Positions 1 to 64,000 of a DNA stretch of 64,000 nt are shown piece after piece. Location: assembly GCA_028284865.1 (NCBI GenBank), contig JANQQV010000017.1, positions 186,001 through 250,000 of the forward strand, given 5' to 3'. The notes under the pieces were generated by a model, which searched no databases, had not been told where the DNA came from, and was given only the letters and a program-made list of their open reading frames with translations. Origin of the DNA: Rhodothermales bacterium (GTDB lineage: Bacteria; Bacteroidota; Rhodothermia; Rhodothermales; UBA10348). The translations under genes and the position numbers were made by a program. Numbering within the stretch: position 1 is the stretch's first letter; the number at the start of each line of letters is the position of its first letter.

Positions 1-1
1 C

Positions 2-436
2 ATGGGCTTGTCCCGTCAGAAGTCCGAAGGTCTGCTGACAAAACTCATCATCGCGGCTACCGCCATGATCGTGTTGGGATACCCGGGAGAGGGCGCGGCA
101 GAAGCCAGCTCGATCATCCTCTGGGGTGTTCTCTCAACGATCCCATTTGCCTACATCCTCTACGTCCTTTGGGGCGAAGTGGGTCAGGTCATCAATGAGC
201 AGGGAGGACGTGTAGGCCTCCTTCTCAAGAATGCTCGCTGGTTGCTTCTGGCTACCTGGGGCTTCTACCCGATCACCTACGGACTGCCTCTGCTTGGCGC
301 AGATGTAGGCCTCGTAGGCATGCAGATTGGATACGCTGTTGCTGATGTCCTTGCCAAGGCAGGCTTCGGTATCCTGATCTACATCATTGCCCGCAATAAG
401 TCGGAGCAAGACGGCTACTCCCTGGAGATTGCCTGA
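2..436 (+). CDS. Xanthorhodopsin-like microbial rhodopsin, C-terminal part (5' truncated by window)
   Basis: This is the C-terminal 144 residues of a retinal-binding seven-helix ion pump; helices A to C lie upstream of the window, so the Met at base 2 is internal. Helix G carries the Schiff-base lysine in DVLAKAGFG (K119 of this fragment, with the D115 counter-ion position). Helix F has the retinal-pocket W86 and Y89-P90. In helix E the pair W41-G42 aligns with W137-W138 of bacteriorhodopsin; glycine at the second position is the fenestration known from xanthorhodopsin (Gly156) that allows a carotenoid antenna to dock. Lycopene cyclase and retinal-forming Blh genes follow on the same strand. 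A pump is likely, but ion type cannot be judged without helix C. Confidence 0.93.
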   Translation: MGLSRQKSEGLLTKLIIAATAMIVLGYPGEGAAEASSIILWGVLSTIPFAYILYVLWGEVGQVINEQGGRVGLLLKNARWLLLATWGFYPITYGLPLLGADVGLVGMQIGYAVADVLAKAGFGILIYIIARNKSEQDGYSLEIA

Positions 437-449
437 GTTTGATGGATTG

Positions 450-480
450 TTCGGCGGGCGGCCGCAGGCCGCCCGCCGAA
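450..480 (+). terminator. Perfect GC-rich hairpin between rhodopsin and lycopene cyclase genes
   Basis: A 14-bp perfect inverted repeat (450-463 with 467-480) with a 3-base loop begins 13 bases after the rhodopsin stop. The following bases are only mildly T-rich (ttcctttatc), so it may be a leaky terminator or an mRNA 3' stabiliser. Either would lower expression of the carotenoid genes relative to the rhodopsin. Confidence 0.6.
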
Positions 481-500
481 TTCCTTTATCCCCCGCAACC

Positions 501-1256
501 ATGTCCTACCTACAGTTCCACGTCGTTTTTACGATTCCGGCCCTCATTCTCATGCGGGCCATCCAGCCAAGCATCGTCCTGTCGGACCGGCGAAAAGCCA
601 ACCTTTCCGTAGGCGCGATTGCCGTGATTGCATTCCTGTACACGACGCCCTGGGACAACTTCCTGGTCGCCAACAACATCTGGTACTACGGTACCGATCG
701 GGTCATCGGAATCATCGGGCACGTCCCCTACGAGGAGTATGCCTTCTTCCTGATCCAGACCTTCATCACCGGGCTGTGGACCTTCTGGCTCCTGCATCGC
801 CCGGGCGTTCGCTGGTTCGACTCACCGGCTTCCCAGATAGCGCGATTCAATGGAACAGGACTGTTCCTGTTTGCCACCATCGTTGGCTTCTGGTTGCTGG
901 AAGGAACGTCTACGATGTACATGGGACTTATCGTCGCGTGGGCTGCACCCGTTCTGGCCCTTCAATGGGTCGTCGGTGGGCATCATCTCTGGAAGATGAA
1001 GAAGCTCGTTCTGGCGGCGTTCATCCCACCGTCCATCTATCTGTGTATCGCCGATGCGATTGCCATCTGGAACGGCGTATGGGTCATTTCAGAAGAGACG
1101 TCGACCGGGGTCATGATTGGTGTGCTTCCGATCGAAGAAGCGTTGTTCTTCTTCGTGACAAACCTTCTGGTCGTCCAAGGGACGCTGCTGGCGGCGCATC
1201 AACTTCGCCACTCCAGACTGTCACCCCTTCGCAGACCATCCACCCATGTGGGCTGA
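501..1256 (+). CDS. Fused heterodimeric-type lycopene cyclase (CrtYc-CrtYd domains)
   Basis: A 251-residue membrane protein with two tandem lycopene cyclase domains. Each half carries the family's P-x-E-E motif in a hydrophobic segment: PYEEYAFFLIQT at 76-87 and PIEEALFFFVTN at 210-221. Enzymes of this type cyclise both ends of lycopene to beta-carotene in the cytoplasmic membrane. The ATG at 501 (MSYLQFH) was chosen because an in-frame upstream extension would run through the intergenic hairpin. The gene overlaps the next one (Blh) by 11 bases, so translation is probably coupled. Beta-carotene would feed retinal synthesis and perhaps antenna carotenoids. Confidence 0.92.
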   Translation: MSYLQFHVVFTIPALILMRAIQPSIVLSDRRKANLSVGAIAVIAFLYTTPWDNFLVANNIWYYGTDRVIGIIGHVPYEEYAFFLIQTFITGLWTFWLLHRPGVRWFDSPASQIARFNGTGLFLFATIVGFWLLEGTSTMYMGLIVAWAAPVLALQWVVGGHHLWKMKKLVLAAFIPPSIYLCIADAIAIWNGVWVISEETSTGVMIGVLPIEEALFFFVTNLLVVQGTLLAAHQLRHSRLSPLRRPSTHVG

Positions 1257-2184
1257 GCGTGCTCCCACGCTGACCCTCACCGCCACGCTGGTCATCAGCG
1301 GGCTTTGGTGGGCAACTGGATTACCCACTGGATGGGTTTTGTTCATCCCCTGGGCACTCTCGGTTCTGTTGTTTGGCCTGCCACACGGCGCCGCTGACCA
1401 CGTCATTTGGGCTTCACTGCGACGAGAGCACGACCGATTCGTGCCGGTCATTGGACGCTATCTCCTGGTCATGGCCGTTTACGTAGCTGTCTGGTGGGTT
1501 TCCCCATCGATTGCGGTCGCCATTTTTCTGGGTATCACGATCTGGCACTGGGGCTCGGCTGACGCGACCCGATCGTTCGAACGAGCCGACGGTACCGTCA
1601 TGAACGCGCCCTGGATCGTGGCCTCGCTTTCTCGCGGGATCGTTCCCATGGTGGCTCCGCTCGCCTTTTACGCCGACGTGGTTGCCGGGATTATCGCGGG
1701 ATTGTCCTCGGATCTTGCGCAGGCCGACGTGATGACCTGGATTCCGGAAACGAACGCCATCCTGGCCTTCGTTTTAGCGTCCCAGGTCATTTGGCTGGCT
1801 ACGATGTATCGAATCGGGGCCCCATTCCGGACCGAGATGCTGGAAACGTTGCTGAATACGCTGCTTCTGGTTGCCGTCCACCCATTGGTCAGCGTCGGCG
1901 TTTATTTCACCTTCTGGCATGCCTGGCATCACGATCGACGCTTGTCAAACTGGTATGCCAATGCCCAAAATGGTATTCAGAGGCGTTCAAAGCGTCGTGA
2001 CCAGCTCGGCATCATGGCGGTTACCCTCATCGGAATGGTGGCGCTCGTCATGGCCATGCCGCCTGTTCTCACTACCCTGTCCATCTACCTGATAGCCATC
2101 TCCATCCTGACCATGCCGCACATGATCGTGGTCTGGTTAATGGATCGCCGATACGCTTCCATTGTCAACCAGCGCGCAGGCTGA
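1246..2184 (+). CDS. blh: Brp/Blh family beta-carotene 15,15'-dioxygenase
   Basis: A 312-residue integral membrane protein of the Brp/Blh family, which cleaves beta-carotene into two molecules of retinal. Characteristic histidines are present: GLPHGAADH (H47, H52), FWHAWHHDRR (H225, H228, H229) and a C-terminal TMPHMIVVW motif; in this family such histidines hold the catalytic iron. The start overlaps the 3' end of the lycopene cyclase gene. Together with the upstream rhodopsin this forms a complete photoheterotrophy cassette downstream of lycopene. The gene converges with a histidine kinase gene whose stop lies only 5 bases away. Confidence 0.93.
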   Translation: MWAERAPTLTLTATLVISGLWWATGLPTGWVLFIPWALSVLLFGLPHGAADHVIWASLRREHDRFVPVIGRYLLVMAVYVAVWWVSPSIAVAIFLGITIWHWGSADATRSFERADGTVMNAPWIVASLSRGIVPMVAPLAFYADVVAGIIAGLSSDLAQADVMTWIPETNAILAFVLASQVIWLATMYRIGAPFRTEMLETLLNTLLLVAVHPLVSVGVYFTFWHAWHHDRRLSNWYANAQNGIQRRSKRRDQLGIMAVTLIGMVALVMAMPPVLTTLSIYLIAISILTMPHMIVVWLMDRRYASIVNQRAG

Positions 2185-2189
2185 GGCTG

Positions 2190-3569
2190 TCAGCTGACGG
2201 GCAGGTGAATGCGGAAACGCGTCTTGCCGGGCTCGGACTCCACTTTGATTCCACCCTGGTGCTGATCGACGATGATCCGGTGCACGATGTCGAGGCCCAT
2301 CCCGGTGCCTTCTCCAACATCTTTGGTCGAGTAGAACGGCTCGAATATGTGGGGGAGGATGTCTTCGGGGATACCACTGCCGTTGTCCTCTATACAGATC
2401 TCGACCATCGGTCCCAGCGGTCCAGCAGCCAGGCGTAACGCGCCTCCATCCTGCATGGCATCAATGGCATTGTCGATGAGATTGGTCCAGACCTGGTTCA
2501 ATTCTCCTGGAAAACCGTGAACGGTTGGCAATTCGTCGGCGATGGCCCACTCGGTAGAGATGTTCTTCCCTTTGAGCTTGTGTCCGAGCATGGTGACCGT
2601 GCTGTTCAGACCGGCTTCAATGTCCACCGGCTGCTTGTCTGCCGAACGGTCCATGTGGGAGTAGGTCTTGATTGATCCGACCAACTCAGAGATCCGATCA
2701 CTGGCGGCATGGAGCTCGCCAATGAGCCTCGTTGCTGTTGTGCTCTGCTGGATCCAGGCCAGTACATCCGCGAGCGCATTTTCGGGGATGTCGTTCGTTG
2801 AGGAATCCAGGTGATGTACGGTGATGCCCGCCTCACTGAGCTGGGGAGCGATCCTCCACGCGTCTTCGATGTCGTGGTCCTCCAGCCAGTCAAGGAGTTC
2901 GTCCTCCCGGTCAGCCAACTCGAGAGTGGAAAGGCGCTCTTCGTGATCGGCCAGCGTGCAGGCATGAGCTACTGGCATCACCGAATCCGGAGTCAATCCG
3001 TGCCCGACCAGACGGCCGACCGTATTCGGCAGTGCATCCATCAGCTCTTTCAATTCCGCGGCCGCGCGGCGCGCGGCCGCGGCAGGGTTATTCAATTCGT
3101 GAGCCAGACCGGCAGACAACTTGCCGAGCGCTTGCATCTTGTCGGCTTGTTGATCCACGCGTTCCACATTGCGGACGCGGTCAGACATCCGGGCAACAAG
3201 TCGTTGGCCCAACTGAGGGAGGCGATATAGGACGTCCGGAAACCGATCGCGATCGAGGAATCCTACCCGCGTTGTCTCTACGATTTCACTGCGACCCTCA
3301 TAGGTCTTCATCCGGCTGTAGGGCAGCAGCCCCGTGATCGTCCCGGGATCAAGCTGAGCAAAAAAGCGCCAGCCGCTCTTGTGAGGCACGAAGATGCGCA
3401 TCATGCCCGAGAGGACGATCATCATTTGCTCGGCCGGGTCACCGGGCTTGAATGGCTCCGATCCCGGCTCAAAGACGCGTTCTTCAAATTGCACGGCCAG
3501 CCACTCTAGGTCTTCCTCGGGCAGGTCGGCGAATTCGCTGACGATCTTCAGATCGCTTACAGAAATCAT
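2190..3569 (-). CDS. Sensor histidine kinase with N-terminal cyclic-nucleotide-binding-like domain
   Basis: A soluble 459-residue kinase without membrane segments. Residues about 10-125 resemble a CRP-like cNMP-binding domain. The H-box is LAHELNNPAAAA (H157). The ATPase domain has the N-box NLIDNAIDAM (363-372), G1 DNGSGIP (395-401), an F-box FEPFYSTK and G2 GTGMGLD (421-427). The start MISVSDLK was chosen because it lies just past the stop of the upstream antiporter gene; in-frame starts at 3593 and 3629 would overlap that gene. It is the last gene of a three-gene operon whose first gene carries a receiver domain, so that REC is a plausible phosphoryl acceptor. Confidence 0.9.
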   Translation of the reverse strand: MISVSDLKIVSEFADLPEEDLEWLAVQFEERVFEPGSEPFKPGDPAEQMMIVLSGMMRIFVPHKSGWRFFAQLDPGTITGLLPYSRMKTYEGRSEIVETTRVGFLDRDRFPDVLYRLPQLGQRLVARMSDRVRNVERVDQQADKMQALGKLSAGLAHELNNPAAAARRAAAELKELMDALPNTVGRLVGHGLTPDSVMPVAHACTLADHEERLSTLELADREDELLDWLEDHDIEDAWRIAPQLSEAGITVHHLDSSTNDIPENALADVLAWIQQSTTATRLIGELHAASDRISELVGSIKTYSHMDRSADKQPVDIEAGLNSTVTMLGHKLKGKNISTEWAIADELPTVHGFPGELNQVWTNLIDNAIDAMQDGGALRLAAGPLGPMVEICIEDNGSGIPEDILPHIFEPFYSTKDVGEGTGMGLDIVHRIIVDQHQGGIKVESEPGKTRFRIHLPVS

Positions 3570-3573
3570 GGGT

Positions 3574-5601
3574 TCAACGCACGTATTGGTCATCAATGAA
3601 ACACCAGCCCCACGTTTCACCCGGTTCAAGTGACCGGATGATCGGATGGCCTGTTTCCTCGAAGTGTTTGCGCGCGTGCTGATTCTTTGACGAATCGCAG
3701 CATCCGACGTGACCGCAGGTCATGCACACACGCAAATGCACCCATTCGTCTCCGAGCTCCACACATTGAGGACAGACATCCGTGGCCTCTGGCACCACAA
3801 TCATTCGTGTGTTTCCATGATCACATGTTTCCTTGTGAGGATCCAGAATGATGGCTCCCTCGGGCGGGGTGACGAGAATGTCCTCGTAATCGTGCGAACG
3901 AATGTGGTCGACAATGTCGTCAATGTCCTCTACCGGCACTTCCCGATCCTTCAACGTCTGGGCCAGCAGCTGGACGATGGCTTCGAGCTCGTCCACTATA
4001 ACGCAATCGACGCCCTCTTCGTGGAGCGATTTCACATCTGATTTCCGGGGCGAACGCACAACAATGTGCATGTCCGGATTCATCTGGCGGGCGACCATGG
4101 CGACGCGATGGGTCATCCCGGGATTGTCATCGGCAATGATCAGCGTGCGGGCGGATCCAACGTGCGCAAGGTTCAGGGTATGCTGCTTTGCATAGTCACC
4201 TCGGAGGACATGAACGCCTTGCTCTTCGGCTTCCGTCGCACCTTCCGGGCTCAACGTCAGCACGACAAACGGGATGTCGAATGATCGCAACGAACGAACC
4301 AGGTACTGCGCCGACATGCCGTAACCGGCAATGACGACATGATCGGACATGACCGGAATATGCCCATGAACCTCGGGCTCACTGTCTTCAGACGCCGAGG
4401 TATCTGCTTCACCATCCATCATGCGATCGCGAACTTTCATGCCCAGCGTATGCAACATGGGCGTCATGATCATGACAATGACCGTAGCGGCGATGAAGGT
4501 CTGGGACCCCGTACCTTCCATGCCGGCAGGGAAGAGGCCGGCTTCGCGGCCCGCCCGTTCAAGTACGAAGGAGAATTCCCCGATTTGAGCCAGCATCAAC
4601 CCTGAGGCCAGCGCAATCGGCATGGGATAGCCCAAAATTCGAAGGCTGATTCCTGTGGTGACAATCTTGATGAGCAGGACGAGCACAACGATCCCGAGCA
4701 CCAGCGGCAGGTTGCTGATCAGGAATCCGACATCCAGCAGCATGCCAACGGAAACGAAAAACGTAGCGCTGAACAGGATTTGCAGGGGCATGATTTCGCC
4801 CATCGCGTGCTCGGAAAACTTGCTCTCCGATACCACGATACCAGCGAGGAACGCTCCGAGTGCCAGACTCACACCAGCCAGACTGGTCAGAAAGGCGGTA
4901 CCGAAACAGATTCCGATGACTGTGAGCAAGAAGAGTTCTGGCGAACAGGTTCGTGCCACTGCTTCCAGGAACCGTGGCATGATCCGACGGGCAACCAGTA
5001 GGACGGCCACAATGATGAAAGCTGCTTTTGCCAGCGCCCAGACGATGGCAAGCGAGCCGCCTCCTTGTCCGGACATGAGCGGGACCAGCAGCACCATCAC
5101 GATGATGGCGAGGTCCTGGAAAATGAGCAGTCCCAATCCCACTTTGCCGTGGTCTTCTTCCAGCTCTCCGCGGTCCGAGAGCAGCTTGAGGACAATGGCC
5201 GTGGAAGAGAGCGCGACCAGGAATCCGGTGAACAGACTGGCCTGCCAGGACACCCCGAATGCCATCAGGATGGCTACCGTGACGCCTGTAGCCAGTCCGA
5301 CCTGGAGGCCACCGCCGCCGAAAATCAGGCGTTTGATCCGAGACAGCTTTTCCAGACTGAACTCGATCCCGATAGTGAACAGGAGTAGTAGTACGCCCAC
5401 TTCTGCAGCCGCATCCACGATCTCCTTGTCTGATACAAGTCCGGTCGCCTCAGGGCCGATCAGAACACCGGCAATCAAGAAGCCGACGATCGGGATGATG
5501 CCGAGACGATAACAGATATAGGCGATGGCTGCACTGGCCAGAATGAGCAGTGCGACATCGGTGAAAAAGGGTGGCGCAGCACCCGCAGCAAAAATCAGCA
5601 T
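3574..5601 (-). CDS. CPA2 (Kef-type) cation:proton antiporter with TrkA-N domain and C-terminal UBP-type zinc finger
   Basis: A 675-residue protein. Residues 10-390 are the multi-spanning CPA2 exchanger, with the family signature FQDLAIIVMVLL near 161-172. Residues about 418-540 form a TrkA-N/RCK nucleotide-binding domain starting VVIAGYGMSA. Residues about 590-675 are a UBP-type zinc finger with C610, C613, C626, C629, C634/C635, H642, H646 and H652. Kef antiporters export potassium in response to redox or electrophile cues through the RCK domain; the extra zinc finger is an unusual fusion. The gene begins 12 bases after the REC-reductase gene and is followed immediately by the kinase gene. 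Partner and gating ligand are not known from the sequence. Confidence 0.92.
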   Translation of the reverse strand: MLIFAAGAAPPFFTDVALLILASAAIAYICYRLGIIPIVGFLIAGVLIGPEATGLVSDKEIVDAAAEVGVLLLLFTIGIEFSLEKLSRIKRLIFGGGGLQVGLATGVTVAILMAFGVSWQASLFTGFLVALSSTAIVLKLLSDRGELEEDHGKVGLGLLIFQDLAIIVMVLLVPLMSGQGGGSLAIVWALAKAAFIIVAVLLVARRIMPRFLEAVARTCSPELFLLTVIGICFGTAFLTSLAGVSLALGAFLAGIVVSESKFSEHAMGEIMPLQILFSATFFVSVGMLLDVGFLISNLPLVLGIVVLVLLIKIVTTGISLRILGYPMPIALASGLMLAQIGEFSFVLERAGREAGLFPAGMEGTGSQTFIAATVIVMIMTPMLHTLGMKVRDRMMDGEADTSASEDSEPEVHGHIPVMSDHVVIAGYGMSAQYLVRSLRSFDIPFVVLTLSPEGATEAEEQGVHVLRGDYAKQHTLNLAHVGSARTLIIADDNPGMTHRVAMVARQMNPDMHIVVRSPRKSDVKSLHEEGVDCVIVDELEAIVQLLAQTLKDREVPVEDIDDIVDHIRSHDYEDILVTPPEGAIILDPHKETCDHGNTRMIVVPEATDVCPQCVELGDEWVHLRVCMTCGHVGCCDSSKNQHARKHFEETGHPIIRSLEPGETWGWCFIDDQYVR

Positions 5602-5612
5602 GGATCTGGGAA

Positions 5613-7253
5613 TCAGAGACTGGCCAGGTGGCGATGGACGAAGTGAACGGAAACGGATCCTTCACCGACCGCACTCGCCACGCGCTTGACCGATTCATGG
5701 CGCACGTCTCCGGCAGCAAATATGCCGGGGACGTTGGTTTCGAGCAGCCAGGGATCCCGCTCCAGAGGCCAGTCCTTGAGATGCTCGTCTCGCAGATCGG
5801 GACCGGTGAGTACGAAGCCTTGCTCGTCGAGGGCAATCAGATCTCGCAGCCAGTCGGTACGCGGAACGGCCCCGATGAAGACAAAGAGCCAGGTGGAAGG
5901 GACGTCTTCCTCCTCTCCTGACGTGCGATTGCGAAGGGTCAGGGTGTCGAGGCGACCTGAGCCTTTGCAGGCGACAATTTCGGTGTGCAAGCGGACCTCG
6001 ATGTTCTCGGTATCATGGATCCGGTCAACGAGGTATTGCGACATCTTGGCTTCGAGCGAGTCGCCCCGGACCAGCATCACCACTTTGGCTGCCTTTTCTG
6101 CGAAGCGCATGGCAGCTTGGCCCGCTGAGTTACCCGCGCCGACGGTGTAGACGACATCACCTGCGCAGTTGTCCACTTCGGTCAGTGCAGCGCCGTAATA
6201 CACGCCCTGGTCGGTGTATTTCTCGGCGTTTTCGGCGGGCAGCATGCGCCAGGATACGCCCATCGACAGCATCAGCGCATGGCAAGAAATGCGTGTACCA
6301 TCATCAAGGATGAGGTGGCGGTAAGGACCCTCCAGCTCGACCGATGCTACGCTACGCGGCGTCAACATCTCGACGCCGAATTTTCGCGCCTGTGCGACGG
6401 CCCGTCCGGCGAGTTCGCTTCCGGAGAGTCCAGCCGGGAATCCGAGGTAGTTTTCAATACGCGATGAGGTCCCTGCCTGTCCCCCAGGTGCTGATCCTTC
6501 GATCAATACGGTAGACAACCCTTCCGAGCCTCCATAGACGGCCGTCGCCAGCCCTGCGGGACCACCTCCGATGATGGCCAGATCATAGAATTCGTTGCCT
6601 GCTTCAACTTGAAGGCCCACTTGCCCGGCAAGCTCCTTTTCAGAAGGATTGCACACGCGGGTCCCATTCTCCAGGATCAAGAGCGGAATATCGTCATCAC
6701 CCCGAAGCTCCTTGGCTTCTTCTGATGATTCGATGTCGAGGAATGTGTAGGGGACGAGGTTGCGGGCAAGGAAGTCGCGCAGCTGGTGACTGCGTGCTGA
6801 CCAGCGGTCCGCGATCAGTTTGATGCCTTCAAATCCCGGGCGAAAAAGCAATTGCCAGTCATCCAGCAAACCATCGATGATGGGGTAGAGTTTGTCTTCT
6901 GGCGGGTCCCAGGGTTTGACGAAGTAGTAATCGACGTGGGATGCGTTGATGGCGCTGATGGCGGCTTCCGTGTCGGAATAGGCCGTCAGGAGAGCCCGTT
7001 TGGCAGCGGGAAACCTTTCCCTCGCTCTGGTCAGGAATTCCACTCCGTTCATGGACGGCATGCGCTGATCAGAAAGCAGCAAGGATACCGTACCGCCGCG
7101 CTCCTTCACCGCGTCCAGGGCCTCCAGGGCTTCAGCGCCGGAGGCGGCGCGCATGATGCGATAGTCTTTTCCGTATTGGCGGCGAAGGTCTCGGGCAATG
7201 GAAGCAAGGACCTGAGGGTCATCGTCCACCGTCAGGATGATGGGTGTAGCCAT
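5613..7253 (-). CDS. Fused response regulator / thioredoxin-reductase-like FAD oxidoreductase
   Basis: A 546-residue fusion. Residues 4-125 are a receiver domain (acidic pocket D10-D12, phospho-acceptor D62, T90, K113). Residues about 145-210 look like a thioredoxin/glutaredoxin-fold segment. Residues 222-546 are a TrxR-like pyridine-nucleotide oxidoreductase with GGGPAG (FAD, 229-234), GAGNSAG (NAD(P)H, 372-378) and GIFAAGD (510-516). The CxxC disulfide normally just before the NAD(P)H motif is missing: the aligned segment is GVYYGAAL (350-357). Electron flow must therefore differ from classical thioredoxin reductase. It heads the operon with the antiporter and kinase, suggesting phosphorylation-controlled redox chemistry linked to ion flux. 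Confidence 0.92.
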   Translation of the reverse strand: MATPIILTVDDDPQVLASIARDLRRQYGKDYRIMRAASGAEALEALDAVKERGGTVSLLLSDQRMPSMNGVEFLTRARERFPAAKRALLTAYSDTEAAISAINASHVDYYFVKPWDPPEDKLYPIIDGLLDDWQLLFRPGFEGIKLIADRWSARSHQLRDFLARNLVPYTFLDIESSEEAKELRGDDDIPLLILENGTRVCNPSEKELAGQVGLQVEAGNEFYDLAIIGGGPAGLATAVYGGSEGLSTVLIEGSAPGGQAGTSSRIENYLGFPAGLSGSELAGRAVAQARKFGVEMLTPRSVASVELEGPYRHLILDDGTRISCHALMLSMGVSWRMLPAENAEKYTDQGVYYGAALTEVDNCAGDVVYTVGAGNSAGQAAMRFAEKAAKVVMLVRGDSLEAKMSQYLVDRIHDTENIEVRLHTEIVACKGSGRLDTLTLRNRTSGEEEDVPSTWLFVFIGAVPRTDWLRDLIALDEQGFVLTGPDLRDEHLKDWPLERDPWLLETNVPGIFAAGDVRHESVKRVASAVGEGSVSVHFVHRHLASL

Positions 7254-7287
7254 GCAGGCAAAAAAGCGGCAATGGGTGAAATGGCAA

Positions 7288-7318
7288 CGGGCGGGTCGCG
7301 CTCTGCGCGACCCGCCCG
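7288..7318 (-). terminator. 13-bp perfect hairpin upstream of the REC-reductase gene
   Basis: Arms 7288-7300 and 7306-7318 are perfectly complementary around a 5-base loop. On the minus strand the hairpin lies after the small hypothetical gene (7399-7704) and about 35 bases before the REC-reductase start. No U-tract follows directly; a T-run occurs about 20 bases later. It may be a weak terminator of the small gene or an attenuator in the operon leader. Confidence 0.45.
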
Positions 7319-7398
7319 AAGTATAACGGCTGTCCGGTCAATATGGGAGTGCGGGAGCCTCCGCCGGCAGCGTGTCAGGGGGAAGACATTCGGGGGTG

Positions 7399-7704
7399 TT
7401 ATTCCTCCTCTTCGATCACCGAGAGAAGTGCTCGCGCACCCATCGATACCTCACGAAACTGCGTCACGTCGACCGTCATTTCGACTTTCGTGCCTTTGAT
7501 CTGGCCGCTCCGATTCTTTTTGTACATCACGCCTTTGAATGGGACGGGGTCTTCGTCCACAAGCGATTCAATCGATTCTGCGTGATCATTGGGACCAAAG
7601 AAAACTCCCTGCATACTCGGCGGATGGGAGTCCTTGTTCTGAAACAGATATCCGGTCCCTTCCAACTCTCCCAGTTGGGCATCCTGGTGGGCAAACAGTG
7701 CCAT
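7399..7704 (-). CDS. Hypothetical 101-residue soluble protein
   Basis: I do not recognise this protein. It begins MALFAHQDAQLG and ends in a run of glutamates; it has no signal peptide, membrane segment or cysteines. The start at 7704 is preferred over an in-frame ATG at 7716 because GAGG sits 6 bases upstream of it, overlapping the earlier ATG. It lies upstream of, and on the same strand as, the REC-reductase/antiporter/kinase operon, separated by 145 bases that contain a strong hairpin. It may be an independent transcript or a first gene read through at lower level. Confidence 0.65.
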   Translation of the reverse strand: MALFAHQDAQLGELEGTGYLFQNKDSHPPSMQGVFFGPNDHAESIESLVDEDPVPFKGVMYKKNRSGQIKGTKVEMTVDVTQFREVSMGARALLSVIEEEE

Positions 7705-7928
7705 TACCAACCTCATTCTATTGTTAAACCAATATTATTATAGAGATACAGCGATGACCTGTTCCGAAAGCACGCCAAGGACCTTGGTCCGGCCGAGCCA
7801 AATGGACGAAGAATCCGGTAAGCTTTCCAGCCCAAGGGTCCTTCAATGCCGTTCAATCGCCGCTTTCCCTTACATTCTCCCGTCTTCATTCCGAAGACTC
7901 AAGATTCCTCAGACGACTCGAGATTTCC

Positions 7929-8108
7929 ATGTCAGCACTTCGCTCCTCTCCAAAGCAGTTGATCGGTTGGGCCTTCTGCATGGTCACGTTCCCTCTGATT
8001 CCCCTGTCCACCGTATTCATCACGCAGCCGACCTTCATTACCATGATCGTGATGCTGGCCGTGATCGGAGCGGTGTCTGCCGTGGTCGGTCGTCAGTTTG
8101 ACGACTGA
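7929..8108 (+). CDS. Small hypothetical membrane protein (59 residues)
   Basis: An ATG at 7929 opens a 59-codon frame ending TGA at 8108. The product has a short polar start (MSALRSSPKQ) and two hydrophobic segments, about residues 11-31 and 36-54, ending GRQFDD, as expected for a two-helix inner membrane protein. A convincing intrinsic terminator follows at 8166-8201, which supports a real transcript. Family unknown; homology evidence is not available to me. Confidence 0.55.
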   Translation: MSALRSSPKQLIGWAFCMVTFPLIPLSTVFITQPTFITMIVMLAVIGAVSAVVGRQFDD

Positions 8109-8165
8109 GTCATTGCATTCCTGATTGCACGACGCCCTGATATTCCGGGCGCGTTCGATTTCAGA

Positions 8166-8201
8166 GCCGGGTAGGTCAGCGGACCCACCCGGCTTTTCTT
8201 T
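8166..8201 (+). terminator. Intrinsic terminator after the 59-residue membrane protein gene
   Basis: Arms 8166-8177 and 8182-8193 pair over 12 positions with one mismatch around the loop agcg and are followed by ttttcttt. This is a classical Rho-independent terminator on the plus strand. Confidence 0.8.
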
Positions 8202-8219
8202 GTCAGACGTATTTCTGCC

Positions 8220-8600
8220 ATGACCAGCTTTCCCGACTTGACCCCTTTCGTGATGGTATCAGGCATGAGCCTGTTCCTCCTGGTCCTGACGAACCGGTTC
8301 GCCACGTTGACGGCCCGGGTGCGTGAATACCTCGCAGCAGACACCCTCGATTCGGACACCCACATGGTCTATCGCATTGAGGTGCTGCGGGCAGCCATTT
8401 TCCTTGCGACGTTCTCCGTCATCCTGGCCCTCGTGTCAGTGGCTGTGGCTCCATTCAACAACACGGTCATGGCCGTGCTGGTCTATGCGTCGACTTGTCT
8501 CGCCATCGCCAGCACGATCGCGTTCATGCTTGACATCGCACGTGCAGCAGAAGTGACCAAGGGGCTGTTGCGGTCATCCAGCGTCGATCATGAGGGGTAG
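8220..8600 (+). CDS. DUF2721 family membrane protein
   Basis: A 126-residue protein with an N-terminal hydrophobic helix (PFVMVSGMSLFLLVLTNRFA), a short basic/polar region with the family-typical TNR and TARVREY stretch, and two further hydrophobic helices around residues 57-75 and 80-103. This matches the DUF2721 family, whose function is unknown. It starts 19 bases after the preceding terminator and is followed by a small hairpin, so it is probably monocistronic. Confidence 0.75.
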   Translation: MTSFPDLTPFVMVSGMSLFLLVLTNRFATLTARVREYLAADTLDSDTHMVYRIEVLRAAIFLATFSVILALVSVAVAPFNNTVMAVLVYASTCLAIASTIAFMLDIARAAEVTKGLLRSSSVDHEG

Positions 8601-8698
8601 CAAGTCTCGTTGTACGTCGGCCGCAACCTGGCTGAGATTCCGGTAGCGGTTTGGGCTAACAATTTTGGTTGGATTCCCGTAAGGGTGCTGTCACCCTG

Positions 8699-8717
8699 AG
8701 AGCGCGTGCTCTTTTTC
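8699..8717 (+). terminator. Possible short terminator after the DUF2721 gene
   Basis: A 5-bp stem (agagc/gctct) with loop gcgt is followed directly by five T residues. The stem is short, so this is a weak call; position after a gene end and before the next gene start fits. Confidence 0.4.
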
Positions 8718-8739
8718 ATCCGGCCAATCCCGCCCTTAC

Positions 8740-11130
8740 ATGTTTCGCAACAACCTGCGTCTTGTCCTTCGAGGTCTTCGTAAAGACATCGGTTTTTCCG
8801 CCATCAACCTGATCGGACTGGCCATTGGCTTGGCCTCGTGTCTTCTGATCCTGCTTTTTGTAACCCACGAACTGAGTTTTGACAAGGGGTACGAGCAATC
8901 AGACAACATCTACCGAGTCGTCATCGACGCAGAAATCGGGGGAAGCGAGTCAGAGTTCGCCATTGCTCCTTATGCCGCATATCCCGCCTTCCGGGATGAT
9001 CTAGCAAGCGTGATCAACGGTACTCGCGTTGAGGGATGGGGCGGTCAAGTGGTTGTTGACGGCGTCAATTTCGAGGAAGAGGACGGTATGCTGGCTGACA
9101 CCTCGTTTTTTGAGGTGTTCTCTGCGGATTACATCAGCGGCGAACCGGAGACCGTGTTGGATCAACCCGGCTCGGTCGTCCTTTCCGAAACCACGGCAGA
9201 CCGTCTGTTCGGAAGCATCGATGTCGTGGGACGCACGCTGACCATGAATGACATGGAGATGACCGTCACCGGGGTCACGCGTACTCCTGAAACCGCATCC
9301 CACTTGACGTGGGACTTTGTGGTCTCTGTGATGAACCTGCCCCAACAGGCACGTGATGGCCGTGATGGGGCCTGGTACAACATCGGCATGTGGACCTATG
9401 TTGTCCTTCCGGACGATGTCAGCGTTGCTGACTTTGAACAGCAGATGGCGGAGGTACATGAGAATCGCGCCGGTGCGGTAGGGCGCCAGATCGGCATCCT
9501 GTTTTCGTTCAAGCTCCAGAAACTGACGGACATCCACCTTCACTCGGCGCGTCAGGCGGAGTTCGGTGCCAATGGTAACGTCAATTACGTCTATGCATTC
9601 GGCATCATTGCGGTGTTCATCCTGCTGATTGCCTGCGTCAATTTTGCAAACCTGTCCACGGCCCGCTCCACCATGCGAGCCAAGGAGGTCGGGGTTCGGA
9701 AAGCCATCGGAGCTGGCCAGCCAGAGCTGGTTCGTCGCTTTTTGACAGAGTCATTCGTGACCGTATTGATCGCCTCAGGTTTGGCTCTCGTGTTCACGGC
9801 CGCCGCCATGGGCTGGTTCAATCAAATCACCGGGAAGGATCTGACCATGATGTCGCTGGCTACGCCAACCATGCTGGCCGGTGCTTTGGTGTTGATTCTC
9901 ATCTGTTCGCTCGCAGCTGGTGGGTATCCAGCCTTTGTCTTGTCGGCATTCAAACCCGTGACAGTTCTGCGTGGTCAGGTCGCTGGCCTGGCCAGCAAAT
10001 CCGCTACGCGTCGCGGATTGGTGGTGATGCAGTTCGGGATCAGCATTGTGCTGATCATCGGAACGTTTGTCATCTGGCAGCAGATCGAGTACATGAAGAA
10101 CAAGCCGCTTGGATTCGACAAAGAAGCCGTCGCGGTGATCAACATGGACACTGAGAACGATCGTGCGACATGGGAAAGCTTTCGTCAGCAGTTGCTTTCG
10201 AACAGCGCCATCGCCAGAGCTTCCTTCTCGAGTGGCGTCCCTGGAAATACGGGAGAGCTTCGGCTTTTTGTCCCCCAGGGCAGGGATTCCTCTGAGACAT
10301 TCGCAACGACAGTGGCCCGCGTAGACCATGATTACGTCGACACCTACGGCATGGAAATGGCTTCAGGCCGGTTCTTTTCGCGACAGTTTCCCTCTGATTC
10401 CTCTGAGGCCTTCGTGATCAACCAAGCTGCAGCCCGCAGCTTCGGCTGGAGTGATGAGGAAGCCATCGGGAAGGATCTCGAGTGGCGAGGCTTCCAGGAC
10501 TCACAAGTGATTGGGGTCGTGGAGGACTACCACTACCGTGCGCTCACAGAAGAAATTGCGCCACTGGTGTTCTGGCTCTCTCGGCAGCCTTTCGGCCAAT
10601 TGACGGTCCGGTTTGCTCAAGGATCAGAAATTGCCGGTGTGGATCATGTTCGAGCGGAGTGGGCGGCCTACGAGACCCAACGACCTCTCGACCTACGATT
10701 CGTGGACGAGGATCTCGAATCCCGGTATGGCGCGCAGGAGACGGCTGGAAATCTGATCTCGATCTTCGCCATCCTGGCCATTTTCATTGCTGCCTTGGGA
10801 CTGTTCGGATTGGCCTCATTCGCTGTTCAACGACGGACCAAGGAAATCGGCGTGCGAAAAGTGATGGGAGCAACTGCCCAGCAGGTCGTGCTTTTGGTGA
10901 CGAACGAGTTCACAACGCTGTTACTCATCGCCAATGTCATCGCATGGCCGCTTGGGTGGTATCTGATTTCCAACTTTTGGTTGTCCCAGTTCCCGTATCG
11001 CATGGATCTGACGATTGTCCCCTTCGTGATAGCAGGTGTTCTATCACTTGTCGTCACCCTTGCCGCTACTTTGTATCACTCGATCTCGGCAGCCCACGCC
11101 AATCCGGTCGAGTCACTCCGATATGAATAG
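8740..11130 (+). CDS. FtsX/MacB-type ABC transporter permease
   Basis: A 796-residue permease of the Bacteroidota double-FtsX type. It has an N-terminal membrane helix (about 20-42), a large periplasmic MacB-like domain, an FtsX region near 285-400 with the motif KEVGVRKAIGA, a second periplasmic domain, and a C-terminal FtsX region with KEIGVRKVMGA. Such proteins work with a separate ATPase and act as mechanotransmitters for lipoprotein, peptide or antibiotic handling rather than as classical channels. No ATPase gene is adjacent here, so the partner must be encoded elsewhere. Substrate cannot be inferred. Confidence 0.9.
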   Translation: MFRNNLRLVLRGLRKDIGFSAINLIGLAIGLASCLLILLFVTHELSFDKGYEQSDNIYRVVIDAEIGGSESEFAIAPYAAYPAFRDDLASVINGTRVEGWGGQVVVDGVNFEEEDGMLADTSFFEVFSADYISGEPETVLDQPGSVVLSETTADRLFGSIDVVGRTLTMNDMEMTVTGVTRTPETASHLTWDFVVSVMNLPQQARDGRDGAWYNIGMWTYVVLPDDVSVADFEQQMAEVHENRAGAVGRQIGILFSFKLQKLTDIHLHSARQAEFGANGNVNYVYAFGIIAVFILLIACVNFANLSTARSTMRAKEVGVRKAIGAGQPELVRRFLTESFVTVLIASGLALVFTAAAMGWFNQITGKDLTMMSLATPTMLAGALVLILICSLAAGGYPAFVLSAFKPVTVLRGQVAGLASKSATRRGLVVMQFGISIVLIIGTFVIWQQIEYMKNKPLGFDKEAVAVINMDTENDRATWESFRQQLLSNSAIARASFSSGVPGNTGELRLFVPQGRDSSETFATTVARVDHDYVDTYGMEMASGRFFSRQFPSDSSEAFVINQAAARSFGWSDEEAIGKDLEWRGFQDSQVIGVVEDYHYRALTEEIAPLVFWLSRQPFGQLTVRFAQGSEIAGVDHVRAEWAAYETQRPLDLRFVDEDLESRYGAQETAGNLISIFAILAIFIAALGLFGLASFAVQRRTKEIGVRKVMGATAQQVVLLVTNEFTTLLLIANVIAWPLGWYLISNFWLSQFPYRMDLTIVPFVIAGVLSLVVTLAATLYHSISAAHANPVESLRYE

Positions 11131-11228
11131 ATGATCGATAGTTGAAAATCTGAACGCCGATTTCTCGTTGTGCTGCACTATCATGCGGCGACAGATAGTC
11201 GTTTCAATCCACAGTTTCTCAACTCTGC

Positions 11229-12206
11229 ATGCATTCATCTTTTTGTCGGAATTCGCTGCTCAGCGTCCTGGTTGCGTTGGGTTTCAGCATGCTCGTGCCC
11301 CAGGTTCAGGCCCAGGAGTCAGGCCAGAATGAAGTCCTGGTCGACCAAGTGGACGATTTCGATGGCCTTTTCATCGCCATGCGTGGTGCAACCAATACGG
11401 ATATCGATCCTACGACGGGGGACGACTTCGTGGTACCTGACGGAGAGACCTGGATCATCAAGGAGCTGTTCATTGATGGAGAGTATTTCCAGCAGCCCGA
11501 TCCGCATCCGGATGGACCGGCAGCGTGCCTTCAAGCCGACATCGGATTCTGGGCCAACGGAGTCGATCGTCCATCCGACCAGGTCGTTTTCAATCAGGAT
11601 GTGGCCGTTCAATCCGATGATGCCGGCAAGCTGACATTCGTCCTGCCGGATTCAGAGCTGAATTCCGGGACGTACTGGCTGACGGTGCAGTGCATCGGAA
11701 ACCTCGACATCGGTAGCTCGGGTCCCCGGATTTTCTACTGGTCACGCAACGACAATGGGGGAACGAGCGCCATTGGGTGGCCTGCGGTATCCATCACGCC
11801 GAATGGCCAATTCGGATTTCCCAGTTCGGGCTGGCATTCGCTGGTGGAGATCAGTGGCTATGAGACGGGATTGGATATGTCATTTCGCATGAGTGGGACA
11901 CGCTCGACCTCAACCGATCTTGAGGTTACGGAGCTCGCATCTGACTACGTTCTGCACGGCGCATACCCCAACCCATTCAATCCAAGCACAAGCATCGGAT
12001 TCGATCTTCCCGTTTCGACGCCTGTCTACCTCGATGTCGTGGACGTGATGGGTCGGCGGGTATTGTCTCCCATCCAGGGGGGCGTGATGGCCGCAGGTCG
12101 TCATGATGTCAGGATTGATGCTGGAAATCTGCCCTCAGGTATCTACATGGTCCGCATGCAGGCAGGACAGTTCATCAAGACGACGTCCGTCATCCTGTCG
12201 AAGTAG
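11229..12206 (+). CDS. Exported protein with T9SS type A C-terminal sorting domain
   Basis: A 325-residue secreted protein. Residues 1-28 are a signal peptide ending VQAQ. The C-terminal approximately 85 residues are a type IX secretion signal with the conserved YPNPFNPST motif, a GRRV turn, a LPSGIYMVRM strand and a terminal lysine. The middle part is rich in aspartate and glycine and probably all-beta; I do not recognise a catalytic domain. The protein is predicted to cross the outer membrane through T9SS and be anchored or released at the surface. A strong terminator follows. Confidence 0.85.
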   Translation: MHSSFCRNSLLSVLVALGFSMLVPQVQAQESGQNEVLVDQVDDFDGLFIAMRGATNTDIDPTTGDDFVVPDGETWIIKELFIDGEYFQQPDPHPDGPAACLQADIGFWANGVDRPSDQVVFNQDVAVQSDDAGKLTFVLPDSELNSGTYWLTVQCIGNLDIGSSGPRIFYWSRNDNGGTSAIGWPAVSITPNGQFGFPSSGWHSLVEISGYETGLDMSFRMSGTRSTSTDLEVTELASDYVLHGAYPNPFNPSTSIGFDLPVSTPVYLDVVDVMGRRVLSPIQGGVMAAGRHDVRIDAGNLPSGIYMVRMQAGQFIKTTSVILSK

Positions 12207-12252
12207 GAGCGGAGCATCGCCAACTCGCGTTTACCCATGCTTCAAGTATTAA

Positions 12253-12286
12253 AAAAGCCCGCTTTCCGACAGGAAAGCGGGCTTTT
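12253..12286. terminator. Bidirectional intrinsic terminator between T9SS gene and tRNA-Leu
   Basis: A 15-bp perfect stem (12253-12267 with 12272-12286) around the loop gaca, with A-rich and T-rich flanks on both sides. It can terminate the T9SS gene on the plus strand and, starting 2 bases past the tRNA 3' end, the tRNA on the minus strand. Confidence 0.9.
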
Positions 12287-12287
12287 G

Positions 12288-12371
12288 TACCTCGGGTGGG
12301 AATCGAACCCACACGTCCTTACGGACATACGATTTTGAGTCGCATGCGTCTACCAATTCCGCCACCGAGGC
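12288..12371 (-). tRNA. tRNA-Leu (anticodon CAA)
   Basis: The minus strand folds as a class II tRNA: a 7-bp acceptor stem GCCTCGG/CCGAGGT (first pair G-U), a D-arm with GG..TGGTAGACGC, an anticodon loop CTCAAAA giving CAA (reads UUG), a long variable arm typical of leucine tRNA, and a T-arm with GGTTCGATTCC. The discriminator is A. CCA is not encoded. It lies 120 bases downstream of a same-strand RuvC-like gene and runs straight into a terminator. Confidence 0.95.
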
Positions 12372-12491
12372 TCGCGGGCAGCGAAGATAGGCATTTCACT
12401 TCAGACGCGGGCATGGGTTTCGTGTCAATCCAGTGAAGCCGGGGCGCAATGAGCAACCCGTGTGGACATCGCCCATTGGATCCGCTGAGAA

Positions 12492-12971
12492 TCAAACGCC
12501 CAGACCAGAAGGGAAGCGGGCCAGCCATCCTTGTTCTCTGACCGCCCAAAGCCCGAAGCAGATGGCCTCGGCCGCATCGTGTCGTAGCGAAGTCGGCTTT
12601 TTTGCCCCAGACCAGACAATGATTTTCCGGGCCAGCGAATCCGCGTGTTTCTTCGCTGCCGGACCGTTGCGCTGTTGACGGGAAAGCAGCAGATCCTTGC
12701 GCCAGGACTCTGCTCCGACCTGCAACAGATCCAGACCTCGACGTTCGATTTCGTGCACCCACGGAAGTGCGATATCCCCGCCGCCCTCAATGGCGACGAC
12801 ATTGACTTCACCTGCTTCCTCTATTACCGAGCGCGCGGCCTTTCGAAGCCTGGTCTTGTTGCCGTAGTTACGGGATCGATACCAGATCAACTTCCCGTCG
12901 CGACCGAATACGGCCAGTCCGGTTCGAAGTCCCAGATCCACAGCAAGGAGTCGTTCGCCCGAATCAGACAC
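12492..12971 (-). CDS. RuvC-like RNase H-fold protein
   Basis: A 159-residue protein starting with a beta-strand and acidic residue pattern of the RNase H/RuvC fold: LLAVDLGLRTG (D12), VVAIEGGGD (E62) and a C-terminal HDAAEA helix (D132, E135). Spacing and order match the four acidic residues of Holliday-junction resolvases of the RuvC type, but it is not a canonical RuvC by overall sequence. It overlaps the upstream DUF1569 gene by 8 bases. A nuclease role is an inference from fold and residues. Confidence 0.7.
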   Translation of the reverse strand: MSDSGERLLAVDLGLRTGLAVFGRDGKLIWYRSRNYGNKTRLRKAARSVIEEAGEVNVVAIEGGGDIALPWVHEIERRGLDLLQVGAESWRKDLLLSRQQRNGPAAKKHADSLARKIIVWSGAKKPTSLRHDAAEAICFGLWAVREQGWLARFPSGLGV

Positions 12972-13407
12972 CGAACTGGCGGAAGTGATGATCGAGGTGC
13001 TTGTAGGTGATCCAGCCGACTTCGGCCTCCGTCATGCGGCCCATGAGTTTGTGCTGCAATTCTCGCCGACCCAGAGCATGCATGGTTCGAAGGGAGTTGG
13101 TCAGGCGATCACGTTGCTGATCGAAGTTCTCCGGTTCGACCATTTTGAATTGGTCGATGGTCTGGTAGTTCTTCTTGAACGGCTTTTCGGACAGGAGCAA
13201 TGGACGCGCCAGCGGGCGAAACACCACCATCCAGAACGGTACCTGAAGCGGTTTGCCATTGTAGACATCCTGGACTTCGGCGCAATGGGCCAGCATCTGC
13301 GCGACGTCCATTTTTCCCCAAGTGGCCTGTGTATCGGGGGTCAATGCAGCGAGTCGCTCCAGGATTTCTTCGTAGACGTCAGCGTCGTAAAGGTTTTTCT
13401 TGGCCAT
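12964..13407 (-). CDS. DUF1569 family protein (DinB-like fold)
   Basis: A 147-residue protein, MAKKNLYDADVYEEILERLA onward, with QMLAHCAEVQD in the first third and a C-terminal YKHLDHHFRQFG, as in the DUF1569/DinB-like four-helix family; the histidines could bind a metal. The start at 13407 was chosen at the domain beginning; a longer in-frame start at 13485 would overlap the M24 peptidase gene. It overlaps the RuvC-like gene downstream by 8 bases. Function unknown. Confidence 0.78.
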   Translation of the reverse strand: MAKKNLYDADVYEEILERLAALTPDTQATWGKMDVAQMLAHCAEVQDVYNGKPLQVPFWMVVFRPLARPLLLSEKPFKKNYQTIDQFKMVEPENFDQQRDRLTNSLRTMHALGRRELQHKLMGRMTEAEVGWITYKHLDHHFRQFGV

Positions 13408-13481
13408 GTCAGGTCGGCGGGTTAACAGTCGGGTTCTGGATACATACGGGGAGGGATGCCAAAGAGGTACGGCAAACCGAA

Positions 13482-14798
13482 TCAATTTGATGGCGTCCGA
13501 ATCAGGATCAGCTCATCCTGTGGTGGCGTCATCCATTCGGCACCTTCTTCCGTGATGACAACCATTTCCTCGACAGAAATCGTCTTGGTGGTGGAGTCCG
13601 TCAGCGACCACTTGTGGAATCCATCAAACGAAAAGGTCATTCCAGGCTTGATGATCTGGGTAGGATGGGGGCGCAATTCCAGTCCGAGGCGACCGCCGCC
13701 AAGGCTTGGCCCACTGTCATGTGCCCAGTACCCGACCGGATGGCCCGTATTCCACATCACGGGCTCGCTGCCGTTCTCCCGCATCACGAGGCGCTGCGCG
13801 CGATCGACCTCATTTCCGGTATTGCCTGGCAACAAGGCTTCGAATGCCGCGCGACTACCGCGTTTGGCCGCCTCCCACTTGTCCAGAGCCTCCTGCGGTG
13901 CTTCGGTTTCTCCGGGAGCAAGCACATACGCGAATCTCTGAATGTCGGTCACCCATCGGTCATGGACCCGGATGCCAAAGTCGGTCTGGATGAAATCGCC
14001 TGGTTGGATGACCCGGTTGGTCGGGTGGGAATGCCCGCGGTCTTTGCCAGAATTGATCGCCGGATTCTGCTCGGGTGACCAGGCATCTCCCACGCCCATT
14101 TCGGCCATTTTGGCTTCCAGGAAGTCCGCGATGTCACGATCCGTGGTTACGCCTCCGACAGCATTGGCATAGGCCTCGACTTCCCACTGGGCGGTGATTT
14201 CAGCGGCTTTCGCCATGATCTCAACTTCTGCTGGCAGCTTGACGGACAACCAGGAGCGGATCATGGCTTCGGCGGAAGACATCTTGCTGGTCCATTCAGC
14301 CGGAAGACGCTCCATCATGGACGTGTATTGCGTGTGCGAAAGACCGTCCGTGATGGGAGAGCGGCCGGTGTTGATACCGATCGCATCGGGATTGAACCGT
14401 TCGAACACTTCCGCCATGGTTTCCCAGATGCTGGCACCACGTTCCGAAGTGATGACTTCATCCATGCGTCCCGTTTCCTCCAGCGACATGGCTTCTCCTC
14501 GGGGTGAGATGGCAACCGAGGTCACCGAATCGCCGTCGCGGAAGAACATGAATGCGGCCGTACCACCGGCATTCTCGCATCCAACGTGATCAGCGAGCGG
14601 GTCATTGTTGTTTTCCCGACAGATCACGACCCACGCGTCGAGGTCGTTGTCTGCCATGGCACCCGGTAGCAAGGTCGCAATTCGCTCCGCACGGATTTCC
14701 GGCCACGGATCACCGGAGAAGGGTGATTCTACAGTCTCGGGTGCTGACGAACAGCCGACCGCCAGGGCGACGATCAGCAGAAAGAGGGGACTACGCAT
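13482..14798 (-). CDS. M24 family (Xaa-Pro aminopeptidase-like) lipoprotein
   Basis: A 438-residue lipoprotein with lipobox LAVGC (C16). The pita-bread metallopeptidase domain has ligands D273 (TDFG), D285 (TDIQRF) and H353 in TGHPVGYWAH, with H360 as the expected catalytic histidine, and E410/E411 near the C-terminus. The usual glutamate of the GMVFTIEP-type motif appears as D392 (GMTFSFDGF), a substitution that might weaken metal binding. It lies 18 bases after an M20 dipeptidase gene, suggesting joint peptide degradation at the cell envelope. Confidence 0.88.
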   Translation of the reverse strand: MRSPLFLLIVALAVGCSSAPETVESPFSGDPWPEIRAERIATLLPGAMADNDLDAWVVICRENNNDPLADHVGCENAGGTAAFMFFRDGDSVTSVAISPRGEAMSLEETGRMDEVITSERGASIWETMAEVFERFNPDAIGINTGRSPITDGLSHTQYTSMMERLPAEWTSKMSSAEAMIRSWLSVKLPAEVEIMAKAAEITAQWEVEAYANAVGGVTTDRDIADFLEAKMAEMGVGDAWSPEQNPAINSGKDRGHSHPTNRVIQPGDFIQTDFGIRVHDRWVTDIQRFAYVLAPGETEAPQEALDKWEAAKRGSRAAFEALLPGNTGNEVDRAQRLVMRENGSEPVMWNTGHPVGYWAHDSGPSLGGGRLGLELRPHPTQIIKPGMTFSFDGFHKWSLTDSTTKTISVEEMVVITEEGAEWMTPPQDELILIRTPSN

Positions 14799-14816
14799 GG
14801 TCTGGGAGGTGTGGGG

Positions 14817-16196
14817 TCAGTTGGACTGGCCGTACAGGCTCATGAAGCGAATGATGGAGTCGATTCCGGCACGAAATCGATCCAGGCCGAATTTTTCATT
14901 CGGGGAGTGGATGGCATCGGAGTCAAGACCGAAGCCCATCAGGACTGTGTCCTGACCAAGAATCCGTTTGAAGTCGGCAACGATCGGAATGCTGCCGCCG
15001 GAGCGAACCATGTACGGCTTTACGCCATAGACGCCTTCCATGGCATCTGATGCCGCGCGCATGGCATCGCTGTCTGTCGGAGTCAGGGCGCCATGCCCGC
15101 CGTGCAAGTCCGTAAAGGTCAGCTTCATGGTGTCGGGTACATGCTTGCGGAAATGCGCTTCGAGCTTGTCCGTGATCGCCTCAGGGGTCTGCCCGGGTAC
15201 CAAGCGGCAGGAAATTTTGGCGCTGGCCTTTGCGGGAAGCACGGTCTTGGCGCCTTCACCTGTGAATCCTCCCCAGATGCCATTGCAGTCGAGCGTCGGG
15301 CGCGCAGTCGTGCCTTCGAGCGGCGTGTATCCGGCTTCCGTTTTTGATTTCGAAGCACCCACTTCCTGAACCCAGGCCTCGCCGTCAAATGGAAGGCTGG
15401 CAAAGGTCTCACGCTCCGCAGGAGTCAGGTCAATGACACTGTCATAGAACCCGTCGATCGTGACGCGATGGTCTTCGTCATGCAGGTCAGCGATCATCTT
15501 GGCCAGCGCGTTGATCGGATTGTGCACCGCGCCGCCATAAACACCGGAGTGCAGGTCGATGCTCGGTCCCTCCAGGGTAACTTCCACGTACGCCAATCCG
15601 CGCAGTCCGTAGGTGATGCTCGGCACACCATCGCCGAACAGGGCGGTATCCGATACGACGGCGACGTCGGCCGCCAGCAACTCGCTGTGTTCTTCGAGGA
15701 ACTGAGGAAGGTGCTTGGAGCCGATTTCTTCTTCGCCTTCGAAGATGTACTTGACGTTCAGCGGCAGGGCGCCGTCGGTCTTGAAATAGGATTCGGCCGC
15801 CTTCACGTGCATGAACAACTGACCTTTGTCGTCACATGAGCCGCGTGCATACAGATCGCCGTTGCGGATCTGGGGATCGAAGGGCTCTGAATCCCAAAGC
15901 TCCAGCGGATCTGGCGGCTGCACGTCGTAGTGCCCGTATACGAGAATCGTTGGGGCGGATGGATCTACGATTTGTTCGCCGTAAACAATTGGGTGCCCAG
16001 CGGTATCCATGATGTCGACCTTCTCGACACCCAGCGCCCTCATGTGGTCAGCCAACCACTCTGCCGCCTTCCGAACATCGCCGGCGTGATTTGAATCCGT
16101 GCTGACCGAAGGGATGCGAAGGAAGTCTTTCAGTTCATCAACAAACTGATCAAAATTCGAGTCGGTGTAGGCAAGGGCCTTTTCCATGGTAGCCAT
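14817..16196 (-). CDS. M20 family dipeptidase
   Basis: A 459-residue zinc dipeptidase of the M20 family. The motif LVYGHYDVQPP carries the first metal histidine and aspartate, RGSCDDKGQ holds the bridging aspartate, and EGEEEIGS holds the catalytic glutamate pair. The dimerisation lid lies around 205-395, and an AIHSPNEKF segment near the C-terminus gives a last histidine. No signal peptide is seen, so it probably acts in the cytoplasm on dipeptides. It is the first gene of the cluster M20-M24-DUF1569-RuvC-like. Confidence 0.93.
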   Translation of the reverse strand: MATMEKALAYTDSNFDQFVDELKDFLRIPSVSTDSNHAGDVRKAAEWLADHMRALGVEKVDIMDTAGHPIVYGEQIVDPSAPTILVYGHYDVQPPDPLELWDSEPFDPQIRNGDLYARGSCDDKGQLFMHVKAAESYFKTDGALPLNVKYIFEGEEEIGSKHLPQFLEEHSELLAADVAVVSDTALFGDGVPSITYGLRGLAYVEVTLEGPSIDLHSGVYGGAVHNPINALAKMIADLHDEDHRVTIDGFYDSVIDLTPAERETFASLPFDGEAWVQEVGASKSKTEAGYTPLEGTTARPTLDCNGIWGGFTGEGAKTVLPAKASAKISCRLVPGQTPEAITDKLEAHFRKHVPDTMKLTFTDLHGGHGALTPTDSDAMRAASDAMEGVYGVKPYMVRSGGSIPIVADFKRILGQDTVLMGFGLDSDAIHSPNEKFGLDRFRAGIDSIIRFMSLYGQSN

Positions 16197-16303
16197 ACGC
16201 TGGTGGAAGGGGAGTACAAGGCTACCAATGTAGGATCCGAAGGAGGGAGAATCACGCGAATCAACGTCCGATTCAGCCTGTGGGCAGGTGATTCAACGCA
16301 ATC

Positions 16304-16819
16304 TCACAGCTCGGATTCATCCCGCCATCGCTGCAGCCGCCAGGAAGAGATGGAGTCTTCCCGAACCAGCAGGAAGTTTACGTTTCCATCGGTCCTGAAA
16401 ACGTCACCTTGCTCCAGGGTGACCGTCAGGTTGAATGAGCGCACGATGCGCTCGCGGATCATCGGGTCGAGTGCGTCACGGGTGATGATCTGATTCCACT
16501 GGAGTCGGATTCCCGACGCATTCTGGAACAGGCGACGCGTGCTTTCGAGGTCTTGGGCGAACCCCCATTCCCGATCGACCTGTGCATCGAAATCGGTGTA
16601 GACGAAGGTGAACGAGGAATCCAGTAGAGGTTCGTAGAGCGACAGATCCCGGAGTTCGTAGGCGTTCCGGAAGTTGGTGAAGAAGCCTTCCACGGTAGTT
16701 GGATCGCCAAGCAGGTCCCCAAACGGATTGCCTTCTTCAAGCGCCGGCGCAAACGGATTGCAGGCGGTCACCCAGATGCCTGAAATGATCAGGACGGCTA
16801 TGGCAGCACGTGGACGCAT
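16304..16819 (-). CDS. Hypothetical lipoprotein, NTF2-like, behind ispH
   Basis: A 171-residue protein with lipobox WVTAC (C20). The mature part has the pattern of an NTF2-like fold (a helix with FFTNFRNAYELRDLSLYEPL followed by curved strands). It resembles the preceding lipoprotein (16874-17443) in length and layout, suggesting an old tandem duplication. It is the last gene of the run ispH-lipoprotein-lipoprotein. Function unknown. Confidence 0.78.
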   Translation of the reverse strand: MRPRAAIAVLIISGIWVTACNPFAPALEEGNPFGDLLGDPTTVEGFFTNFRNAYELRDLSLYEPLLDSSFTFVYTDFDAQVDREWGFAQDLESTRRLFQNASGIRLQWNQIITRDALDPMIRERIVRSFNLTVTLEQGDVFRTDGNVNFLLVREDSISSWRLQRWRDESEL

Positions 16820-16873
16820 GGCGCAATATCGGGAATCCGGCGCAGGCCGGGAAGGCCTGTGTCATGCGCAGCG

Positions 16874-17443
16874 CTACTTGGAGAACTCGGCCTTCAGGTC
16901 ACTCCAGGATGGTTCGTTCCCCAACTCCTGATCAATCCAGGTCTGAAGGGCCCACAGCCCGTCGCTACCTTGTCGGAGCACCCACTGCAAGCGTCCTTGA
17001 ACTTGCGTCGGGACCTCGGTACGACGATGGTTGACCGTCAGGAGGTAGGTAGCATCCAGAACGAACTCATTCGCTCCCAGCAAGGTGAGGGACTGGTCGT
17101 TCAGCTGCAAAGCGTGGCCCGTGTTCAGGGAAGCGGCAGCCACCATGGCGGAGAAATACTGTTCTTCCTGAGCGCGTGTCCAGGACAGGAAAACGGATTC
17201 TCTAGCCTGGGCCGTTGCCGTCGGCTGGAATGAGAAATCATCCGCGAGAGAACGCCGGTAGTTCAACGTGTTCAGCTCCAGAACAGCTGTGCTGATGTTC
17301 TCGATGACCTGCTCGGGCGTGTCGGGCTGGATGAAGGAAGCGGAGTCCTCAAGCGGCTCCTCCGGCTCTCGTGTGGAGAACACCGAGCAGCCCGAGATCA
17401 GGGTCAGGACGGCCAGCGCAACGACGAGTACCAGACGGGTCAT
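16874..17443 (-). CDS. Hypothetical lipoprotein overlapping ispH
   Basis: A 189-residue protein with lipobox LISGC (C19) and an acidic linker after it. The region from about residue 38 (PEQVIENISTAVLELNTLNY) mirrors the start of the next lipoprotein's domain. Its start codon overlaps the ispH stop by 4 bases, so translation is probably coupled. No catalytic motif is visible; a small NTF2-like binding domain is the best structural guess. Confidence 0.78.
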   Translation of the reverse strand: MTRLVLVVALAVLTLISGCSVFSTREPEEPLEDSASFIQPDTPEQVIENISTAVLELNTLNYRRSLADDFSFQPTATAQARESVFLSWTRAQEEQYFSAMVAAASLNTGHALQLNDQSLTLLGANEFVLDATYLLTVNHRRTEVPTQVQGRLQWVLRQGSDGLWALQTWIDQELGNEPSWSDLKAEFSK

Positions 17444-18669
17444 GAAACCGGGTTGAACGGGGCCAGTGCTTCTTCAACGGTCAGCGGAGAGTCTTCCCAC
17501 GAACAAATGCGCTCCATCACCTGATCCAGCAACACATCGGGGCAAGAGGCGCCCGCAGTGAGGAGGACGTTGAGCGGACGGTGTTTAGGAAGCCAGTCTG
17601 TGGACGTGATCATCTCCTTCTGATGGAGATCAAAATGCGTGATCGCGTCCGGAGTCAGCAGGCCTTCAGGGCCCGTGACGAAGTAAGTGGGCATGACCTC
17701 TTCGCAAAGCTCGACCAAGTGGCTCGTATTTGACGAGTTGGTACCACCGACGATGATGGCGATGTCTGCCCCGTCATCAATCAGAGCGCGCGTAGCATTC
17801 TGATTCTCGTTCGTGGCGTAACACAGCGTGTCCGACGTATCGGCAAAATGCTGAATACCATCATCGCCGTATCGATCCATGAGGGCCTGCCGAACGAGAG
17901 CAGCGATCTCCGTCGTTTCGGTTGCCAGCATGGTAGTCTGGTTGACGACTCCCACGCGGACCAGGTCACGATCCGGGTCAAACCCTCCTGAATAGCGTCC
18001 TTTGAAGGTTTCGTAGAAGAAGTCACGATCCTTCTCACCGCGAATGACCGCCGTCAAGAGCCGCGTTTCGTCAAGATCCCTGACGACCACCGCAGGTGCC
18101 CCTGATTGAGCGTGGGAGAAGGTCGCCTGCGTCTCTTCGTGGTAGTGCTTCCCATGGATGACCACCGAGAAATCTTTCTTGGCAATCTGGGAGCTTCGCG
18201 TCCAGACTTTCTCCACGAACGGGCACGTGGTGTCGTAGGCCTCGACGTTGACGCCCAGCTCTCGCAGATGCGCTTCGATTTCCAGCGTCGTCCCGAAGGC
18301 CGGGATGATCACGATGTCATCCGGCGTCAACTCGTCGAATGGAATGAGCTGTTCGCCAGAGGTGGTGCGCAGAAATTTGATGCCGCGGGATTGCAGATCC
18401 TCATTCACATGTGGATTGTGGATCATCTCCGAGAGCAAGAACACACGACGTCCATTGGCTTCATCCAGCGCCTTGTAGGCGATCTCGATCGCATTCTCCA
18501 CCCCGTAGCAGAAGCCGAAATGCCGCGCCAGCTTGAATCGGACCGGACCGAAGTCCAGCACGGACGGCGACAAGTCTTTCTTGCGAGGATCCGCCAGCCG
18601 ACGGGCCTCCTTGACGCGGGAGACAACCGGGCTGCGATAGAACGTTGGTACGTCGAATTGACGAGCCAT
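17440..18669 (-). CDS. ispH: 4-hydroxy-3-methylbut-2-enyl diphosphate reductase
   Basis: IspH makes IPP and DMAPP in the last step of the MEP isoprenoid pathway using a [4Fe-4S] cluster. The three cluster cysteines are in HFGFCYGVENA (C54), TTCPFVEKV and TLCYATNENQ. At 409 residues it is longer than the E. coli enzyme and has an N-terminal extension of about 40 residues, as in the long cyanobacterial/plant-type form. Its product supplies the carotenoids and retinal used by the rhodopsin cassette at the left end of the window, although the two loci are separate. Confidence 0.95.
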   Translation of the reverse strand: MARQFDVPTFYRSPVVSRVKEARRLADPRKKDLSPSVLDFGPVRFKLARHFGFCYGVENAIEIAYKALDEANGRRVFLLSEMIHNPHVNEDLQSRGIKFLRTTSGEQLIPFDELTPDDIVIIPAFGTTLEIEAHLRELGVNVEAYDTTCPFVEKVWTRSSQIAKKDFSVVIHGKHYHEETQATFSHAQSGAPAVVVRDLDETRLLTAVIRGEKDRDFFYETFKGRYSGGFDPDRDLVRVGVVNQTTMLATETTEIAALVRQALMDRYGDDGIQHFADTSDTLCYATNENQNATRALIDDGADIAIIVGGTNSSNTSHLVELCEEVMPTYFVTGPEGLLTPDAITHFDLHQKEMITSTDWLPKHRPLNVLLTAGASCPDVLLDQVMERICSWEDSPLTVEEALAPFNPVS

Positions 18670-18815
18670 GGAATCGATGCTGATTGGGTGGGAGACTCCT
18701 ACTCGCGGTCAAGCACCCGGTTCGTCGCCGCAGGAATGTCCGTGAACGAGGCCGAACATGAACAGCGGACGCAGATGATTGACAGCCTTTCTTTGAATCA
18801 GCCCGATCGACCCCG

Positions 18816-19943
18816 TTACAGTCTGCGGTCGATCCTCGGCAGGATTTCGCGCTTGAACGACTCGAAACGATCTTCGAAGATGGCCTTCCGCGCTTCGCGC
18901 ATGAGCCAGAGATAGAAGGCCAGGTTCTGGAGCGATGCCAGTTGCATGCCCAGGATTTCTCCAGCAATGAACAGGTGCCGCGCATAGGATTTGGAGAACT
19001 CCTGGGATCCATACCGCTCAAGGCCCGGGTCAATAGGGGAGAAGTCTTCCTTCCATTTGGCATTCTTGATGTTGATCACTCCTTCGGTCGTGAAAAACAT
19101 ACCGTTGCGCCCGTTCCGGGTGGGCATGACGCAGTCGAACATGTCGATGCCCCGATGCACGTTCTCGATCAGGTTGGCCGGTGTCCCCACACCCATCAGG
19201 TAGCGCGGGCGATCCTTGGGCAGAAGTGGCGCCACAACGTCGACCATGGCGTACATCTGTTCGGCGGGCTCTCCGACGGAGAGCCCGCCGATGGCATAGC
19301 CCGGGAAGCCCAGGTCCATGAGTTGCCGCGCCGATCGACGGCGAATTTCTGGATACACAACGCCCTGGACGATGCCGAAAAGGGCCTGAGAGTGTCCATA
19401 AAGTCCTTCTGTGGCATCAAATCGCTTTTTGCAGCGCTCGGCCCAGCGAATCGTCATTTCGTTCGAATCCGACGCATAGGACTCGGTTGCATCACCCGGA
19501 GGACACTCATCGAGCACCATCATGATGTCGGATCCGATGCTGCGCTGGATGTCGACGACATTCTCGGGAGTGAATTGGTGATAGGATCCGTCGATGTGCG
19601 ACTGGAACCGGGCACCTTCTTCCGTCAATTTGCGCCGCTCAGACAGGGAGAAGACCTGATAGCCGCCGGAGTCGGTCAGAATCGGTCCTTCCCAGTTCAT
19701 GAACGGGTGAAGCCCACCAGCCTTCTCAAGGACATCAGTACCCGGCCGGAGGTAAAGATGGTAGGTGTTGCCCAGGATGATGTCAGCCTGGATGTCCGCA
19801 ATGAGCTCCCGCGGCCAGACGGCCTTCACTGACCCCACCGTGCCTACGGGCATGAAGATGGGCGTCTCGATTTCGCCGTGATCCGTGATGATCCGCCCGG
19901 CTCGCGCGCCGGATGGATCCGTGTGCTCAAGAATGAACTCCAT
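18816..19943 (-). CDS. tgt: tRNA-guanine transglycosylase
   Basis: A 375-residue Tgt that exchanges G34 for a queuosine precursor in GUN-anticodon tRNAs. The catalytic aspartate is in ILTDSGGYQVFSL (D91), the GGLSVGEP and DCVMPTRNGRNG motifs are intact, and the histidine in SYARHLF is kept. The CxCxxC zinc ligands normally about 25 residues before that histidine are absent; the segment reads DPGLERYGSQEF, as I recall for Bacteroidota homologues. The ATG at 19943 is preferred because AGGGG lies upstream of it and the protein start matches the family. Confidence 0.95.
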   Translation of the reverse strand: MEFILEHTDPSGARAGRIITDHGEIETPIFMPVGTVGSVKAVWPRELIADIQADIILGNTYHLYLRPGTDVLEKAGGLHPFMNWEGPILTDSGGYQVFSLSERRKLTEEGARFQSHIDGSYHQFTPENVVDIQRSIGSDIMMVLDECPPGDATESYASDSNEMTIRWAERCKKRFDATEGLYGHSQALFGIVQGVVYPEIRRRSARQLMDLGFPGYAIGGLSVGEPAEQMYAMVDVVAPLLPKDRPRYLMGVGTPANLIENVHRGIDMFDCVMPTRNGRNGMFFTTEGVINIKNAKWKEDFSPIDPGLERYGSQEFSKSYARHLFIAGEILGMQLASLQNLAFYLWLMREARKAIFEDRFESFKREILPRIDRRL

Positions 19944-19953
19944 GATTTCGCCC

Positions 19954-21054
19954 CTACGGTTCCTGCTGCTCATCCAGCTCTTGGTCGCCTCCCGTGCCGA
20001 GTGAATCGACCTGGGATTGCAGCCGTCGCTGCAGCGCCTCCAATTCCTGCTCCCACTGCAAGAGCTCGCGCTCGCGCTCCGTGATTTGTCGGAATGACTC
20101 TGTGATAGCCCGTTCGCGCACCTCAAACGGTGCCGCTTCGATGCTTCCCCGCTCCTCGAAATAGCGTCTGAACAGCCAGTTGTGCTTGGCCGCTTCCATC
20201 AGCTCGGCCATCCGGAAAGCACCCATTTCACCCCAGAACGCTGCATTCTCGGCAGACTGGGAAACGGCTCGTAGGTCGCCGGCGATCTCTTTGAGCGAAT
20301 CCGCCGAAGCCAGCAATTGGTCGTACATCGAAGGATCGTTCAGGAAGCGGGCGAGGGTGCCGTTGCCTGAGTCCGCCTTCGCCAGAATCCGTTCGACACC
20401 ACGCGTGGCTTCCGTGGCCAGATCGATCACGATCTCGGCGTTCGCCTGGGCCGATGTGGCCAGGCTGTTGAGAATGGTCTGCGACTCATCCATTGTCTCC
20501 ACGATCTCGACATAGAGCGTAGAGTCGTACACGATGCGTCCCAGCGTGCCTTCGCCTTGCTGGATGTCCAGCAGAATGGACTCAAAAGTGAGCGCTGCCT
20601 GCTCAAAGGTCAGCACCGATGAGAGCGCACGGTCCGTGATCTCGAACAGGTCGAAGGGATCCTCGCCCGGAATGAAGTCGCCGGGTTCAGCCGGTTCGGC
20701 AATATCAACCGGGTTGACGAGCACAATGATCTGCTCACCGACAAGGCCATCGCTTTTGATGTTCGCATTCGTGTTCTGCCGAATCAGATGTGAAGCCCGG
20801 TTCGAGATCGACATCGTCACTACGATCTGTTCGCCCGGTGCCGTCGGCAGTTGCACCGCTTCAACGCGGCCTACATTGATGCCCTGAAATTGAACAGGTG
20901 CTCCATTCTGTAACCCCGCGACCTGATTGAAGCGTGAGTTCACCTCGAATGTGTCGCTGAACAGGAATGTCCGATCTCCAATGAGGAAGAGCGCCACCAT
21001 GAACAGGATCGACGCAGACGCAATCAGGACACCAAGTCGGGCAGAGCGATTCAT
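19954..21054 (-). CDS. mlaD: MlaD/MCE family lipid-transport substrate-binding protein
   Basis: A 366-residue protein with one N-terminal membrane helix (about 8-27) and an MCE domain (about 35-115) containing VAGLQNGAPVQFQGINVGRV. A long helical region and a C-terminal coiled coil (about 315-355, rich in E, Q, R, L) follow. MCE proteins form periplasmic hexamers that shuttle phospholipids between membranes. It lies downstream of the matching ATPase and permease genes and 10 bases before tgt. Confidence 0.9.
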   Translation of the reverse strand: MNRSARLGVLIASASILFMVALFLIGDRTFLFSDTFEVNSRFNQVAGLQNGAPVQFQGINVGRVEAVQLPTAPGEQIVVTMSISNRASHLIRQNTNANIKSDGLVGEQIIVLVNPVDIAEPAEPGDFIPGEDPFDLFEITDRALSSVLTFEQAALTFESILLDIQQGEGTLGRIVYDSTLYVEIVETMDESQTILNSLATSAQANAEIVIDLATEATRGVERILAKADSGNGTLARFLNDPSMYDQLLASADSLKEIAGDLRAVSQSAENAAFWGEMGAFRMAELMEAAKHNWLFRRYFEERGSIEAAPFEVRERAITESFRQITERERELLQWEQELEALQRRLQSQVDSLGTGGDQELDEQQEP

Positions 21055-21196
21055 GCGAATGATGGATGGCGGTGAAAGGGGGGCGTCGTCGGGCTGATTC
21101 CTTTCCAGGTCGTCGCCCGGGACTCAAAATAGGGGCTGAGGATTGATTTAGCGGGCCTCGAATGGTGGGCAGATGGATGGCGATCCATGATCATGG

Positions 21197-21940
21197 TCAA
21201 ACCTCCAGCGAGCCGAAAAACTCTTTCAGGGCTGGGTCGTCATGGCGACTCAGTTCGTCCAGCGATCCGTTGGTCAGAATCTGGCCCTTGTACAGGAAAT
21301 GGACGTCGTCGGCGATGATCTCGGCGCACAGCAGGTCATGCGTGATGGCGACGCTCGTCACGCCTCGCTCCTCGCGCAATCGTACAATCAGCTCACTGAC
21401 GCTGCGAACAGAGACGGGGTCCAGGCCCGTGGTGGGCTCATCATAGAGCATGATGTCAGGTCCCAGGACGAGAGCACGAGCCAACGCAATGCGCTTCTTT
21501 TGACCGCCCGAAAGCTCTGCAGGCAGATGATCGCGTTTGTCCGGCAATCCTACCCAAGACAGGTATTCCATGATGCGATCATCGCGCTCGGACAAGGAAA
21601 GCTCGGTGTGCCGCTCCAGGAAGAACTCCATGTTCTCGAAGACGCTCATCGAGTCGAACAAGGCACCCGACTGGAAGAGATACCCGATGGACAGACGCAC
21701 ATCATCCAGTTCATCACCGGAGAGTTCGTCGACACGCTGATCCTTGACCCAGACCTCGCCGGCGTCAGGGCGAAGCAATCCGACGATGTGTTTGATCAAT
21801 ACACTCTTACCGGAGCCCGACCCGCCCATGATGACCGACGACTCACCCTTTTCCACGTCGAGGTTGATTCCCCGGAGCACATCAAGGCTCCCGAATGATT
21901 TGCGGACATCGCGCAGCGATATGACGGTTGGTGCGCTCAC
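21197..21940 (-). CDS. mlaF: MlaF-type ABC transporter ATPase
   Basis: A 247-residue ATPase: Walker A GGSGSGKS (about 39-46), Q-loop LFQSGALFDS, signature LSGGQKKR, Walker B IMLYDEP and switch histidine in AITHD. The FQSGALFDSMSV segment is typical of the Mla/Ttg2A subfamily that drives retrograde or anterograde phospholipid transport. It overlaps the permease gene by 4 bases and precedes the MCE gene. Confidence 0.93.
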   Translation of the reverse strand: MSAPTVISLRDVRKSFGSLDVLRGINLDVEKGESSVIMGGSGSGKSVLIKHIVGLLRPDAGEVWVKDQRVDELSGDELDDVRLSIGYLFQSGALFDSMSVFENMEFFLERHTELSLSERDDRIMEYLSWVGLPDKRDHLPAELSGGQKKRIALARALVLGPDIMLYDEPTTGLDPVSVRSVSELIVRLREERGVTSVAITHDLLCAEIIADDVHFLYKGQILTNGSLDELSRHDDPALKEFFGSLEV

Positions 21941-22713
21941 GTACCGACATCACCGAAGATCATGAGCGAAAGGCGGACGATGATCACGTCCGTGAGCAGG
22001 ATCAGCAACGATGCGCCGACCACAGCCCGCATCGCGGCCTGACCGACTTCGCGCGTTCCGCCGCGGACATTGAAGCCGAGGTAGCAACTGACCATTCCGA
22101 CGATGAATCCGAACACGGAAGTCTTCCCCGTATCGACCACGACATCGCTGAATCGGATTGATTCAAAGGCAGTCGAGAGGAAGATCCGGTAATCCATGCC
22201 TGAAGCCAGATACGACTCGATATACCCACCGAAGAGTGCTACGGCGTCCGTCCACAACGTCAGGATGGGAAACATGATGATGCAGGCAAGGGTGCGGGTG
22301 ATGATCAGGAAGTGGAATGGCTTAAGCGCAGCCACTTCGAGGGCATCAATCTGCTCGGTGACCCGCATGGAGCCGATTTCTGCAGCCATGCCGGCGCCGA
22401 GGCGGCCGGCCAGGACCAACGACGTGATGACCGGGCCGATTTCCTTGATGACGGAAAGGGCCAGCATGGACGGGAGGACCGCCTCGGCGCCGAAACGGAC
22501 CAATGTCCCGCGACTCTGCATGGCCAGCACGATACCGATGGCGAGGCCGGTGATGCTGGTCAGCAAAAAGCTCTTCGACCCCACCTCATCCATTTGCCGC
22601 AGCAGCTCCTTGAACTCGTATGGCGGTCGCCAGACGCGCAGGAAAAAGCGCCCCATGTATCGACACAGTTCTCCGAAGTCGGAGAAAAAGTCAGATACCG
22701 GTGAGTTGGCCAT
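21937..22713 (-). CDS. mlaE: MlaE-type ABC transporter permease
   Basis: A 258-residue integral membrane permease of the MlaE family. The family motif VLAGRLGAGMAAEIGSMRVT followed by EQIDALEV is present (about 100-126), and five or so hydrophobic segments follow the expected pattern. It partners the downstream ATPase (4-base overlap) and MCE protein in phospholipid traffic between inner and outer membranes. MlaB and MlaC homologues are not seen here. Confidence 0.93.
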   Translation of the reverse strand: MANSPVSDFFSDFGELCRYMGRFFLRVWRPPYEFKELLRQMDEVGSKSFLLTSITGLAIGIVLAMQSRGTLVRFGAEAVLPSMLALSVIKEIGPVITSLVLAGRLGAGMAAEIGSMRVTEQIDALEVAALKPFHFLIITRTLACIIMFPILTLWTDAVALFGGYIESYLASGMDYRIFLSTAFESIRFSDVVVDTGKTSVFGFIVGMVSCYLGFNVRGGTREVGQAAMRAVVGASLLILLTDVIIVRLSLMIFGDVGT

Positions 22714-22727
22714 GGCGGTACCGCGGA

Positions 22728-23855
22728 TCAGGAATCGTGATTGTTCGGTGCGAGGGACGCTGCGGATTCCTCTTCGACATGGGAGTCTGCGTCGGCAGCT
22801 GTCGAGCCCGCTGCATCCGAAGCTGCGTCACTTCCTCTGTCTGATCCGTGATCCAGATCGCCTGAACGACTCGCGTCCACATAGTCCTTGAAGAGCGGCT
22901 CTTCCGAATCATCTGACAAACCGGCCTGGGTGGGCAGGTAGGGTTCCATGATCTCGGGCTTGCGGTGCTTGCGCTCATGAAGGAGTGTCACGATAGCACC
23001 CATGGTGAGGATCAGTCCAGAGAAGTAGGCCCAGAAAACGATGACAATCACCAAAAGGAACGTGTCGCCCAGGGCTGCCAGCGCACTCTGCTCGAAGTTG
23101 GCGTAGTTACCAGCATAAATGGAGAAAGCGATCTTGCCTGCTTCCCAAAGGAAAGCCGTGAACACGGCGCCGGTAAGGGCGCTTCTCCACGGCGGTTTGG
23201 GCATCGGGATCAACCAGATGAGCTGGAAGAACATGACGATACTGAGCAGGAAGGGCAGGAGGACTCCGAAACTGTCGAGCGCCGTGTGCCAACCCTGCTC
23301 CAACCAGGCATAGTCGATCCCGAATGAACGCATCCATTCAATGGCGTCCTCGTCGAGCGTTTTCTGGGCGATCGAGATGAAGGTCGAAGCGGCAAAAAAG
23401 GCTCCAACTTGCAGGGCCATACGCAGGTCGAACAGATAGCCCCGCAGCAGACCGCGTTGCTCATGCCATTCCTCCTGGAATACGTTGGCCAGGACAATCC
23501 GCAGCGTGGTGAACAGCGTGATGGCCGTAACGGCGAGGGCCCCGGCACCAATCAATGTCAGCGTACCACTGGCAGATTGAAGCTGAGAAAGGAATACGAT
23601 GATCTGATCGGACTGGTAGGCGGGAAGGAAGTCCCTGATCAGACTCACAACACTGGCAAACGGACGATCAAGACGCAGGATGGAAGCAGCCAGACCGGTG
23701 GCCAGGACGACGATCGGAACGACCGTGATCAACACCTTGAAGGCAATGGCCTGCGCCCACAGGAAGACCTGACGAGAGTACAATTCATCGGCCAGACCGC
23801 GTAGGTAGTATCGCGGATAGGCGACGAGGCGTGTGATGGTTGCCTTCAGCTCCAT
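22728..23855 (-). CDS. yihY: YihY/BrkB family inner membrane protein
   Basis: A 375-residue protein with about six membrane helices between residues 25 and 275 and conserved stretches IAFKVLITVVPIV and FWAYFSGLILTMGA. Earlier literature called the family ribonuclease BN or virulence factor BrkB, but it is a membrane protein of uncertain role. The last 70 residues are acidic and low-complexity (D, S, A rich). It sits between clpX and the Mla-type genes, all on one strand with short gaps. Confidence 0.9.
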   Translation of the reverse strand: MELKATITRLVAYPRYYLRGLADELYSRQVFLWAQAIAFKVLITVVPIVVLATGLAASILRLDRPFASVVSLIRDFLPAYQSDQIIVFLSQLQSASGTLTLIGAGALAVTAITLFTTLRIVLANVFQEEWHEQRGLLRGYLFDLRMALQVGAFFAASTFISIAQKTLDEDAIEWMRSFGIDYAWLEQGWHTALDSFGVLLPFLLSIVMFFQLIWLIPMPKPPWRSALTGAVFTAFLWEAGKIAFSIYAGNYANFEQSALAALGDTFLLVIVIVFWAYFSGLILTMGAIVTLLHERKHRKPEIMEPYLPTQAGLSDDSEEPLFKDYVDASRSGDLDHGSDRGSDAASDAAGSTAADADSHVEEESAASLAPNNHDS

Positions 23856-23899
23856 GGACCGAACTTAGCTCGCGTCCAGGTTGGATGAAAGCCGGTTGG

Positions 23900-25171
23900 T
23901 CAGGCGGTCGCCTTGTTGGCCTCGAAAGTCGGCTCGGCCTTGGAGTCCACCGTTTCACGCGTGATGATGCAGCGAGCGACGTTGGACTTGGAGTGGATGT
24001 CGTACATGATGTCGAGCATCGTGTCTTCCAGGACAGATCGCAAGCCGCGTGCACCGGTGTTCAGTGCCTTGGCTTTGGCCACGATGGCTTCGATAGCACC
24101 ATCGTCGAAGTGCAGCTCGACCCCATCCATTGCGAACAGCTTCTTGTACTGCTTCAGGAGGGCATTCTTCGGCTCGCGAAGGATGCTGCGCATGGCTTCT
24201 TCGGACAGGTTGTCCAAAGCGGAGATCACGGGCAGACGACCGACCAACTCCGGGATCAATCCAAAACGGAGCAGATCGTCGGGTTCGACATGGCGGAAGA
24301 TCTCCGGATCGAACTTGTCGATCTTTTCGCTCGAATCGGCGGTGAAGCCAATCGCGTTCTTCGAAATACGACGTGCGATCACCTCGTTCAGGCCATCAAA
24401 GGCACCGCCGCAGATGAACAGGATGTTCGACGTGTCGATGTTGATCAGGCTTTGTTCGGGGTGCTTGCGACCGCCTTTTGGAGGAACGCCAGCTACCGTG
24501 CCTTCAAGGATCTTGAGGAGAGCCTGCTGGACGCCTTCGCCGGATACATCACGGGTGATGGATGCGTTGTCCGCCTTTCGGGCCACCTTGTCCACTTCAT
24601 CGATGTAGATGATGCCGCGTTCGGCACGCTCCACATTGAAGTCGGCTGCGTGCAGAAGATGGGCCAAGATGGATTCGACGTCTTCACCGACATAACCGGC
24701 TTCGGTCAGTGCCGTGGCATCGGAAATCGAGAAGGGGACATCGAGTACGCGAGCCAGCGTGCGGGCCAGCAAGGTTTTTCCGGTACCGGTGGGACCAAGC
24801 AGCAGAATGTTTGACTTCTCGAGCTCTACCTCGTGGTAGTCGCTGAAGTACTCGGCTGAATCGATCCGTTTGTAGTGGTTGTATACAGCGACAGAAAGGG
24901 CCTTCTTGGCCGCGTCCTGACCGACGACGTATTCGTCTAGGGCGGACTTGATTTCTGAAGGGGAGAGGCGTTCCTGTGACGGGCTGCTGCTGCGGCGAGG
25001 AGCTGCAGCTGGAGCGGGAGTCGTTGCATCGCTCCGGACAATGCCCGAGGCGTCATTGATGCAACGGTCACAGATGTAGACCTCCGGTCCAGCCACCATG
25101 GACGTTACCTCATGGGCAGTCCGTCCACAGAAAGAACACCGGATTACATCATCTTCGCGCATATTGCTCAT
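23900..25171 (-). CDS. clpX: ATP-dependent Clp protease ATP-binding subunit ClpX
   Basis: A 423-residue unfoldase with the N-terminal zinc-binding domain (C12, C15, C34, C37), an alanine/proline-rich linker, Walker A GPTGTGKT (126-133), the pore loop GYVGED, Walker [10 protein letters not shown] and an IGF loop (AIGFTAD) that docks on ClpP. It feeds substrates to ClpP or acts alone as an unfoldase. clpP is not adjacent, unlike in many bacteria. It is the first gene of a long minus-strand run and is divergent from the RNA methyltransferase gene. Confidence 0.97.
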
Positions 25172-25363
25172 GATGAATAGTCGCCTCGATCAGTATACGT
25201 TCATTTTGCACGAGACGGGCCGTTTGCGAAGGCCGCGTCATGGTACATATATCGCACCGTTTGTACAATCCCTTAAATCGCCGGAAAGGCCTTTCTGAGG
25301 CGAACAGACCCCTTCCCGGGATTTTCTCCTGCCCTTCAACCCACGAGCCCCCTTCAGTTTCCC

Positions 25364-26383
25364 ATGCGGGCCATTCCCACTGATTTCCCGGAGCGGTTTC
25401 TGGAGCGCTACACGCGCTTGTTCGGGGCTCGTACGATGGATCGAATCATGGACGGATTCGAAGCTTCCCGACAGACTTGGTTCAGGACGAATCCTCTCAA
25501 GGAATCACGCGACCTGGATGACGTGATCGAGGAGCTGTCATCGAATGGAGTCGAAGCGCATCCAGCAGTGGATTGGAGCGATGCTGGGTGCGTGGCCAGG
25601 GAAGATCGGAATGCTCTCCTTGCGTCCTCGGTGGTGGAGGAGGGCCGGATCTACGTCCAGGGATTCGCCAGTCAATTACCGGTGCGCGTTCTGGAGCCCG
25701 AAGCGGAGGATACATTGCTTGATCTGGCGGCGGCGCCAGGGTCCAAAACCATCCAGTTGGCAGGTGTTGTCCCGACTGCTGACATCGCCGCTGTTGAGAT
25801 CGTCCGCAAACGCATGTTTCGACTGAAGGACAACTTGCAGCGTCACGGCGTTTCGAATGTCCGGGTCTTTCATCAGGACGGGACAAAGGTGTGGCGATAT
25901 CGGCCTGAGCACTTCGATCGGATTCTCCTGGATGCTCCGTGCTCAAGTGAAGGTCGTTTTCAGCTTGATGACCCGGACAGCTATGGGTTCTGGTCACCCG
26001 GGAAGACCAAAGAGATGGTGCGTCGACAACGCCGCCTGCTGTTCTCGGCTGTTCACGCGCTCAAACCGGGGGGCACATTGGTGTACTCGACATGCTCCTT
26101 GGCTCCCGAGGAGAACGAGGGTGTCGTCAACCACGCCCTGGAGACGTTTGGGGACTGTCTGGATATCGAACCAATCGCGTTCGAGGCTCCGGAGCGCCTC
26201 GATGCCATGGAGGATTGGGGAAAGGGAGCGATGGATCCACGAGTTGGCCTGAGTTGCCGTCTGCTTCCTTCTGAGAGGATGGAAGGCTTCTTTGTGGCAC
26301 GATTTCGCAAGACAGCTACGTCTTCGCCCCCGTTGAACCCACATGGTAAGAGCGGCAATCGAGGCAAAGGTCGGAAGCGCTGA
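25364..26383 (+). CDS. RsmB/NOP family RNA 5-methylcytosine methyltransferase
   Basis: A 339-residue SAM-dependent enzyme. SAM-binding motif I is LDLAAAPGSKT; motif IV is LDAPCSSEG and motif VI is VYSTCSLAPEENE, giving the two cysteines used in m5C chemistry. It lacks a clear N-terminal NusB-like domain, so RsmB itself is less likely than an RsmF/NSUN-type rRNA or tRNA enzyme. The C-terminus is basic (GNRGKGRKR), fitting RNA binding. Exact target unknown. Confidence 0.9.
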   Translation: MRAIPTDFPERFLERYTRLFGARTMDRIMDGFEASRQTWFRTNPLKESRDLDDVIEELSSNGVEAHPAVDWSDAGCVAREDRNALLASSVVEEGRIYVQGFASQLPVRVLEPEAEDTLLDLAAAPGSKTIQLAGVVPTADIAAVEIVRKRMFRLKDNLQRHGVSNVRVFHQDGTKVWRYRPEHFDRILLDAPCSSEGRFQLDDPDSYGFWSPGKTKEMVRRQRRLLFSAVHALKPGGTLVYSTCSLAPEENEGVVNHALETFGDCLDIEPIAFEAPERLDAMEDWGKGAMDPRVGLSCRLLPSERMEGFFVARFRKTATSSPPLNPHGKSGNRGKGRKR

Positions 26384-26386
26384 CGA

Positions 26387-27238
26387 TCAGGAGGGCAGGG
26401 CGGACGGCCCGTACTTGGCCTCCAGGAATCGCTCCCGGTAGAGGTAGTGACAGGTCGTACAGACCTTGGAAGTGTAGAGGTAATTCAGTCCACCGCCGAG
26501 CAATGCGCCAGTAACAGGCACCATCTGGGCCAGCTTCTTCTCAGTCAGATTGATTCCAAGGCGTCGGATCAGGCCTTCGACGGCGTTGCCGAGGCCGACC
26601 TGCTCGATGAAATCGGTGCTTTGCTTGCGGGCCACACGTGAAGCCGTTCGAACAGCTGGCGCAATAGTCACGTCTCGCGTGGAATTACCTGAATTCGCCA
26701 CTTCATCCAGGACTTGCAGGGCATACAGCCGTTCCTGCGGATCGCTCATGTCGAATCCACAGTACGTTGCCATTTCACCCGCAGCCCTCAAGTTCAACGC
26801 TACGAGGGCCACAAGATCAGGCACGATGCCGGCAGCCCCGGCGGCGCCCGTCGCAGCTCCTTCCGCGGAGGCCAATCCGATATACTTCTTGTCAAGTCCG
26901 GTCATCACCATATCCACTTGCTCCAGATCAAGCTGGTGAATGTCTTCCAGACGGGCGACTTCAATTCCTTGCTTTCCAAAATCCTTCAGAACCGCTTCCG
27001 TCCAGACAGAGTCCTGCGTGATCTCATTGGTCAGCTCCAGCAGTCCGGAAATCACATTCTCCATGGCCCAGTCAACGCCCGGAATCTTGTGGACCTGCTC
27101 GGTAACCACGCCCCATGCCTGCGAGGCTTTGCGGGACGCCTGAGAGAACCAGGATTCAGACGGATTGCGCCATTCGGCAATCTCGGCAATCGCTTGACGT
27201 TCGTAGGCTGAAATGTCCGGGTGAATCGTGCTTTCCAT
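26387..27238 (-). CDS. EcsC family protein
   Basis: A 283-residue protein matching the EcsC family: an N-terminal helical region, the GAATGAAGAAGIVPDLVAL glycine/alanine-rich segment near the middle (about 128-146), and a C-terminal VPVTGALLGGGLNYLYT segment. A pair of cysteines (VCTTCHYLY) near the C-terminus could bind a metal. EcsC proteins were first linked to an ABC transporter locus in Bacillus, but their role is unclear. The gene ends 3 bases from the methyltransferase stop, convergently. Confidence 0.85.
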   Translation of the reverse strand: MESTIHPDISAYERQAIAEIAEWRNPSESWFSQASRKASQAWGVVTEQVHKIPGVDWAMENVISGLLELTNEITQDSVWTEAVLKDFGKQGIEVARLEDIHQLDLEQVDMVMTGLDKKYIGLASAEGAATGAAGAAGIVPDLVALVALNLRAAGEMATYCGFDMSDPQERLYALQVLDEVANSGNSTRDVTIAPAVRTASRVARKQSTDFIEQVGLGNAVEGLIRRLGINLTEKKLAQMVPVTGALLGGGLNYLYTSKVCTTCHYLYRERFLEAKYGPSALPS

Positions 27239-27375
27239 GGCCGGTTTATACGGTGAACCCGAAAAAGGTTGTGGCCAAACGGTCTAGGTGGTCAGGACGG
27301 CGGACAGGGCACTCGGGGCGACACTCAGGGCGCTAAGTCAACGTCGAACCAAACGCGCGAACCTCACTCGTCGCG

Positions 27376-29415
27376 TCAGTTCGCGATTGGCCAGTAGACC
27401 CCGAATCGAATCCGCTGCTGAGGGAGGGGGTAGTCCGGCACGATCAGGTTTCCGAACAACCAGGTCGTCCCGGAAAACATGTTTTCATAGGCGAAGAAGA
27501 ACGTCGCGCCGCGGACATCTCCTTCGGCTCCCAAGTCGACCAACCAGTTTCCTTCGACGGGTTCGGATTCATCCACCGGCAGTACCAGCAGTCCCGTGGG
27601 CGTGTGTAGCCGAAGTCCGTTCATGCTGCTCCAGATGCGCCCCCGCAGATACACGTCCAGATCAAGATCATTCTGGAAAAGGAGGGCGCGCCAGCCGATG
27701 CGCGCCGAAGCCCATTGTTCGGGCATGCTGCGCTCCCAAATGCGCGACTCCAAATCGGCATTCGGTCCGGAAGAGGTCTGCAGGGAGCCACTCGTGCGGC
27801 CATAGAGGCCTTTACGTCCATCGTCGCGCCACCCAATGGTGAGCGTACTCGTGGTTCTGGTGCGAACACCTTCCTGAATGCGGCTCACGAGTCCGGGGTG
27901 GATGGCGTCCAATTGATGGATCGCCGCTGATTCTTCGCGGAGGTGTGCAAGGTTGAGGGCTGCTCGCAATGGACCCCTGTGAACACCAAGCTTGATACTG
28001 GCGAGTTGCGTCTCTTGCAATGGCGAAGCGGAGACGTCAGGGATACCAGCGATCATGGTGCTGAATCCGGCAACTTCAAACAACGACAAGCGGCGTGCGT
28101 CGCGCTTAAGGACACCACTCGCCGAGAACGCCCCTCGCTCCAGGTGCCCTGACGCTCGCGCGTGCCACCATGCGTGCTGTGAGCCATCCCGAACCCCTGC
28201 CTGGATGGACAATGCATGGCGACCGTCAGACCCCACATTCGAAATCGCATCTCCCAACCCGCTTGCTCTCTCGCCCGGAAGTGCTCTCGCCGCCGACTCC
28301 ACTGTGAACGAAATCCCGCTGTTCTGGCGGGAATCCGGCGTCACGGCCCAGGCACTGCCGCCAAACCCAGCGTCGCGAACCATGTCAGCCTTCAGCCCGA
28401 TCACGAAGTCGGCTAAAGAGCGCGTCGCATCGGCTATCAGGTGCCAGCGCGTCGTCCATCCGCGCGTCTGCAGGCTGTTACCATCGAAATCCAACGTCTG
28501 TGAGCTGCGAACACCACGCAGGGATGTCGTCCATCCACCCTTCAGAGCACGTCCACCGACCTCAAGATCATTTCGAATGGTTCGCCGGCGCGCCGTCGGG
28601 TCCCCAACGGTGGCTCCCAGGCGCTGGTAGATGGACTCGTATGTGGCGCCCGTGAAAGGCACGACGCCGGAATGGGCCCCGACGGCGCGCCGCGAGGCCA
28701 CATCCATGATCCAGGCCGACCACCAGGAAGACGAAACGCCTACTCGAGCTGTGATTTCACGAGCCCGTCGCAACTGCGATCCATCATACTCACCCTGCGC
28801 ACCTGCACCAGCGTACCCGAATACTGTTTGCAATCGTAGGCCGGCTGAGTCGGATGTCGCCAGGAAGCGATTCTGGACATGCAGCGCACGGACAGCTTGC
28901 AGCCCGTCCCCTGCTGATTCATACCGAACACGGGTCAGGGGAGATGCCGTCCGAAGGGGATCGGTGCCGACCTCAATGCTACCCTCATCAGTCCATCTCC
29001 GGTTTCTGAGCATCGCAACGGGGAGAAGGTCATACCGGGGGCGACCAACGAGGAGGTCATCCATTGTTCGACCATCCCACTCAACGCGGACGCCGTTGGG
29101 GTCCTGGCCAAACATGGACAGTCCGTTGGGCCAGCCGGCCGCACCGAACGTCCAGGAAAACACGCCGGGATCATGGCTCAGCGAGACTGATGGATCCGTA
29201 TCCAGGTCCTGGAGGGGAATCCGGGGCGTATGATCACCACCATCAATTCCAGAGACCGACACCACGCTGGAGCCAACTTCCATGGAAAGCGCAGTGGCCG
29301 TAGTGTCGGCAACCTCTTGTCCCTTCGACTCAACGGTCAGACACACGCACAGGAGCAGGCCGACAACCGTCCCGATCGACTTGGACCGGATGGGCGCTAT
29401 GCGCAAGGCGCGCAT
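27376..29415 (-). CDS. Putative outer membrane beta-barrel protein
   Basis: A 679-residue exported protein with a signal peptide (about 1-33, ending VESKGQE) and long amphipathic beta-strand patterns, finishing with RIRFGVYWPIAN, typical of a barrel's last strand. Residues 85-150 (GAAGWPNGLSMFGQDPNGV and following) recall the plug of TonB-dependent receptors, but no TonB box is evident. Function unknown. It lies 1 base downstream of the deoxynucleoside kinase stop on the same strand. Confidence 0.75.
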   Translation of the reverse strand: MRALRIAPIRSKSIGTVVGLLLCVCLTVESKGQEVADTTATALSMEVGSSVVSVSGIDGGDHTPRIPLQDLDTDPSVSLSHDPGVFSWTFGAAGWPNGLSMFGQDPNGVRVEWDGRTMDDLLVGRPRYDLLPVAMLRNRRWTDEGSIEVGTDPLRTASPLTRVRYESAGDGLQAVRALHVQNRFLATSDSAGLRLQTVFGYAGAGAQGEYDGSQLRRAREITARVGVSSSWWSAWIMDVASRRAVGAHSGVVPFTGATYESIYQRLGATVGDPTARRRTIRNDLEVGGRALKGGWTTSLRGVRSSQTLDFDGNSLQTRGWTTRWHLIADATRSLADFVIGLKADMVRDAGFGGSAWAVTPDSRQNSGISFTVESAARALPGERASGLGDAISNVGSDGRHALSIQAGVRDGSQHAWWHARASGHLERGAFSASGVLKRDARRLSLFEVAGFSTMIAGIPDVSASPLQETQLASIKLGVHRGPLRAALNLAHLREESAAIHQLDAIHPGLVSRIQEGVRTRTTSTLTIGWRDDGRKGLYGRTSGSLQTSSGPNADLESRIWERSMPEQWASARIGWRALLFQNDLDLDVYLRGRIWSSMNGLRLHTPTGLLVLPVDESEPVEGNWLVDLGAEGDVRGATFFFAYENMFSGTTWLFGNLIVPDYPLPQQRIRFGVYWPIAN

Positions 29416-29416
29416 G

Positions 29417-30055
29417 TTATTCCGGGAAGAGTCCGTAGAGCCGCGACTCGACCCGGGAGATGATTTCCGATTGGTCCACTTCGTTGTTCACGAAGTCCAA
29501 CTCATCCACGTCGATGATGACCTTTGGCCCGAGATCATAGCGATCGACCCAATCCTCGTAGTGCTTGTTCAGCCGCTGCAAGTATTCAATACGGATGGTG
29601 TTCTCGAATTCCCGACCTCGAGACTGGATGTGATTGACCAGAGTCGGAACGCCCGCCCGCAGGTAAACCAGCAGATCCGGTGGGCGGAGGTACGAGGTCA
29701 TCACCTTGAACAGGTCCTGGTAATTCTCGTAGTCGCGCGCTGACATCAACCCCATCTCGTGCAGGTTGCGGGCGAAGATTTCAGCGTCTTCATAGATGGA
29801 TCGATCCTGGACCACGCTGTGAGGCGCTTCTTCAATGGATCGTTGATGCTCAAATCGGCTGGAAAGGAAGAATACCTGCAGGTTGAACGACCACCGATGC
29901 ATGTCTTCATAGAAGTCCGACAGGTAGGGATTGTCGTCGACCCGCTCGTAGAAGGCCTCCCACTTGAAGTAATTGGACAGGATGCGCGTCAGAGAGCTTT
30001 TTCCCGCTCCGATGTTACCGGCGATAGCGACGTATTTCTTTCCGGAAGAAGGCAA
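29417..30055 (-). CDS. Deoxynucleoside kinase
   Basis: A kinase of about 213 residues for deoxynucleoside salvage. The P-loop GNIGAGKSS begins near residue 13 and the DRSIYEDAEIF motif holds the catalytic DRS. ERVDDNPYLSDFY matches substrate-site residues, and VNHIQSRGREFE fits the lid. I chose a TTG start at 30055, because the longer in-frame ATG at 30157 adds 34 residues unlike the family, and the usual length is about 205-215. No clear ribosome binding site supports either start. Confidence 0.88.
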   Translation of the reverse strand: MPSSGKKYVAIAGNIGAGKSSLTRILSNYFKWEAFYERVDDNPYLSDFYEDMHRWSFNLQVFFLSSRFEHQRSIEEAPHSVVQDRSIYEDAEIFARNLHEMGLMSARDYENYQDLFKVMTSYLRPPDLLVYLRAGVPTLVNHIQSRGREFENTIRIEYLQRLNKHYEDWVDRYDLGPKVIIDVDELDFVNNEVDQSEIISRVESRLYGLFPE

Positions 30056-30240
30056 TGGTGCTGAGTGGAAGGTGCGTGTCTTACGACTCGCAGAACGTGA
30101 GCAATGGAAACGACCGCCCGGAATATACGTGGCCGAGCTACGGGGTTCTAACGCCAAATTCGCATGCTGTGGGTCTCTGACGGAACCGGAAAATCGTACT
30201 TTCCCCGCTTCATTCTCCGAAACTCCATTCTTCAGCTTCC

Positions 30241-32901
30241 ATGGCGCGCAAAGCCCTCGACATTTCGCCAGCAGGTCGCGGCAAATACGACCCGGCGTCC
30301 ATCGAGACCAAGTGGTATCACTACTGGGAAAGCAATGATCTTTTCCGCACGAATCATGACTCGGATAAGGATCCGCATGTCATTGTGATGCCGCCACCGA
30401 ACGTGACTGGAAAGCTGCACATGGGGCACGCCCTCCAGGACACGGTTCAGGATGCTCTGACGCGCATGCGCCGGATGCAGGGGATGGAGGCGCTCTGGGT
30501 ACCAGGGATGGACCACGCTGGCATCGCCACCCAGAACGTCGTCGAGAAGACCCTCAAGAAAGAAGAGAAAAAGAACCGCCACGACCTCGGACGGGAGGCT
30601 TTCATTGAGAAAGTCTGGGACTGGAAAGAAGAGTATGGCGGAATCATCCTGGAGCAGAAACGTCGCCTCGGCGATTCGTGTGACTGGTCCAAGGAGCGCT
30701 TCACGATGGACGACGGGTTCTCCCGTGCCGTACAGGAAGTGTTTGTCCGTCTCTACGACGAAGGCCTGGTCTACCGCGGCGAGTACCTGATCAACTGGTG
30801 CCCGGTCGACCACACGGCACTGTCTGACGAGGAAGTCGACAATGTCGAGCGCAAAGGTCATCTCTGGTACATCCGCTACCCATTGGCCGATGGCAGTGGA
30901 CACATTGAGATCGCCACGACGCGTCCCGAAACGATGCTGGGTGATACGGCGATTGCCGTGAACCCGGAAGATGAGCGCTACACAGACTTGATCGGCAAGA
31001 TGGTCAAGCTGCCGCTGACCGATCGCGAGATTCCGATCATCGCCGACGAATACGTCAAGAGCGACTTTGGCGCGGGTGCCCTCAAGGTCACCCCGGCGCA
31101 CGACAAGAATGACTTCGAAATCGGACGCAAGCACGATCTCGAGATCATCGGCATCATGACTGAAGATGCCAAGATCAACGAGAACGGCGGTGCCTACGAA
31201 GGGCTGGACCGCTTCGATGCTCGAAAAAAAGTCGTTGCCGACCTCGAAGAGCAGGGATACCTGGTCAAGATCGAGGACTACGACACCACGGTCCCGATTT
31301 CACATCGCTCGAAAGCAATCATCGAGCCGCTGATCTCCCGTCAGTGGTTCGTCAAGATGAAGCCGCTGGCCGATCCTGCTCTGGAAGCGGTGCGGGATGG
31401 CCGGATCAAGTTTCATCCGAAGCGTTGGGAGAACGAATACTTCCGGTGGTTGGAAAACATCCGTGACTGGACGATTTCGCGCCAGCTCTGGTGGGGACAC
31501 CGGATTCCGGTCTGGTACTGGACCGATGAGAACGGCGAGATTGATGAATCGCGCGGTTTCAAGGTATCCGTCGATCAGCCCGAGGACGGCATGGTTCAGG
31601 ATGAGGACGTCCTCGATACCTGGTTCTCATCCTGGCTCTGGCCCTTTGCCACCCTCGGATGGCCCGAAGAGACACCGGATTTGAAGAAGTTCTACCCCGG
31701 CGCCGTTCTGGTATCCGGATACGACATTCTTTTCTTCTGGATCGCCCGCATGATCATGGCGGGTCTCCACTTCATGGGGGACATTCCGTACAAGGATATC
31801 TTCATAACAGGGATGATCAAGGACAAACAGGGTCGCTGGATGTCCAAATCGCTCGGCAATGGCATCGATCCGTTGGAGATGACTGAGCAGTACGGCGCTG
31901 ATGCGGTCCGATTCAGTCTGACCATTCTCTGTGCGCAGGGTCAGGACATCAAGCTGGACCCGACGAAGTTTGAGATGGGTCGCAACTTCGCGAACAAGAT
32001 CTGGAATGCGTTCAACGTGTTCGGTCAGTTCATGGAGGAGGGCAAGGACTACCGCCGCACCCGTTCGTTTGGAGAACTGGACTTCGCCGAGCAGTGGATG
32101 TTGACGCGTCTCAACCAAACCATCCTCGACGTCGAAGAGGACCTGGCTCGCTATCGACTCAACGAGGCGGTCGGCAAGATTTACACCCTGTTCTGGGGTG
32201 ACTACTGCGACTGGTATCTCGAACTCATCAAGCCATCAGGCGGCGCCCAGATGGACGATGAGACCATTGCGCTCGCTGTTGAGCTGTTCGAGACGATGTT
32301 GCAGCTGCTGCATCCGTTCATGCCTTTCATCACCGAGGAGCTGTGGACGCATGTTCGCCCGCGCGAAGAAGGCGATATCTGCATGATGAGCGAATGGCCG
32401 GCGTCCAATCCGGACGAGATCGATGCCGATCTGGCCTCGCACTTCGGGACCATGCAGGAGCTGATTTCGGGCATCCGAAATGTGCGCGCTCAGTACAGCG
32501 TGGCCCCAAGCCAGACCATTTCGGCTGTACTGCAGCTCGAAAAGGATCTGGTCGAGCCCGTCGAATCACACCGGGATTACTTCACCAAGTTGGCGAAAGT
32601 GGCTGATCTGGAGGTCCGCACTGAAGGGTCACGACCTCCTGCTTCAGCCTCGGTCGTTGTCGGACGTAATCAGGTGTTTGTGCCCCTGAAAGGTATGATC
32701 GACCTGGATGTCGAGCGGGAACGCCTTCAGAAGGAGATCGACGAAAAGTCACGGTTCATGAAGTCCATTCAGGGCAAGCTGAACAATGAAAACTTCGTTT
32801 CGCGCGCCCCTGAAGCCGTTGTGCAGAAAGAGCGCGACAAGCTGGTCGAAGTCGAGGCTGAGGTGAAGCGACTCGAAAGCTCCTTGTCTGAGTTGGGCTG
32901 A
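30241..32901 (+). CDS. valS: Valyl-tRNA synthetase
   Basis: An 886-residue class I synthetase. The HIGH-type motif is KLHMGHA (H60-H63) and the KMSKS-type motif is RWMSKS (532-537). The editing domain lies between them with TTRPETMLGDTA. The last approximately 70 residues form the ValRS coiled coil (ERERLQKEIDEKSRFMKSI). It charges tRNA-Val in the cytoplasm and edits threonine. It is divergent from the deoxynucleoside kinase gene. Confidence 0.97.
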   Translation: MARKALDISPAGRGKYDPASIETKWYHYWESNDLFRTNHDSDKDPHVIVMPPPNVTGKLHMGHALQDTVQDALTRMRRMQGMEALWVPGMDHAGIATQNVVEKTLKKEEKKNRHDLGREAFIEKVWDWKEEYGGIILEQKRRLGDSCDWSKERFTMDDGFSRAVQEVFVRLYDEGLVYRGEYLINWCPVDHTALSDEEVDNVERKGHLWYIRYPLADGSGHIEIATTRPETMLGDTAIAVNPEDERYTDLIGKMVKLPLTDREIPIIADEYVKSDFGAGALKVTPAHDKNDFEIGRKHDLEIIGIMTEDAKINENGGAYEGLDRFDARKKVVADLEEQGYLVKIEDYDTTVPISHRSKAIIEPLISRQWFVKMKPLADPALEAVRDGRIKFHPKRWENEYFRWLENIRDWTISRQLWWGHRIPVWYWTDENGEIDESRGFKVSVDQPEDGMVQDEDVLDTWFSSWLWPFATLGWPEETPDLKKFYPGAVLVSGYDILFFWIARMIMAGLHFMGDIPYKDIFITGMIKDKQGRWMSKSLGNGIDPLEMTEQYGADAVRFSLTILCAQGQDIKLDPTKFEMGRNFANKIWNAFNVFGQFMEEGKDYRRTRSFGELDFAEQWMLTRLNQTILDVEEDLARYRLNEAVGKIYTLFWGDYCDWYLELIKPSGGAQMDDETIALAVELFETMLQLLHPFMPFITEELWTHVRPREEGDICMMSEWPASNPDEIDADLASHFGTMQELISGIRNVRAQYSVAPSQTISAVLQLEKDLVEPVESHRDYFTKLAKVADLEVRTEGSRPPASASVVVGRNQVFVPLKGMIDLDVERERLQKEIDEKSRFMKSIQGKLNNENFVSRAPEAVVQKERDKLVEVEAEVKRLESSLSELG

Positions 32902-32947
32902 ACTCGGGCACGTACACTGCGACAACGAATCCAGCGAGGTGTTGGTC

Positions 32948-33829
32948 ATGCTGCGAATAGTCCTGATCGCGCTGATGTTGTTGTCGTTCCCGGGCGCTTC
33001 CGGCACTGCGGCAGCTCAGGATGTTCAAGAAAAGCGGTCGCATTCCTCGAATGCCGCAATTGAACTCGAACTCAAGGACGGCTCTCTGCTGCGGGGGACC
33101 ATTCTTTCTGAAACGGAGACCACCATCTCGTTCCGCACACTGAGTGGTTCGCTGATCGACATCCGCACGTCTGATGTTGTGCGTCGACGCAGGGTTGTCG
33201 GACGCATGACGGAAAACGGCTTCCTGCAACATGACCCCAATACAACCAGGCTTCTCTTCGGCCCAACGGCTCAGCCTCTCAAATCAGGAAACGGCTATAT
33301 AGCTGCGCACGAGCTGTTCCTGCTGTCTGGTGCCGTGGGTGTCGGCGATTTTATCACTTTGTGGGGCGGAGCATCCATTGTGCCGGGTGCTCCTGAACAG
33401 CTGATTTTTGCGGCTCCGAAATTTACCCTGTTCAACCGCGGCAACAAGTCGCTTGCCACCGGATTCGCGCTGGGGACGGTAACGGGAGGCAATGATTCAG
33501 GCGGCATCATGTATACGGCCGGAACGCTCGGTGGCGCCGAGCAGGCGGTAACTTTTGGTACAGGATTTCTTTTCGGCGGGGGAGAAGTCCTCGATTCCGC
33601 ACTCCTCATGTTCGGAGGGCACAAGCAGCTTTCATCACGGATCAAGCTGATCTCGGAAAATTATGCCATGCCAGCAGAAGGGGGAGGCGTGCTGATGAGC
33701 GCAGCCGTCCGGTTTATTGGAGGTTTCCTGACCACTGATTTTGGAGGTATCACGCATTCCTCTGCGCTGACAGGAAGCAACATGCCCATCATCCCGTGGC
33801 TGTCTTTCTCCTATCACTTCTTGCGCTGA
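32948..33829 (+). CDS. Hypothetical exported protein
   Basis: A 293-residue protein with a signal peptide ending SGTAAAQD. Residues about 38-85 (ELKDGSLLRGTILSETETTI) resemble a small SH3-like/Sm-like beta module seen before Bacteroidota outer membrane domains; the remainder is glycine-rich beta structure ending WLSFSYHFLR, suggesting a small outer membrane barrel. The ATG at 32948 was chosen because GAGG lies 8 bases upstream. The gene follows valS by 46 bases. Function unknown. Confidence 0.75.
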   Translation: MLRIVLIALMLLSFPGASGTAAAQDVQEKRSHSSNAAIELELKDGSLLRGTILSETETTISFRTLSGSLIDIRTSDVVRRRRVVGRMTENGFLQHDPNTTRLLFGPTAQPLKSGNGYIAAHELFLLSGAVGVGDFITLWGGASIVPGAPEQLIFAAPKFTLFNRGNKSLATGFALGTVTGGNDSGGIMYTAGTLGGAEQAVTFGTGFLFGGGEVLDSALLMFGGHKQLSSRIKLISENYAMPAEGGGVLMSAAVRFIGGFLTTDFGGITHSSALTGSNMPIIPWLSFSYHFLR

Positions 33830-33939
33830 GTAGTCCGGTTATAGCGACAGGCAGCGATCGCTTCCGGCCTGTCCATCCCGGCCCAAGAATCCTGTCTTCA
33901 CCCTTTGCGTCAATTTCATGTTGGTGGAGAAACTTGTAG

Positions 33940-33963
33940 ATAAAAGAGTATTTACTCCTTTAT
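33940..33963. promoter_or_regulatory. Inverted-repeat operator candidate upstream of ScdA/RIC gene
   Basis: Two 11-base half-sites, ATAAAAGAGTA and TACTCCTTTAT, match as an inverted repeat at 10 of 11 positions around a 2-base centre, 37 bases before the ScdA/RIC start. The left half-site recurs exactly, on the other strand, upstream of the fasciclin gene at 57025-57035. An Rrf2- or Crp/Fnr-type nitrosative or redox regulator would fit, but none is identified. Confidence 0.55.
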
Positions 33964-34000
33964 TGAATTTCGACACTCCTCGCCAGTCACCAGAATCGCC

Positions 34001-34732
34001 ATGCTTCCTCTTGATCTCGCACCTTTCACCAAGGAAACCGCCTCCAATAACGATGCCGCGATGGCATCCCGAAAGGTGGGAGCTATCGTAGCTGACGATT
34101 ACAGAAGGGCTCGCGTCATGAAGCAATTCGGGATTGAGTTCTGCTGCGGAGGAGGCATTCCCCTCGAAGAAGCGTGCCGCCGGCAAGGCGTCTCTGTGGA
34201 CGAAGTAACGTCGGCCCTTCAGGAATTGGAGCAGGGTCCTGCTGGTGTTACGTCCCAGGCTGCCCGATGGTCAAATGATCTGTTGATACACTACATCGAG
34301 GAAACACATCACGGGTATGTGCGCGGAGCGATTCCCTCACTGATACAATTCACAGCAAAAGTGGCCCGCGTCCATGGAGCAGCCGTGCCTGAACTCGTCG
34401 AGATAGCCGAGACATTCGAAGCCATGGCATCGGAGATGGAGGCTCATATGTCGTTCGAAGAGGATGTGCTATTTCCCGCCATCCGTACCAATCCTGACAA
34501 CGTAAGCGCGTTTTTGGACCAAGCAGAGGAAGAGCATGAGGCTGTTGGGGATGCCATGCGTCGCATCAGAACGCTTTCGAATGATTTCAGCCCTCCAGAC
34601 TGGGCGTGTGCGACATACCGGGCTGCCTTCACGCTGCTTGAAGAATTCGAGACCGATCTGCACGCCCACGTGCATCTGGAGAACAATGTCCTGTTTCCGC
34701 GAATGACCCCACAGGTGCAATCAGACTCCTGA
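34001..34732 (+). CDS. Iron-sulfur cluster repair di-iron protein (ScdA/YtfE/RIC family)
   Basis: A 243-residue protein. The N-terminal ScdA_N domain has FGIEFCCGGGIPLEEAC (about 43-59); the C-terminal hemerythrin-like domain has di-iron ligands in YIEETHHGYVRG, AHMSFEEDVLFP, EEEHEAVGD and HAHVHLENNVLFPR. Such proteins repair iron-sulfur clusters damaged by nitric oxide or oxidants. A strong inverted repeat upstream suggests repressor control by nitrosative or redox stress. Confidence 0.93.
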   Translation: MLPLDLAPFTKETASNNDAAMASRKVGAIVADDYRRARVMKQFGIEFCCGGGIPLEEACRRQGVSVDEVTSALQELEQGPAGVTSQAARWSNDLLIHYIEETHHGYVRGAIPSLIQFTAKVARVHGAAVPELVEIAETFEAMASEMEAHMSFEEDVLFPAIRTNPDNVSAFLDQAEEEHEAVGDAMRRIRTLSNDFSPPDWACATYRAAFTLLEEFETDLHAHVHLENNVLFPRMTPQVQSDS

Positions 34733-34809
34733 TCGACGCGCAAAAACGCGATATTTGATCGTAATGGTATAGAGCGAGGGACCATCCTGTGGTATCCCTT
34801 TCCAGTGCT

Positions 34810-35082
34810 ATGCCTGAAACGACAACCACATATCAGCCGAAACTCACACCCGTTGTAGGGGAGTTGGGTCAAGAAACCGCCATCCGACGCCAGGTCGTGC
34901 GACGCAAAGTATTGCGTCCGGCCGAGGACCGCATGGAGTCGACGTTCCGGATTCCGGTCGTCGCAACGTTGGTATTCGTCATCACCATGATCGCCATTTT
35001 CTATCTGGGGCGGATTGTGGCAGGCTACTACGAGCCCGTCATCAATGACGGCCGTGTCGAATTCGTCGGACGCGCTTCCTGA
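34810..35082 (+). CDS. Small single-pass membrane protein, unknown
   Basis: A 90-residue protein starting MPETTTTYQPKL, with a basic stretch (RRQVVRRKVLR) before one membrane helix around residues 52-71 (PVVATLVFVITMIAIFYLGR) and a short acidic C-terminal tail. The ATG at 34810 is preferred to an in-frame GTG at 34789. No family recognised. It stands alone between the RIC gene and the Tat aminotransferase gene. Confidence 0.55.
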   Translation: MPETTTTYQPKLTPVVGELGQETAIRRQVVRRKVLRPAEDRMESTFRIPVVATLVFVITMIAIFYLGRIVAGYYEPVINDGRVEFVGRAS

Positions 35083-35168
35083 CCCCTCTGGGTGGGGAGT
35101 TCGAGGGTGAGCGATTGGATGAGACGGTAGGAGGGTGATTCTGGACGTTGCAGCGGGGAGTCCCCGGC

Positions 35169-35198
35169 TTGAAAACCTCCTCGTTTCTGCTACCTTTG
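35169..35198 (+). promoter_or_regulatory. Bacteroidota-type promoter for the Tat aminotransferase gene
   Basis: TTG at 35169-35171, a 19-base spacer and TACCTTTG at 35191-35198 match the Bacteroidota consensus TTG-N19-TAnnTTTG exactly. The gene starts 29 bases after the -7 box. Confidence 0.65.
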
Positions 35199-35227
35199 AG
35201 CATTGATTCATCAGGCCTCCCGAGTCC

Positions 35228-36544
35228 ATGCTCTCTCGTCGTCGCTTTCTTCGCCGTGCTTCAGCACCAGTAGCCGCCTCTTTCGCGGCGCCATTCTTCA
35301 ATCCCGGTTCCATCGGGGACTATCTGGAGCACATAGCGAGCGATACCCGAGCGCCGGAAGTCATTGCTCGCGACGAGAGTTTCTGGCACGAAATCCAGCA
35401 GGCATTTACGGTCGATCGCTCCCTGGTGAACCTGAATAATGGCGGTGTCAGTCCTGCGCCGGCAATCGTGCAGCAGGCCATGAAGGCGCACTTGGACTAC
35501 ATGAACCAGGCTCCTGTCTACACGATGTGGCGCATCCTGCAGCCGCAAGCTGAAGGAGTTCGTCAGCGACTGGCTCGGGAGTTCGGCTCATCGCCAGAAG
35601 AAATCGCCATCACCCGGAATGCCAGCGAAGGCCTGCAAATCTGCCAGAACGGGTTTGATTTCGAACCCGGAGACGAAGTGCTGACGACCACCCAGGATTA
35701 CGGGCGGATGATCAACACCTTCAAGCAGCGTGAGCGCCGCGATGGCATCGTGCTCAAGCAATTCCAGATCCCGATCCCGGCCGAAGATCCGGATGAAATC
35801 GTTCGGCTGTTCGAACAGAACATCACGCCGAAGACGAAAGCCATTCTGATGTGCCACATCATCAATATCACGGGACAGATTCTGCCTGTGAAAGGAGTGG
35901 TTCAGATGGCCCGTAAGCGAGGTATCCCGGTCATCGTGGATGGAGCGCATTCATTCGCCCATTTCCAGTTCAAGCACGAAGACCTGGACTGCGACTATTT
36001 CGCGACCAGTCTCCACAAGTGGCTGCTTGCGCCGATCGGCACGGGCATGCTCTATGTGCGCAAGGACAAGATCAAGGATCTCTGGCCCATGCAGGCTGGC
36101 AATCCAACCCAGGATGATGACATCCGCAAGTTCGAAGAGATCGGCACCCATCCTGAGGCGAACCAGATCGCAATTTCAGAGGCCCTGACATTCCACCAGG
36201 GTATTGGCGCCGATCGCAAGGAAGCTCGACTCCGCTACTTGCGTGATTACTGGGCAGACCGTCTTCTGCAGCATGATCGGATCTATCTGAATACCAGTCA
36301 GAAGCCCGAGTTTTCGTGCTGCATCGGAAACGTTGGGATTCGTGGCATCGACACGACCCTCGTCGGTAAGTACATGTGGGATGAGCACCGCATCATCATC
36401 ACGCCGATCAAGCACGCCGAGTTTGAAGGCGCTCGGGTTACCGCAAACGTCTACACCACGATCGAGGAGCTGGACCGCTTCTGTGATGCGATGGAGCATC
36501 TTGCTGACAATGGCTTGCCATCGAGCTATATCACGCAGGGCTGA
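35228..36544 (+). CDS. Tat-exported class V aminotransferase-fold PLP enzyme
   Basis: A 438-residue PLP-dependent enzyme resembling isopenicillin N epimerase-like class V aminotransferases. The N-terminus MLSRRRFLRRASAPVAASF is a twin-arginine signal. The cofactor site shows VDGAHSFAHF (aspartate and histidine) and SLHKWLLAPIGTG with the Schiff-base lysine. LNNGGVSPAP begins the catalytic domain. Export of a folded PLP enzyme by Tat implies an extracytoplasmic amino acid reaction. Substrate unknown. Confidence 0.88.
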   Translation: MLSRRRFLRRASAPVAASFAAPFFNPGSIGDYLEHIASDTRAPEVIARDESFWHEIQQAFTVDRSLVNLNNGGVSPAPAIVQQAMKAHLDYMNQAPVYTMWRILQPQAEGVRQRLAREFGSSPEEIAITRNASEGLQICQNGFDFEPGDEVLTTTQDYGRMINTFKQRERRDGIVLKQFQIPIPAEDPDEIVRLFEQNITPKTKAILMCHIINITGQILPVKGVVQMARKRGIPVIVDGAHSFAHFQFKHEDLDCDYFATSLHKWLLAPIGTGMLYVRKDKIKDLWPMQAGNPTQDDDIRKFEEIGTHPEANQIAISEALTFHQGIGADRKEARLRYLRDYWADRLLQHDRIYLNTSQKPEFSCCIGNVGIRGIDTTLVGKYMWDEHRIIITPIKHAEFEGARVTANVYTTIEELDRFCDAMEHLADNGLPSSYITQG

Positions 36545-36574
36545 CGAAGGCCGGAACGACGAGCTTCGATGTGG

Positions 36575-37465
36575 TCAGCCTCGCCCCCAGGGACCAGGAA
36601 ACAGGATGGGTGTGCCTTGTTTGTAGGCTTCGTAATCCGGCTGTCCGCCCCACTTCTCGTCGGAGCGACGCTCCAGAAGTGGCACTCCGGATATGAATCG
36701 GAGCAGCACGTACACGAACAGCGGTGAGATCAGGATAATCCACTGCCATCCCGACACAACTGGCGCCGCCATGAGCATGACGCCGAACCAGAGCGTGATT
36801 TCGCCAACGTAGTTCGGGTGGCGGGAGATGGACCAGAGGCCGGATGTAATGAACTGGGAGCCGTCGGGATGTATCGCACGGAATCGCTTCTTTTGTTCAT
36901 CCGCGACGACTTCCACACCGAATCCTATCAACCAGACGGTCAGCCCTGCCCAGAATACCGCAGAGAAGCCTGCTTCTGGCGAATGATCGAGGCGAACCAA
37001 CACAGGGAGCAGACACAAGAAAGCCCACATGGCTTGCATGGTCCATGCGTTCAGGAAACGAACGGGATCAACCTTGAATTCGTCGAATCGCCCATCCTTT
37101 CCCTGTTTGTGGATTCGTCCTACCAGAAACCACGCCATGCGAGCGCTCCAGATAATCACGCAAGTGAGCATGATCCAGCCCGCGATTCCAGGCTGCGTCC
37201 ACAATCCGACGAGGAAAGCACTGGAGATGAAAGAGACGCTTCCGATCAGGTCGTAGAAGCGCTCGGTTTGCCGGAAATAGGCAGGGATCCAAGCGATCAC
37301 GTTGATCGCCATGACCCAGAACAAAACCAAGAGGGGCAGGCCCTCGAGTGGCGGGCGGGTCTCCGACCCGCCCGCCAGGGCAATCAGAATTCCGATGACC
37401 AGCAGGGCCGGTGCGGTTAATCGCACCGACCAGCGGCTACCCGCGGAAGTGGCTTGCTGACTCAT
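36575..37465 (-). CDS. DUF1295 (steroid 5-alpha-reductase-like) membrane protein
   Basis: A 296-residue membrane protein with several helices and the family motif SGLWSISRHPNYVGEITLWFG (about 215-235), which in the isoprenylcysteine methyltransferase/steroid reductase superfamily binds the cofactor. The C-terminus LLERRSDEKWGGQPDYEAYK is typical of DUF1295. A 13-bp palindrome is embedded in the coding sequence near residues 30-38 (GGSETRPP), between the first two hydrophobic segments. Substrate unknown. Confidence 0.88.
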   Translation of the reverse strand: MSQQATSAGSRWSVRLTAPALLVIGILIALAGGSETRPPLEGLPLLVLFWVMAINVIAWIPAYFRQTERFYDLIGSVSFISSAFLVGLWTQPGIAGWIMLTCVIIWSARMAWFLVGRIHKQGKDGRFDEFKVDPVRFLNAWTMQAMWAFLCLLPVLVRLDHSPEAGFSAVFWAGLTVWLIGFGVEVVADEQKKRFRAIHPDGSQFITSGLWSISRHPNYVGEITLWFGVMLMAAPVVSGWQWIILISPLFVYVLLRFISGVPLLERRSDEKWGGQPDYEAYKQGTPILFPGPWGRG

Positions 37466-37477
37466 GGGTACGTTCGA

Positions 37478-37864
37478 TCAGTCGGTGTTTTTCGCTTCCA
37501 GGCTCATGGGGCCTGCACCGAAGTGTGCAATGAAAAAAGCTGCGCCAGCCAGCCCCAGGTCTTTCATGAACGCGGAGAAAGCCATCTGGCCTCCGGTCGA
37601 AAGCTGCGGCGCCCAAACGAGCAGCGCAGTGCTCAGAAGAAACAGGCCGAGAACCAAGGAAAGCTCTTTCACTTTGAATCCGGCCATGATGCCCAACGCA
37701 GACGCGACCAGCAGTACACCGGTCAGGTAGACGAAGAGAGTGGGAGCCGGAAGGAATGAGGGGACCATGCCAGCCATGTCAGCGGCACTTCCAAAGTGAC
37801 CGAATCCGAAAACGAGCATTGGCGCAGCGAAAAGCACGCGACCGAGGACGGGGAGAAACTTCAT
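37478..37864 (-). CDS. DoxX family membrane protein
   Basis: A 128-residue, four-helix membrane protein: LGRVLFAAPMLVFGFGHF at the start, a central LTGVLLVASALGIMAGF segment and a C-terminal LGLAGAAFFIAHFGAG. This matches DoxX/DoxD-like proteins, several of which are linked to redox or thiol stress. The start MKFLPVLGR was chosen as the family start; an in-frame ATG at 37921 would add 19 unlikely residues. A perfect palindrome lies about 70 bases upstream. Confidence 0.85.
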   Translation of the reverse strand: MKFLPVLGRVLFAAPMLVFGFGHFGSAADMAGMVPSFLPAPTLFVYLTGVLLVASALGIMAGFKVKELSLVLGLFLLSTALLVWAPQLSTGGQMAFSAFMKDLGLAGAAFFIAHFGAGPMSLEAKNTD

Positions 37865-37933
37865 GAGAAGGGACTCTTGGGAAAGTGTTGGAAGGACAAA
37901 CACGCCACTCATTCGTCGCAAGTGCGATTATAG

Positions 37934-37945
37934 TTGACGCGTCAA
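37934..37945. promoter_or_regulatory. Palindromic operator candidate between doxX-like and corA genes
   Basis: TTGACGCGTCAA is a perfect 12-base palindrome in the 240-base divergent intergenic region. On the minus strand it is followed directly by CTATAAT, so a protein bound here would cover a -10-like element of the DoxX gene. MarR- or TetR-type control would fit; no regulator gene is adjacent. Confidence 0.45.
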
Positions 37946-38104
37946 GTAATTCATGGCTAAGAGCAATCCGATCAGGGAACGTTACAGATGTGTCCCGCGG
38001 TGTGGCCCCAAACGGGATGGACGACAAGACCATTTCGACGTTCAGTTGTGCTTGTTTGAATGGCGAGCGAGGTGTTATCTAGGTCTTCACCCGAACGCAT
38101 TCGC

Positions 38105-39220
38105 ATGGCCAAGCGCAAATCCCAACTGGACCGTCTCCGGGAAACCATCCTGAAGCCGACGATCCGGGTCCCCAATCTGATTCGATTCAAGCCCGGGGCG
38201 CCTCCTGGCGTTCTGGAGTATCGCGGAGAGGAACGCACTGAACCGGTCACCCTCTCCCTGATCGATTTCAGGGACGATCACTTCGAGGAAATCCCGGAGA
38301 TCGGCCCCGAGTGGAAGGAACGCGTTACGGCGCCGGGCACGGTCTCTTGGTTGGATGTTTCCGGCGTGCACGACCCATCGGTCATTGAAGACATCGGTTC
38401 GCACCTTGGTCTGCATCCGCTGATCATGGAGGACATCGTCAACCCGATCCAGCGGCCGAAATTCGAGCCGTTTGAGGATCAGCTCTATGTCGTGGTGCGG
38501 ATGCTCCACATCCGGGACGACGGGACTGTGCAGGACGAGCAGATCTCGATCGTGATCACCAAGCATTATGTAGTCTCGTTCCAGCAGCTTCCCGGAGACG
38601 TATTCGACCCGGTTCGGCAGCGCCTGTGCAATGGAAAAGGGGTGATTCGTTCCCAGGGGGCTGACTATATCGCCTATGCGTTGATCGACCTGATTGTCGA
38701 CTACTACTTCGTGTTGCTGGAGCGCATCGGCACGCAAGTGCAGGAATTGGAGCAGGAGGTGATGGACAATCCGTCAAAGGACACCGTCCAGGCCATCCGG
38801 GCGGCCAAGCAGACCATCATCTCCTACCGAAAGGACATTTGGCCCGTCCGTGAGCTGGCGTCTGCCATGGCCAGGGATGATTCCGGACTCATCAAGAAGC
38901 GAACGACGACGTACTTGCGGGACGTGTACGATCATGCTATCCAGGTCATCGACCTGATGGAGACGTACCGTGACCAGCTTTCCGGATTGACCGATCTGTA
39001 CCTGTCTTCACTCAGTCAGCGAATGAACGAGGTGATGCAGGTTCTGACCATCATCGGTAGCATTTTCATCCCGCTGACATTCATCGCCGGGATTTACGGG
39101 ATGAACTTTGTGAACATGCCCGAGCTGCAGTGGGAGTATGGCTATCAGATGGCCTGGGGTTTGATGATTTTGACGGCGATCGGGTTGTTCGTGTTCTTCA
39201 AGCGACGCAAGTGGTTGTGA
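38105..39220 (+). CDS. corA: CorA family magnesium/cobalt transporter
   Basis: A 371-residue channel with a large cytoplasmic N-terminal domain, a long stalk helix and two C-terminal membrane helices. The first ends with the hallmark YGMNF, followed by the MPELQWEYGYQMAW periplasmic loop; the basic tail KRRKWL closes the protein. It forms pentamers for passive Mg2+ uptake. The start MAKRKSQLDR (38105) was preferred over an in-frame ATG at 38060. The MscS gene starts 2 bases after its stop. Confidence 0.94.
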   Translation: MAKRKSQLDRLRETILKPTIRVPNLIRFKPGAPPGVLEYRGEERTEPVTLSLIDFRDDHFEEIPEIGPEWKERVTAPGTVSWLDVSGVHDPSVIEDIGSHLGLHPLIMEDIVNPIQRPKFEPFEDQLYVVVRMLHIRDDGTVQDEQISIVITKHYVVSFQQLPGDVFDPVRQRLCNGKGVIRSQGADYIAYALIDLIVDYYFVLLERIGTQVQELEQEVMDNPSKDTVQAIRAAKQTIISYRKDIWPVRELASAMARDDSGLIKKRTTTYLRDVYDHAIQVIDLMETYRDQLSGLTDLYLSSLSQRMNEVMQVLTIIGSIFIPLTFIAGIYGMNFVNMPELQWEYGYQMAWGLMILTAIGLFVFFKRRKWL

Positions 39221-39222
39221 CC

Positions 39223-40335
39223 ATGATGACCTTCCTATCACAAAACGTCGCAGCACGCGTGCTCAGGGACCGGATGCAACAGGACGCGGATGCCCCGGCA
39301 CAGGATTCGCTCGCGTTGGCACAAGACTCGGTTGCAGCTGACACCTCGAACGCAAGCCCGCTCGTCGATCTCGTCGAAGCGCCTTCGCGCATCGTCACCA
39401 AGCTGTCTGAGATCTTCTCCATTGAAGCCGTCGTGGCGGTCGGCCTGAAGCTGTTTCTGATCGTCATCATCGCCTGGGGCGTGATCAAAGTGGTCGATCG
39501 GGCGCTGCAGGTCTGGAATGGTCGCTTCGAAGACTTGCCGCTCATCGCTCCCCGTCGACAGCGTGCATTGACCATCAGCACCCTGATGTCTTCTTCGGCG
39601 CGATACGTGGTCTGGTCAATTGCGCTCATCACCATTCTGGATGTGATGAACATAGATGTGGGTGCGCTGATCGCAACGGCCGGTATTGCGGGGATAGCCA
39701 TCGGTTTTGGGGCCCAGTCACTCGTCAAGGACATGATCGGCGGCGTATTGCTCCTGTTTGATGACACCATTCACGTCGGTGATCTCGTTCGTCTGGGAAC
39801 CGACGAGGGTCTGGTTGAGGACATCGGTGTGCGAACCATCAAGATTCGTCGATTCAATGGGGAACTGCTCATGGTACCCGCAGGCGATCTCCGGACGTTC
39901 GGAAATCGAAGCATCGGATTCGTTCGAGCAGTGGTGCCTGTTGGCTTGTCCTACGGCCAGGACGCCGATCGCATCATGGAGGTGATGCAGCGTGTGGCAG
40001 ATGAGTACGCGGCCGACCATCCCGACATTCTCATCACCGATGAACCGCCGATCGTTCAGGGTATCACCAATTTCGCCGAGAGCTCCGTGGATGTACGGAT
40101 TGTCATCAAGATGCTCCCTGGCGAACAATGGAATGCCGAACGTGAACTGCGCAGGCGGCTGAAACGTGCCTTCGATCAGGAAGGGATATCCATCCCATTT
40201 CCTCAGCGCACGCTCCATCTGGTCCAGGAGAGCGAGCAGCGTAATCCGTTCTCCACAGCGTCGACGGCCGCATCGCCGAAGGATGACGAGGGTGATCGAT
40301 GGGAAAGCGGATCAGAGGACACGCCCTCTGTGTGA
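39223..40335 (+). CDS. MscS family mechanosensitive ion channel
   Basis: A 370-residue small-conductance channel. Membrane segments lie around 70-90 and 120-140, and the pore helix is ATAGIAGIAIGFGAQSLVKD, with the glycine/alanine packing expected for MscS TM3. The beta-domain follows with GGVLLLFDDTIHVGDLV, and the C-terminus is acidic and serine-rich. It opens on membrane tension after osmotic downshock. Translation is probably coupled to corA, only 2 bases upstream. Confidence 0.93.
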   Translation: MMTFLSQNVAARVLRDRMQQDADAPAQDSLALAQDSVAADTSNASPLVDLVEAPSRIVTKLSEIFSIEAVVAVGLKLFLIVIIAWGVIKVVDRALQVWNGRFEDLPLIAPRRQRALTISTLMSSSARYVVWSIALITILDVMNIDVGALIATAGIAGIAIGFGAQSLVKDMIGGVLLLFDDTIHVGDLVRLGTDEGLVEDIGVRTIKIRRFNGELLMVPAGDLRTFGNRSIGFVRAVVPVGLSYGQDADRIMEVMQRVADEYAADHPDILITDEPPIVQGITNFAESSVDVRIVIKMLPGEQWNAERELRRRLKRAFDQEGISIPFPQRTLHLVQESEQRNPFSTASTAASPKDDEGDRWESGSEDTPSV

Positions 40336-40348
40336 AGCGAATTGCTCG

Positions 40349-41086
40349 TCAGTGGGAGTGGAGCGGGAATTTGTGCTCCGGAAACAGCCTTTCGACCAGC
40401 GTAGGGAAGGGCGGGGTGGTCGCAATTCTCAGCGGTTGACCGTTCCAGGGATGAGTAAAGGACAACGCTGTTGCTGCCAACAGCATACGATCAACGCCAA
40501 GCGACTCCCGGAAATAGGCGTTGTGCGCGCGATCGCCAAATTTCCGATCCCCGATAATGGGGTGGAAAATGTGCTTGAAGTGCCTGCGGACCTGATTCTT
40601 CCGACCGGTTTCGGGGTTGATGGACAGAAGCGAATACCTGGCCGTCTCGTAGCGTCCAACAGTTGCATCAATCTCGGTGGTAGCCAGCGTAGCATAAGAT
40701 GTCACCGCAGGTTGAGCGGGTTTATCGGTCCTGGCTTTGCCGTCAGTCGTCCGATCCCTGATTTCTTTCAGTGGATAGTCGATGCACCCCTTTTCGTCGG
40801 TCCACCCACGGACAATGGCCAGATACTCTTTCGTCACCTCACGGACGGCGAACAAGTCGGACATCACGCGTGCATCTTCTGCAGATCGACCGAACAGCAG
40901 GACTCCCGAGGTGGGTTTGTCCAAGCGATGAATGGGGAAGACGCGATAACCCACCTGGTCACGAAGCAGCTGGAGAGCGAATCGCGTCTCGTATGCATCG
41001 AGTTTGGTCCGGTGGACCAGCAGCCCGGCAGGTTTGTCGATGGCGATCAGGTGGTCGTCTTCGTAGATGACGTCCAGTTCAGACAT
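40349..41086 (-). CDS. truC: tRNA pseudouridine synthase TruC-like (RluA family)
   Basis: A 245-residue RluA-family synthase that resembles E. coli TruC closely through most of its length: IDKPAGLLVHRTKLD, the catalytic HRLDKPTSGVLL (aspartate in RLD), YLAIVRGW, PQPAVTSY-like and GRKNQVRRHFKHI. TruC makes pseudouridine 65 in tRNA. The start MSELDVIYEDD (41086) matches the family; an ATG 24 bases upstream is possible. It lies 47 bases after the outer membrane protein gene. Confidence 0.88.
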   Translation of the reverse strand: MSELDVIYEDDHLIAIDKPAGLLVHRTKLDAYETRFALQLLRDQVGYRVFPIHRLDKPTSGVLLFGRSAEDARVMSDLFAVREVTKEYLAIVRGWTDEKGCIDYPLKEIRDRTTDGKARTDKPAQPAVTSYATLATTEIDATVGRYETARYSLLSINPETGRKNQVRRHFKHIFHPIIGDRKFGDRAHNAYFRESLGVDRMLLAATALSFTHPWNGQPLRIATTPPFPTLVERLFPEHKFPLHSH

Positions 41087-41133
41087 GGGCTCTGAGGTGG
41101 AAGAGCCCATTGCGCGCGGATCGACGTTTGCCA

Positions 41134-42543
41134 CTACTGCAATCGGATGATGATGGCCGGTTCGACCCGGCTGCGCTTTTCCTGACCTTCGATGCGCCCT
41201 AGGACGCGGACCGTTTCGAAGCTTTGTCGGTAGCGGAATCCTACAAGGATGTATTTCCGGTATTGGTAGGCGGCCTCGAGACGTGTGAGGCCGTTTTCCG
41301 ATGGGCCATTCACGATGTCGTTCAGCGAGTTCATGTTCACCCTGTCGAACACCCATCGAACCTGGAAGGGGAGCTCAGGGTCGCTCACACGCACATCGAG
41401 CTCAAACCACCCGGACTCCGCGCGATTCCACGAATGCTCCAGGCTCCAGCGGATACGGTAATACTTCGATAAACGAAGATCCATGCCGATGTAGGATCCG
41501 AACTCAAGACGATCTCTGGCGTGGAGCAGATTTCGTTTCGACGTGAAGGCGATGTGATCGGTATCATCAGCCAACGTGACAGACAGGCTCCGGAGCCGAT
41601 CGCGCTCGTAACGGGAATTGAAGTAGGACGGGAAAAAGCCTTCGCCCAGAATCCGCTGCTCTACCCAGCCCCGGATGCGCATGTTCTCCTTCTCGTGGAC
41701 ACCTCGCGCTCCGATGCCGAGGCCACTGCCGAATCCGAAGATGTTGCCCAATTCAGCGTAGAGAAAGAGGTTGTCCAGGGCTTCAGTCTGTACCGGGAAT
41801 CCCGCGTCGAATCCAAGCATGGTCAGGGGCGAACCGCGCTCTGCCCGGCCCAGCCCAAGCGAGTCTGCCCCGGCTGGGAGATCGGATCGGAAGAAGGGTA
41901 ATCCGTTCTTGAACTCGTTTTCCAGGCGTGCATCATCACTCGCATCTCCTGCCAGCGTGACGCCCCACTCCCATTCCTGCTTGAGGGTCGTCAGTCCCAG
42001 GCTGGCCGGCGTGAATGCGACACGCGCGCCGAACACGCCGGGGTCTGATATACTGCCGAAAAGGCTCTGGATGCTGACATCGTCGGAGGTACGGCTGTAC
42101 TGAATTCCGGTATTCGGCGTATCCAGGCTGAGCGTGTTGCGATATCGATTGAAGAACTGTCCGTGACCGATCATGGTGTGATCGATGTCGCCGACCCGGA
42201 CGTTGACGGGCGTTTCAGACCATGTGCCGTATTGGAGGTACCGCAGGATGGCCAGGACGTCCTCGGAATCATCCCAATCCTCGTCCCGCACGCCTCGATG
42301 ATTCCAACGATAGCGAAGTCGAAGCCCTACCGACCAGAGTCCCCGCTCGAGCGAAGGCGCCAAGGTGGAGGAAAGGAACCGCTCTCCATCACCGTCCTGA
42401 TTCTCGAAGCTCAATATCCCGACCTCCGTATCCAGTCCGAATGCCCAGGCATCGGATTCGAGCTGCCCCGGATCGTCGATGACTTGGCCGAGCGCAGGAG
42501 TTGCAACAAGGCCCAGAACCAGAATGAAGCTGCGGATGGTCAA
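41134..42543 (-). CDS. Hypothetical outer membrane beta-barrel protein
   Basis: A 469-residue exported protein with signal peptide MTIRSFILVLGLVATPALG and repeated amphipathic strands through the whole length, ending RSRVEPAIIIRLQ. Motifs such as HGQFFNRYRNTLSLDTPNTG resemble Bacteroidota proteins annotated as putative porins or DUF6029-like, but I cannot assign it. It is divergent from a small barrel protein gene at 42692. Confidence 0.72.
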   Translation of the reverse strand: MTIRSFILVLGLVATPALGQVIDDPGQLESDAWAFGLDTEVGILSFENQDGDGERFLSSTLAPSLERGLWSVGLRLRYRWNHRGVRDEDWDDSEDVLAILRYLQYGTWSETPVNVRVGDIDHTMIGHGQFFNRYRNTLSLDTPNTGIQYSRTSDDVSIQSLFGSISDPGVFGARVAFTPASLGLTTLKQEWEWGVTLAGDASDDARLENEFKNGLPFFRSDLPAGADSLGLGRAERGSPLTMLGFDAGFPVQTEALDNLFLYAELGNIFGFGSGLGIGARGVHEKENMRIRGWVEQRILGEGFFPSYFNSRYERDRLRSLSVTLADDTDHIAFTSKRNLLHARDRLEFGSYIGMDLRLSKYYRIRWSLEHSWNRAESGWFELDVRVSDPELPFQVRWVFDRVNMNSLNDIVNGPSENGLTRLEAAYQYRKYILVGFRYRQSFETVRVLGRIEGQEKRSRVEPAIIIRLQ

Positions 42544-42584
42544 GGGAAATCAGTGGACAACGTGGTGAACGACAAGGTGCTGGA

Positions 42585-42614
42585 TTGGAATGTATATATT
42601 GCTCCGTACATTCG
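42585..42614 (+). promoter_or_regulatory. Bacteroidota-type promoter for the 168-residue barrel protein
   Basis: TTG at 42585-42587, a 19-base spacer and TACATTCG at 42607-42614 match TTG-N19-TAnnTTTG with one mismatch in the last box. The gene starts about 77 bases downstream. Confidence 0.55.
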
Positions 42615-42691
42615 TGTGGTCGGTGCGTCAAGTGCGACAAACCGAGCACAAACGCTGTCTTTCCTGACAAAACCTTCTATTCGCACCCATC

Positions 42692-43198
42692 ATGAAGCAT
42701 TTTCTCTCCCTGCTGGCACTGGTCCTGGTCGCTTCAATGACCGTTGCTCCGAATTCGGCTTCGGCACAAGGGATCAAGGTCGGACCACACGCCGGTCTGA
42801 ATCTGGACGGCACTGAGGTATTTCTGGGGCTTGGCGCCCAATTCGACCTTCCCGTGATGGAACGTGAGATGTGGGGTAACGTCGGTTTCGACTACTATCC
42901 CTTCATCGATGGCGCAAGCTCCACGTCGGTTTCGCTTGATGTGCTGTTTCCATTCGGAGTCGGTAACCTGGCCTTCTATGGTGGCGGTGGACTCGGTTTC
43001 ACGGCCACATCTTTTGACAACCCACTCCCTAACGGCGACGAGTCAGACACCGATATCGGCCTGAACCTCAAGGCTGGCTGGCTTATCGGCTCCCGGGCTG
43101 ATGGCTACCGCCCGTTCATCGAGCTGGATCAGTCCATCGGCAATGGGTCCAACCTCGCAATCCGTGGCGGCGTCTTTGTTGCCATTGGAGGTCGATAG
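42692..43198 (+). CDS. Small outer membrane beta-barrel protein
   Basis: A 168-residue protein with a signal peptide (MKHFLSLLALVLVASMTVAP, cleavage after SASAQ) and alternating strands of an eight-stranded OmpW/OmpX-like barrel (GIKVGPHAGLNL, LAFYGGGGLGFTAT, LNLKAGWLIG). The last strand LAIRGGVFVAIGGR closes the barrel. Function unknown. A strong terminator follows the gene. Confidence 0.82.
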   Translation: MKHFLSLLALVLVASMTVAPNSASAQGIKVGPHAGLNLDGTEVFLGLGAQFDLPVMEREMWGNVGFDYYPFIDGASSTSVSLDVLFPFGVGNLAFYGGGGLGFTATSFDNPLPNGDESDTDIGLNLKAGWLIGSRADGYRPFIELDQSIGNGSNLAIRGGVFVAIGGR

Positions 43199-43222
43199 GC
43201 TACCCTGTTTTCTTGGAAACGT

Positions 43223-43264
43223 AGCGGGGGCGCGGCGAATGCCGCGCCCCCGCTTTCTGTTTTG
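43223..43264 (+). terminator. Intrinsic terminator after the small barrel protein gene
   Basis: A 14-bp perfect stem (43223-43236 with 43241-43254) around loop gaat is followed by ttctgttttg. It lies between two convergent genes. Confidence 0.85.
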
Positions 43265-43295
43265 GGCCGAAACGCGGGTAGGAGGAGTGTTTGTC

Positions 43296-45614
43296 CTAGA
43301 GGTCCACTTCGCGCTTCTTCAGCAAGAACAACCCGTAATGACCGGCCGTGACCGCAATCATGCCGCTGCGGTAGTACGGGTAGTTGCTCCACGAAACGCC
43401 TCGGCCGCCGACGGGTGAGGTGTCGAAGTAGGCTGTTTCAAACGGGTTCTCTGGATCGGTGATATCAATGATGCGCAGGCCGGCCGCCGTGTTGGACTGA
43501 TACATCAGGTTGCCTTTGACGTACAGGTTGTGGTCCGTCTCGGTCGTTTGGGCCACGTATTCACCGGCCAGCGTCGGATCATCCAGGTCCGTCAGATCCC
43601 AGATCAACGTGCGTGTCCCGTCCACGAGTCCTTGCGCTTCATCGATCTCATCGTTCAGGTAGAAGTAGCGATGGTCGTCCGTGAACCAGCCCTGGTGTGC
43701 GTAGGCAACAGCCGGATAGCTTGCTATCGAGATTGACACCGGGTTTTCCTTGTCCGTGACGTCAGCAATGGAAATGGCTGTCTCGTTGGACCCCACGCAG
43801 ATCTCCTGCCCCTTGTAGTCCGGGTCGGGCCCGTGGTAAATCACGCACTGGGCATCGTGTGAATAGCCCGTGCCCCTTCGACCGGTTTCGCCGTCCGAGA
43901 AACAACCCGCAAAAACGGGATTCGCCGGATCCCGGAGATCGATCATATGCAGACCACCGCCACACGTCGTCCCTCCGGCGCTGCTACCCACCGAGTAGCC
44001 GAAACCGGTGTCTTCATTGATGACAATGTTGTGGGCGCTGAAGATGCCTTCGTAGAGGCCATCGGCCTCAAACTCGACCGGATTACCCTCCACGTCGCGA
44101 AGACGTGTCAGGTCAAAGATCTGCATGCCGTGCTGCCCTGCGCCATCCGAGACGATGTAGGCGTAGTTCTTGTACACTTTCATGTCGCGCCAAACGGCCA
44201 TGTTGGCCGTCTCAGTCATGCGAAGTGTGCCAAGGACGCGAGGATTGAATGGGTCGGTGACATCCACGAACGAGGTAGCATTCGACATGCCTACAATCGC
44301 GTATTCGCGGCCCGTGTCCGGGTCTTCCCAGCCCCAGAGGTCATTGGTGCGAATGCCGCGATCGGCTCCCAAATCACCCATGGAGACGAATGACATGATG
44401 TCGACACCATCGCAGGGGAAGTCGCTGGCCTGTCCTTCCGTACATTCGATCATTTCGCCCGCCATCGAATCGTAACCGAATGTCTCATTGATCAGCGGGG
44501 CACTCCAATCGGAGCGGTAGCCGGAGTGAATGAAAGCTGCCCCTGCACGGTTGTCCAATCCCGGTGAACCTACCATGACAGTGGCACCAATCGTTGCAAG
44601 TGAACCGCCGAACTGGCTGCGTCGCTGTAATGGAGGAGCTGGAAGGACGCTGCTGGCGACGGGAGTAAGTGATTCCGAATCGAGGTTGAACTGGAATACA
44701 CTGCCTGTACCCTGACGACCACCATGACCGGGTGCACCGATCAGGATCGTTCCGTCCCGATTGGCGAGCGAAGCGCCAAACCGATCACCGCGATCGGCGC
44801 TGAATGCGTTCAGACGACCTCGGGCCTGCCATTGTCCGTCGACGTTCTCATACAGTGCGACCGTACCGGAGCCTCCGGCAAATCCCGGGGCTCCTACGGC
44901 AGCCATGTTGCCTTCCATCCACAATGCGGACCCGAATCCGGAGCCCTCCGCAGGAAATGATGTGGGCAGCTGTGAAGCGAGCGACCACATCTCGGACATC
45001 TCATCGAAGAAATAGGTGTAGACGGCCCCGCTTCCATCGTTGGCCGTCGGTGCGGATACGAGGACTTGATGCCCGTTGAAACCAAGGACCGAACCGAATG
45101 CATTGTCCGTCGACTCGTCAGAGGCAGCCAACTCGGATTCGAGCGTCCATCCATCGGACGGATTGTTTCTCCACACCTGAACACGGGCGGCCATTTCAGC
45201 TGCTGCACCACTGGTGACAAGGATTCGATCGCCTGAAACGGCGACTTGGGTTCCGAACCCGTCCTCGTCGCCAACCAGACTTGATTCAAATGCAAACCGG
45301 CCGTCAGGTTGGATGTCATAGATGTCCACGCGCTGCTCATTCGTTGCGACGACCAGTCGGCTGCCGTCCGATGCCATCGCTCGGCCAAAGCGGTCACCAT
45401 CACTGGCACGATTGCCGGCTGTCAATCGATCAACTTCGGCCCACGTGCCTTCAGCTGATGCTCGGTATACGTAGATCGTTCCGGGCAGCGTGGGTTGGTT
45501 CGTGTCTGCGACCAGAAAAGCATCTCCAGCAGAAACGACCGTTGTGCCGAATTGCTGCGCGTCAACAGGCAGGACGAGGAGCAGGACGAATACAAAGGAG
45601 AGTATGCGAGCCAT
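43296..45614 (-). CDS. Exported choice-of-anchor B protein with FG-GAP-like and LVIVD repeats
   Basis: A 772-residue secreted protein with signal peptide MARILSFVFVLLLVLPVDAQ. Residues about 20-370 contain repeats of the FG-GAP type (DRFGRAMASDGSRLVV, DRFGASLANRDGTILIGAPG) forming a beta-propeller. Residues about 390-772 are the choice-of-anchor B region with LVIVD-like repeats (FVDVTDPFNPRVLG, HMIDLRDPANPVFAG, IIDITDPENPFETA). No T9SS C-terminal signal is present; the protein ends KKREVDL. Probably a surface or periplasmic binding or adhesion protein. Confidence 0.85.
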   Translation of the reverse strand: MARILSFVFVLLLVLPVDAQQFGTTVVSAGDAFLVADTNQPTLPGTIYVYRASAEGTWAEVDRLTAGNRASDGDRFGRAMASDGSRLVVATNEQRVDIYDIQPDGRFAFESSLVGDEDGFGTQVAVSGDRILVTSGAAAEMAARVQVWRNNPSDGWTLESELAASDESTDNAFGSVLGFNGHQVLVSAPTANDGSGAVYTYFFDEMSEMWSLASQLPTSFPAEGSGFGSALWMEGNMAAVGAPGFAGGSGTVALYENVDGQWQARGRLNAFSADRGDRFGASLANRDGTILIGAPGHGGRQGTGSVFQFNLDSESLTPVASSVLPAPPLQRRSQFGGSLATIGATVMVGSPGLDNRAGAAFIHSGYRSDWSAPLINETFGYDSMAGEMIECTEGQASDFPCDGVDIMSFVSMGDLGADRGIRTNDLWGWEDPDTGREYAIVGMSNATSFVDVTDPFNPRVLGTLRMTETANMAVWRDMKVYKNYAYIVSDGAGQHGMQIFDLTRLRDVEGNPVEFEADGLYEGIFSAHNIVINEDTGFGYSVGSSAGGTTCGGGLHMIDLRDPANPVFAGCFSDGETGRRGTGYSHDAQCVIYHGPDPDYKGQEICVGSNETAISIADVTDKENPVSISIASYPAVAYAHQGWFTDDHRYFYLNDEIDEAQGLVDGTRTLIWDLTDLDDPTLAGEYVAQTTETDHNLYVKGNLMYQSNTAAGLRIIDITDPENPFETAYFDTSPVGGRGVSWSNYPYYRSGMIAVTAGHYGLFLLKKREVDL

Positions 45615-45981
45615 GAGTCATGTCAATTGATGGAAAGCAGGCGACGCATCATAACCATCTCTGGACGCGCTGGCAAGCTCGACCCCTTTTGGCCACAAAT
45701 CGACTGTGTGATTCCTGTGAAGCCGATTTCACGGATCCCGGGGGATCAGGTGTAGGGGAATCCCGTACAGAAAAGGGCCCGGGAAAGAAGGGCTCTCCCG
45801 GAGAACCTCCAAGGATCGAGGCCATCATGACATTCATGCGTGCGATCATAGAATGCCCTCTGAGTGGCAGGGATGGTTGGCTGCATCTCTGCACCCCACT
45901 TGAACGGGTTTAGCGTTGCGAATAAGGGCGTGATCCCTATCATCCATACATCATCCACCACGCTCACCCTCATCCACCACA
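45615..45981. other. 367-base divergent intergenic region, possible structured nhaA leader
   Basis: No convincing gene is seen here. The strand leading to nhaA contains several small stem candidates: CCGGGA 45779-45784 with TCCCGG 45796-45801, then CCTC 45806-45809 with GAGG 45818-45821, and a CCCT/AGGG stem near 45856-45871. NhaA genes in some bacteria are controlled by lithium/sodium-type riboswitches; whether this leader matches is unknown. Confidence 0.3.
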
Positions 45982-47310
45982 ATGGCGTCCCCACAGCTTC
46001 TCCCAGAAGACCGTCCGATTGACGACCTCCTCAAGCCCATAAATCAGTTTCTCCGCCTTGAGGCGTCCTCTGGAATTCTATTGATGGTCATGGCCGTCCT
46101 GGCGCTTGTTTTCGCCAACACGGCCCTCTCGACGACCTACTTCAGCACGCTTGAAATCCCCCTGAAAGTCGGTTTCGGGGATTTCGTGATTGACAAGCCG
46201 CTTCTACTCTGGATCAACGACGGCCTCATGGCCATCTTTTTCTTCCTCGTTGGTCTGGAGATCAAGCGCGAAGTCCTGGTCGGTGAGCTTTCATCTCCCA
46301 AGCAAGCGATGCTGCCCATCATGGGTGCCATCGGTGGAATGGTCGTTCCCGCTGGTGCTTACGTTCTGGTAACGGGCGGGACACCCTTCGTGAACGGCTG
46401 GGGAATCCCCATGGCGACCGATATTGCCTTCGCCCTGGGAATCCTGGCGTTGCTCGGGACCCGCGCACCCGTCGCACTCAAGATCTTCCTGACGGCCCTG
46501 GCCATCATCGATGACCTGGGAGCGGTCATGGTCATCGCCATTTTCTACACCTCCAAGATCAACATGGTGGCGTTGGCCGCTGGATTCGGTCTCTTTGCTG
46601 TGCTGGCTCTTGGTAATCGACTCGGTGTTCGGAAGACCCGGTTTTATGTCATCCTGGGAATCTTTCTCTGGCTGGCATTCCTCAAGTCCGGTGTTCACGC
46701 CACGATTGCTGGCGTACTCCTGGCACTGACCGTTCCGGCTCGCCGTCGACTTGACGAAGTCACTTTCCGCGAAAAGGCGCAGGGCTTCCTCAGTTCGATG
46801 AAAGTCGGGGAAGAAGATGACCGGGAAAACCAGGAGGCGGTCAACGCGCTGGAGATTCTCTCCAAGGGCGCTGCGACCCCGTTGGCTCGCATGGAGCATG
46901 CCCTGCATGGTTGGGTAGCCTTCTTCATCATGCCGGTATTCGCTCTGGCCAATGCCGGTGTAGACTTGCGTCAGGTCTCCATCTTTGAAGCACTTACCCA
47001 TCCGGTTGCCCTCGGGATCATCGCAGGTTTGTTCATCGGAAAGCAGGTTGGCGTAGCCATTTTCTCCTGGGTGGCGCTCAAGCTCAACATCGCCGAGATG
47101 CCAAAAGGAGTGGGCTGGCTGCAATTGTACGGAGTCGCAGTCCTCACCGGTGTTGGCTTCACGATGTCACTCTTCATCGCCGGTCTTTCATTTGGCGATC
47201 CGGAAGTGCTTGATCGAGCCAAGACAGGCATTCTGTTTGCGTCCCTGATCGCGGGCCTCATGGGGTACTTCATGATCAGGTTGTCGCCGGTCGCCTCAGA
47301 CGATTCATGA
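45982..47310 (+). CDS. nhaA: Na+/H+ antiporter NhaA
   Basis: A 442-residue NhaA antiporter that expels sodium in exchange for protons. The ion-binding aspartate pair lies in AIIDDLGAV (D177, D178, equivalent to E. coli D163/D164), and MATDIAFALG gives D147 (E. coli D133). Helix patterns are complete from GILLMVMAVLALVFANT to GYFMIRLSP. An extra charged cytoplasmic loop (about 265-295, GEEDDRENQEA) is present. Sodium export suits a marine organism with a proton-pumping rhodopsin. Confidence 0.95.
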   Translation: MASPQLLPEDRPIDDLLKPINQFLRLEASSGILLMVMAVLALVFANTALSTTYFSTLEIPLKVGFGDFVIDKPLLLWINDGLMAIFFFLVGLEIKREVLVGELSSPKQAMLPIMGAIGGMVVPAGAYVLVTGGTPFVNGWGIPMATDIAFALGILALLGTRAPVALKIFLTALAIIDDLGAVMVIAIFYTSKINMVALAAGFGLFAVLALGNRLGVRKTRFYVILGIFLWLAFLKSGVHATIAGVLLALTVPARRRLDEVTFREKAQGFLSSMKVGEEDDRENQEAVNALEILSKGAATPLARMEHALHGWVAFFIMPVFALANAGVDLRQVSIFEALTHPVALGIIAGLFIGKQVGVAIFSWVALKLNIAEMPKGVGWLQLYGVAVLTGVGFTMSLFIAGLSFGDPEVLDRAKTGILFASLIAGLMGYFMIRLSPVASDDS

Positions 47311-47358
47311 CATTGGCTGCATAGCCTCTCAGCCGCTCCACTCATCGGAAGGCTGCTC

Positions 47359-47394
47359 GGGCGCGGCGGGATTCATCCCGCCGCGCCCTTTTTT
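47359..47394 (+). terminator. Intrinsic terminator after nhaA
   Basis: A 13-bp perfect stem (47359-47371 with 47376-47388), loop ttca, then six T residues. A textbook Rho-independent terminator 49 bases after the nhaA stop. Confidence 0.93.
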
Positions 47395-47508
47395 GTGACC
47401 TGGTTTTCGACTTATGAACAACCGGTCACGTCGTCTGGCGGGCGTTGGATGCGTTCGTATAATTGAAAGCCTTCCAATCGATTGACCCGTTTTCAAGGAT
47501 CGAAGTTC

Positions 47509-50500
47509 ATGATGCGTCGCCTACTGGTTCTTTTCAGCCTGATACTCGTCTCGTCCACTACCTCACAGGCAAGTGACCTTGCAGGATTCCTCGCCACGAT
47601 GAGTGCTTCATACGAGCAGGGAGTGGAGTTCACGCTGGAGGTTACGCTGGACAACACGAGTACGGTCGGCGGCGGGCCTCTCGATACAGCAAATCCGACG
47701 GGAATCATCACCATCCCGGACGGCCTGACCGTAAAGAGTTTTTCGATTCCGGGCGGAAGTTGTAATCAGGTGAGCAATACGTTGGTCTGCAAATACCCGT
47801 CCATCGCCGCCGGCGATACCAAGACGTTCACCGTGGTTCTGGAGGGCACGTCTTTGGGAACGAAGGAAATCAGCATGAGCGTGAGCCATGATGACTTTGA
47901 CCCAAATGGAAGCAACAACACACCCAGTCATCTGGTGACCATTACGGAACCAGCCGTTCCCGAGCTGTCTACGCAGAAAACGGCGAGCTTGACGGAGGTG
48001 GGACTGGGCGAGTTGGTAACCTACACCATCCGTGTTACGAACACAGGGAACGGTCCCGCAACGGGTATCCAGGTTCAGGACGCGCTTCCGGATGGTGTCG
48101 AGTTCGTTTCATCCAGTGATTGCGTTCAAAGCCTGGGTGTTATCACGTGTACGACACCATCGTTGCCTCCCGGCAATTCGGCTGAGTTCCAGGTCACCGT
48201 CAGCGCGACAAAAGCCGGTACCATCACGAATACGGCGAGCGCAACCAGTGTTGAGGTCACCACGCCGGCCACAGATACCGCACAAATCACAGTCCGGAAA
48301 CGTGCTGATGTGAGTATTGAGAAAGCGATGGCCGATCGAGCCATCTTCGGTCCTGGTTCGCAGGTGTTCACGCTTGTGGTGACCAACAATGGCCCCGATG
48401 AAGCAGAAAATGTCACGGTCACGGACAACTTGCCGTTGGACCCGAAATCGACGATGCCTGTGTTTGCCGACCCAAACCTGCCGTCCCCTTGTACTGGTGG
48501 TCAGTCAGTGACATGCCCCCTTGGGACGATGGCTCCCGGTGAGGTACGGGTAATCACATTCGGCGCGGGATTCAATCCGGAGCTGTTTGGATCGGATCCA
48601 CTGGTGCGGCCCGACATTGTCTCCTACACCAATACCGCATCTGTCACGACGTCAAGCAATGACACGAACGCATCGAATAATGAATCCTCTGCCAGCGGGA
48701 AAGTCCTCGCTCCTCCCGGAGAAGGTCAGGATGCGCCCTGGACGGAATGGGTCAGTGATCCGGTCAATCCGGCAACCGGAGAAATTGCGGATACCTTTCC
48801 TGCAGATCTGACGTTGGCTGGGCCCTACCCGCTTTCGTTCGCGAGGAATTACGCTTCTTTCAAGGATACGCAAGGTGTTGGCGAAAGCGGATTGGGGCCG
48901 AATTGGTCTCACAGCTACGCGTGGAAGATTGACATCGTGGACGCGTTCGGAGAAACGGCCTATCGGCTGGTGTCCCCGACGGGTCGAACATGGGTGTTTG
49001 AGGAAGATTCGGAAGGAAATCTGATCCAGGGGTCGGCCCTGTATGCTCCGATGCAGTTGAAGGAAGTCGCCTCTGGATTCAAGGCAGCGGATCCCAGAAC
49101 AGGCGTGGTGCGCACATTCGACACGAATGGTCAGTTTTTCGCAGAACGCTCACGCGCGGGGTCGGGAATCACGCTGAGCCATGCAAACGGGCAGCTTCAG
49201 GAAGTGACCGACGGATTGGGACGGACCTTGACGTTCACGTGGACAGGCGACAGAATCACAACCGTATCTGACGGGACGCGGAGCATTGGTCTGAGCTATG
49301 ACGGCAACGGGTGGCTGGCTTCCGTGGTCAATGCGATGGGGAATGCCCAGATGTTCACGTACGCCCAGGAATTCAGCTTGCCGCTGTTGGTGGCTAATCA
49401 AAAGGAAGATGGCGTGGCCCGATTCACCCAAGCTTTCGATGCGCAAGGCCGTGTCGTCTCGCAAACGGATGCATTGGGCGGAACAACCAGTTTTTCCTAC
49501 TCGGAAAACGTCAGCACCGTTGTGGATCCAGCAGGGCGAACGACCACGTACGAATACGATGCGGATGGACGGATGATTTCCAAGGCCGATGCAGCTGGAA
49601 CTGTCCGGTACACCTACGACGAAACCGGTCGACGGGCGACCATTGTCGATCGCACCGGGGTTGAGACTCGCATGGAATATCACGCGGAGAGTGGATATCC
49701 GTTGAGCATCCAATTCTCGGATGGACGGCGCCAGCAAGCTTCCTACGCCGCTCGTCAGGACGTCGACGGGTTCACTGTTTATGACCTGACCTCACGCACG
49801 GACGAAGGGGGCAACGTCACCCAGTACACATTGGATGCGAACGGGAATCGCACGACAGAAACCCGTCCGACTGGTGAGTCTCGGACAGCGGTATTCAACG
49901 CAGTAGGTCAGGCCACGTCAGTGACAGTCTCGGGCAAGGGGACGACTACGTACACCTACGACAGTTCGGGGCAACCCGTCGGCGTCGAAGCTCCGGACGG
50001 ACGCACTCGTTCGATGGCGTACGACGCATTTGGTCGGGTGACAACGATCACCCATGCAGACGGAACGACGAGTCGGTTTTCGTACGACGCGCTTGATCGG
50101 GTAGTCGAGATTGAAAAGCGCGACGGAACGACGCTCGGACACACGTTTGATGTTGTGGGCAACATGACGGCCTTCCGGAATGAAATGGGCCGGACCGCTG
50201 CCTTCACGTATGATGCCATGGATCAACCGATTCGCAAAGGTGACTTTGCAGGCAACGACCGTCAATACACGTACGATCCTGTCGGCTTGCTCACGTCTGA
50301 GACCGATCGAACTGGCAGAACTACATCTTACACCTACGATGCCAGCGGAAACAGGACCGGTGGGACCAATGCAGCCGGCCTTACTACCTCGTGGCAGTAT
50401 GACGCGGAGGGTCTTCTGACCGGTATGAACTCTCCGGGTGGGGCGACCACGAGCATTGTTCGGACCCCCGATGGGGATGTCCACATGGTCGAAGATCCCG

Positions 50501-52680
50501 CTTCGGCTACTCTGACCTACACCCGGAATCAGGCAGGTGATATCACCGGGATTGCTGGACCGGCAGGAACGCAGTCAACTGTCACGGTCGATGCATCTGG
50601 CCGGATGACCCAAATGACGCACGAAGGCGGCGATGTGAGCCTGAGCTATGATGGTGCCGGTCGTTTGGCATCCATTACGACGCCCATCGGGAGCACCGTG
50701 TCCCTTTCCTCAGACGCTGCTGGCAGGATGACCTCCCGAACCGACGGGTTGGGAAGAACAACGACATTCACGCACGATGCTGCCGGTCGTCTTGGTGGGA
50801 GTCAATTCCCCGACGGGACGTCTGCCACTTATGGATACGATGCGCGGGGTCGGCTGACATCAGTCGTAGCAGAGGGCGCTTCGCACAGTCTGCAGTACGA
50901 TGCAACAGGTAATCTGCTGCAGACAACCGGGGTGGTGTTTGAGCGAGACGTCAATGGCCGGATTTCAAACACCAACGGCATTGCAGTCACCCGCGATGAG
51001 GAAGGAAGAATTCTGAGTTTTTCCTATCCGCAGGGTATGGTAACCTACTCCTATGATGCGGGTGGAAGACTGTCTACTGTTCGGGATTGGGATGATCGCC
51101 AAACGACGTTTTCATACGATGAATCCGGTCGAGTTTCATCAATGGCCCGCCCGAATGAAACGATCTCAACTTATTCCTACTCTGCCGGCGGGGTGCTGTT
51201 GGAAATATCAGATGTGCGAAACGGCAATCCGGTCATGCGTGCAGCCACGCAGCGCGATGCGGCTGGTCAAATCATGTCGACCGCATATGAAGGGCTGCTT
51301 GTCCCGGAATCGGGTGAAGATCGCGATGAACAGGTGACTATCGATGGTGCATACCAGATTGAAGGATACACCTGGGACGCACGGGGTCGACTGACGGATG
51401 ACGGTCGTCACACCTACTCATGGAACGGGCTGAACCAGATGGCGACTTTCAACGGACAAGAGCTTCAGTACGACGGTTTCGGGATGCCCGTATCAGTCTC
51501 GGGTATCGAATGGACCTGGAACTACGCTACGAGCCTGCCGACTGCCGCCAGCCAGGGCTCCTCGGTCGCCTTCGTGTACACGCCGGCTGGCGAACTGCTA
51601 TATCGCGTCTCAGAATCAGGTGATGCGTGGTTCTATCATTTCGACGAGATGGGTAACACCAGGCTTCTCACGGATATGGCTGGCGTCGTGGTTGGCGCTT
51701 GGTCGTACGATCCGTACGGCAGGACCATCGCCTCGTGGGGAGATATCGATCACACGATGCAACCGTTTACCTATCGTGGACAGGAAGGCACCATGCATCT
51801 CGGCAGCGATATCTATCAGATGCGTTCGCGCGTGTACGATGCATGGACTGCGCGATTCCTGACTCCGGATCCGCTCGTCGGAGTCAATCCACTTCACCTG
51901 AATCCCTACCAGTACGCTGCAAACAATCCATCGGTGTTTTCCGATCCGATGGGGCAACGTGAAACTATCGCGACTGCAGGAACAGCTGCCGGCATCATTC
52001 AGACCACAGCGGAGACCCTGGATGAGTTCAAGGAGCTGGCTGGAAAAGGACAGTCGATCAGTCAGTTGATCAACAGCGGCAAGTTGGGGTCCGTGATTCT
52101 GAACCATCAGAAGTTCGGTCTGCTGACCAAAGTCGGCGCGGGAGGTGTAAAATTGGCTCCCAACGTCAGTGGTACCATTTCAGCAGGTGTTGAGACCGTC
52201 AGCTCGGGAAACGTGGCCAGAGGAGCCGGCGTGGGTGCGGTTGATGTAGCGTTGACCGTCAACCCTTATGTAGCTGTCCTCGTGCTGATATCGGATGCAA
52301 CGGACTTCGGCATTTCGCTTGCCACTGGAGGAGAAGTGCAAGGAGCACGCATCGCCGATATCTGGAGAAATGGAGGGCGTTTTGTGGGTTCCTTGATGAC
52401 CGATATCGTCATGTCCCCGATATCGAGTGAACACGATTTTGGAGATAGTCTGTCACACTTGGCCAACGACATGTATGAGCAGAATGGCGTGCCGGGGCTG
52501 ATCTTCGATGCAGGAGCTACCGTCTACATTGCCCTGGGCAACGAGGACTTGCAGGCGGTCTACGACGCTGACGCGGAAGCTGAGGTACTGGATCGGCAGG
52601 CCCAGGAGCAACAGCTACGTCAGGAGTATCAACGCCAGCGCGAGCTCCGAGAGTTTTTCCGTCCATTCCAAAACCGATAG
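47509..52680 (+). CDS. Giant exported DUF11/RHS-repeat protein with unrecognised C-terminal domain
   Basis: A 1723-residue protein. The signal peptide is MMRRLLVLFSLILVSSTTSQ. Three Ig-like DUF11 domains follow (about 25-150, 151-262, 265-400), then a DUF6531-like segment from 417 (DPVNPATGEIADTF), many YD repeats (about 569-1370, e.g. YEYDADGRMISKADAAGTV) and an RHS core (1422-1482) ending NPSVFSDPMGQ. The last 240 residues are a different domain, glycine/alanine-rich then charged and coiled (QEQQLRQEYQRQRELREFF). In polymorphic toxins this tail is the toxin; here its activity is unknown. The ATG at 47509 has AAGGA nine bases upstream. Confidence 0.9.
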   Translation: MMRRLLVLFSLILVSSTTSQASDLAGFLATMSASYEQGVEFTLEVTLDNTSTVGGGPLDTANPTGIITIPDGLTVKSFSIPGGSCNQVSNTLVCKYPSIAAGDTKTFTVVLEGTSLGTKEISMSVSHDDFDPNGSNNTPSHLVTITEPAVPELSTQKTASLTEVGLGELVTYTIRVTNTGNGPATGIQVQDALPDGVEFVSSSDCVQSLGVITCTTPSLPPGNSAEFQVTVSATKAGTITNTASATSVEVTTPATDTAQITVRKRADVSIEKAMADRAIFGPGSQVFTLVVTNNGPDEAENVTVTDNLPLDPKSTMPVFADPNLPSPCTGGQSVTCPLGTMAPGEVRVITFGAGFNPELFGSDPLVRPDIVSYTNTASVTTSSNDTNASNNESSASGKVLAPPGEGQDAPWTEWVSDPVNPATGEIADTFPADLTLAGPYPLSFARNYASFKDTQGVGESGLGPNWSHSYAWKIDIVDAFGETAYRLVSPTGRTWVFEEDSEGNLIQGSALYAPMQLKEVASGFKAADPRTGVVRTFDTNGQFFAERSRAGSGITLSHANGQLQEVTDGLGRTLTFTWTGDRITTVSDGTRSIGLSYDGNGWLASVVNAMGNAQMFTYAQEFSLPLLVANQKEDGVARFTQAFDAQGRVVSQTDALGGTTSFSYSENVSTVVDPAGRTTTYEYDADGRMISKADAAGTVRYTYDETGRRATIVDRTGVETRMEYHAESGYPLSIQFSDGRRQQASYAARQDVDGFTVYDLTSRTDEGGNVTQYTLDANGNRTTETRPTGESRTAVFNAVGQATSVTVSGKGTTTYTYDSSGQPVGVEAPDGRTRSMAYDAFGRVTTITHADGTTSRFSYDALDRVVEIEKRDGTTLGHTFDVVGNMTAFRNEMGRTAAFTYDAMDQPIRKGDFAGNDRQYTYDPVGLLTSETDRTGRTTSYTYDASGNRTGGTNAAGLTTSWQYDAEGLLTGMNSPGGATTSIVRTPDGDVHMVEDPASATLTYTRNQAGDITGIAGPAGTQSTVTVDASGRMTQMTHEGGDVSLSYDGAGRLASITTPIGSTVSLSSDAAGRMTSRTDGLGRTTTFTHDAAGRLGGSQFPDGTSATYGYDARGRLTSVVAEGASHSLQYDATGNLLQTTGVVFERDVNGRISNTNGIAVTRDEEGRILSFSYPQGMVTYSYDAGGRLSTVRDWDDRQTTFSYDESGRVSSMARPNETISTYSYSAGGVLLEISDVRNGNPVMRAATQRDAAGQIMSTAYEGLLVPESGEDRDEQVTIDGAYQIEGYTWDARGRLTDDGRHTYSWNGLNQMATFNGQELQYDGFGMPVSVSGIEWTWNYATSLPTAASQGSSVAFVYTPAGELLYRVSESGDAWFYHFDEMGNTRLLTDMAGVVVGAWSYDPYGRTIASWGDIDHTMQPFTYRGQEGTMHLGSDIYQMRSRVYDAWTARFLTPDPLVGVNPLHLNPYQYAANNPSVFSDPMGQRETIATAGTAAGIIQTTAETLDEFKELAGKGQSISQLINSGKLGSVILNHQKFGLLTKVGAGGVKLAPNVSGTISAGVETVSSGNVARGAGVGAVDVALTVNPYVAVLVLISDATDFGISLATGGEVQGARIADIWRNGGRFVGSLMTDIVMSPISSEHDFGDSLSHLANDMYEQNGVPGLIFDAGATVYIALGNEDLQAVYDADAEAEVLDRQAQEQQLRQEYQRQRELREFFRPFQNR

Positions 52681-52685
52681 ACACC

Positions 52686-53192
52686 ATGAAAAGCATTGTA
52701 TCATTCTTCGTCCTGGTGTTCGTATTGGCTGGATCCATCGAGGCTCAGGATCTGGGGGCTTACGACGTTCGATATGCCTATGACGATGCCGCCCGCATGA
52801 CCCAGTACACCGTCAACGGGGCTTTTACGCATCGCTTTGATTATGGTGATGGTGGCGTCATCCTGCGATACGTGGTTGGACCAACTGCTTCCGTTGAATC
52901 AGAGCAGTTGGCTGAGGGAGTCCTGCCAACCCATGTGGCTCTTCACGAGGCGTATCCCAATCCGTTCAACCCTTCGACTACCGTCCGTTTTGACCTGCCG
53001 GCGTCGGCCAGTGTCCGGGTTGAGGCCTTCGATATGCTGGGTCGTTCTGTAGCCCGCCTGGTGGAGGGAGTGCTACCGGCCGGATTCCACCAGGTGACTT
53101 GGGATGCGTCCTCCATAGGCTCAGGCAGTTACCTGATCCGCATGACTACAGGTAATTCGGTTCTGACTCGATCCGTCATATTGGTCAAGTAG
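52686..53192 (+). CDS. Mini-protein with one YD-like segment and T9SS sorting domain
   Basis: A 168-residue exported protein. The signal peptide is about 1-20 (ending SIEA). Residues 26-52 (YDVRYAYDDAARMTQYTVNG) look like a single YD/RHS-type repeat. Residues about 86-168 are a type IX secretion C-terminal signal with YPNPFNPSTT, LGRSVARLVEG and SYLIRM. It starts 5 bases after the RHS gene and the M19 dipeptidase gene begins right after its stop, so the three are probably one transcript. It may be a surface-delivered partner of the RHS protein. Confidence 0.82.
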   Translation: MKSIVSFFVLVFVLAGSIEAQDLGAYDVRYAYDDAARMTQYTVNGAFTHRFDYGDGGVILRYVVGPTASVESEQLAEGVLPTHVALHEAYPNPFNPSTTVRFDLPASASVRVEAFDMLGRSVARLVEGVLPAGFHQVTWDASSIGSGSYLIRMTTGNSVLTRSVILVK

Positions 53193-54353
53193 ATGAAGCG
53201 AGTCCTTACGTGGGTTGGTGCGCTTCTGACGCTGTTGATCGTGGCTTTTTTTGTTTGGGCTCCCGGGATCGTCGACAATCGAATGAATCCGGTGTTCGAC
53301 CGCGGACCTTACGAGGTCTCGGCTGATATCCAGGCCTTCCACGATTCCCTGCTGATTGTCGACCTCCACGCCGATCAGACGTTGTGGGACCGGGACCTTC
53401 TTGAAAAGACAAATTACGGTCATGTAGACCTACCGAGGCTTCAGGAAGGAGGTGTGGATATTCAGGTATTCTCCGCAGTGACCAAGTCACCTTCGGGTCA
53501 GAATTATGAGCAAAACACCGGTGATTCAGACCGCATAACTAAGCTCGTGATCGGTCAGCTTTGGCCCGTTCGAACCTGGGGAAGTCTTTTGGAACGAGCC
53601 CTGTATCAGGCGGAAAAGCTGCATCGAGCCGATGAAAGCAGTGATGATTTCCGCGTTATCAAGACCAGGAAAGAACTGGACGATTTCCTCCTGGCGCGTC
53701 AGTCGAATCCGAAACTGGTTGCTGGCTTGTTGGCAATTGAAGGTATGCATGCCATGGAAGCGGACATGGCAAATTTCAAGTCATTGTATGATGCAGGCTA
53801 TCGAATGGCATCAACAACACACTTCTTCGACAACGCCATCTCGGGATCAGCTCATGGTACGTCCGGCATGGGCCTGACGCCGATGGGACAGGACCTTATC
53901 GACCGTCAGGTTGCAACCGGCGTGTTGATTGATGTTGCGCACGTTTCCCCGAACGCCATTAATGACATTCTTGAGAGGACCGACGTACCACTGGTCTACT
54001 CACACGGCGGCGTACAAGGGACGTGCCCCGGCCCACGAAATCTGTCTGATGATCACATTCTGGCGATGGCCGAGCGTGGCAGTGTCATCGGAATCGGCTA
54101 TTGGCCGGACGTGCTCTGCGGGGATACCGTTGATGACATTGTCGCAGCAATGAAATACGTGCGGGACCTGACCGGCAGTGTGGACAACATTGCGCTCGGA
54201 TCTGACTTCGACGGTACCGTCCATGTGCTGTTTGACACCGCTGGGCTGGCAGTCCTCACACGGGCGCTGCTGGAAGCAGATTTCACCCGCGACGAAGTTC
54301 GTGCGATCATGGGTGAAAACGCGCTTCGCGTTTTTCGGGAGACTCTGCCCTGA
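53193..54353 (+). CDS. M19 (renal-type) membrane dipeptidase
   Basis: A 386-residue metallo-dipeptidase with an N-terminal membrane anchor or signal (about 5-24). The M19 metal motif appears as VDLHADQTLW, followed by AIEGMHAME (bridging glutamate), STTHFFDN, DVAHVSPN, YSHGGVQG and a GSDFDG near the C-terminus. These enzymes cleave dipeptides, including some with D-residues. The start codon follows the upstream stop without a gap. A hairpin terminator lies after it. Confidence 0.9.
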   Translation: MKRVLTWVGALLTLLIVAFFVWAPGIVDNRMNPVFDRGPYEVSADIQAFHDSLLIVDLHADQTLWDRDLLEKTNYGHVDLPRLQEGGVDIQVFSAVTKSPSGQNYEQNTGDSDRITKLVIGQLWPVRTWGSLLERALYQAEKLHRADESSDDFRVIKTRKELDDFLLARQSNPKLVAGLLAIEGMHAMEADMANFKSLYDAGYRMASTTHFFDNAISGSAHGTSGMGLTPMGQDLIDRQVATGVLIDVAHVSPNAINDILERTDVPLVYSHGGVQGTCPGPRNLSDDHILAMAERGSVIGIGYWPDVLCGDTVDDIVAAMKYVRDLTGSVDNIALGSDFDGTVHVLFDTAGLAVLTRALLEADFTRDEVRAIMGENALRVFRETLP

Positions 54354-54398
54354 CTGAGCTGACACTGCTCGTTCTCCACGACGAGTGTGATCAAAGAA

Positions 54399-54434
54399 AA
54401 AGGGGTTTCCAGCGTGTTTGCCAGAAACCCCTTT
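54399..54434. terminator. Convergent hairpin terminator between dipeptidase and amidohydrolase genes
   Basis: Arms 54399-54409 and 54424-54434 form an 11-bp stem (aaaggggtttc with gaaaccccttt) around a 14-base loop, flanked by an A-run on the left that gives a U-tract on the minus strand. It sits between two convergent gene ends. Confidence 0.65.
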
Positions 54435-54452
54435 CCTGAATGTGGGATCGTT

Positions 54453-55625
54453 CTACCTGACTACCGTACTCACGACCTCGCCATCAATGATGACACCGAT
54501 TGCATGCGTCGTGTACTCAAAGGGATCGCCGTCGTACATGGCCAGATCCGCGTCTTTCCCGACTTCGAGTGAACCCACGCGGTCATCGACGCCCAGGAGA
54601 CGTGCGGCATCGATCGTGATCGAGGCCAGCGCTTCTTCGAAGGTCAGGCCATTCGCGGCCGCGACACCTGCTTCAAAGAGAATCACGCGTGTCTTGGGCA
54701 CGTAAGCTTCAAAACCGCTTTGCAACGCAAAAGGGATCCCGGCATCGCGCAGGTGCGCGGCCGCCTCGAATGTTGCATTCCCTCGCTCACCACCGTGGCG
54801 CGCCATGGTCGGGTGAGTGATCACCGGGACACCCGCAGCTTTGATCTGGTCCGTGACCAGGTAGGCTTCGGATGCAGAGTCGAGCACGATATTGATACCA
54901 AACTCTTCTGCCAGGCGGAGCGTGGTCAGGATGTCATGGGCACGTTCGACCGTCACCAGCATGCGCATGTCACCGTCCAGAACCGCCTTGAAGGCCTCCA
55001 TGCGCAGGTCTGTCCCGCTCTCCGGGTCATAATTCTGGGCCTTGAGAAGTTCGCCGCGTAGCATGGCAATCATCTTCGAGCGGGTACCCGGTGAGCCACT
55101 GCTGGCTCTGGCACCGTTGCCCAGTGTGACCGCTACCATTGTGGCCGGGTCCAGAATGGCTTCCTGGACATCATTGCCAATCGTCTTCACGACCATGGTT
55201 TGGCCCGAGACCAGAACGCCTGGCCCGTGACCGGTATGCATCGTCGTTACGCCGAATCCGCGGACCCACTCAACGAGGGCCTCACGCGGATTATAGGCGT
55301 CGATTGCCCTGAGCTCAGGCTGCATGGGGGAGGAGCGCTCCACCTGGTCCTGATCATGGGGTTGATTCAGATACCCGGCCAGACCAACGACCGTACGTGC
55401 ATCCACAAGCCCTGGCGTGACCACAGCGGCCTCCATGACTTCATATCCGGCCGGTATGTCGAATTGCCCGACGCGCTCGATTTTCCCGTCGCGCATCAAC
55501 ACGACTCCGTTCTCGATCGGGTCTCCGGCCATGGTATAGACCATGTCGCCCTTGACGGCGATCTGTGCGTTCGCGCTCGAGACCAGCAGCAGTGATGCTG
55601 CAACAAGTGATAATAGTGTTCTCAT
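54453..55625 (-). CDS. Amidohydrolase-family protein lacking the HxH metal motif
   Basis: A 390-residue exported protein (signal MRTLLSLVAASLLLVSSANA) related to the gene just upstream. Where amidohydrolases have PGL-D-x-H-x-H it reads PGLVDARTVVG, so the first two metal histidines (positions 77 and 79) are R and V. The VLHHVSDA segment of its neighbour is VLDSASEA here. Other parts of the fold, such as the GSLEVGKDADLAMYDGDP end, are intact. It may be a non-catalytic partner of the upstream enzyme or use other metal ligands. Its start overlaps the upstream stop by 4 bases. Confidence 0.87.
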   Translation of the reverse strand: MRTLLSLVAASLLLVSSANAQIAVKGDMVYTMAGDPIENGVVLMRDGKIERVGQFDIPAGYEVMEAAVVTPGLVDARTVVGLAGYLNQPHDQDQVERSSPMQPELRAIDAYNPREALVEWVRGFGVTTMHTGHGPGVLVSGQTMVVKTIGNDVQEAILDPATMVAVTLGNGARASSGSPGTRSKMIAMLRGELLKAQNYDPESGTDLRMEAFKAVLDGDMRMLVTVERAHDILTTLRLAEEFGINIVLDSASEAYLVTDQIKAAGVPVITHPTMARHGGERGNATFEAAAHLRDAGIPFALQSGFEAYVPKTRVILFEAGVAAANGLTFEEALASITIDAARLLGVDDRVGSLEVGKDADLAMYDGDPFEYTTHAIGVIIDGEVVSTVVR

Positions 55626-56920
55626 TGTCCTGCCTCCCGAACGAGCAAGTGGTCATAGGAAGCCTGATCATCGCTGGCCCCATACCCGCCCGTCGCGTAC
55701 TTCAGGTCTTCCGGATTGGAGCGATCAAAAACCTGTATTCCATCGATCCAGGTTTGCTGGACATGCGTGTAAACCGAGAGGGGATCGCCATTCAGGATGA
55801 TGAAATCAGCATCCTTGCCGGGGGTGAGTGAGCCGAGTTGGTCACCCAGGTCCATCATCTCGGCACCCGCCATGGTCATGCCGTAGAGAGCACCTTCACG
55901 GCTCATACCCGCCCGTACCGCGAGAGCTGCCTGTCGCAGAAAGAATCGCGAATCGGTGATGCCGTCATCGGTGTGAAACCCGACTTTGGCACCAGCTTCT
56001 TCGAGCATGCGTCCCGACTTGAAGTGATTGTCTTTGGCTTCCAGCTTTCCGCCTGGACTGTCGACGCTGATGAGCGATACCCATGCGTCGGCAGCAGCGA
56101 TTTCGTCGGCCACTTTCCAGGCGTCAGAAACGTGGTGCAGCACGACCCGGAATCCGAATTCGTCCGCAAGACGCAGGACCGTCAGAATGTCATCGTGTCG
56201 GTGCGTGTGATGATGGACGATTTTCTTGCCTGACATGGCTTCCAGCAGAGCTTCATACCCCAGATTGACTGGCGGTGGATCTTCTCCCGCCTCGGCTGCT
56301 TTGGCCTTCTTGGCACCGTATTCCTGCGCCTTGATGTACTGGATGCGAACCAGCGATGCAGCCTTGGCGCGCGTACCAGGCCACGGCGAATTGCCCCTGG
56401 GGTTGGTGCCGTTGGCCATCTTGATGCCACCCTGCCACTGACCGTCCTCGTCAAGGATCAACAGACCGTCGATGGTATCGACATCGCGATATTTGACGTA
56501 CAGAGTTTGTCCGGAAAGCAAGTGCCCAGACCCCGACATGATGTTTGCCGTTGTTACGCCACCCGACTGTGCCTTTTGAAAGCCGGCATCACGGGCATTG
56601 ATGGAATCGATGACCCGGACGTCGGGCTGCATGGGCGCGCTGCGGTCGCCACCTTCGACTTCGCCGACGTGACTGTGGGTATCCACCAAGCCTGGCATGA
56701 TGAACATGCCACTGGCATCAATCCGTTCGGCGCGGCGGGGAATGCGCACGTCGTCGGCCGGCCCTACGGCCATGATGGTGCCATCCTCGATGACCAATGT
56801 CCCGTTCTCAATTTCGGGACCATCGATCGGGATGATGTGGGCGCCGACAAAGGCGCGGGTTTGGGCAAAGCCCGGGGAGGTGCAGAGCAGAAGGAGACTC
56901 AGCACGATTAAACGTCGCAT
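55622..56920 (-). CDS. Amidohydrolase-family enzyme (imidazolonepropionase-like)
   Basis: A 432-residue exported enzyme. The signal peptide is MRRLIVLSLLLLCTSPGFAQ. The metal motif DTHSHVGE gives H82 and H84, and the histidine-rich KIVHHHTHRHDDI and VVLHHVSDA supply further ligands; GSLTPGKDADFIILNGDP is the typical end of the fold. The start at 56920 was preferred over an in-frame ATG at 57025. It overlaps the second amidohydrolase by 4 bases. Substrate unknown; cyclic amide or imide hydrolysis in the periplasm is likely. Confidence 0.88.
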   Translation of the reverse strand: MRRLIVLSLLLLCTSPGFAQTRAFVGAHIIPIDGPEIENGTLVIEDGTIMAVGPADDVRIPRRAERIDASGMFIMPGLVDTHSHVGEVEGGDRSAPMQPDVRVIDSINARDAGFQKAQSGGVTTANIMSGSGHLLSGQTLYVKYRDVDTIDGLLILDEDGQWQGGIKMANGTNPRGNSPWPGTRAKAASLVRIQYIKAQEYGAKKAKAAEAGEDPPPVNLGYEALLEAMSGKKIVHHHTHRHDDILTVLRLADEFGFRVVLHHVSDAWKVADEIAAADAWVSLISVDSPGGKLEAKDNHFKSGRMLEEAGAKVGFHTDDGITDSRFFLRQAALAVRAGMSREGALYGMTMAGAEMMDLGDQLGSLTPGKDADFIILNGDPLSVYTHVQQTWIDGIQVFDRSNPEDLKYATGGYGASDDQASYDHLLVREAGQ

Positions 56921-57024
56921 GGATCCTGTGTCATGTGAGAGGAGCCCCACGATACGAATCACCGTATTGGCCGTCCAACATGCCATGTGCTTCCGGATCC
57001 CTATAATCTTCATTAAGGACAACA

Positions 57025-57048
57025 TACTCTTTTATCGTAAATTAGAGT
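57025..57048. promoter_or_regulatory. AT-rich regulatory candidate upstream of the fasciclin gene
   Basis: TACTCTTTTAT at 57025-57035 is the exact reverse complement of the left half-site at 33940-33950 upstream of the ScdA/RIC gene. An ACTCT/AGAGT inverted pair spans 57026-57048. It lies in the 160-base divergent region between an amidohydrolase gene and the fasciclin gene. Confidence 0.35.
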
Positions 57049-57080
57049 CATCAATCCCGCACAACACATCGAATAGGGCA

Positions 57081-57626
57081 ATGAAAACACGCACACTTCT
57101 TGCCGCCCTGGCAGGGCTGCTACTTCTTCTGCCATTCACGGCCTGCCAACAATCCGCTCCGGAAACGACAACGACGGTCGTGAATGAGCCGGATCCATAC
57201 GATTTCAGTCAGAATACGAGGCCGAATGTGCTTCAGATTGCTGCTGAGTCACCTGATCACACCACGCTCGCCGCAGCAATTCGCGCAGCCGAAATGGAAC
57301 CGACCCTGGTCAGCGCCGGCCCATTGACCGTTTTTGCACCCAACGATGCGGCCTTCGCAAAGCTGCCTGAAGGAACTGTCGAGGAGCTGGTCAAGCCAGA
57401 GAATCAGCGGCAATTGCAGCTGATCATCACGTCACATGCTTCGCCCGGAACGTTTACCGGACCGACACTGATTCCAGGTATGAAGATCTACCTGGCAACG
57501 GGGCACTATGTGGACGTCGAAGAACGCGACGGTGACATGTATGTCAACGGAGCCAAGATTCTCGGCACCGTCAGCGCCTCGAACGGAGTCGTCCATGTTG
57601 TCGACACGGTCTTCCTGCTGGACTAA
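57081..57626 (+). CDS. Fasciclin-domain lipoprotein
   Basis: A 181-residue lipoprotein with lipobox LPFTAC (C22) and one fasciclin (FAS1) domain, residues about 50-180. H1-box-like LTVFAPNDAAF and the end GVVHVVDTVFLL are diagnostic. FAS1 domains mediate adhesion or small-ligand binding on cell surfaces. It stands alone, divergent from the amidohydrolase pair and convergent with the YjbQ gene. Confidence 0.92.
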   Translation: MKTRTLLAALAGLLLLLPFTACQQSAPETTTTVVNEPDPYDFSQNTRPNVLQIAAESPDHTTLAAAIRAAEMEPTLVSAGPLTVFAPNDAAFAKLPEGTVEELVKPENQRQLQLIITSHASPGTFTGPTLIPGMKIYLATGHYVDVEERDGDMYVNGAKILGTVSASNGVVHVVDTVFLLD

Positions 57627-57697
57627 CGTCCTCAGAATCCATTGAAGCGCACGTTCGTCGCTTACCAAGCGGCGGGGGAGAGCTGATACACTGGTGG

Positions 57698-58129
57698 TCA
57701 GTCGCGACGCTCACCAAAAAGCGTCGCGGCGATCCGCCGAGCGCCTCCGCGATTGCGGTGTTCGCAGAGATAGATGCCTTGCCAGGTGCCCAACCAGAGA
57801 CGGCCATCACGGACAGGAATCGTCAGTCCGAATCCAGTGAGCGCGCCCTTGATGTGGGCAGGCATATCATCATCGCCTTCCAGCGTGTGGCGATAGTATG
57901 GGGCACGTTCTGGCACCATTTCATCGAAGTGTGCCCGGAAGTCATGCCGTACATCCGGATCAGCATTCTCGTTGAGCGTCAGCGAGGCTGATGTGTGCAG
58001 AATCAGCAGGTGAAGCAGGCCCTGGCCGAACACTTGCAGGTCGGGAATACCGGCCTCGACCTCAGCCGTTACGAGGTGGAATCCCCTTGATCGCGGCCGA
58101 AGAATGATTTCGTGCTGGGTCCAGTTCAT
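57698..58129 (-). CDS. yjbQ: YjbQ/UPF0047 family protein
   Basis: A 143-residue protein with the family signature LHTSASLTLNENADPDV and DDMPAHIKGALTG, and LGTWQGIYLCEHR near the C-terminus; the conserved histidines bind metal in solved homologues. Family members show weak thiamine-phosphate synthase activity, but the physiological role is unclear. It lies 18 bases downstream of the FecR gene on the same strand. Confidence 0.93.
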   Translation of the reverse strand: MNWTQHEIILRPRSRGFHLVTAEVEAGIPDLQVFGQGLLHLLILHTSASLTLNENADPDVRHDFRAHFDEMVPERAPYYRHTLEGDDDMPAHIKGALTGFGLTIPVRDGRLWLGTWQGIYLCEHRNRGGARRIAATLFGERRD

Positions 58130-58147
58130 GACCTCGGGATCGATCGG

Positions 58148-59044
58148 CTATCGAATGGTGTACGGTCCGTCTCCTTCAACGGTACAATCGAGCGTCAGAC
58201 ATACCGACTCCAGAACGGTGCGAATATCCAGCTCAGGAAAGGTAGCCGTCACGCTTCGGGTGATCAGTTCTTCGTTTTCGATCGCGATGGTGACCCCGAA
58301 TCTCCGTTCCAACTCAGCAACAACGTTTGCCAGGGGCGAACGGACGAAGCCGAATCCACCTGCACGCCATGCAAGAGTAGCGGACGTCTGCAAGGAGTCT
58401 TTCGCAACGCCCGTGTCCGGGCGACTTACTGCGGATTCACCTGCGACAAGGATGACGGATCCGGAGGCATTGGACACGGAAACCCGCCCTTCCTCGACGA
58501 AGACCTCCGTCTGATAACCACGGTCGAGAACGTTGAATTGCGTCCCCAAAACCTCTACAGTGGCGTTCTCGGTCTGAATGATGAAGGGTGTGTCCGAGGT
58601 CGCCACATCAAAAAACGCTTCACCGGACAAGGATACCTGGCGGATATCCCCCGAATAAGACCATGCAAGACGCGTGTCGCTGTTCAGCTGGACCTGCGAT
58701 CCGTCGTCCAGTGTCGACGTGATTTGCTCTCCAGCATTCGCCAGGACGATGCGTTCGGACGGCCCGGTCGGTCTGAAGACGAGAACCATAGCCAACACGA
58801 TCGAGGCAGCGACAGCCGTTCTCAGGAAAACGATCCGCGCTTTCTTTCGCTTGTTCAAGCTCAGTCGCCGTTCGAGTCTATCCCAGGCCGCATCCACGTC
58901 AGCACTTGGCTGTGACGATTCGGCCGTTACATCCCACGTGTTCTGTAAGGCATCGTAGTCAATCGGATTGTCGTTAGGAGAAACACCCGATCCATCGGCT
59001 ATTCGCCGGACCATGTCATCGTGCATGTGTTCGTGTTCAGCCAT
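58148..59044 (-). CDS. FecR family anti-sigma regulator
   Basis: A 298-residue single-pass protein: a cytoplasmic N-terminal part (1-80), a membrane helix near 75-92, a periplasmic FecR domain (TLDDGSQVQLNSDTRLAWSY, VLGTQFNVLDRG) and a C-terminal STN-like module (LANVVAELERRFGVTIAIEN). It receives the signal from the outer membrane receptor and controls the ECF sigma factor. It is the third gene of the sigma-receptor-FecR operon, starting 2 bases after the receptor stop. Confidence 0.93.
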   Translation of the reverse strand: MAEHEHMHDDMVRRIADGSGVSPNDNPIDYDALQNTWDVTAESSQPSADVDAAWDRLERRLSLNKRKKARIVFLRTAVAASIVLAMVLVFRPTGPSERIVLANAGEQITSTLDDGSQVQLNSDTRLAWSYSGDIRQVSLSGEAFFDVATSDTPFIIQTENATVEVLGTQFNVLDRGYQTEVFVEEGRVSVSNASGSVILVAGESAVSRPDTGVAKDSLQTSATLAWRAGGFGFVRSPLANVVAELERRFGVTIAIENEELITRSVTATFPELDIRTVLESVCLTLDCTVEGDGPYTIR

Positions 59045-59046
59045 GA

Positions 59047-61764
59047 CTAAAAGCTGCCTCTGCCAACGCGAATCGTGAGTGTGGGAGTAAATCCGAGCAT
59101 CTGGACGTCAGAAAACTGGAGGAGATCGTCGGTCTGGTTGAATCGCCGATAGCGCACGTTGGACCTGTTTCCAACATTGATCAGGGTCAAATCCACTTCG
59201 GTATGGGCGCCCCGGAATTGCGCATGGCGCCTCAGATGTAGATCGAGACGCTCATAGACCGGCAACCGCTGGCCGAGTACCGAACGCGCCGACGTGCCCG
59301 AAACTGCAGTGCCTATCGGGTCAATGCCCCGTGACGTGCCATCAGGAATGACGGCTGGCCTTCCGCTCGCGACAACGATGGAAGACCCAAGCTTCCAGTT
59401 TCCATTGCGCCATTCAATCATGGTCTTCGTCGCATGTGGACGGTCATGCAGCGCCGGGAATGAGGCGCCGTCGTTCAGCCAATCAAACGTGTACTCCACC
59501 CGGGAACGCGTGTAGGATGACCAGGCAACCCAAGGGCCTTTCTTGACCCGTATCTGGGCTTCAATCCCGTTAGCCAGCCCCGATCCCGGCGAATCTCCTC
59601 CCGCGGATTCTGCATTCCTTCCCCGTGAAAGCAGAGCGACGCCTTCGAAGACGTTGCTGAAGGCCTCCAACAGGATTGATACTGATCCTTGATGCCAACG
59701 GACGCCCGTTGAGCGCAGCGTGGAAGCACTCGGTTCGTGATCAGGGATTTCCCAGCGATCCCTCGGTTCTTCCAGTACGTCAACACCGAAGACCCGGAAC
59801 AGGTATTGATGGTGTCGTTCCCAGGATGCCGTCCATGACAGCGATTCCGACACGCTGAACGCACCGCGCAGGCGAGGTTCGACATCGAGTTGATTCGAGG
59901 GGCCGAATCGAACCACCCGGAGGCCTGATGCCACGTCGAAACGCCTGCCGCTCAGGTTCCAGTCCGCATACAATCCCGATATGGATGCCGTTTCGGCCCA
60001 ATCACTGTCTTCGAACAGCTGCTCCACATCATCCAGCCGCTCGGTCAGTCCATCTGATTCTTTGAGCGCCACGCGCTTGAGAAAGCCGCCCATGGACAGT
60101 TCGTGCGATCCGAGGGACATATCATGACCCCAACGCAGTCGACGCTCTTCAACACTGGAGAACGCAAAGCGGTGGGTCTCGAAAAAGTCCTCTGCTTCTT
60201 CCGATCGGCGGTAGTCGAACTGGCTGGAATAGCGGGACAGGGACAGCTGCCAGTGGGTCTGATGGCGATCATTCCAAGCCGTCAGCCATTGGGCGCTCAT
60301 ACCCCTGGAAGACCAGCTGTTATGAATGGGCTCGGATTCCAGAATGGAAAACTCTTCGTCGCAGTCATCCGGATCGCACGGATCGAAATCATCTGCGTCA
60401 TCGTCTTCCGCGTCTGAATCGTCCTCAGGATCCTGGTCATCGATGTCTTCCTCATCCTGCTCCGCATCGTCAAACAGCGAGAATTCCTCTTCGTAAGCCC
60501 GGTCCAGACGGTCTCCGCTCGCATAACCATTCAATGAAAACAGACTTCGGCTTCCCGGGATGATGGCGAGACGGGCGTTGAGGTCCCTGAAAGAAAACCC
60601 GGGCCGGTCGTCTTCGGAACCAAGTACGGAATCGAAATAGGTCCTGTAGGCATTTCGTTGCTCCATGGAAGGGAGGGACGAGCGGGCGGCGACCAGCAGT
60701 CCGGCAGACCTGCCCAGCGGGAAGCGGGTTGACGCTGCTACATGAAGCGGAGAAACCGTTCCAGAAGCGAGAAATCCTCCGAAGGCAGATGCTGGCGCCA
60801 GCTCAACGTAGCCGCCTGTGCGGCCGCCCAGCCGGGACGGGGCGCCGTAGCGATACATGGTTGCGTCTTCCACAGATTCGGGATTGATCGCGGAGATCAT
60901 TCCGAAGAAGTGATCGGTGTTGAACAGCGGAATGCCAGCCCACTCGACCAGCACGTCATCCGGGGTGGCGCCTCGCACGTAAAGGGCTCCCGCTCGTTCC
61001 TCAATATCCTCCACGCCTGGTATTCGACTCAGTCCAATCATGGGATCAGCCCCCGCCACAGACGGAATGGCATCCAGCTGCCGCCCCGTCAACATGGAGG
61101 CTTGCGTCCGCGGGTCGTCGGCCGCAGCAATCGCCCCACCGTGGACGATGACGGCTCCCAATTCCGCCGTTCCGGGTTCAAGCAGGACGGTCGCCGATTC
61201 GTTTTCGCTCAAGGTCGCGGATTTGGACTCGTAGCCGAGGTACCGGACCTCAACATCCCGGGAGTGGCTGACAACGCGCAACGCGAATCGTCCTGCCTCA
61301 TCGGTACTGGTACCGGTATCGCCATGAATCACATGAGCGAACGCGAGAGGCAGGCCGGACTCGGCGTCACGAACGACTCCCGACAATAGCACGCCTTCCT
61401 CCCGTTTCTTCCTGATGACGACCAGTGAACCGGTCTGCAGGATTGCTTCCAACGGCGTGTTTTCCAGGGCCAATGCCATGATCCGCATCGGCTTGCACGC
61501 TTCGCAGCGGACCGTGGCGCGGACCGGATCGACCAGGGCATCGTCGTACACGAATTGAACGGTCGTCTCGCGACTGATTTTGTCCAGTAGCGCGCGTAGC
61601 GGTTCATCGTGCACGTCGACAGTCATCACGGAATCGGCGGCCGCGGGCTGTGCGGCGACGTCAACGGGCATGACAAACAGCGCGAGGGCAAAAGCGAGGG
61701 ACATCGAAGTAGCCAGAAAGTGGGTGTACTTCGAATACGGATATGTCGGTCGGTACCCTACCAT
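59047..61764 (-). CDS. Signal-transducing TonB-dependent receptor with STN domain and acidic insert
   Basis: A 905-residue outer membrane receptor. It has a signal peptide (about 1-39), an STN domain (about 47-120), a carboxypeptidase-like domain (about 125-200) and a plug with VEDIEERAGALYVRGATPDDV (about 251-271). The beta-barrel fills the remainder and ends TLTIRVGRGSF. Residues 433-471 form an extremely aspartate/glutamate-rich extracellular insert with two cysteines (DPCDPDDCDEE). The gene overlaps the sigma gene by 7 bases. The STN domain passes substrate binding to FecR. Substrate unknown; a cation complex is one possibility. Confidence 0.9.
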   Translation of the reverse strand: MVGYRPTYPYSKYTHFLATSMSLAFALALFVMPVDVAAQPAAADSVMTVDVHDEPLRALLDKISRETTVQFVYDDALVDPVRATVRCEACKPMRIMALALENTPLEAILQTGSLVVIRKKREEGVLLSGVVRDAESGLPLAFAHVIHGDTGTSTDEAGRFALRVVSHSRDVEVRYLGYESKSATLSENESATVLLEPGTAELGAVIVHGGAIAAADDPRTQASMLTGRQLDAIPSVAGADPMIGLSRIPGVEDIEERAGALYVRGATPDDVLVEWAGIPLFNTDHFFGMISAINPESVEDATMYRYGAPSRLGGRTGGYVELAPASAFGGFLASGTVSPLHVAASTRFPLGRSAGLLVAARSSLPSMEQRNAYRTYFDSVLGSEDDRPGFSFRDLNARLAIIPGSRSLFSLNGYASGDRLDRAYEEEFSLFDDAEQDEEDIDDQDPEDDSDAEDDDADDFDPCDPDDCDEEFSILESEPIHNSWSSRGMSAQWLTAWNDRHQTHWQLSLSRYSSQFDYRRSEEAEDFFETHRFAFSSVEERRLRWGHDMSLGSHELSMGGFLKRVALKESDGLTERLDDVEQLFEDSDWAETASISGLYADWNLSGRRFDVASGLRVVRFGPSNQLDVEPRLRGAFSVSESLSWTASWERHHQYLFRVFGVDVLEEPRDRWEIPDHEPSASTLRSTGVRWHQGSVSILLEAFSNVFEGVALLSRGRNAESAGGDSPGSGLANGIEAQIRVKKGPWVAWSSYTRSRVEYTFDWLNDGASFPALHDRPHATKTMIEWRNGNWKLGSSIVVASGRPAVIPDGTSRGIDPIGTAVSGTSARSVLGQRLPVYERLDLHLRRHAQFRGAHTEVDLTLINVGNRSNVRYRRFNQTDDLLQFSDVQMLGFTPTLTIRVGRGSF

Positions 61765-62321
61765 CGCATGCCGAGCAAAATGAGAATCAGCAGGGTCAGC
61801 AGATGAGCGAGATCCCGCCGCAGCGACCGCAAGGCCTTGGACATCCGTTTTTCCACCGTTTTGATGGACACCCCGAGCAGACGAGCAATTTCCGCATAGG
61901 ACAACTCATCGTATCGACTAAGGATGAACGTCGTTCTGACTCCATCCGGCAAGGCGTCAATTGCCTTTCTGACATCCTCTGTAACCGAGAAAAACTCGGC
62001 ATCGGGCAGGGTCACCTTCCCATCAACCGTGGCCGCATGCTCGCGCCTGACCTCATCTGCCCTGTAGAGATCTATGATCCGATTGGATGCGAGTCGATAC
62101 AAATATCCTCGAATGGAGCCGTCAGTTGAAAGTCGATTTCTCGCCTCCCAAAGCCGCGCAAATGCCTCCTGTACCACATCTTCGGACTTGGCCGCATCTC
62201 CCAAGCGTCGCATCACGAAGCCGAGAACCGGTTCGTAGTAGCGGTAGAACAGCATTTTGAACGCCTCTGCATCGGACTCGCGAATGCGTTCCGCAAGTTC
62301 AGCGTCGTTGAGTGATGCCAT
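61758..62321 (-). CDS. FecI-type ECF RNA polymerase sigma factor with hydrophobic C-terminal tail
   Basis: A 187-residue ECF sigma factor. Region 2 includes YYEPVLGFVMRRLGD and DVVQEAFARLWE; region 4 has LSYAEIARLLGVSIKTVEKRMSKALRSLR. The last 17 residues (LAHLLTLLILILLGMRW) are strongly hydrophobic, as if touching the membrane, which is not part of the usual sigma fold. It is the first gene of the operon with the TonB receptor and FecR and is divergent from the G8-domain gene. Confidence 0.93.
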   Translation of the reverse strand: MASLNDAELAERIRESDAEAFKMLFYRYYEPVLGFVMRRLGDAAKSEDVVQEAFARLWEARNRLSTDGSIRGYLYRLASNRIIDLYRADEVRREHAATVDGKVTLPDAEFFSVTEDVRKAIDALPDGVRTTFILSRYDELSYAEIARLLGVSIKTVEKRMSKALRSLRRDLAHLLTLLILILLGMRW

Positions 62322-62483
62322 TATGCCATGAGACCATGGTGCCTGGGTAATTCAGGCGTGTACCGGATGAATGGGCCGATGGATCCGGACTGCGTACTGC
62401 AAGAAAAAATGAGAACCGCGGTAGGGTAGCGCGGCGCATGGCCGTAACGGGAAGTGAATGAATCACAGCATCCAGACACTTCC

Positions 62484-64000
62484 ATGCGCATTTCCATCCT
62501 GTTCTTGACGCTCCTCGCACTGCTGATCCCGGCGACCAGTGGAGCCCAATCAATCGATCTCCTGTTTCCGGCCAGTGAGGCAACCATCCATGCTCGACAG
62601 TCTGGTGACTGGTCCAGTCCGACTACGTGGGACTCGAACCGGGTACCGGGAGTAAATGCACGGGTGCTCATACCTGCCGGCGTACAGGTACGCGTGGATG
62701 GTCAGCTGTCTGCACGACACGACTGGATCCGGGTAGAAGGGGCGCTGACATTCGCCTCCGATGTGAATACGGAGCTCCGCGTGGAGACCATTGTGTCAAC
62801 GATGACCGGCGTTTTGGAGATGGGTACGGCTGCCAATCCAATCCAGGATGGCCGCGAAGCCCGAGTCATTTTCACCGACGATGGTCCCATTGATCGAAGC
62901 TGGGACGACGGATTACTCAGTCGCGGTGCGATCCTCATGGGACCCACCCGCATTCACGGTGCAGCCAAGACGTCCTGGTCGGCACTGGCGGTACAGCCTC
63001 GAGCTGGTCAATCAACCCTGACCCTGACGGACAGCCCGACCGGATGGCGCGTGGGCGATGAACTGGTCGTTGCCTCTACCGATGTGCTGAATCCGGAAGC
63101 AGACGACCGGGCACGAATCCGCTCCATTCAGGGTGATCAGATCACCCTCGATCAGCCCCTTCAGTTCGACCACCTCTCGCCAACGTCCGATCTGCAGGTC
63201 CATGTCGCCAACCTGACCCGCAACATCGAGTTCACGTCGGAGCACGCGGACCCGACGCGGCGTGGCCATGTGATGTTCATGCACAACCTGGACGTGGATA
63301 TTGCCTACGCACGCTTTCATCGCATTGGTCGGACCGACAAATCCATCCGAATCGACGACTTCTCTTTTCCTGATCTGGAAGCCGAGAACGCCTTTCGTCT
63401 GGAGGGTAACAACCCGCGAGGCCGCTACGCCATCCATTTTCACCGGGGTGGGTCCGACCCTGCCACGACCACACCAGCGCGGGTGGTCGGAAACGTGGTG
63501 GAGGACAATCCTGGCTGGGGATATGTCAATCATTCAAGCAATGTCGATTTCATCGACAACGTCTCGTATAACGTGGTTGGAGGTGCCTTTCAGACGGAGG
63601 CTGGAGACGAATCTGGATCCTTTGTTCGAAACATCGCCCTGAGAACCATCAACTCCGCGTATCCGCTTCGTGGAGGTCCGGATGAGTTGATCGATATCCG
63701 TGAGGATCGCGCTGACTTCGCTTTTCAGGGGGACGGGTTCTGGCTTCACTCTGGCGGAGTCCGAATCGATGGAAACGTCGTGGCCGGGGCATCTGGCCAT
63801 GCCTTCATTTTCTGGACCGAAGGCCTGGTAGAGTTTGGATTGGGGACGATGAGCGTTTCACCATCGCGGGTGCTCAATGGCCACCTGGTGAACGGCCCGC
63901 GTCTCGATATCCACTGGATTCCCCTGGAGTCATTCAAGGGTAATACGGGCTACTCCGCTGTCAAAGGGCTGGAGATCTATTACATGCACGCCACTTTCCT
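62484..64000 (+). CDS. Exported G8-domain protein (CEMIP/TMEM2-like), 3' end beyond window
   Basis: An open frame from ATG 62484 to the window edge (505 codons seen). The signal peptide is MRISILFLTLLALLIPATSG. Residues about 40-160 match the G8 domain (SGDWSSPTTWDSNRVPG, VLIPAGVQVRVDG), followed by right-handed beta-helix-like sequence with RYAIHFHRGG near 315-325 and VVEDNPGWGYVNHSS. G8 proteins of animals include hyaluronan-processing CEMIP; bacterial members are thought to act on polysaccharides. A T9SS C-terminal signal could lie beyond the window. Confidence 0.87.
   Translation, partial: MRISILFLTLLALLIPATSGAQSIDLLFPASEATIHARQSGDWSSPTTWDSNRVPGVNARVLIPAGVQVRVDGQLSARHDWIRVEGALTFASDVNTELRVETIVSTMTGVLEMGTAANPIQDGREARVIFTDDGPIDRSWDDGLLSRGAILMGPTRIHGAAKTSWSALAVQPRAGQSTLTLTDSPTGWRVGDELVVASTDVLNPEADDRARIRSIQGDQITLDQPLQFDHLSPTSDLQVHVANLTRNIEFTSEHADPTRRGHVMFMHNLDVDIAYARFHRIGRTDKSIRIDDFSFPDLEAENAFRLEGNNPRGRYAIHFHRGGSDPATTTPARVVGNVVEDNPGWGYVNHSSNVDFIDNVSYNVVGGAFQTEAGDESGSFVRNIALRTINSAYPLRGGPDELIDIREDRADFAFQGDGFWLHSGGVRIDGNVVAGASGHAFIFWTEGLVEFGLGTMSVSPSRVLNGHLVNGPRLDIHWIPLESFKGNTGYSAVKGLEIYYMHATF

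Follow-up and report, generated by a model that had tools for sequence, protein, structure and literature searches.

A histidine kinase (P0001), a Kef-type antiporter carrying an RCK domain and a UBP zinc finger (P0002), and a flavoprotein with receiver, glutaredoxin-like and thioredoxin reductase-like domains (REC-TrxR; P0003) are encoded together in the window, the 64,000-nucleotide stretch of Rhodothermales DNA that was analysed, and this set of kinase, flavoprotein, UBP finger and antiporter is probably an undescribed ion-efflux switch under chemical stress. The overall reading, given a probability of roughly 0.5, is of a two-component module that directly controls a K+/H+ antiporter, with the flavoprotein as its ancillary subunit. 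The soluble kinase would autophosphorylate on H157 and pass its phosphate to D62 of the flavoprotein, which is expected to bind FAD and NAD(P)H but has no redox dithiol; phosphorylation, and perhaps the flavin state too, would turn the flavoprotein into an ancillary subunit of the antiporter, in the manner of KefF with KefC. The UBP finger, which in P0002 is fused on the C-terminal side of the RCK domain, would be the docking piece that joins transporter and regulator, and the output would be K+ efflux and H+ entry, serving as rapid protection from quinones and other electrophiles or from related redox stress.

The three minus-strand reading frames are all open and are arranged, 5′ to 3′, as REC-TrxR gene, antiporter gene directly behind it, and kinase gene, with gaps of 11 and 4 bp (Table 1). 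This packing had been given in an earlier note on this DNA and is exact to the base, and the domain make-up proposed there (receiver with TrxR-like enzyme, Kef-type antiporter with RCK and UBP domains, CRP-like domain with histidine kinase) is matched by Pfam. That note overlooked the Grx-like domain of the flavoprotein (residues ∼144-211), the missing TrxR CxxC, and the helical insert in the dimerisation hairpin of the kinase. The genome holds a single UBP finger, a single REC-TrxR and a single full-length module-type kinase, all within this operon; since these sole copies stand together and the same genes also co-occur in many phyla, the grouping is more than chance. The neighbouring rhodopsin, Blh and lycopene cyclase genes were ruled out as part of the system, being convergent to the operon and having a photolyase in their place in a related locus (L065).

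Table 1. Features of the operon, with positions in the window.
Feature	Position	Strand	Basis
P0001, soluble histidine kinase with CRP-like N-terminal domain, 459 aa	2190..3569	-	Pfam; model mean pLDDT 89
P0001 cNMP_binding-like sensor domain, residues 31-114	3228..3479	-	E 6.9e-9
P0001 predicted phospho-donor His157 in AGLAHELNNP	3099..3101	-	Invariant in 37 relatives
P0001 helical insert in dimerisation/His-phosphotransfer hairpin, residues 190-262	2784..3002	-	Structure model
P0002, Kef-type CPA2 antiporter with RCK and UBP finger, 675 aa	3574..5601	-	Pfam
P0002 K+-binding QD motif, Q162-D163	5113..5118	-	Kept in all antiporters aligned, both lineages
P0002 RCK (TrkA_N) domain, residues 422-536	3994..4338	-	E 1.2e-18
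P0002 UBP zinc finger (zf-UBP), residues 610-674	3580..3774	-	E 6.2e-14
P0003, REC-Grx-like-TrxR-like flavoprotein, 546 aa	5613..7253	-	Pfam, relatives, AlphaFold model
P0003 receiver domain, residues 6-118	6900..7238	-	Pfam Response_reg E 2.4e-15
P0003 predicted phospho-acceptor D62	7068-7070	-	Within receiver domain
P0003 degenerate glutaredoxin-like domain, residues 144-211, Ser152 at Cys position	6621..6824	-	AlphaFold model, profile
P0003 TrxR-like FAD/NAD(P)H domain, residues 223-532	5658..6587	-	Pyr_redox_2 E 4.1e-30; PDB TrxR matches
P0003 TrxR CxxC-equivalent site, G354-A-A-L357	6183..6194	-	Alignment to solved TrxRs

Besides its sensor domain, P0001 matches HisKA weakly (residues 148-175) and HATPase_c (356-458), and the motifs of a HisKA-type histidine kinase are present: H157, N363/N367, D395-x-G397-x-G399 and G421-G425. 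In the model, the hairpin insert is flanked by helices 118-189 and 263-308, and its residue E222 is nearly invariant in the 37 relatives. The phosphate-binding GE...RxA motif of cyclic-nucleotide domains is replaced by GLLPYSR, just 10 of the 37 relatives have Glu at position 81, and cyclic-nucleotide sensing was ruled out because the binding motif is not kept. On the receiver side, the D/D/T/K phosphorylation site of response regulators is intact in P0003 and its relatives (D62, T90 and K113 in 112/112; D11 in 111/112). By the rules of these families, phosphotransfer from kinase to receiver is very likely.

The flavoprotein is 48-71% identical to 36 relatives from many phyla, and its AlphaFold model has a mean pLDDT of 88; the alignments behind the structure models contain no rows taken from plasmid records. 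Between the receiver and TrxR-like domains, the model folds as beta-alpha-beta-alpha-beta-beta-alpha, like a glutaredoxin, and the profile of this domain also matches the Pfam Glutaredoxin tail of some Kef orthologues described below; Ser152 replaces the Cys in 106 of 112 relatives. In the TrxR-like core, the redox-active CxxC that defines a thioredoxin reductase is absent from the equivalent site in all 112 relatives, which instead have Gly354 (112/112) in Gly-Ala-Ala-x or close Cys-free variants, and 108 of the 112 contain no CxxC anywhere in the protein; a Cys near the site, Cys363, occurs in 84/112. HRRxxxR, the NADPH-binding motif of TrxR, is reduced to a single invariant Arg in the family. 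The modelled core is nearer the FR conformation (5mh4, TMt 0.93), in which the NADPH side lies near the flavin, than the FO form (5mjk, 0.63), and in sister proteins the receiver is swapped for a CNB domain. With CxxC lost, a thiol-reductase output was rejected, and the TrxR-type redox output that the earlier note had assigned to this protein is not borne out. Because CxxC is absent in 112/112 and Ser holds the Grx Cys position in 106, P0003 is, on sequence grounds, likelier to act as an allosteric or NAD(P)H-FAD partner, like KefF for KefC, than as a thiol reductase. With dithiol chemistry lost and the gene lying just 5′ of the antiporter, an ancillary subunit controlled by phosphorylation would be the simplest reading; the likeness to KefF is in role only, P0003 being a TrxR-like FAD protein and not a KefF-type FMN quinone reductase.

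The antiporter has the CPA2 membrane domain (Na_H_Exchanger, residues 22-385) and RCK domain of KefC and KefB, and its residues 17-532 match the SdKefC structure 8bxg (E 1.3e-59). The QD motif, which binds K+ in KefC (PMC11150392), is present. Its score against the NCBIfam KefC model (292 bits) falls short of the cut-off of 752, and by these comparisons P0002 is Kef-like and is not classed as KefC. In the alignment to 8bxg, the glutathione-contact residue R409 of KefC is Met429, and Q412 is kept as Gln432. With this Arg lost, and with a strong match for BshA (bacillithiol) and a marginal one for GCS2 in the window genome, glutathione gating of P0002 is unlikely.

To assess conservation of the neighbourhood, genomes were scanned by REC-TrxR alignment and the best 80 of 592 loci were analysed; the frequencies given here describe that set, which spans Cyanobacteria, Actinomycetota, Chloroflexota, Acidobacteriota, Bacteroidota and others. 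Module-type kinases cluster around REC-TrxR in these best 80 loci (65 at <3 kb, 1 at 3-6 kb, 0 at 6-10 kb), whereas other kinases are evenly spread; UBP fingers are likewise confined to the nearest interval (12 at <3 kb, 0 at 3-6 kb, 0 at 6-10 kb). A module-type kinase lies within 3 kb in 47 of the 55 loci having 2 kb on both sides. On annotated plasmids of Streptomyces and Tsukamurella, the REC-TrxR, kinase and UBP genes have overlapping ends, and TrxR-like genes adjoin UBP in Rhodococcus, Rhizobium, Agrobacterium and Burkholderia. The neighbourhood of REC-TrxR, kinase and UBP that the earlier note had named is thus real and crosses phyla; the module is not described in the papers searched.

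The link to antiporters, also proposed from the window, is seen again for a second antiporter lineage and in gene fusions. In the Balneola family, 16 of 16 UBP genes adjoin an RCK-bearing antiporter, 14 of them also with kinase and REC-TrxR; this antiporter is ∼24% identical to P0002 and forms a separate clade, and, by these measures of sequence, antiporters of two lineages have come to stand with the same regulators. Kef-UBP fusions, which belong to the antiporter lineage of P0002, were found in three phyla (L065, L059, L057, L174 and L171-L173; the acidobacterial L098, L177, L178, L180 and L181; Deinococcus L273 and L274), longest-ORF gene calls between the named genes being unreliable in GC-rich loci such as L171 and L172. 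The full Kef-RCK-UBP fusion stands with kinase and REC-TrxR in the window, L065, L057, L174, L181 and L098, and Kef-UBP occurs with neither gene next door in G085, L059 and Deinococcus. In the Kef orthologues of L167-L170, a glutaredoxin-like C-terminal domain with CxxT replaces the UBP finger (Pfam Glutaredoxin in L168 and L170, profile match in the others), and three of these (L167-L169) adjoin kinase and REC-TrxR. The finger is also fused to the module-type kinase (L250), a TMEM175 K+ channel (L254), LtrA (L185) and a diadenylate cyclase domain (L184); in L196 its gene comes after that of an RCK K+ channel, and in L243 it shares a 4-bp overlap with a CPA1 antiporter gene. Regulation of the antiporter by the module is somewhat favoured by this linkage and fusion. 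The finger, found free or fused to either side, would be a likely docking piece, and UBP-mediated docking is put forward tentatively, at a little under even odds.

The genes around the Balneola-family antiporter point to a chemical setting. The operon often reads MhqO, MhqD, antiporter, DsbA-like protein, UBP, kinase and REC-TrxR, with MhqO at 12, MhqD at 11 and a DsbA-like gene at 10 of the 16 UBP loci. The closest solved structure to the MhqO homologue is MhqO of Bacillus subtilis (3oaj, E 4.3e-71); it also matches hydroquinone dioxygenase and is labelled ‘ring-cleaving dioxygenase’ in annotated records, and Mhq proteins act in quinone detoxification (PMC6798810). In the P0002-type lineage, G593 and G584 encode REC-TrxR, MhqO, and then an MhqD-like hydrolase and Kef-UBP over ∼12 kb of one strand, and a gene for S-(hydroxymethyl)mycothiol dehydrogenase comes after a Tsukamurella module. 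Among the loci seen, the link to MhqO and MhqD occurs only within the class of the window, apart from one Rubrobacteraceae locus with MhqO, and in the window genome MhqO is on another contig than the operon. Electrophile or quinone stress would be the physiological setting with about even chances. The same neighbours are compatible with an output through the flavoprotein itself, as a reductase that depends on NAD(P)H, is controlled by phosphorylation and acts on quinones, small electrophiles or a protein electron acceptor, with the antiporter merely co-expressed as a parallel defence; the swap of receiver for CNB, as if the TrxR-like part were the regulated enzyme, the fit of the core to FR over FO, and the reduction of quinones by KefF itself (PMC10224563) all agree with this. 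However, mere co-expression has no need of UBP fusions to transporters, a K+ channel and the kinase, and detoxification genes are absent beside most REC-TrxR loci, leaving this alternative rather unlikely.

The UBP finger itself keeps its fold and zinc ligands (Cys/His in 116-117 of 117), and its closest solved structure is the bacterial 2ida (E 8.4e-28). The CGRY segment of HDAC6, whose Arg is important in eukaryotic fingers for contacting the C-terminal carboxylate of ubiquitin, aligns with CCDSS in P0002, and ubiquitin is mostly absent from bacteria. Recognition by the finger of a C-terminal tail common to the REC-TrxR proteins was ruled out, as their C-termini are diverse. UBP fingers were found in 59/251 Chloroflexota, 55/247 Acidobacteriota and 32/296 genomes of the phylum of the window, with the regions examined covering nearly all the matches of one of the first two samples and only a selection of the other. 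In the acidobacterial set, 51 of 56 UBP genes are without a Kef-type antiporter and only 8 of 56 have a TrxR-like neighbour; some adjoin sigma-54 response regulators. A literature search for UBP with bacterial kinases, Kef or TrxR returned no description of such a pairing and no role for bacterial UBP fingers.

The partners of REC-TrxR also vary (LtrA, bestrophin, antiporters or none, with LtrA and bestrophin genes recurring nearby), and no antiporter lies near most pairs of REC-TrxR and kinase (Cyanobacteria, Actinomycetota, Acidobacteriota), which means that an antiporter's K+ transport cannot be the sole output. This variety, together with the sigma-54 neighbours, would suit an older general switch of kinase, REC-TrxR and UBP with interchangeable targets, in which Kef adjacency is one of several unrelated uses and flavoprotein and antiporter make no direct contact; but several partners transport ions or are linked to K+, and fusions to such proteins are recurrent, which makes such a switch improbable. 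Thiol-redox gating, the mechanism of the earlier note, in which REC-TrxR would reduce cysteines of the antiporter, the UBP finger or a thioredoxin partner, might draw on the CxxT glutaredoxin tails, the DsbA-like proteins and Cys363, but is very unlikely given the cysteine losses described above, at the CxxC site, in the Grx-like domain and across the protein.

Direct control of the antiporter by the two-component module, the preferred reading, may extend further: more speculatively than docking itself, UBP fingers could be the shared adaptor of a widespread two-component system whose dithiol-less TrxR-like response regulator contacts ion transporters (Kef, Balneola-family antiporters, TMEM175, perhaps LtrA and bestrophin) directly and so gates them in electrophile stress. 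If true, this would mean post-translational phosphorelay control of bacterial K+ flux under such stress. The module would add direct phosphorelay control to the few known modes of gating Kef-type efflux and would assign a function to REC-TrxR response regulators, and a partner set of kinase, phosphorylatable flavoprotein and K+ transporter would make a role for bacterial UBP fingers testable.

Among known systems, KefC-KefF of E. coli and Shewanella shares with the operon a CPA2 antiporter that has both the QD motif and an RCK domain, a flavoprotein gene immediately 5′ of the antiporter gene within one operon, and a link to quinone or electrophile stress. KefF, encoded just 5′ of kefC, is required for full KefC activity, whereas its catalysis is not (PMC10224563). 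The ancillary flavoprotein is a quinone reductase there and a TrxR-like protein with a receiver here, accompanied by a kinase and a UBP finger, and the operon also departs from KefC in the Arg409 contact and the BshA-over-GCS2 profile of its genome. In PtsN-YcgO, a phosphorelay protein likewise acts directly on a K+/H+ antiporter, but through the PTS phosphorelay, by inhibition in the unphosphorylated form, and with no flavoprotein or finger (PMC11808508). The fusion of P0003 has been noted among ‘Mycobacterium-like’ response regulators as an architecture only, in passages that mention no partner kinase, UBP, Grx-like domain, CxxC loss or transporter link (PMC5847659). With thioredoxin reductase and AhpF, P0003 shares the FAD and pyridine-nucleotide fold and, as in AhpF, a Trx-fold domain ahead of the TrxR core, but it differs in the missing core CxxC, the Cys-free Grx-like domain and the eroded HRRxxxR. 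Finally, the bacterial finger has zinc ligands and aromatic pocket residues in common with the UBP fingers of USP and HDAC6 and with 2ida, which is of the same bacterial type; where eukaryotic fingers carry the Arg of CGRY, the bacterial one has C-D-x-S.

The operon for the flavoprotein, the Kef-RCK-UBP antiporter and the histidine kinase faces plus-strand rhodopsin, lycopene cyclase and Blh genes in a convergent arrangement, with the stop codons 5 bp apart; other transport genes in the window were recognized by eye. In L167–L170, four orthologues of the antiporter from other bacterial genomes, a glutaredoxin-like domain forms the end of the Kef-RCK protein, with the active site reading CPLT in L167 and L170 and CALT in L168. 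The UBP zinc finger also occurs in fusions with other domains (table).

Coordinates of UBP fusions in other genomes and of further genes in the window
Source	Position (strand)	Feature
L254, Chloroflexota	3000-4028	UBP finger fused to TMEM175 K+ channel domain
L184, Acidobacteriota	9515-10525	Diadenylate cyclase (DAC) domain and UBP finger in one fusion
L185	8685-10112	UBP finger fused to LtrA membrane protein
Window	2-2184 (+)	Genes for rhodopsin (C-terminal portion), lycopene cyclase and Blh beta-carotene dioxygenase
Window	38060-40335 and 45982-47310 (+)	CorA-like, MscS-like and NhaA-like transport genes

In Acidobacteriota, stand-alone UBP genes adjoin DUF5996 genes at three loci (L194, L196 and L224), and at six others (L197–L200, L211 and L215) UBP is adjoined by a sigma-54-type response regulator, frequently together with a kinase; this combination of UBP and response regulator is a different pairing.

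Follow-up and report, generated by a model that had tools for sequence, protein, structure and literature searches.

A ubiquitin-reader-type zinc finger fused to a KefC-like exchanger, and the redox-linked operon in which it occurs

The window, which is the whole stretch of 64,000 nucleotides analysed here, encodes a cation/proton exchanger of the CPA2 family whose C-terminus carries a zinc finger of the type that reads ubiquitin in eukaryotes (ZnF-UBP). The exchanger lies between genes for a flavoprotein and a sensor kinase, all on the minus strand. The features, in positions of the window, are as follows.

2190..3569, minus strand: sensor histidine kinase with an N-terminal CRP-like (cNMP_binding) domain, by Pfam; its ATG lies 4 bp after the exchanger stop
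3574..5601, minus strand: CPA2 (KefC-like) cation/proton exchanger with the C-terminal finger, 675 aa, by Pfam and by phmmer to KefC
3577..3825, minus strand: ZnF-UBP domain, exchanger residues 593-675, by PF02148 and by phmmer to 2IDA; ligands conserved in 59 fingers
3994..4338, minus strand: RCK/TrkA_N gating domain, residues 422-536 (PF02254, E 1e-18)
4447..5538, minus strand: transmembrane exchanger domain, residues 22-385 (PF00999, Na_H_Exchanger, E 4e-53)
5613..7253, minus strand: response-regulator/glutaredoxin-like/thioredoxin reductase (TrxR)-like flavoprotein, 546 aa, by Pfam; no CxxC, receiver residues D62 and K113 intact

The three genes form an operon in the order flavoprotein, 11-bp gap, exchanger, 4-bp gap, kinase, and the reading frame of the exchanger is uninterrupted across all three of its Pfam domains. 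A UBP-type finger fused to the C-terminus of a CPA2 exchanger had been proposed in the initial annotation of this DNA, and the Pfam assignment, the match to 2IDA and the uninterrupted frame all bear it out. Convergent with this operon, with 5 bp between the ends, are a rhodopsin gene, a lycopene cyclase and a Blh-type carotene dioxygenase (window 2-2184, plus strand; L160 5681-6436). The rhodopsin gene begins 320 bp before the window and, judged by eye, encodes in helix C the D-T-E motif typical of proton pumps.

The exchanger has the features that define Kef-type CPA2 proteins, i.e., the Na_H_Exchanger and TrkA_N domains together with the QD ion site of KefC. Its residues 17-532 match KefC (8BXG) at E 1e-59 in phmmer, and Q162-D163, corresponding to KefC Q155-D156, are kept in 44/44 aligned exchangers. 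It is thus of the QD type and probably exchanges K+ for H+. When genome contigs were searched with the whole protein, the matches were mostly finger-less Kef proteins.

In E. coli, the RCK domains keep KefC shut, and full activity requires the flavoprotein KefF, which contacts these domains (PMC2920069, PMC11150392). This glutathione-gated K+ efflux system and the window share a QD motif, an RCK domain and a flavoprotein partner, the last assigned in the window by operon; however, the window exchanger has the finger in addition, and its partner is a receiver/TrxR-like enzyme with a kinase of its own instead of a KefF-type quinone reductase. The determinants of glutathione gating (the HALESDIEP loop, R416, R516 and N551) do not recur as a set: the loop is degenerate (KefC E262 is M267 here), R416 is kept as R436, and R516 and N551 fall outside the aligned part. 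Because HALESDIEP is not conserved, the gating of KefC is not transferable wholesale.

The finger matches zf-UBP (PF02148) over residues 610-674 (E 6e-14, 52.4 bits against a cut-off of 22.7; 57.3 bits by profile search of the genome), and its closest solved structure, far above chance, is 2IDA (phmmer E 2.4e-27). The protein in that entry, RPA1320, belongs to the same finger family, with 36 of 63 aligned residues identical; but it stands alone with no transporter fusion, and is described in the PDB only as a hypothetical protein, whereas the window finger is fused. Because AlphaFold predictions from few sequences (four for the finger, ten for the whole protein) were of low confidence (pLDDT 52 and 56), the fold is taken from homology to 2IDA. 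Every cysteine and histidine listed in the initial annotation is present, but its layout needed revision: alignment with 58 other bacterial fingers places the true start upstream, at C593-x-H595, and the end at the C-terminus of the protein, adds C667 and D670 as the residues completing the first zinc site, and leaves C634 spare. Alignment to eukaryotic fingers, not coordinates, implies three zinc sites (C593/H595/C667/D670, C610/C613/C635/H642 and C626/C629/H646/H652), and all twelve ligand positions of these putative sites are filled in the window. C634 is invariant in 59/59 bacterial fingers and, since other residues fill all three inferred sites, is not needed for zinc.

With the eukaryotic domains (USP5, USP16, USP49, HDAC6) the window finger has in common the fold family, the order of zinc ligands and the groove Trp. 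It differs from them in a four-residue insert (the VHLR region), in the last ligand of site 1 (D670), which is Asp or His in bacterial fingers where eukaryotes have Cys, and in the lack of the Arg-Tyr clamp that holds the ubiquitin C-terminus. The CGRY clamp motif, whose Arg and Tyr are present in USP49 and HDAC6, reads Cys-Asp-Ser-Ser in the window; the positions of Ser637 and Ser638 are Ser-Ser in 16/16 fused fingers, and S638 is kept in 59/59 fingers. With this clamp missing, reading of ubiquitin or of a Gly-Gly tail in the eukaryotic manner is not supported, and neither operon neighbour, flavoprotein or kinase, ends in Gly-Gly; we set that reading aside. A search of the finger's own genome with the ubiquitin profile PF00240 returned no match, but carries no weight, as the control profiles likewise matched nowhere. 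We file the finger as a ZnF-UBP domain and not as a ubiquitin reader.

Absence of the eukaryotic clamp leaves room for a finger that, its clamp re-built, binds the free C-terminus of one specific partner in a eukaryotic-type groove. In bacterial fingers W620, the groove Trp, and a bacteria-specific Arg (R624) are invariant or nearly so, and the flavoprotein offers a candidate tail, xHLAxL-COOH: 17/17 aligned flavoproteins of the order have their terminal Leu at one shared position, in most cases within HLAxL. We nevertheless regard such binding as improbable, given that Ser-Ser replaces the clamp Arg and Tyr in every fused finger, that the operon has no Gly-Gly tail, and that the flavoproteins of the finger-bearing sister order have a different tail (LADSN). 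The conserved tail itself is rejected as the ligand because it is retained where the exchanger has a glutaredoxin-like domain and no finger.

Across the order, zf-UBP scores above its cut-off in 18 of 114 genomes, and in 14 of these, the window's included, the finger is encoded downstream of the exchanger and RCK domains without a break in the reading frame (the frame of G053 begins inside the exchanger because the contig starts there). The same fusion, with ~50% identity over the whole protein, is found on two Deinococcus plasmids. A sequencing frameshift revealing the finger as a separate gene had been named initially as grounds for rejecting the fusion. Many separate assemblies show the fused frame open, so this objection falls; a frameshift or assembly artefact is rejected, as the fusion recurs in 13 further genomes of the order and on both Deinococcus plasmids. 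In G058 and G059 a small gene of its own, immediately 3' of the exchanger, encodes the finger (degraded in G059); the finger of G070 is solitary, and that of G072 degenerate.

Among 114 genomes of the order, the finger and the orthologous flavoprotein (E below 1e-200) occur together in 13, the finger without the flavoprotein in 5 (i.e., 5 of the 18 finger genomes), the flavoprotein without the finger in 4, and neither in 92. This co-occurrence has a Fisher p of 4e-10, a value uncorrected for phylogeny and optimistic because the species counted are related. In the four genomes with the flavoprotein only, the end of the exchanger comprises a TrkA_C-like region plus a glutaredoxin-like domain bearing WC-x-LT; in two more genomes the exchanger likewise has a glutaredoxin-like domain, while the operon also encodes the finger on its own. 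This version of the same exchanger was read in six relatives (L131, L132, L133, L135, L042 and L044; motif WC[PAL]LT), of which L042 and L044 have it beside a separate finger gene. In a maximum-likelihood tree of the exchanger part, all 22 exchangers bearing a finger or a glutaredoxin-like domain form one clade with support of 100/100, and the finger-less paralogues, which are also present in most genomes, fall outside it. By parsimony on this tree the swap of finger and glutaredoxin-like domain requires one exchange; a clade of the finger-bearing exchangers that excludes the glutaredoxin-bearing ones was not recovered, nor was it rejected (p-AU 0.205).

If the finger served only to cap the RCK domain, stabilising its structure or the dimer without any partner, fused exchangers could occur in genomes that have no orthologous flavoprotein, as they do in G004, G014 and G076. 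(On the two Deinococcus fusion plasmids the flavoprotein was not found; one Deinococcus strain has a TrxR-like relative on another plasmid.) Such a cap is nonetheless quite unlikely: the WVHLR and CCDSS motifs, E662 and W664 are conserved equally in stand-alone and fused fingers, the finger co-occurs with the flavoprotein, and in the sister order it turns up again next to another exchanger.

That sister order (f18) was read at 14 kb around ten finger loci from nine genomes. At 10/10 loci a different RCK exchanger, 25% identical to the window's, is encoded immediately upstream of a finger that is a gene of its own; at 5/10 a DsbA-like CPYS protein is encoded between the two, and at 7/10 the kinase and flavoprotein come after. 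The flavoprotein is near the finger in 3/10 of more distant members of the phylum (L084, L087 and L088); in Streptomyces and Tsukamurella the finger adjoins this pair of flavoprotein and kinase, in Rhodococcus it adjoins trxA and a TrxR-like enzyme, and in many records of plasmids of other phyla it has a TrxR-like enzyme next to it. Many stand-alone fingers of other bacteria have neither partner nearby, and the flavoprotein-kinase pair is also seen without finger or exchanger. The initial view of bacterial fingers as mostly stand-alone and of unknown role thus holds in that stand-alone copies exist, but it overlooked their repeated position beside the same flavoprotein and kinase. The likely meaning of the finger is read from the redox operon, which that annotation missed; an operon neighbour, which it did suggest, is the likeliest partner of the finger.

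The enzymes of this operon depart from their canonical relatives. The flavoprotein scores 197.9 bits against TIGR01292, below the cut-off of 343, and its CxxC site reads GVYYGAALTE in the window, with CxxC kept in 0/27 orthologues; thioredoxin reduction is rejected for want of this motif. Its middle part (~138-215), which is called glutaredoxin-like from its resemblance to the glutaredoxin domain of L042 and not from a Pfam match, has RWS- or YSP-type residues and no cysteine in the active-site stretch. With both the CxxC and this cysteine missing, a classical dithiol relay is not intact. In the kinase, the H-box (G-L-A-H-E-L-N-N-P or near) keeps its phospho-acceptor His in 23/23 aligned sequences. 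Cyclic-nucleotide binders carry a canonical phosphate-binding cassette, GE..R, and because a conserved (S/T)GxLPxSRM-like motif stands in its place in the cNMP-like domain of the 23 aligned kinases, a cyclic nucleotide may be the wrong ligand. Canonical cAMP sensing lacks its required motif and is rejected; the ligand is probably not cAMP.

Could the finger itself be the sensor? The main alternative that we consider, which is compatible with docking of a partner, holds that oxidation of its cysteines, C634 first, frees zinc or forms a mixed disulfide and thereby alters RCK gating, the flavoprotein or glutaredoxin-like partners serving only to reset the finger. C634, beside the ligand C635, is invariant in 59/59 fingers though seven other cysteines suffice for the inferred sites, and thioredoxin-fold proteins (the DsbA-like CPYS protein, trxA, glutaredoxin-like domains) recur beside the finger. 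Against this, the other cysteines of the finger all look, in alignment, like structural zinc ligands, CxxC is missing from 27/27 flavoprotein orthologues, and the glutaredoxin-like part has no cysteine in its active-site stretch. We think direct sensing rather unlikely; of the zinc/thiol redox sensor that the initial annotation suggested might gate the exchanger, a redox or thiol role is plausible, whereas sensing by the finger itself is kept only as a rival.

The explanation that we tentatively prefer, while granting that it could well prove wrong, is that the finger acts as an adaptor that docks the exchanger onto a redox-linked two-component module made up of its operon neighbours, and does not read ubiquitin or Gly-Gly tails. 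The kinase, through its CRP-like input domain, would phosphorylate the receiver of the flavoprotein; the flavoprotein, phosphorylated and/or reduced by NAD(P)H, would bind the cytoplasmic side of the exchanger via the finger; and, once bound, it would shift the RCK gating ring much as KefF activates KefC. The operon flavoprotein would thus take the role of KefF and dock at the finger (at the glutaredoxin-like domain in relatives), and the invariant spare C634 may make this docking thiol-sensitive. In favour of this reading are the tight operon, the co-occurrence of finger and flavoprotein, the swap of finger and glutaredoxin-like domain within a single exchanger clade, the loci of the sister order and of Streptomyces, Tsukamurella and Rhodococcus, and the precedent of KefF. 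Counting against it are the five finger genomes that lack the orthologous flavoprotein and the two Deinococcus plasmids on which it was not found, the stand-alone fingers with neither partner close by, the flavoprotein-kinase pairs that have no finger or exchanger, and the divergent HALESDIEP loop. A broader version is possible but more doubtful, in which the ubiquitin-reader-type finger is an exchangeable plug, replaceable by a glutaredoxin-like domain, that couples an RCK gate to a phospho-controlled, CxxC-less flavoprotein, such that a two-component redox switch would set ion flux.

Bacterial ZF-UBP domains were reportedly placed by Burroughs, Iyer and Aravind in 2011 (Mol Biosyst) in a proposed cyclic-nucleotide-dependent redox-signalling system unrelated to ubiquitin, and their module is said to group the finger with a TrxR-like enzyme and cNMP-domain proteins; PMC4506424 cites the paper by title. 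We file the present system as a variant of that proposal. The differences here are the fusion of the finger to a CPA2 exchanger (or, in relatives, a glutaredoxin-like domain in its stead), a cNMP domain with no canonical cassette, and a TrxR-like enzyme with no CxxC. In the open literature searched on the bacterial finger with redox or transporter partners, no description of the exchanger fusion was found, nor one of the swap between finger and glutaredoxin or of the absent CxxC and cNMP motifs.

To our knowledge, no bacterial relative of the ubiquitin-reading finger has a tested function, and the fusion ties the finger physically to a protein with an assayable activity. Natural experiments are at hand in fingers that are fused, split or replaced by a glutaredoxin-like domain, and in the different exchanger of the sister order. 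If the adaptor model is true, it would provide a Kef-like case in which a two-component redox enzyme sets ion and pH homeostasis, and a clue to what ZnF-UBP domains do outside the ubiquitin system.

In several phyla the flavoprotein family, with its receiver and cysteine-less glutaredoxin-like part, is found together with the kinase, even where there is no finger. In Nostoc edaphicum (L161 5001-10678), the flavoprotein gene and a gene for an ATP-binding, kinase-like protein flank that of a bestrophin-family channel, an arrangement hinting that the flavoprotein-kinase pair serves other ion channels too.
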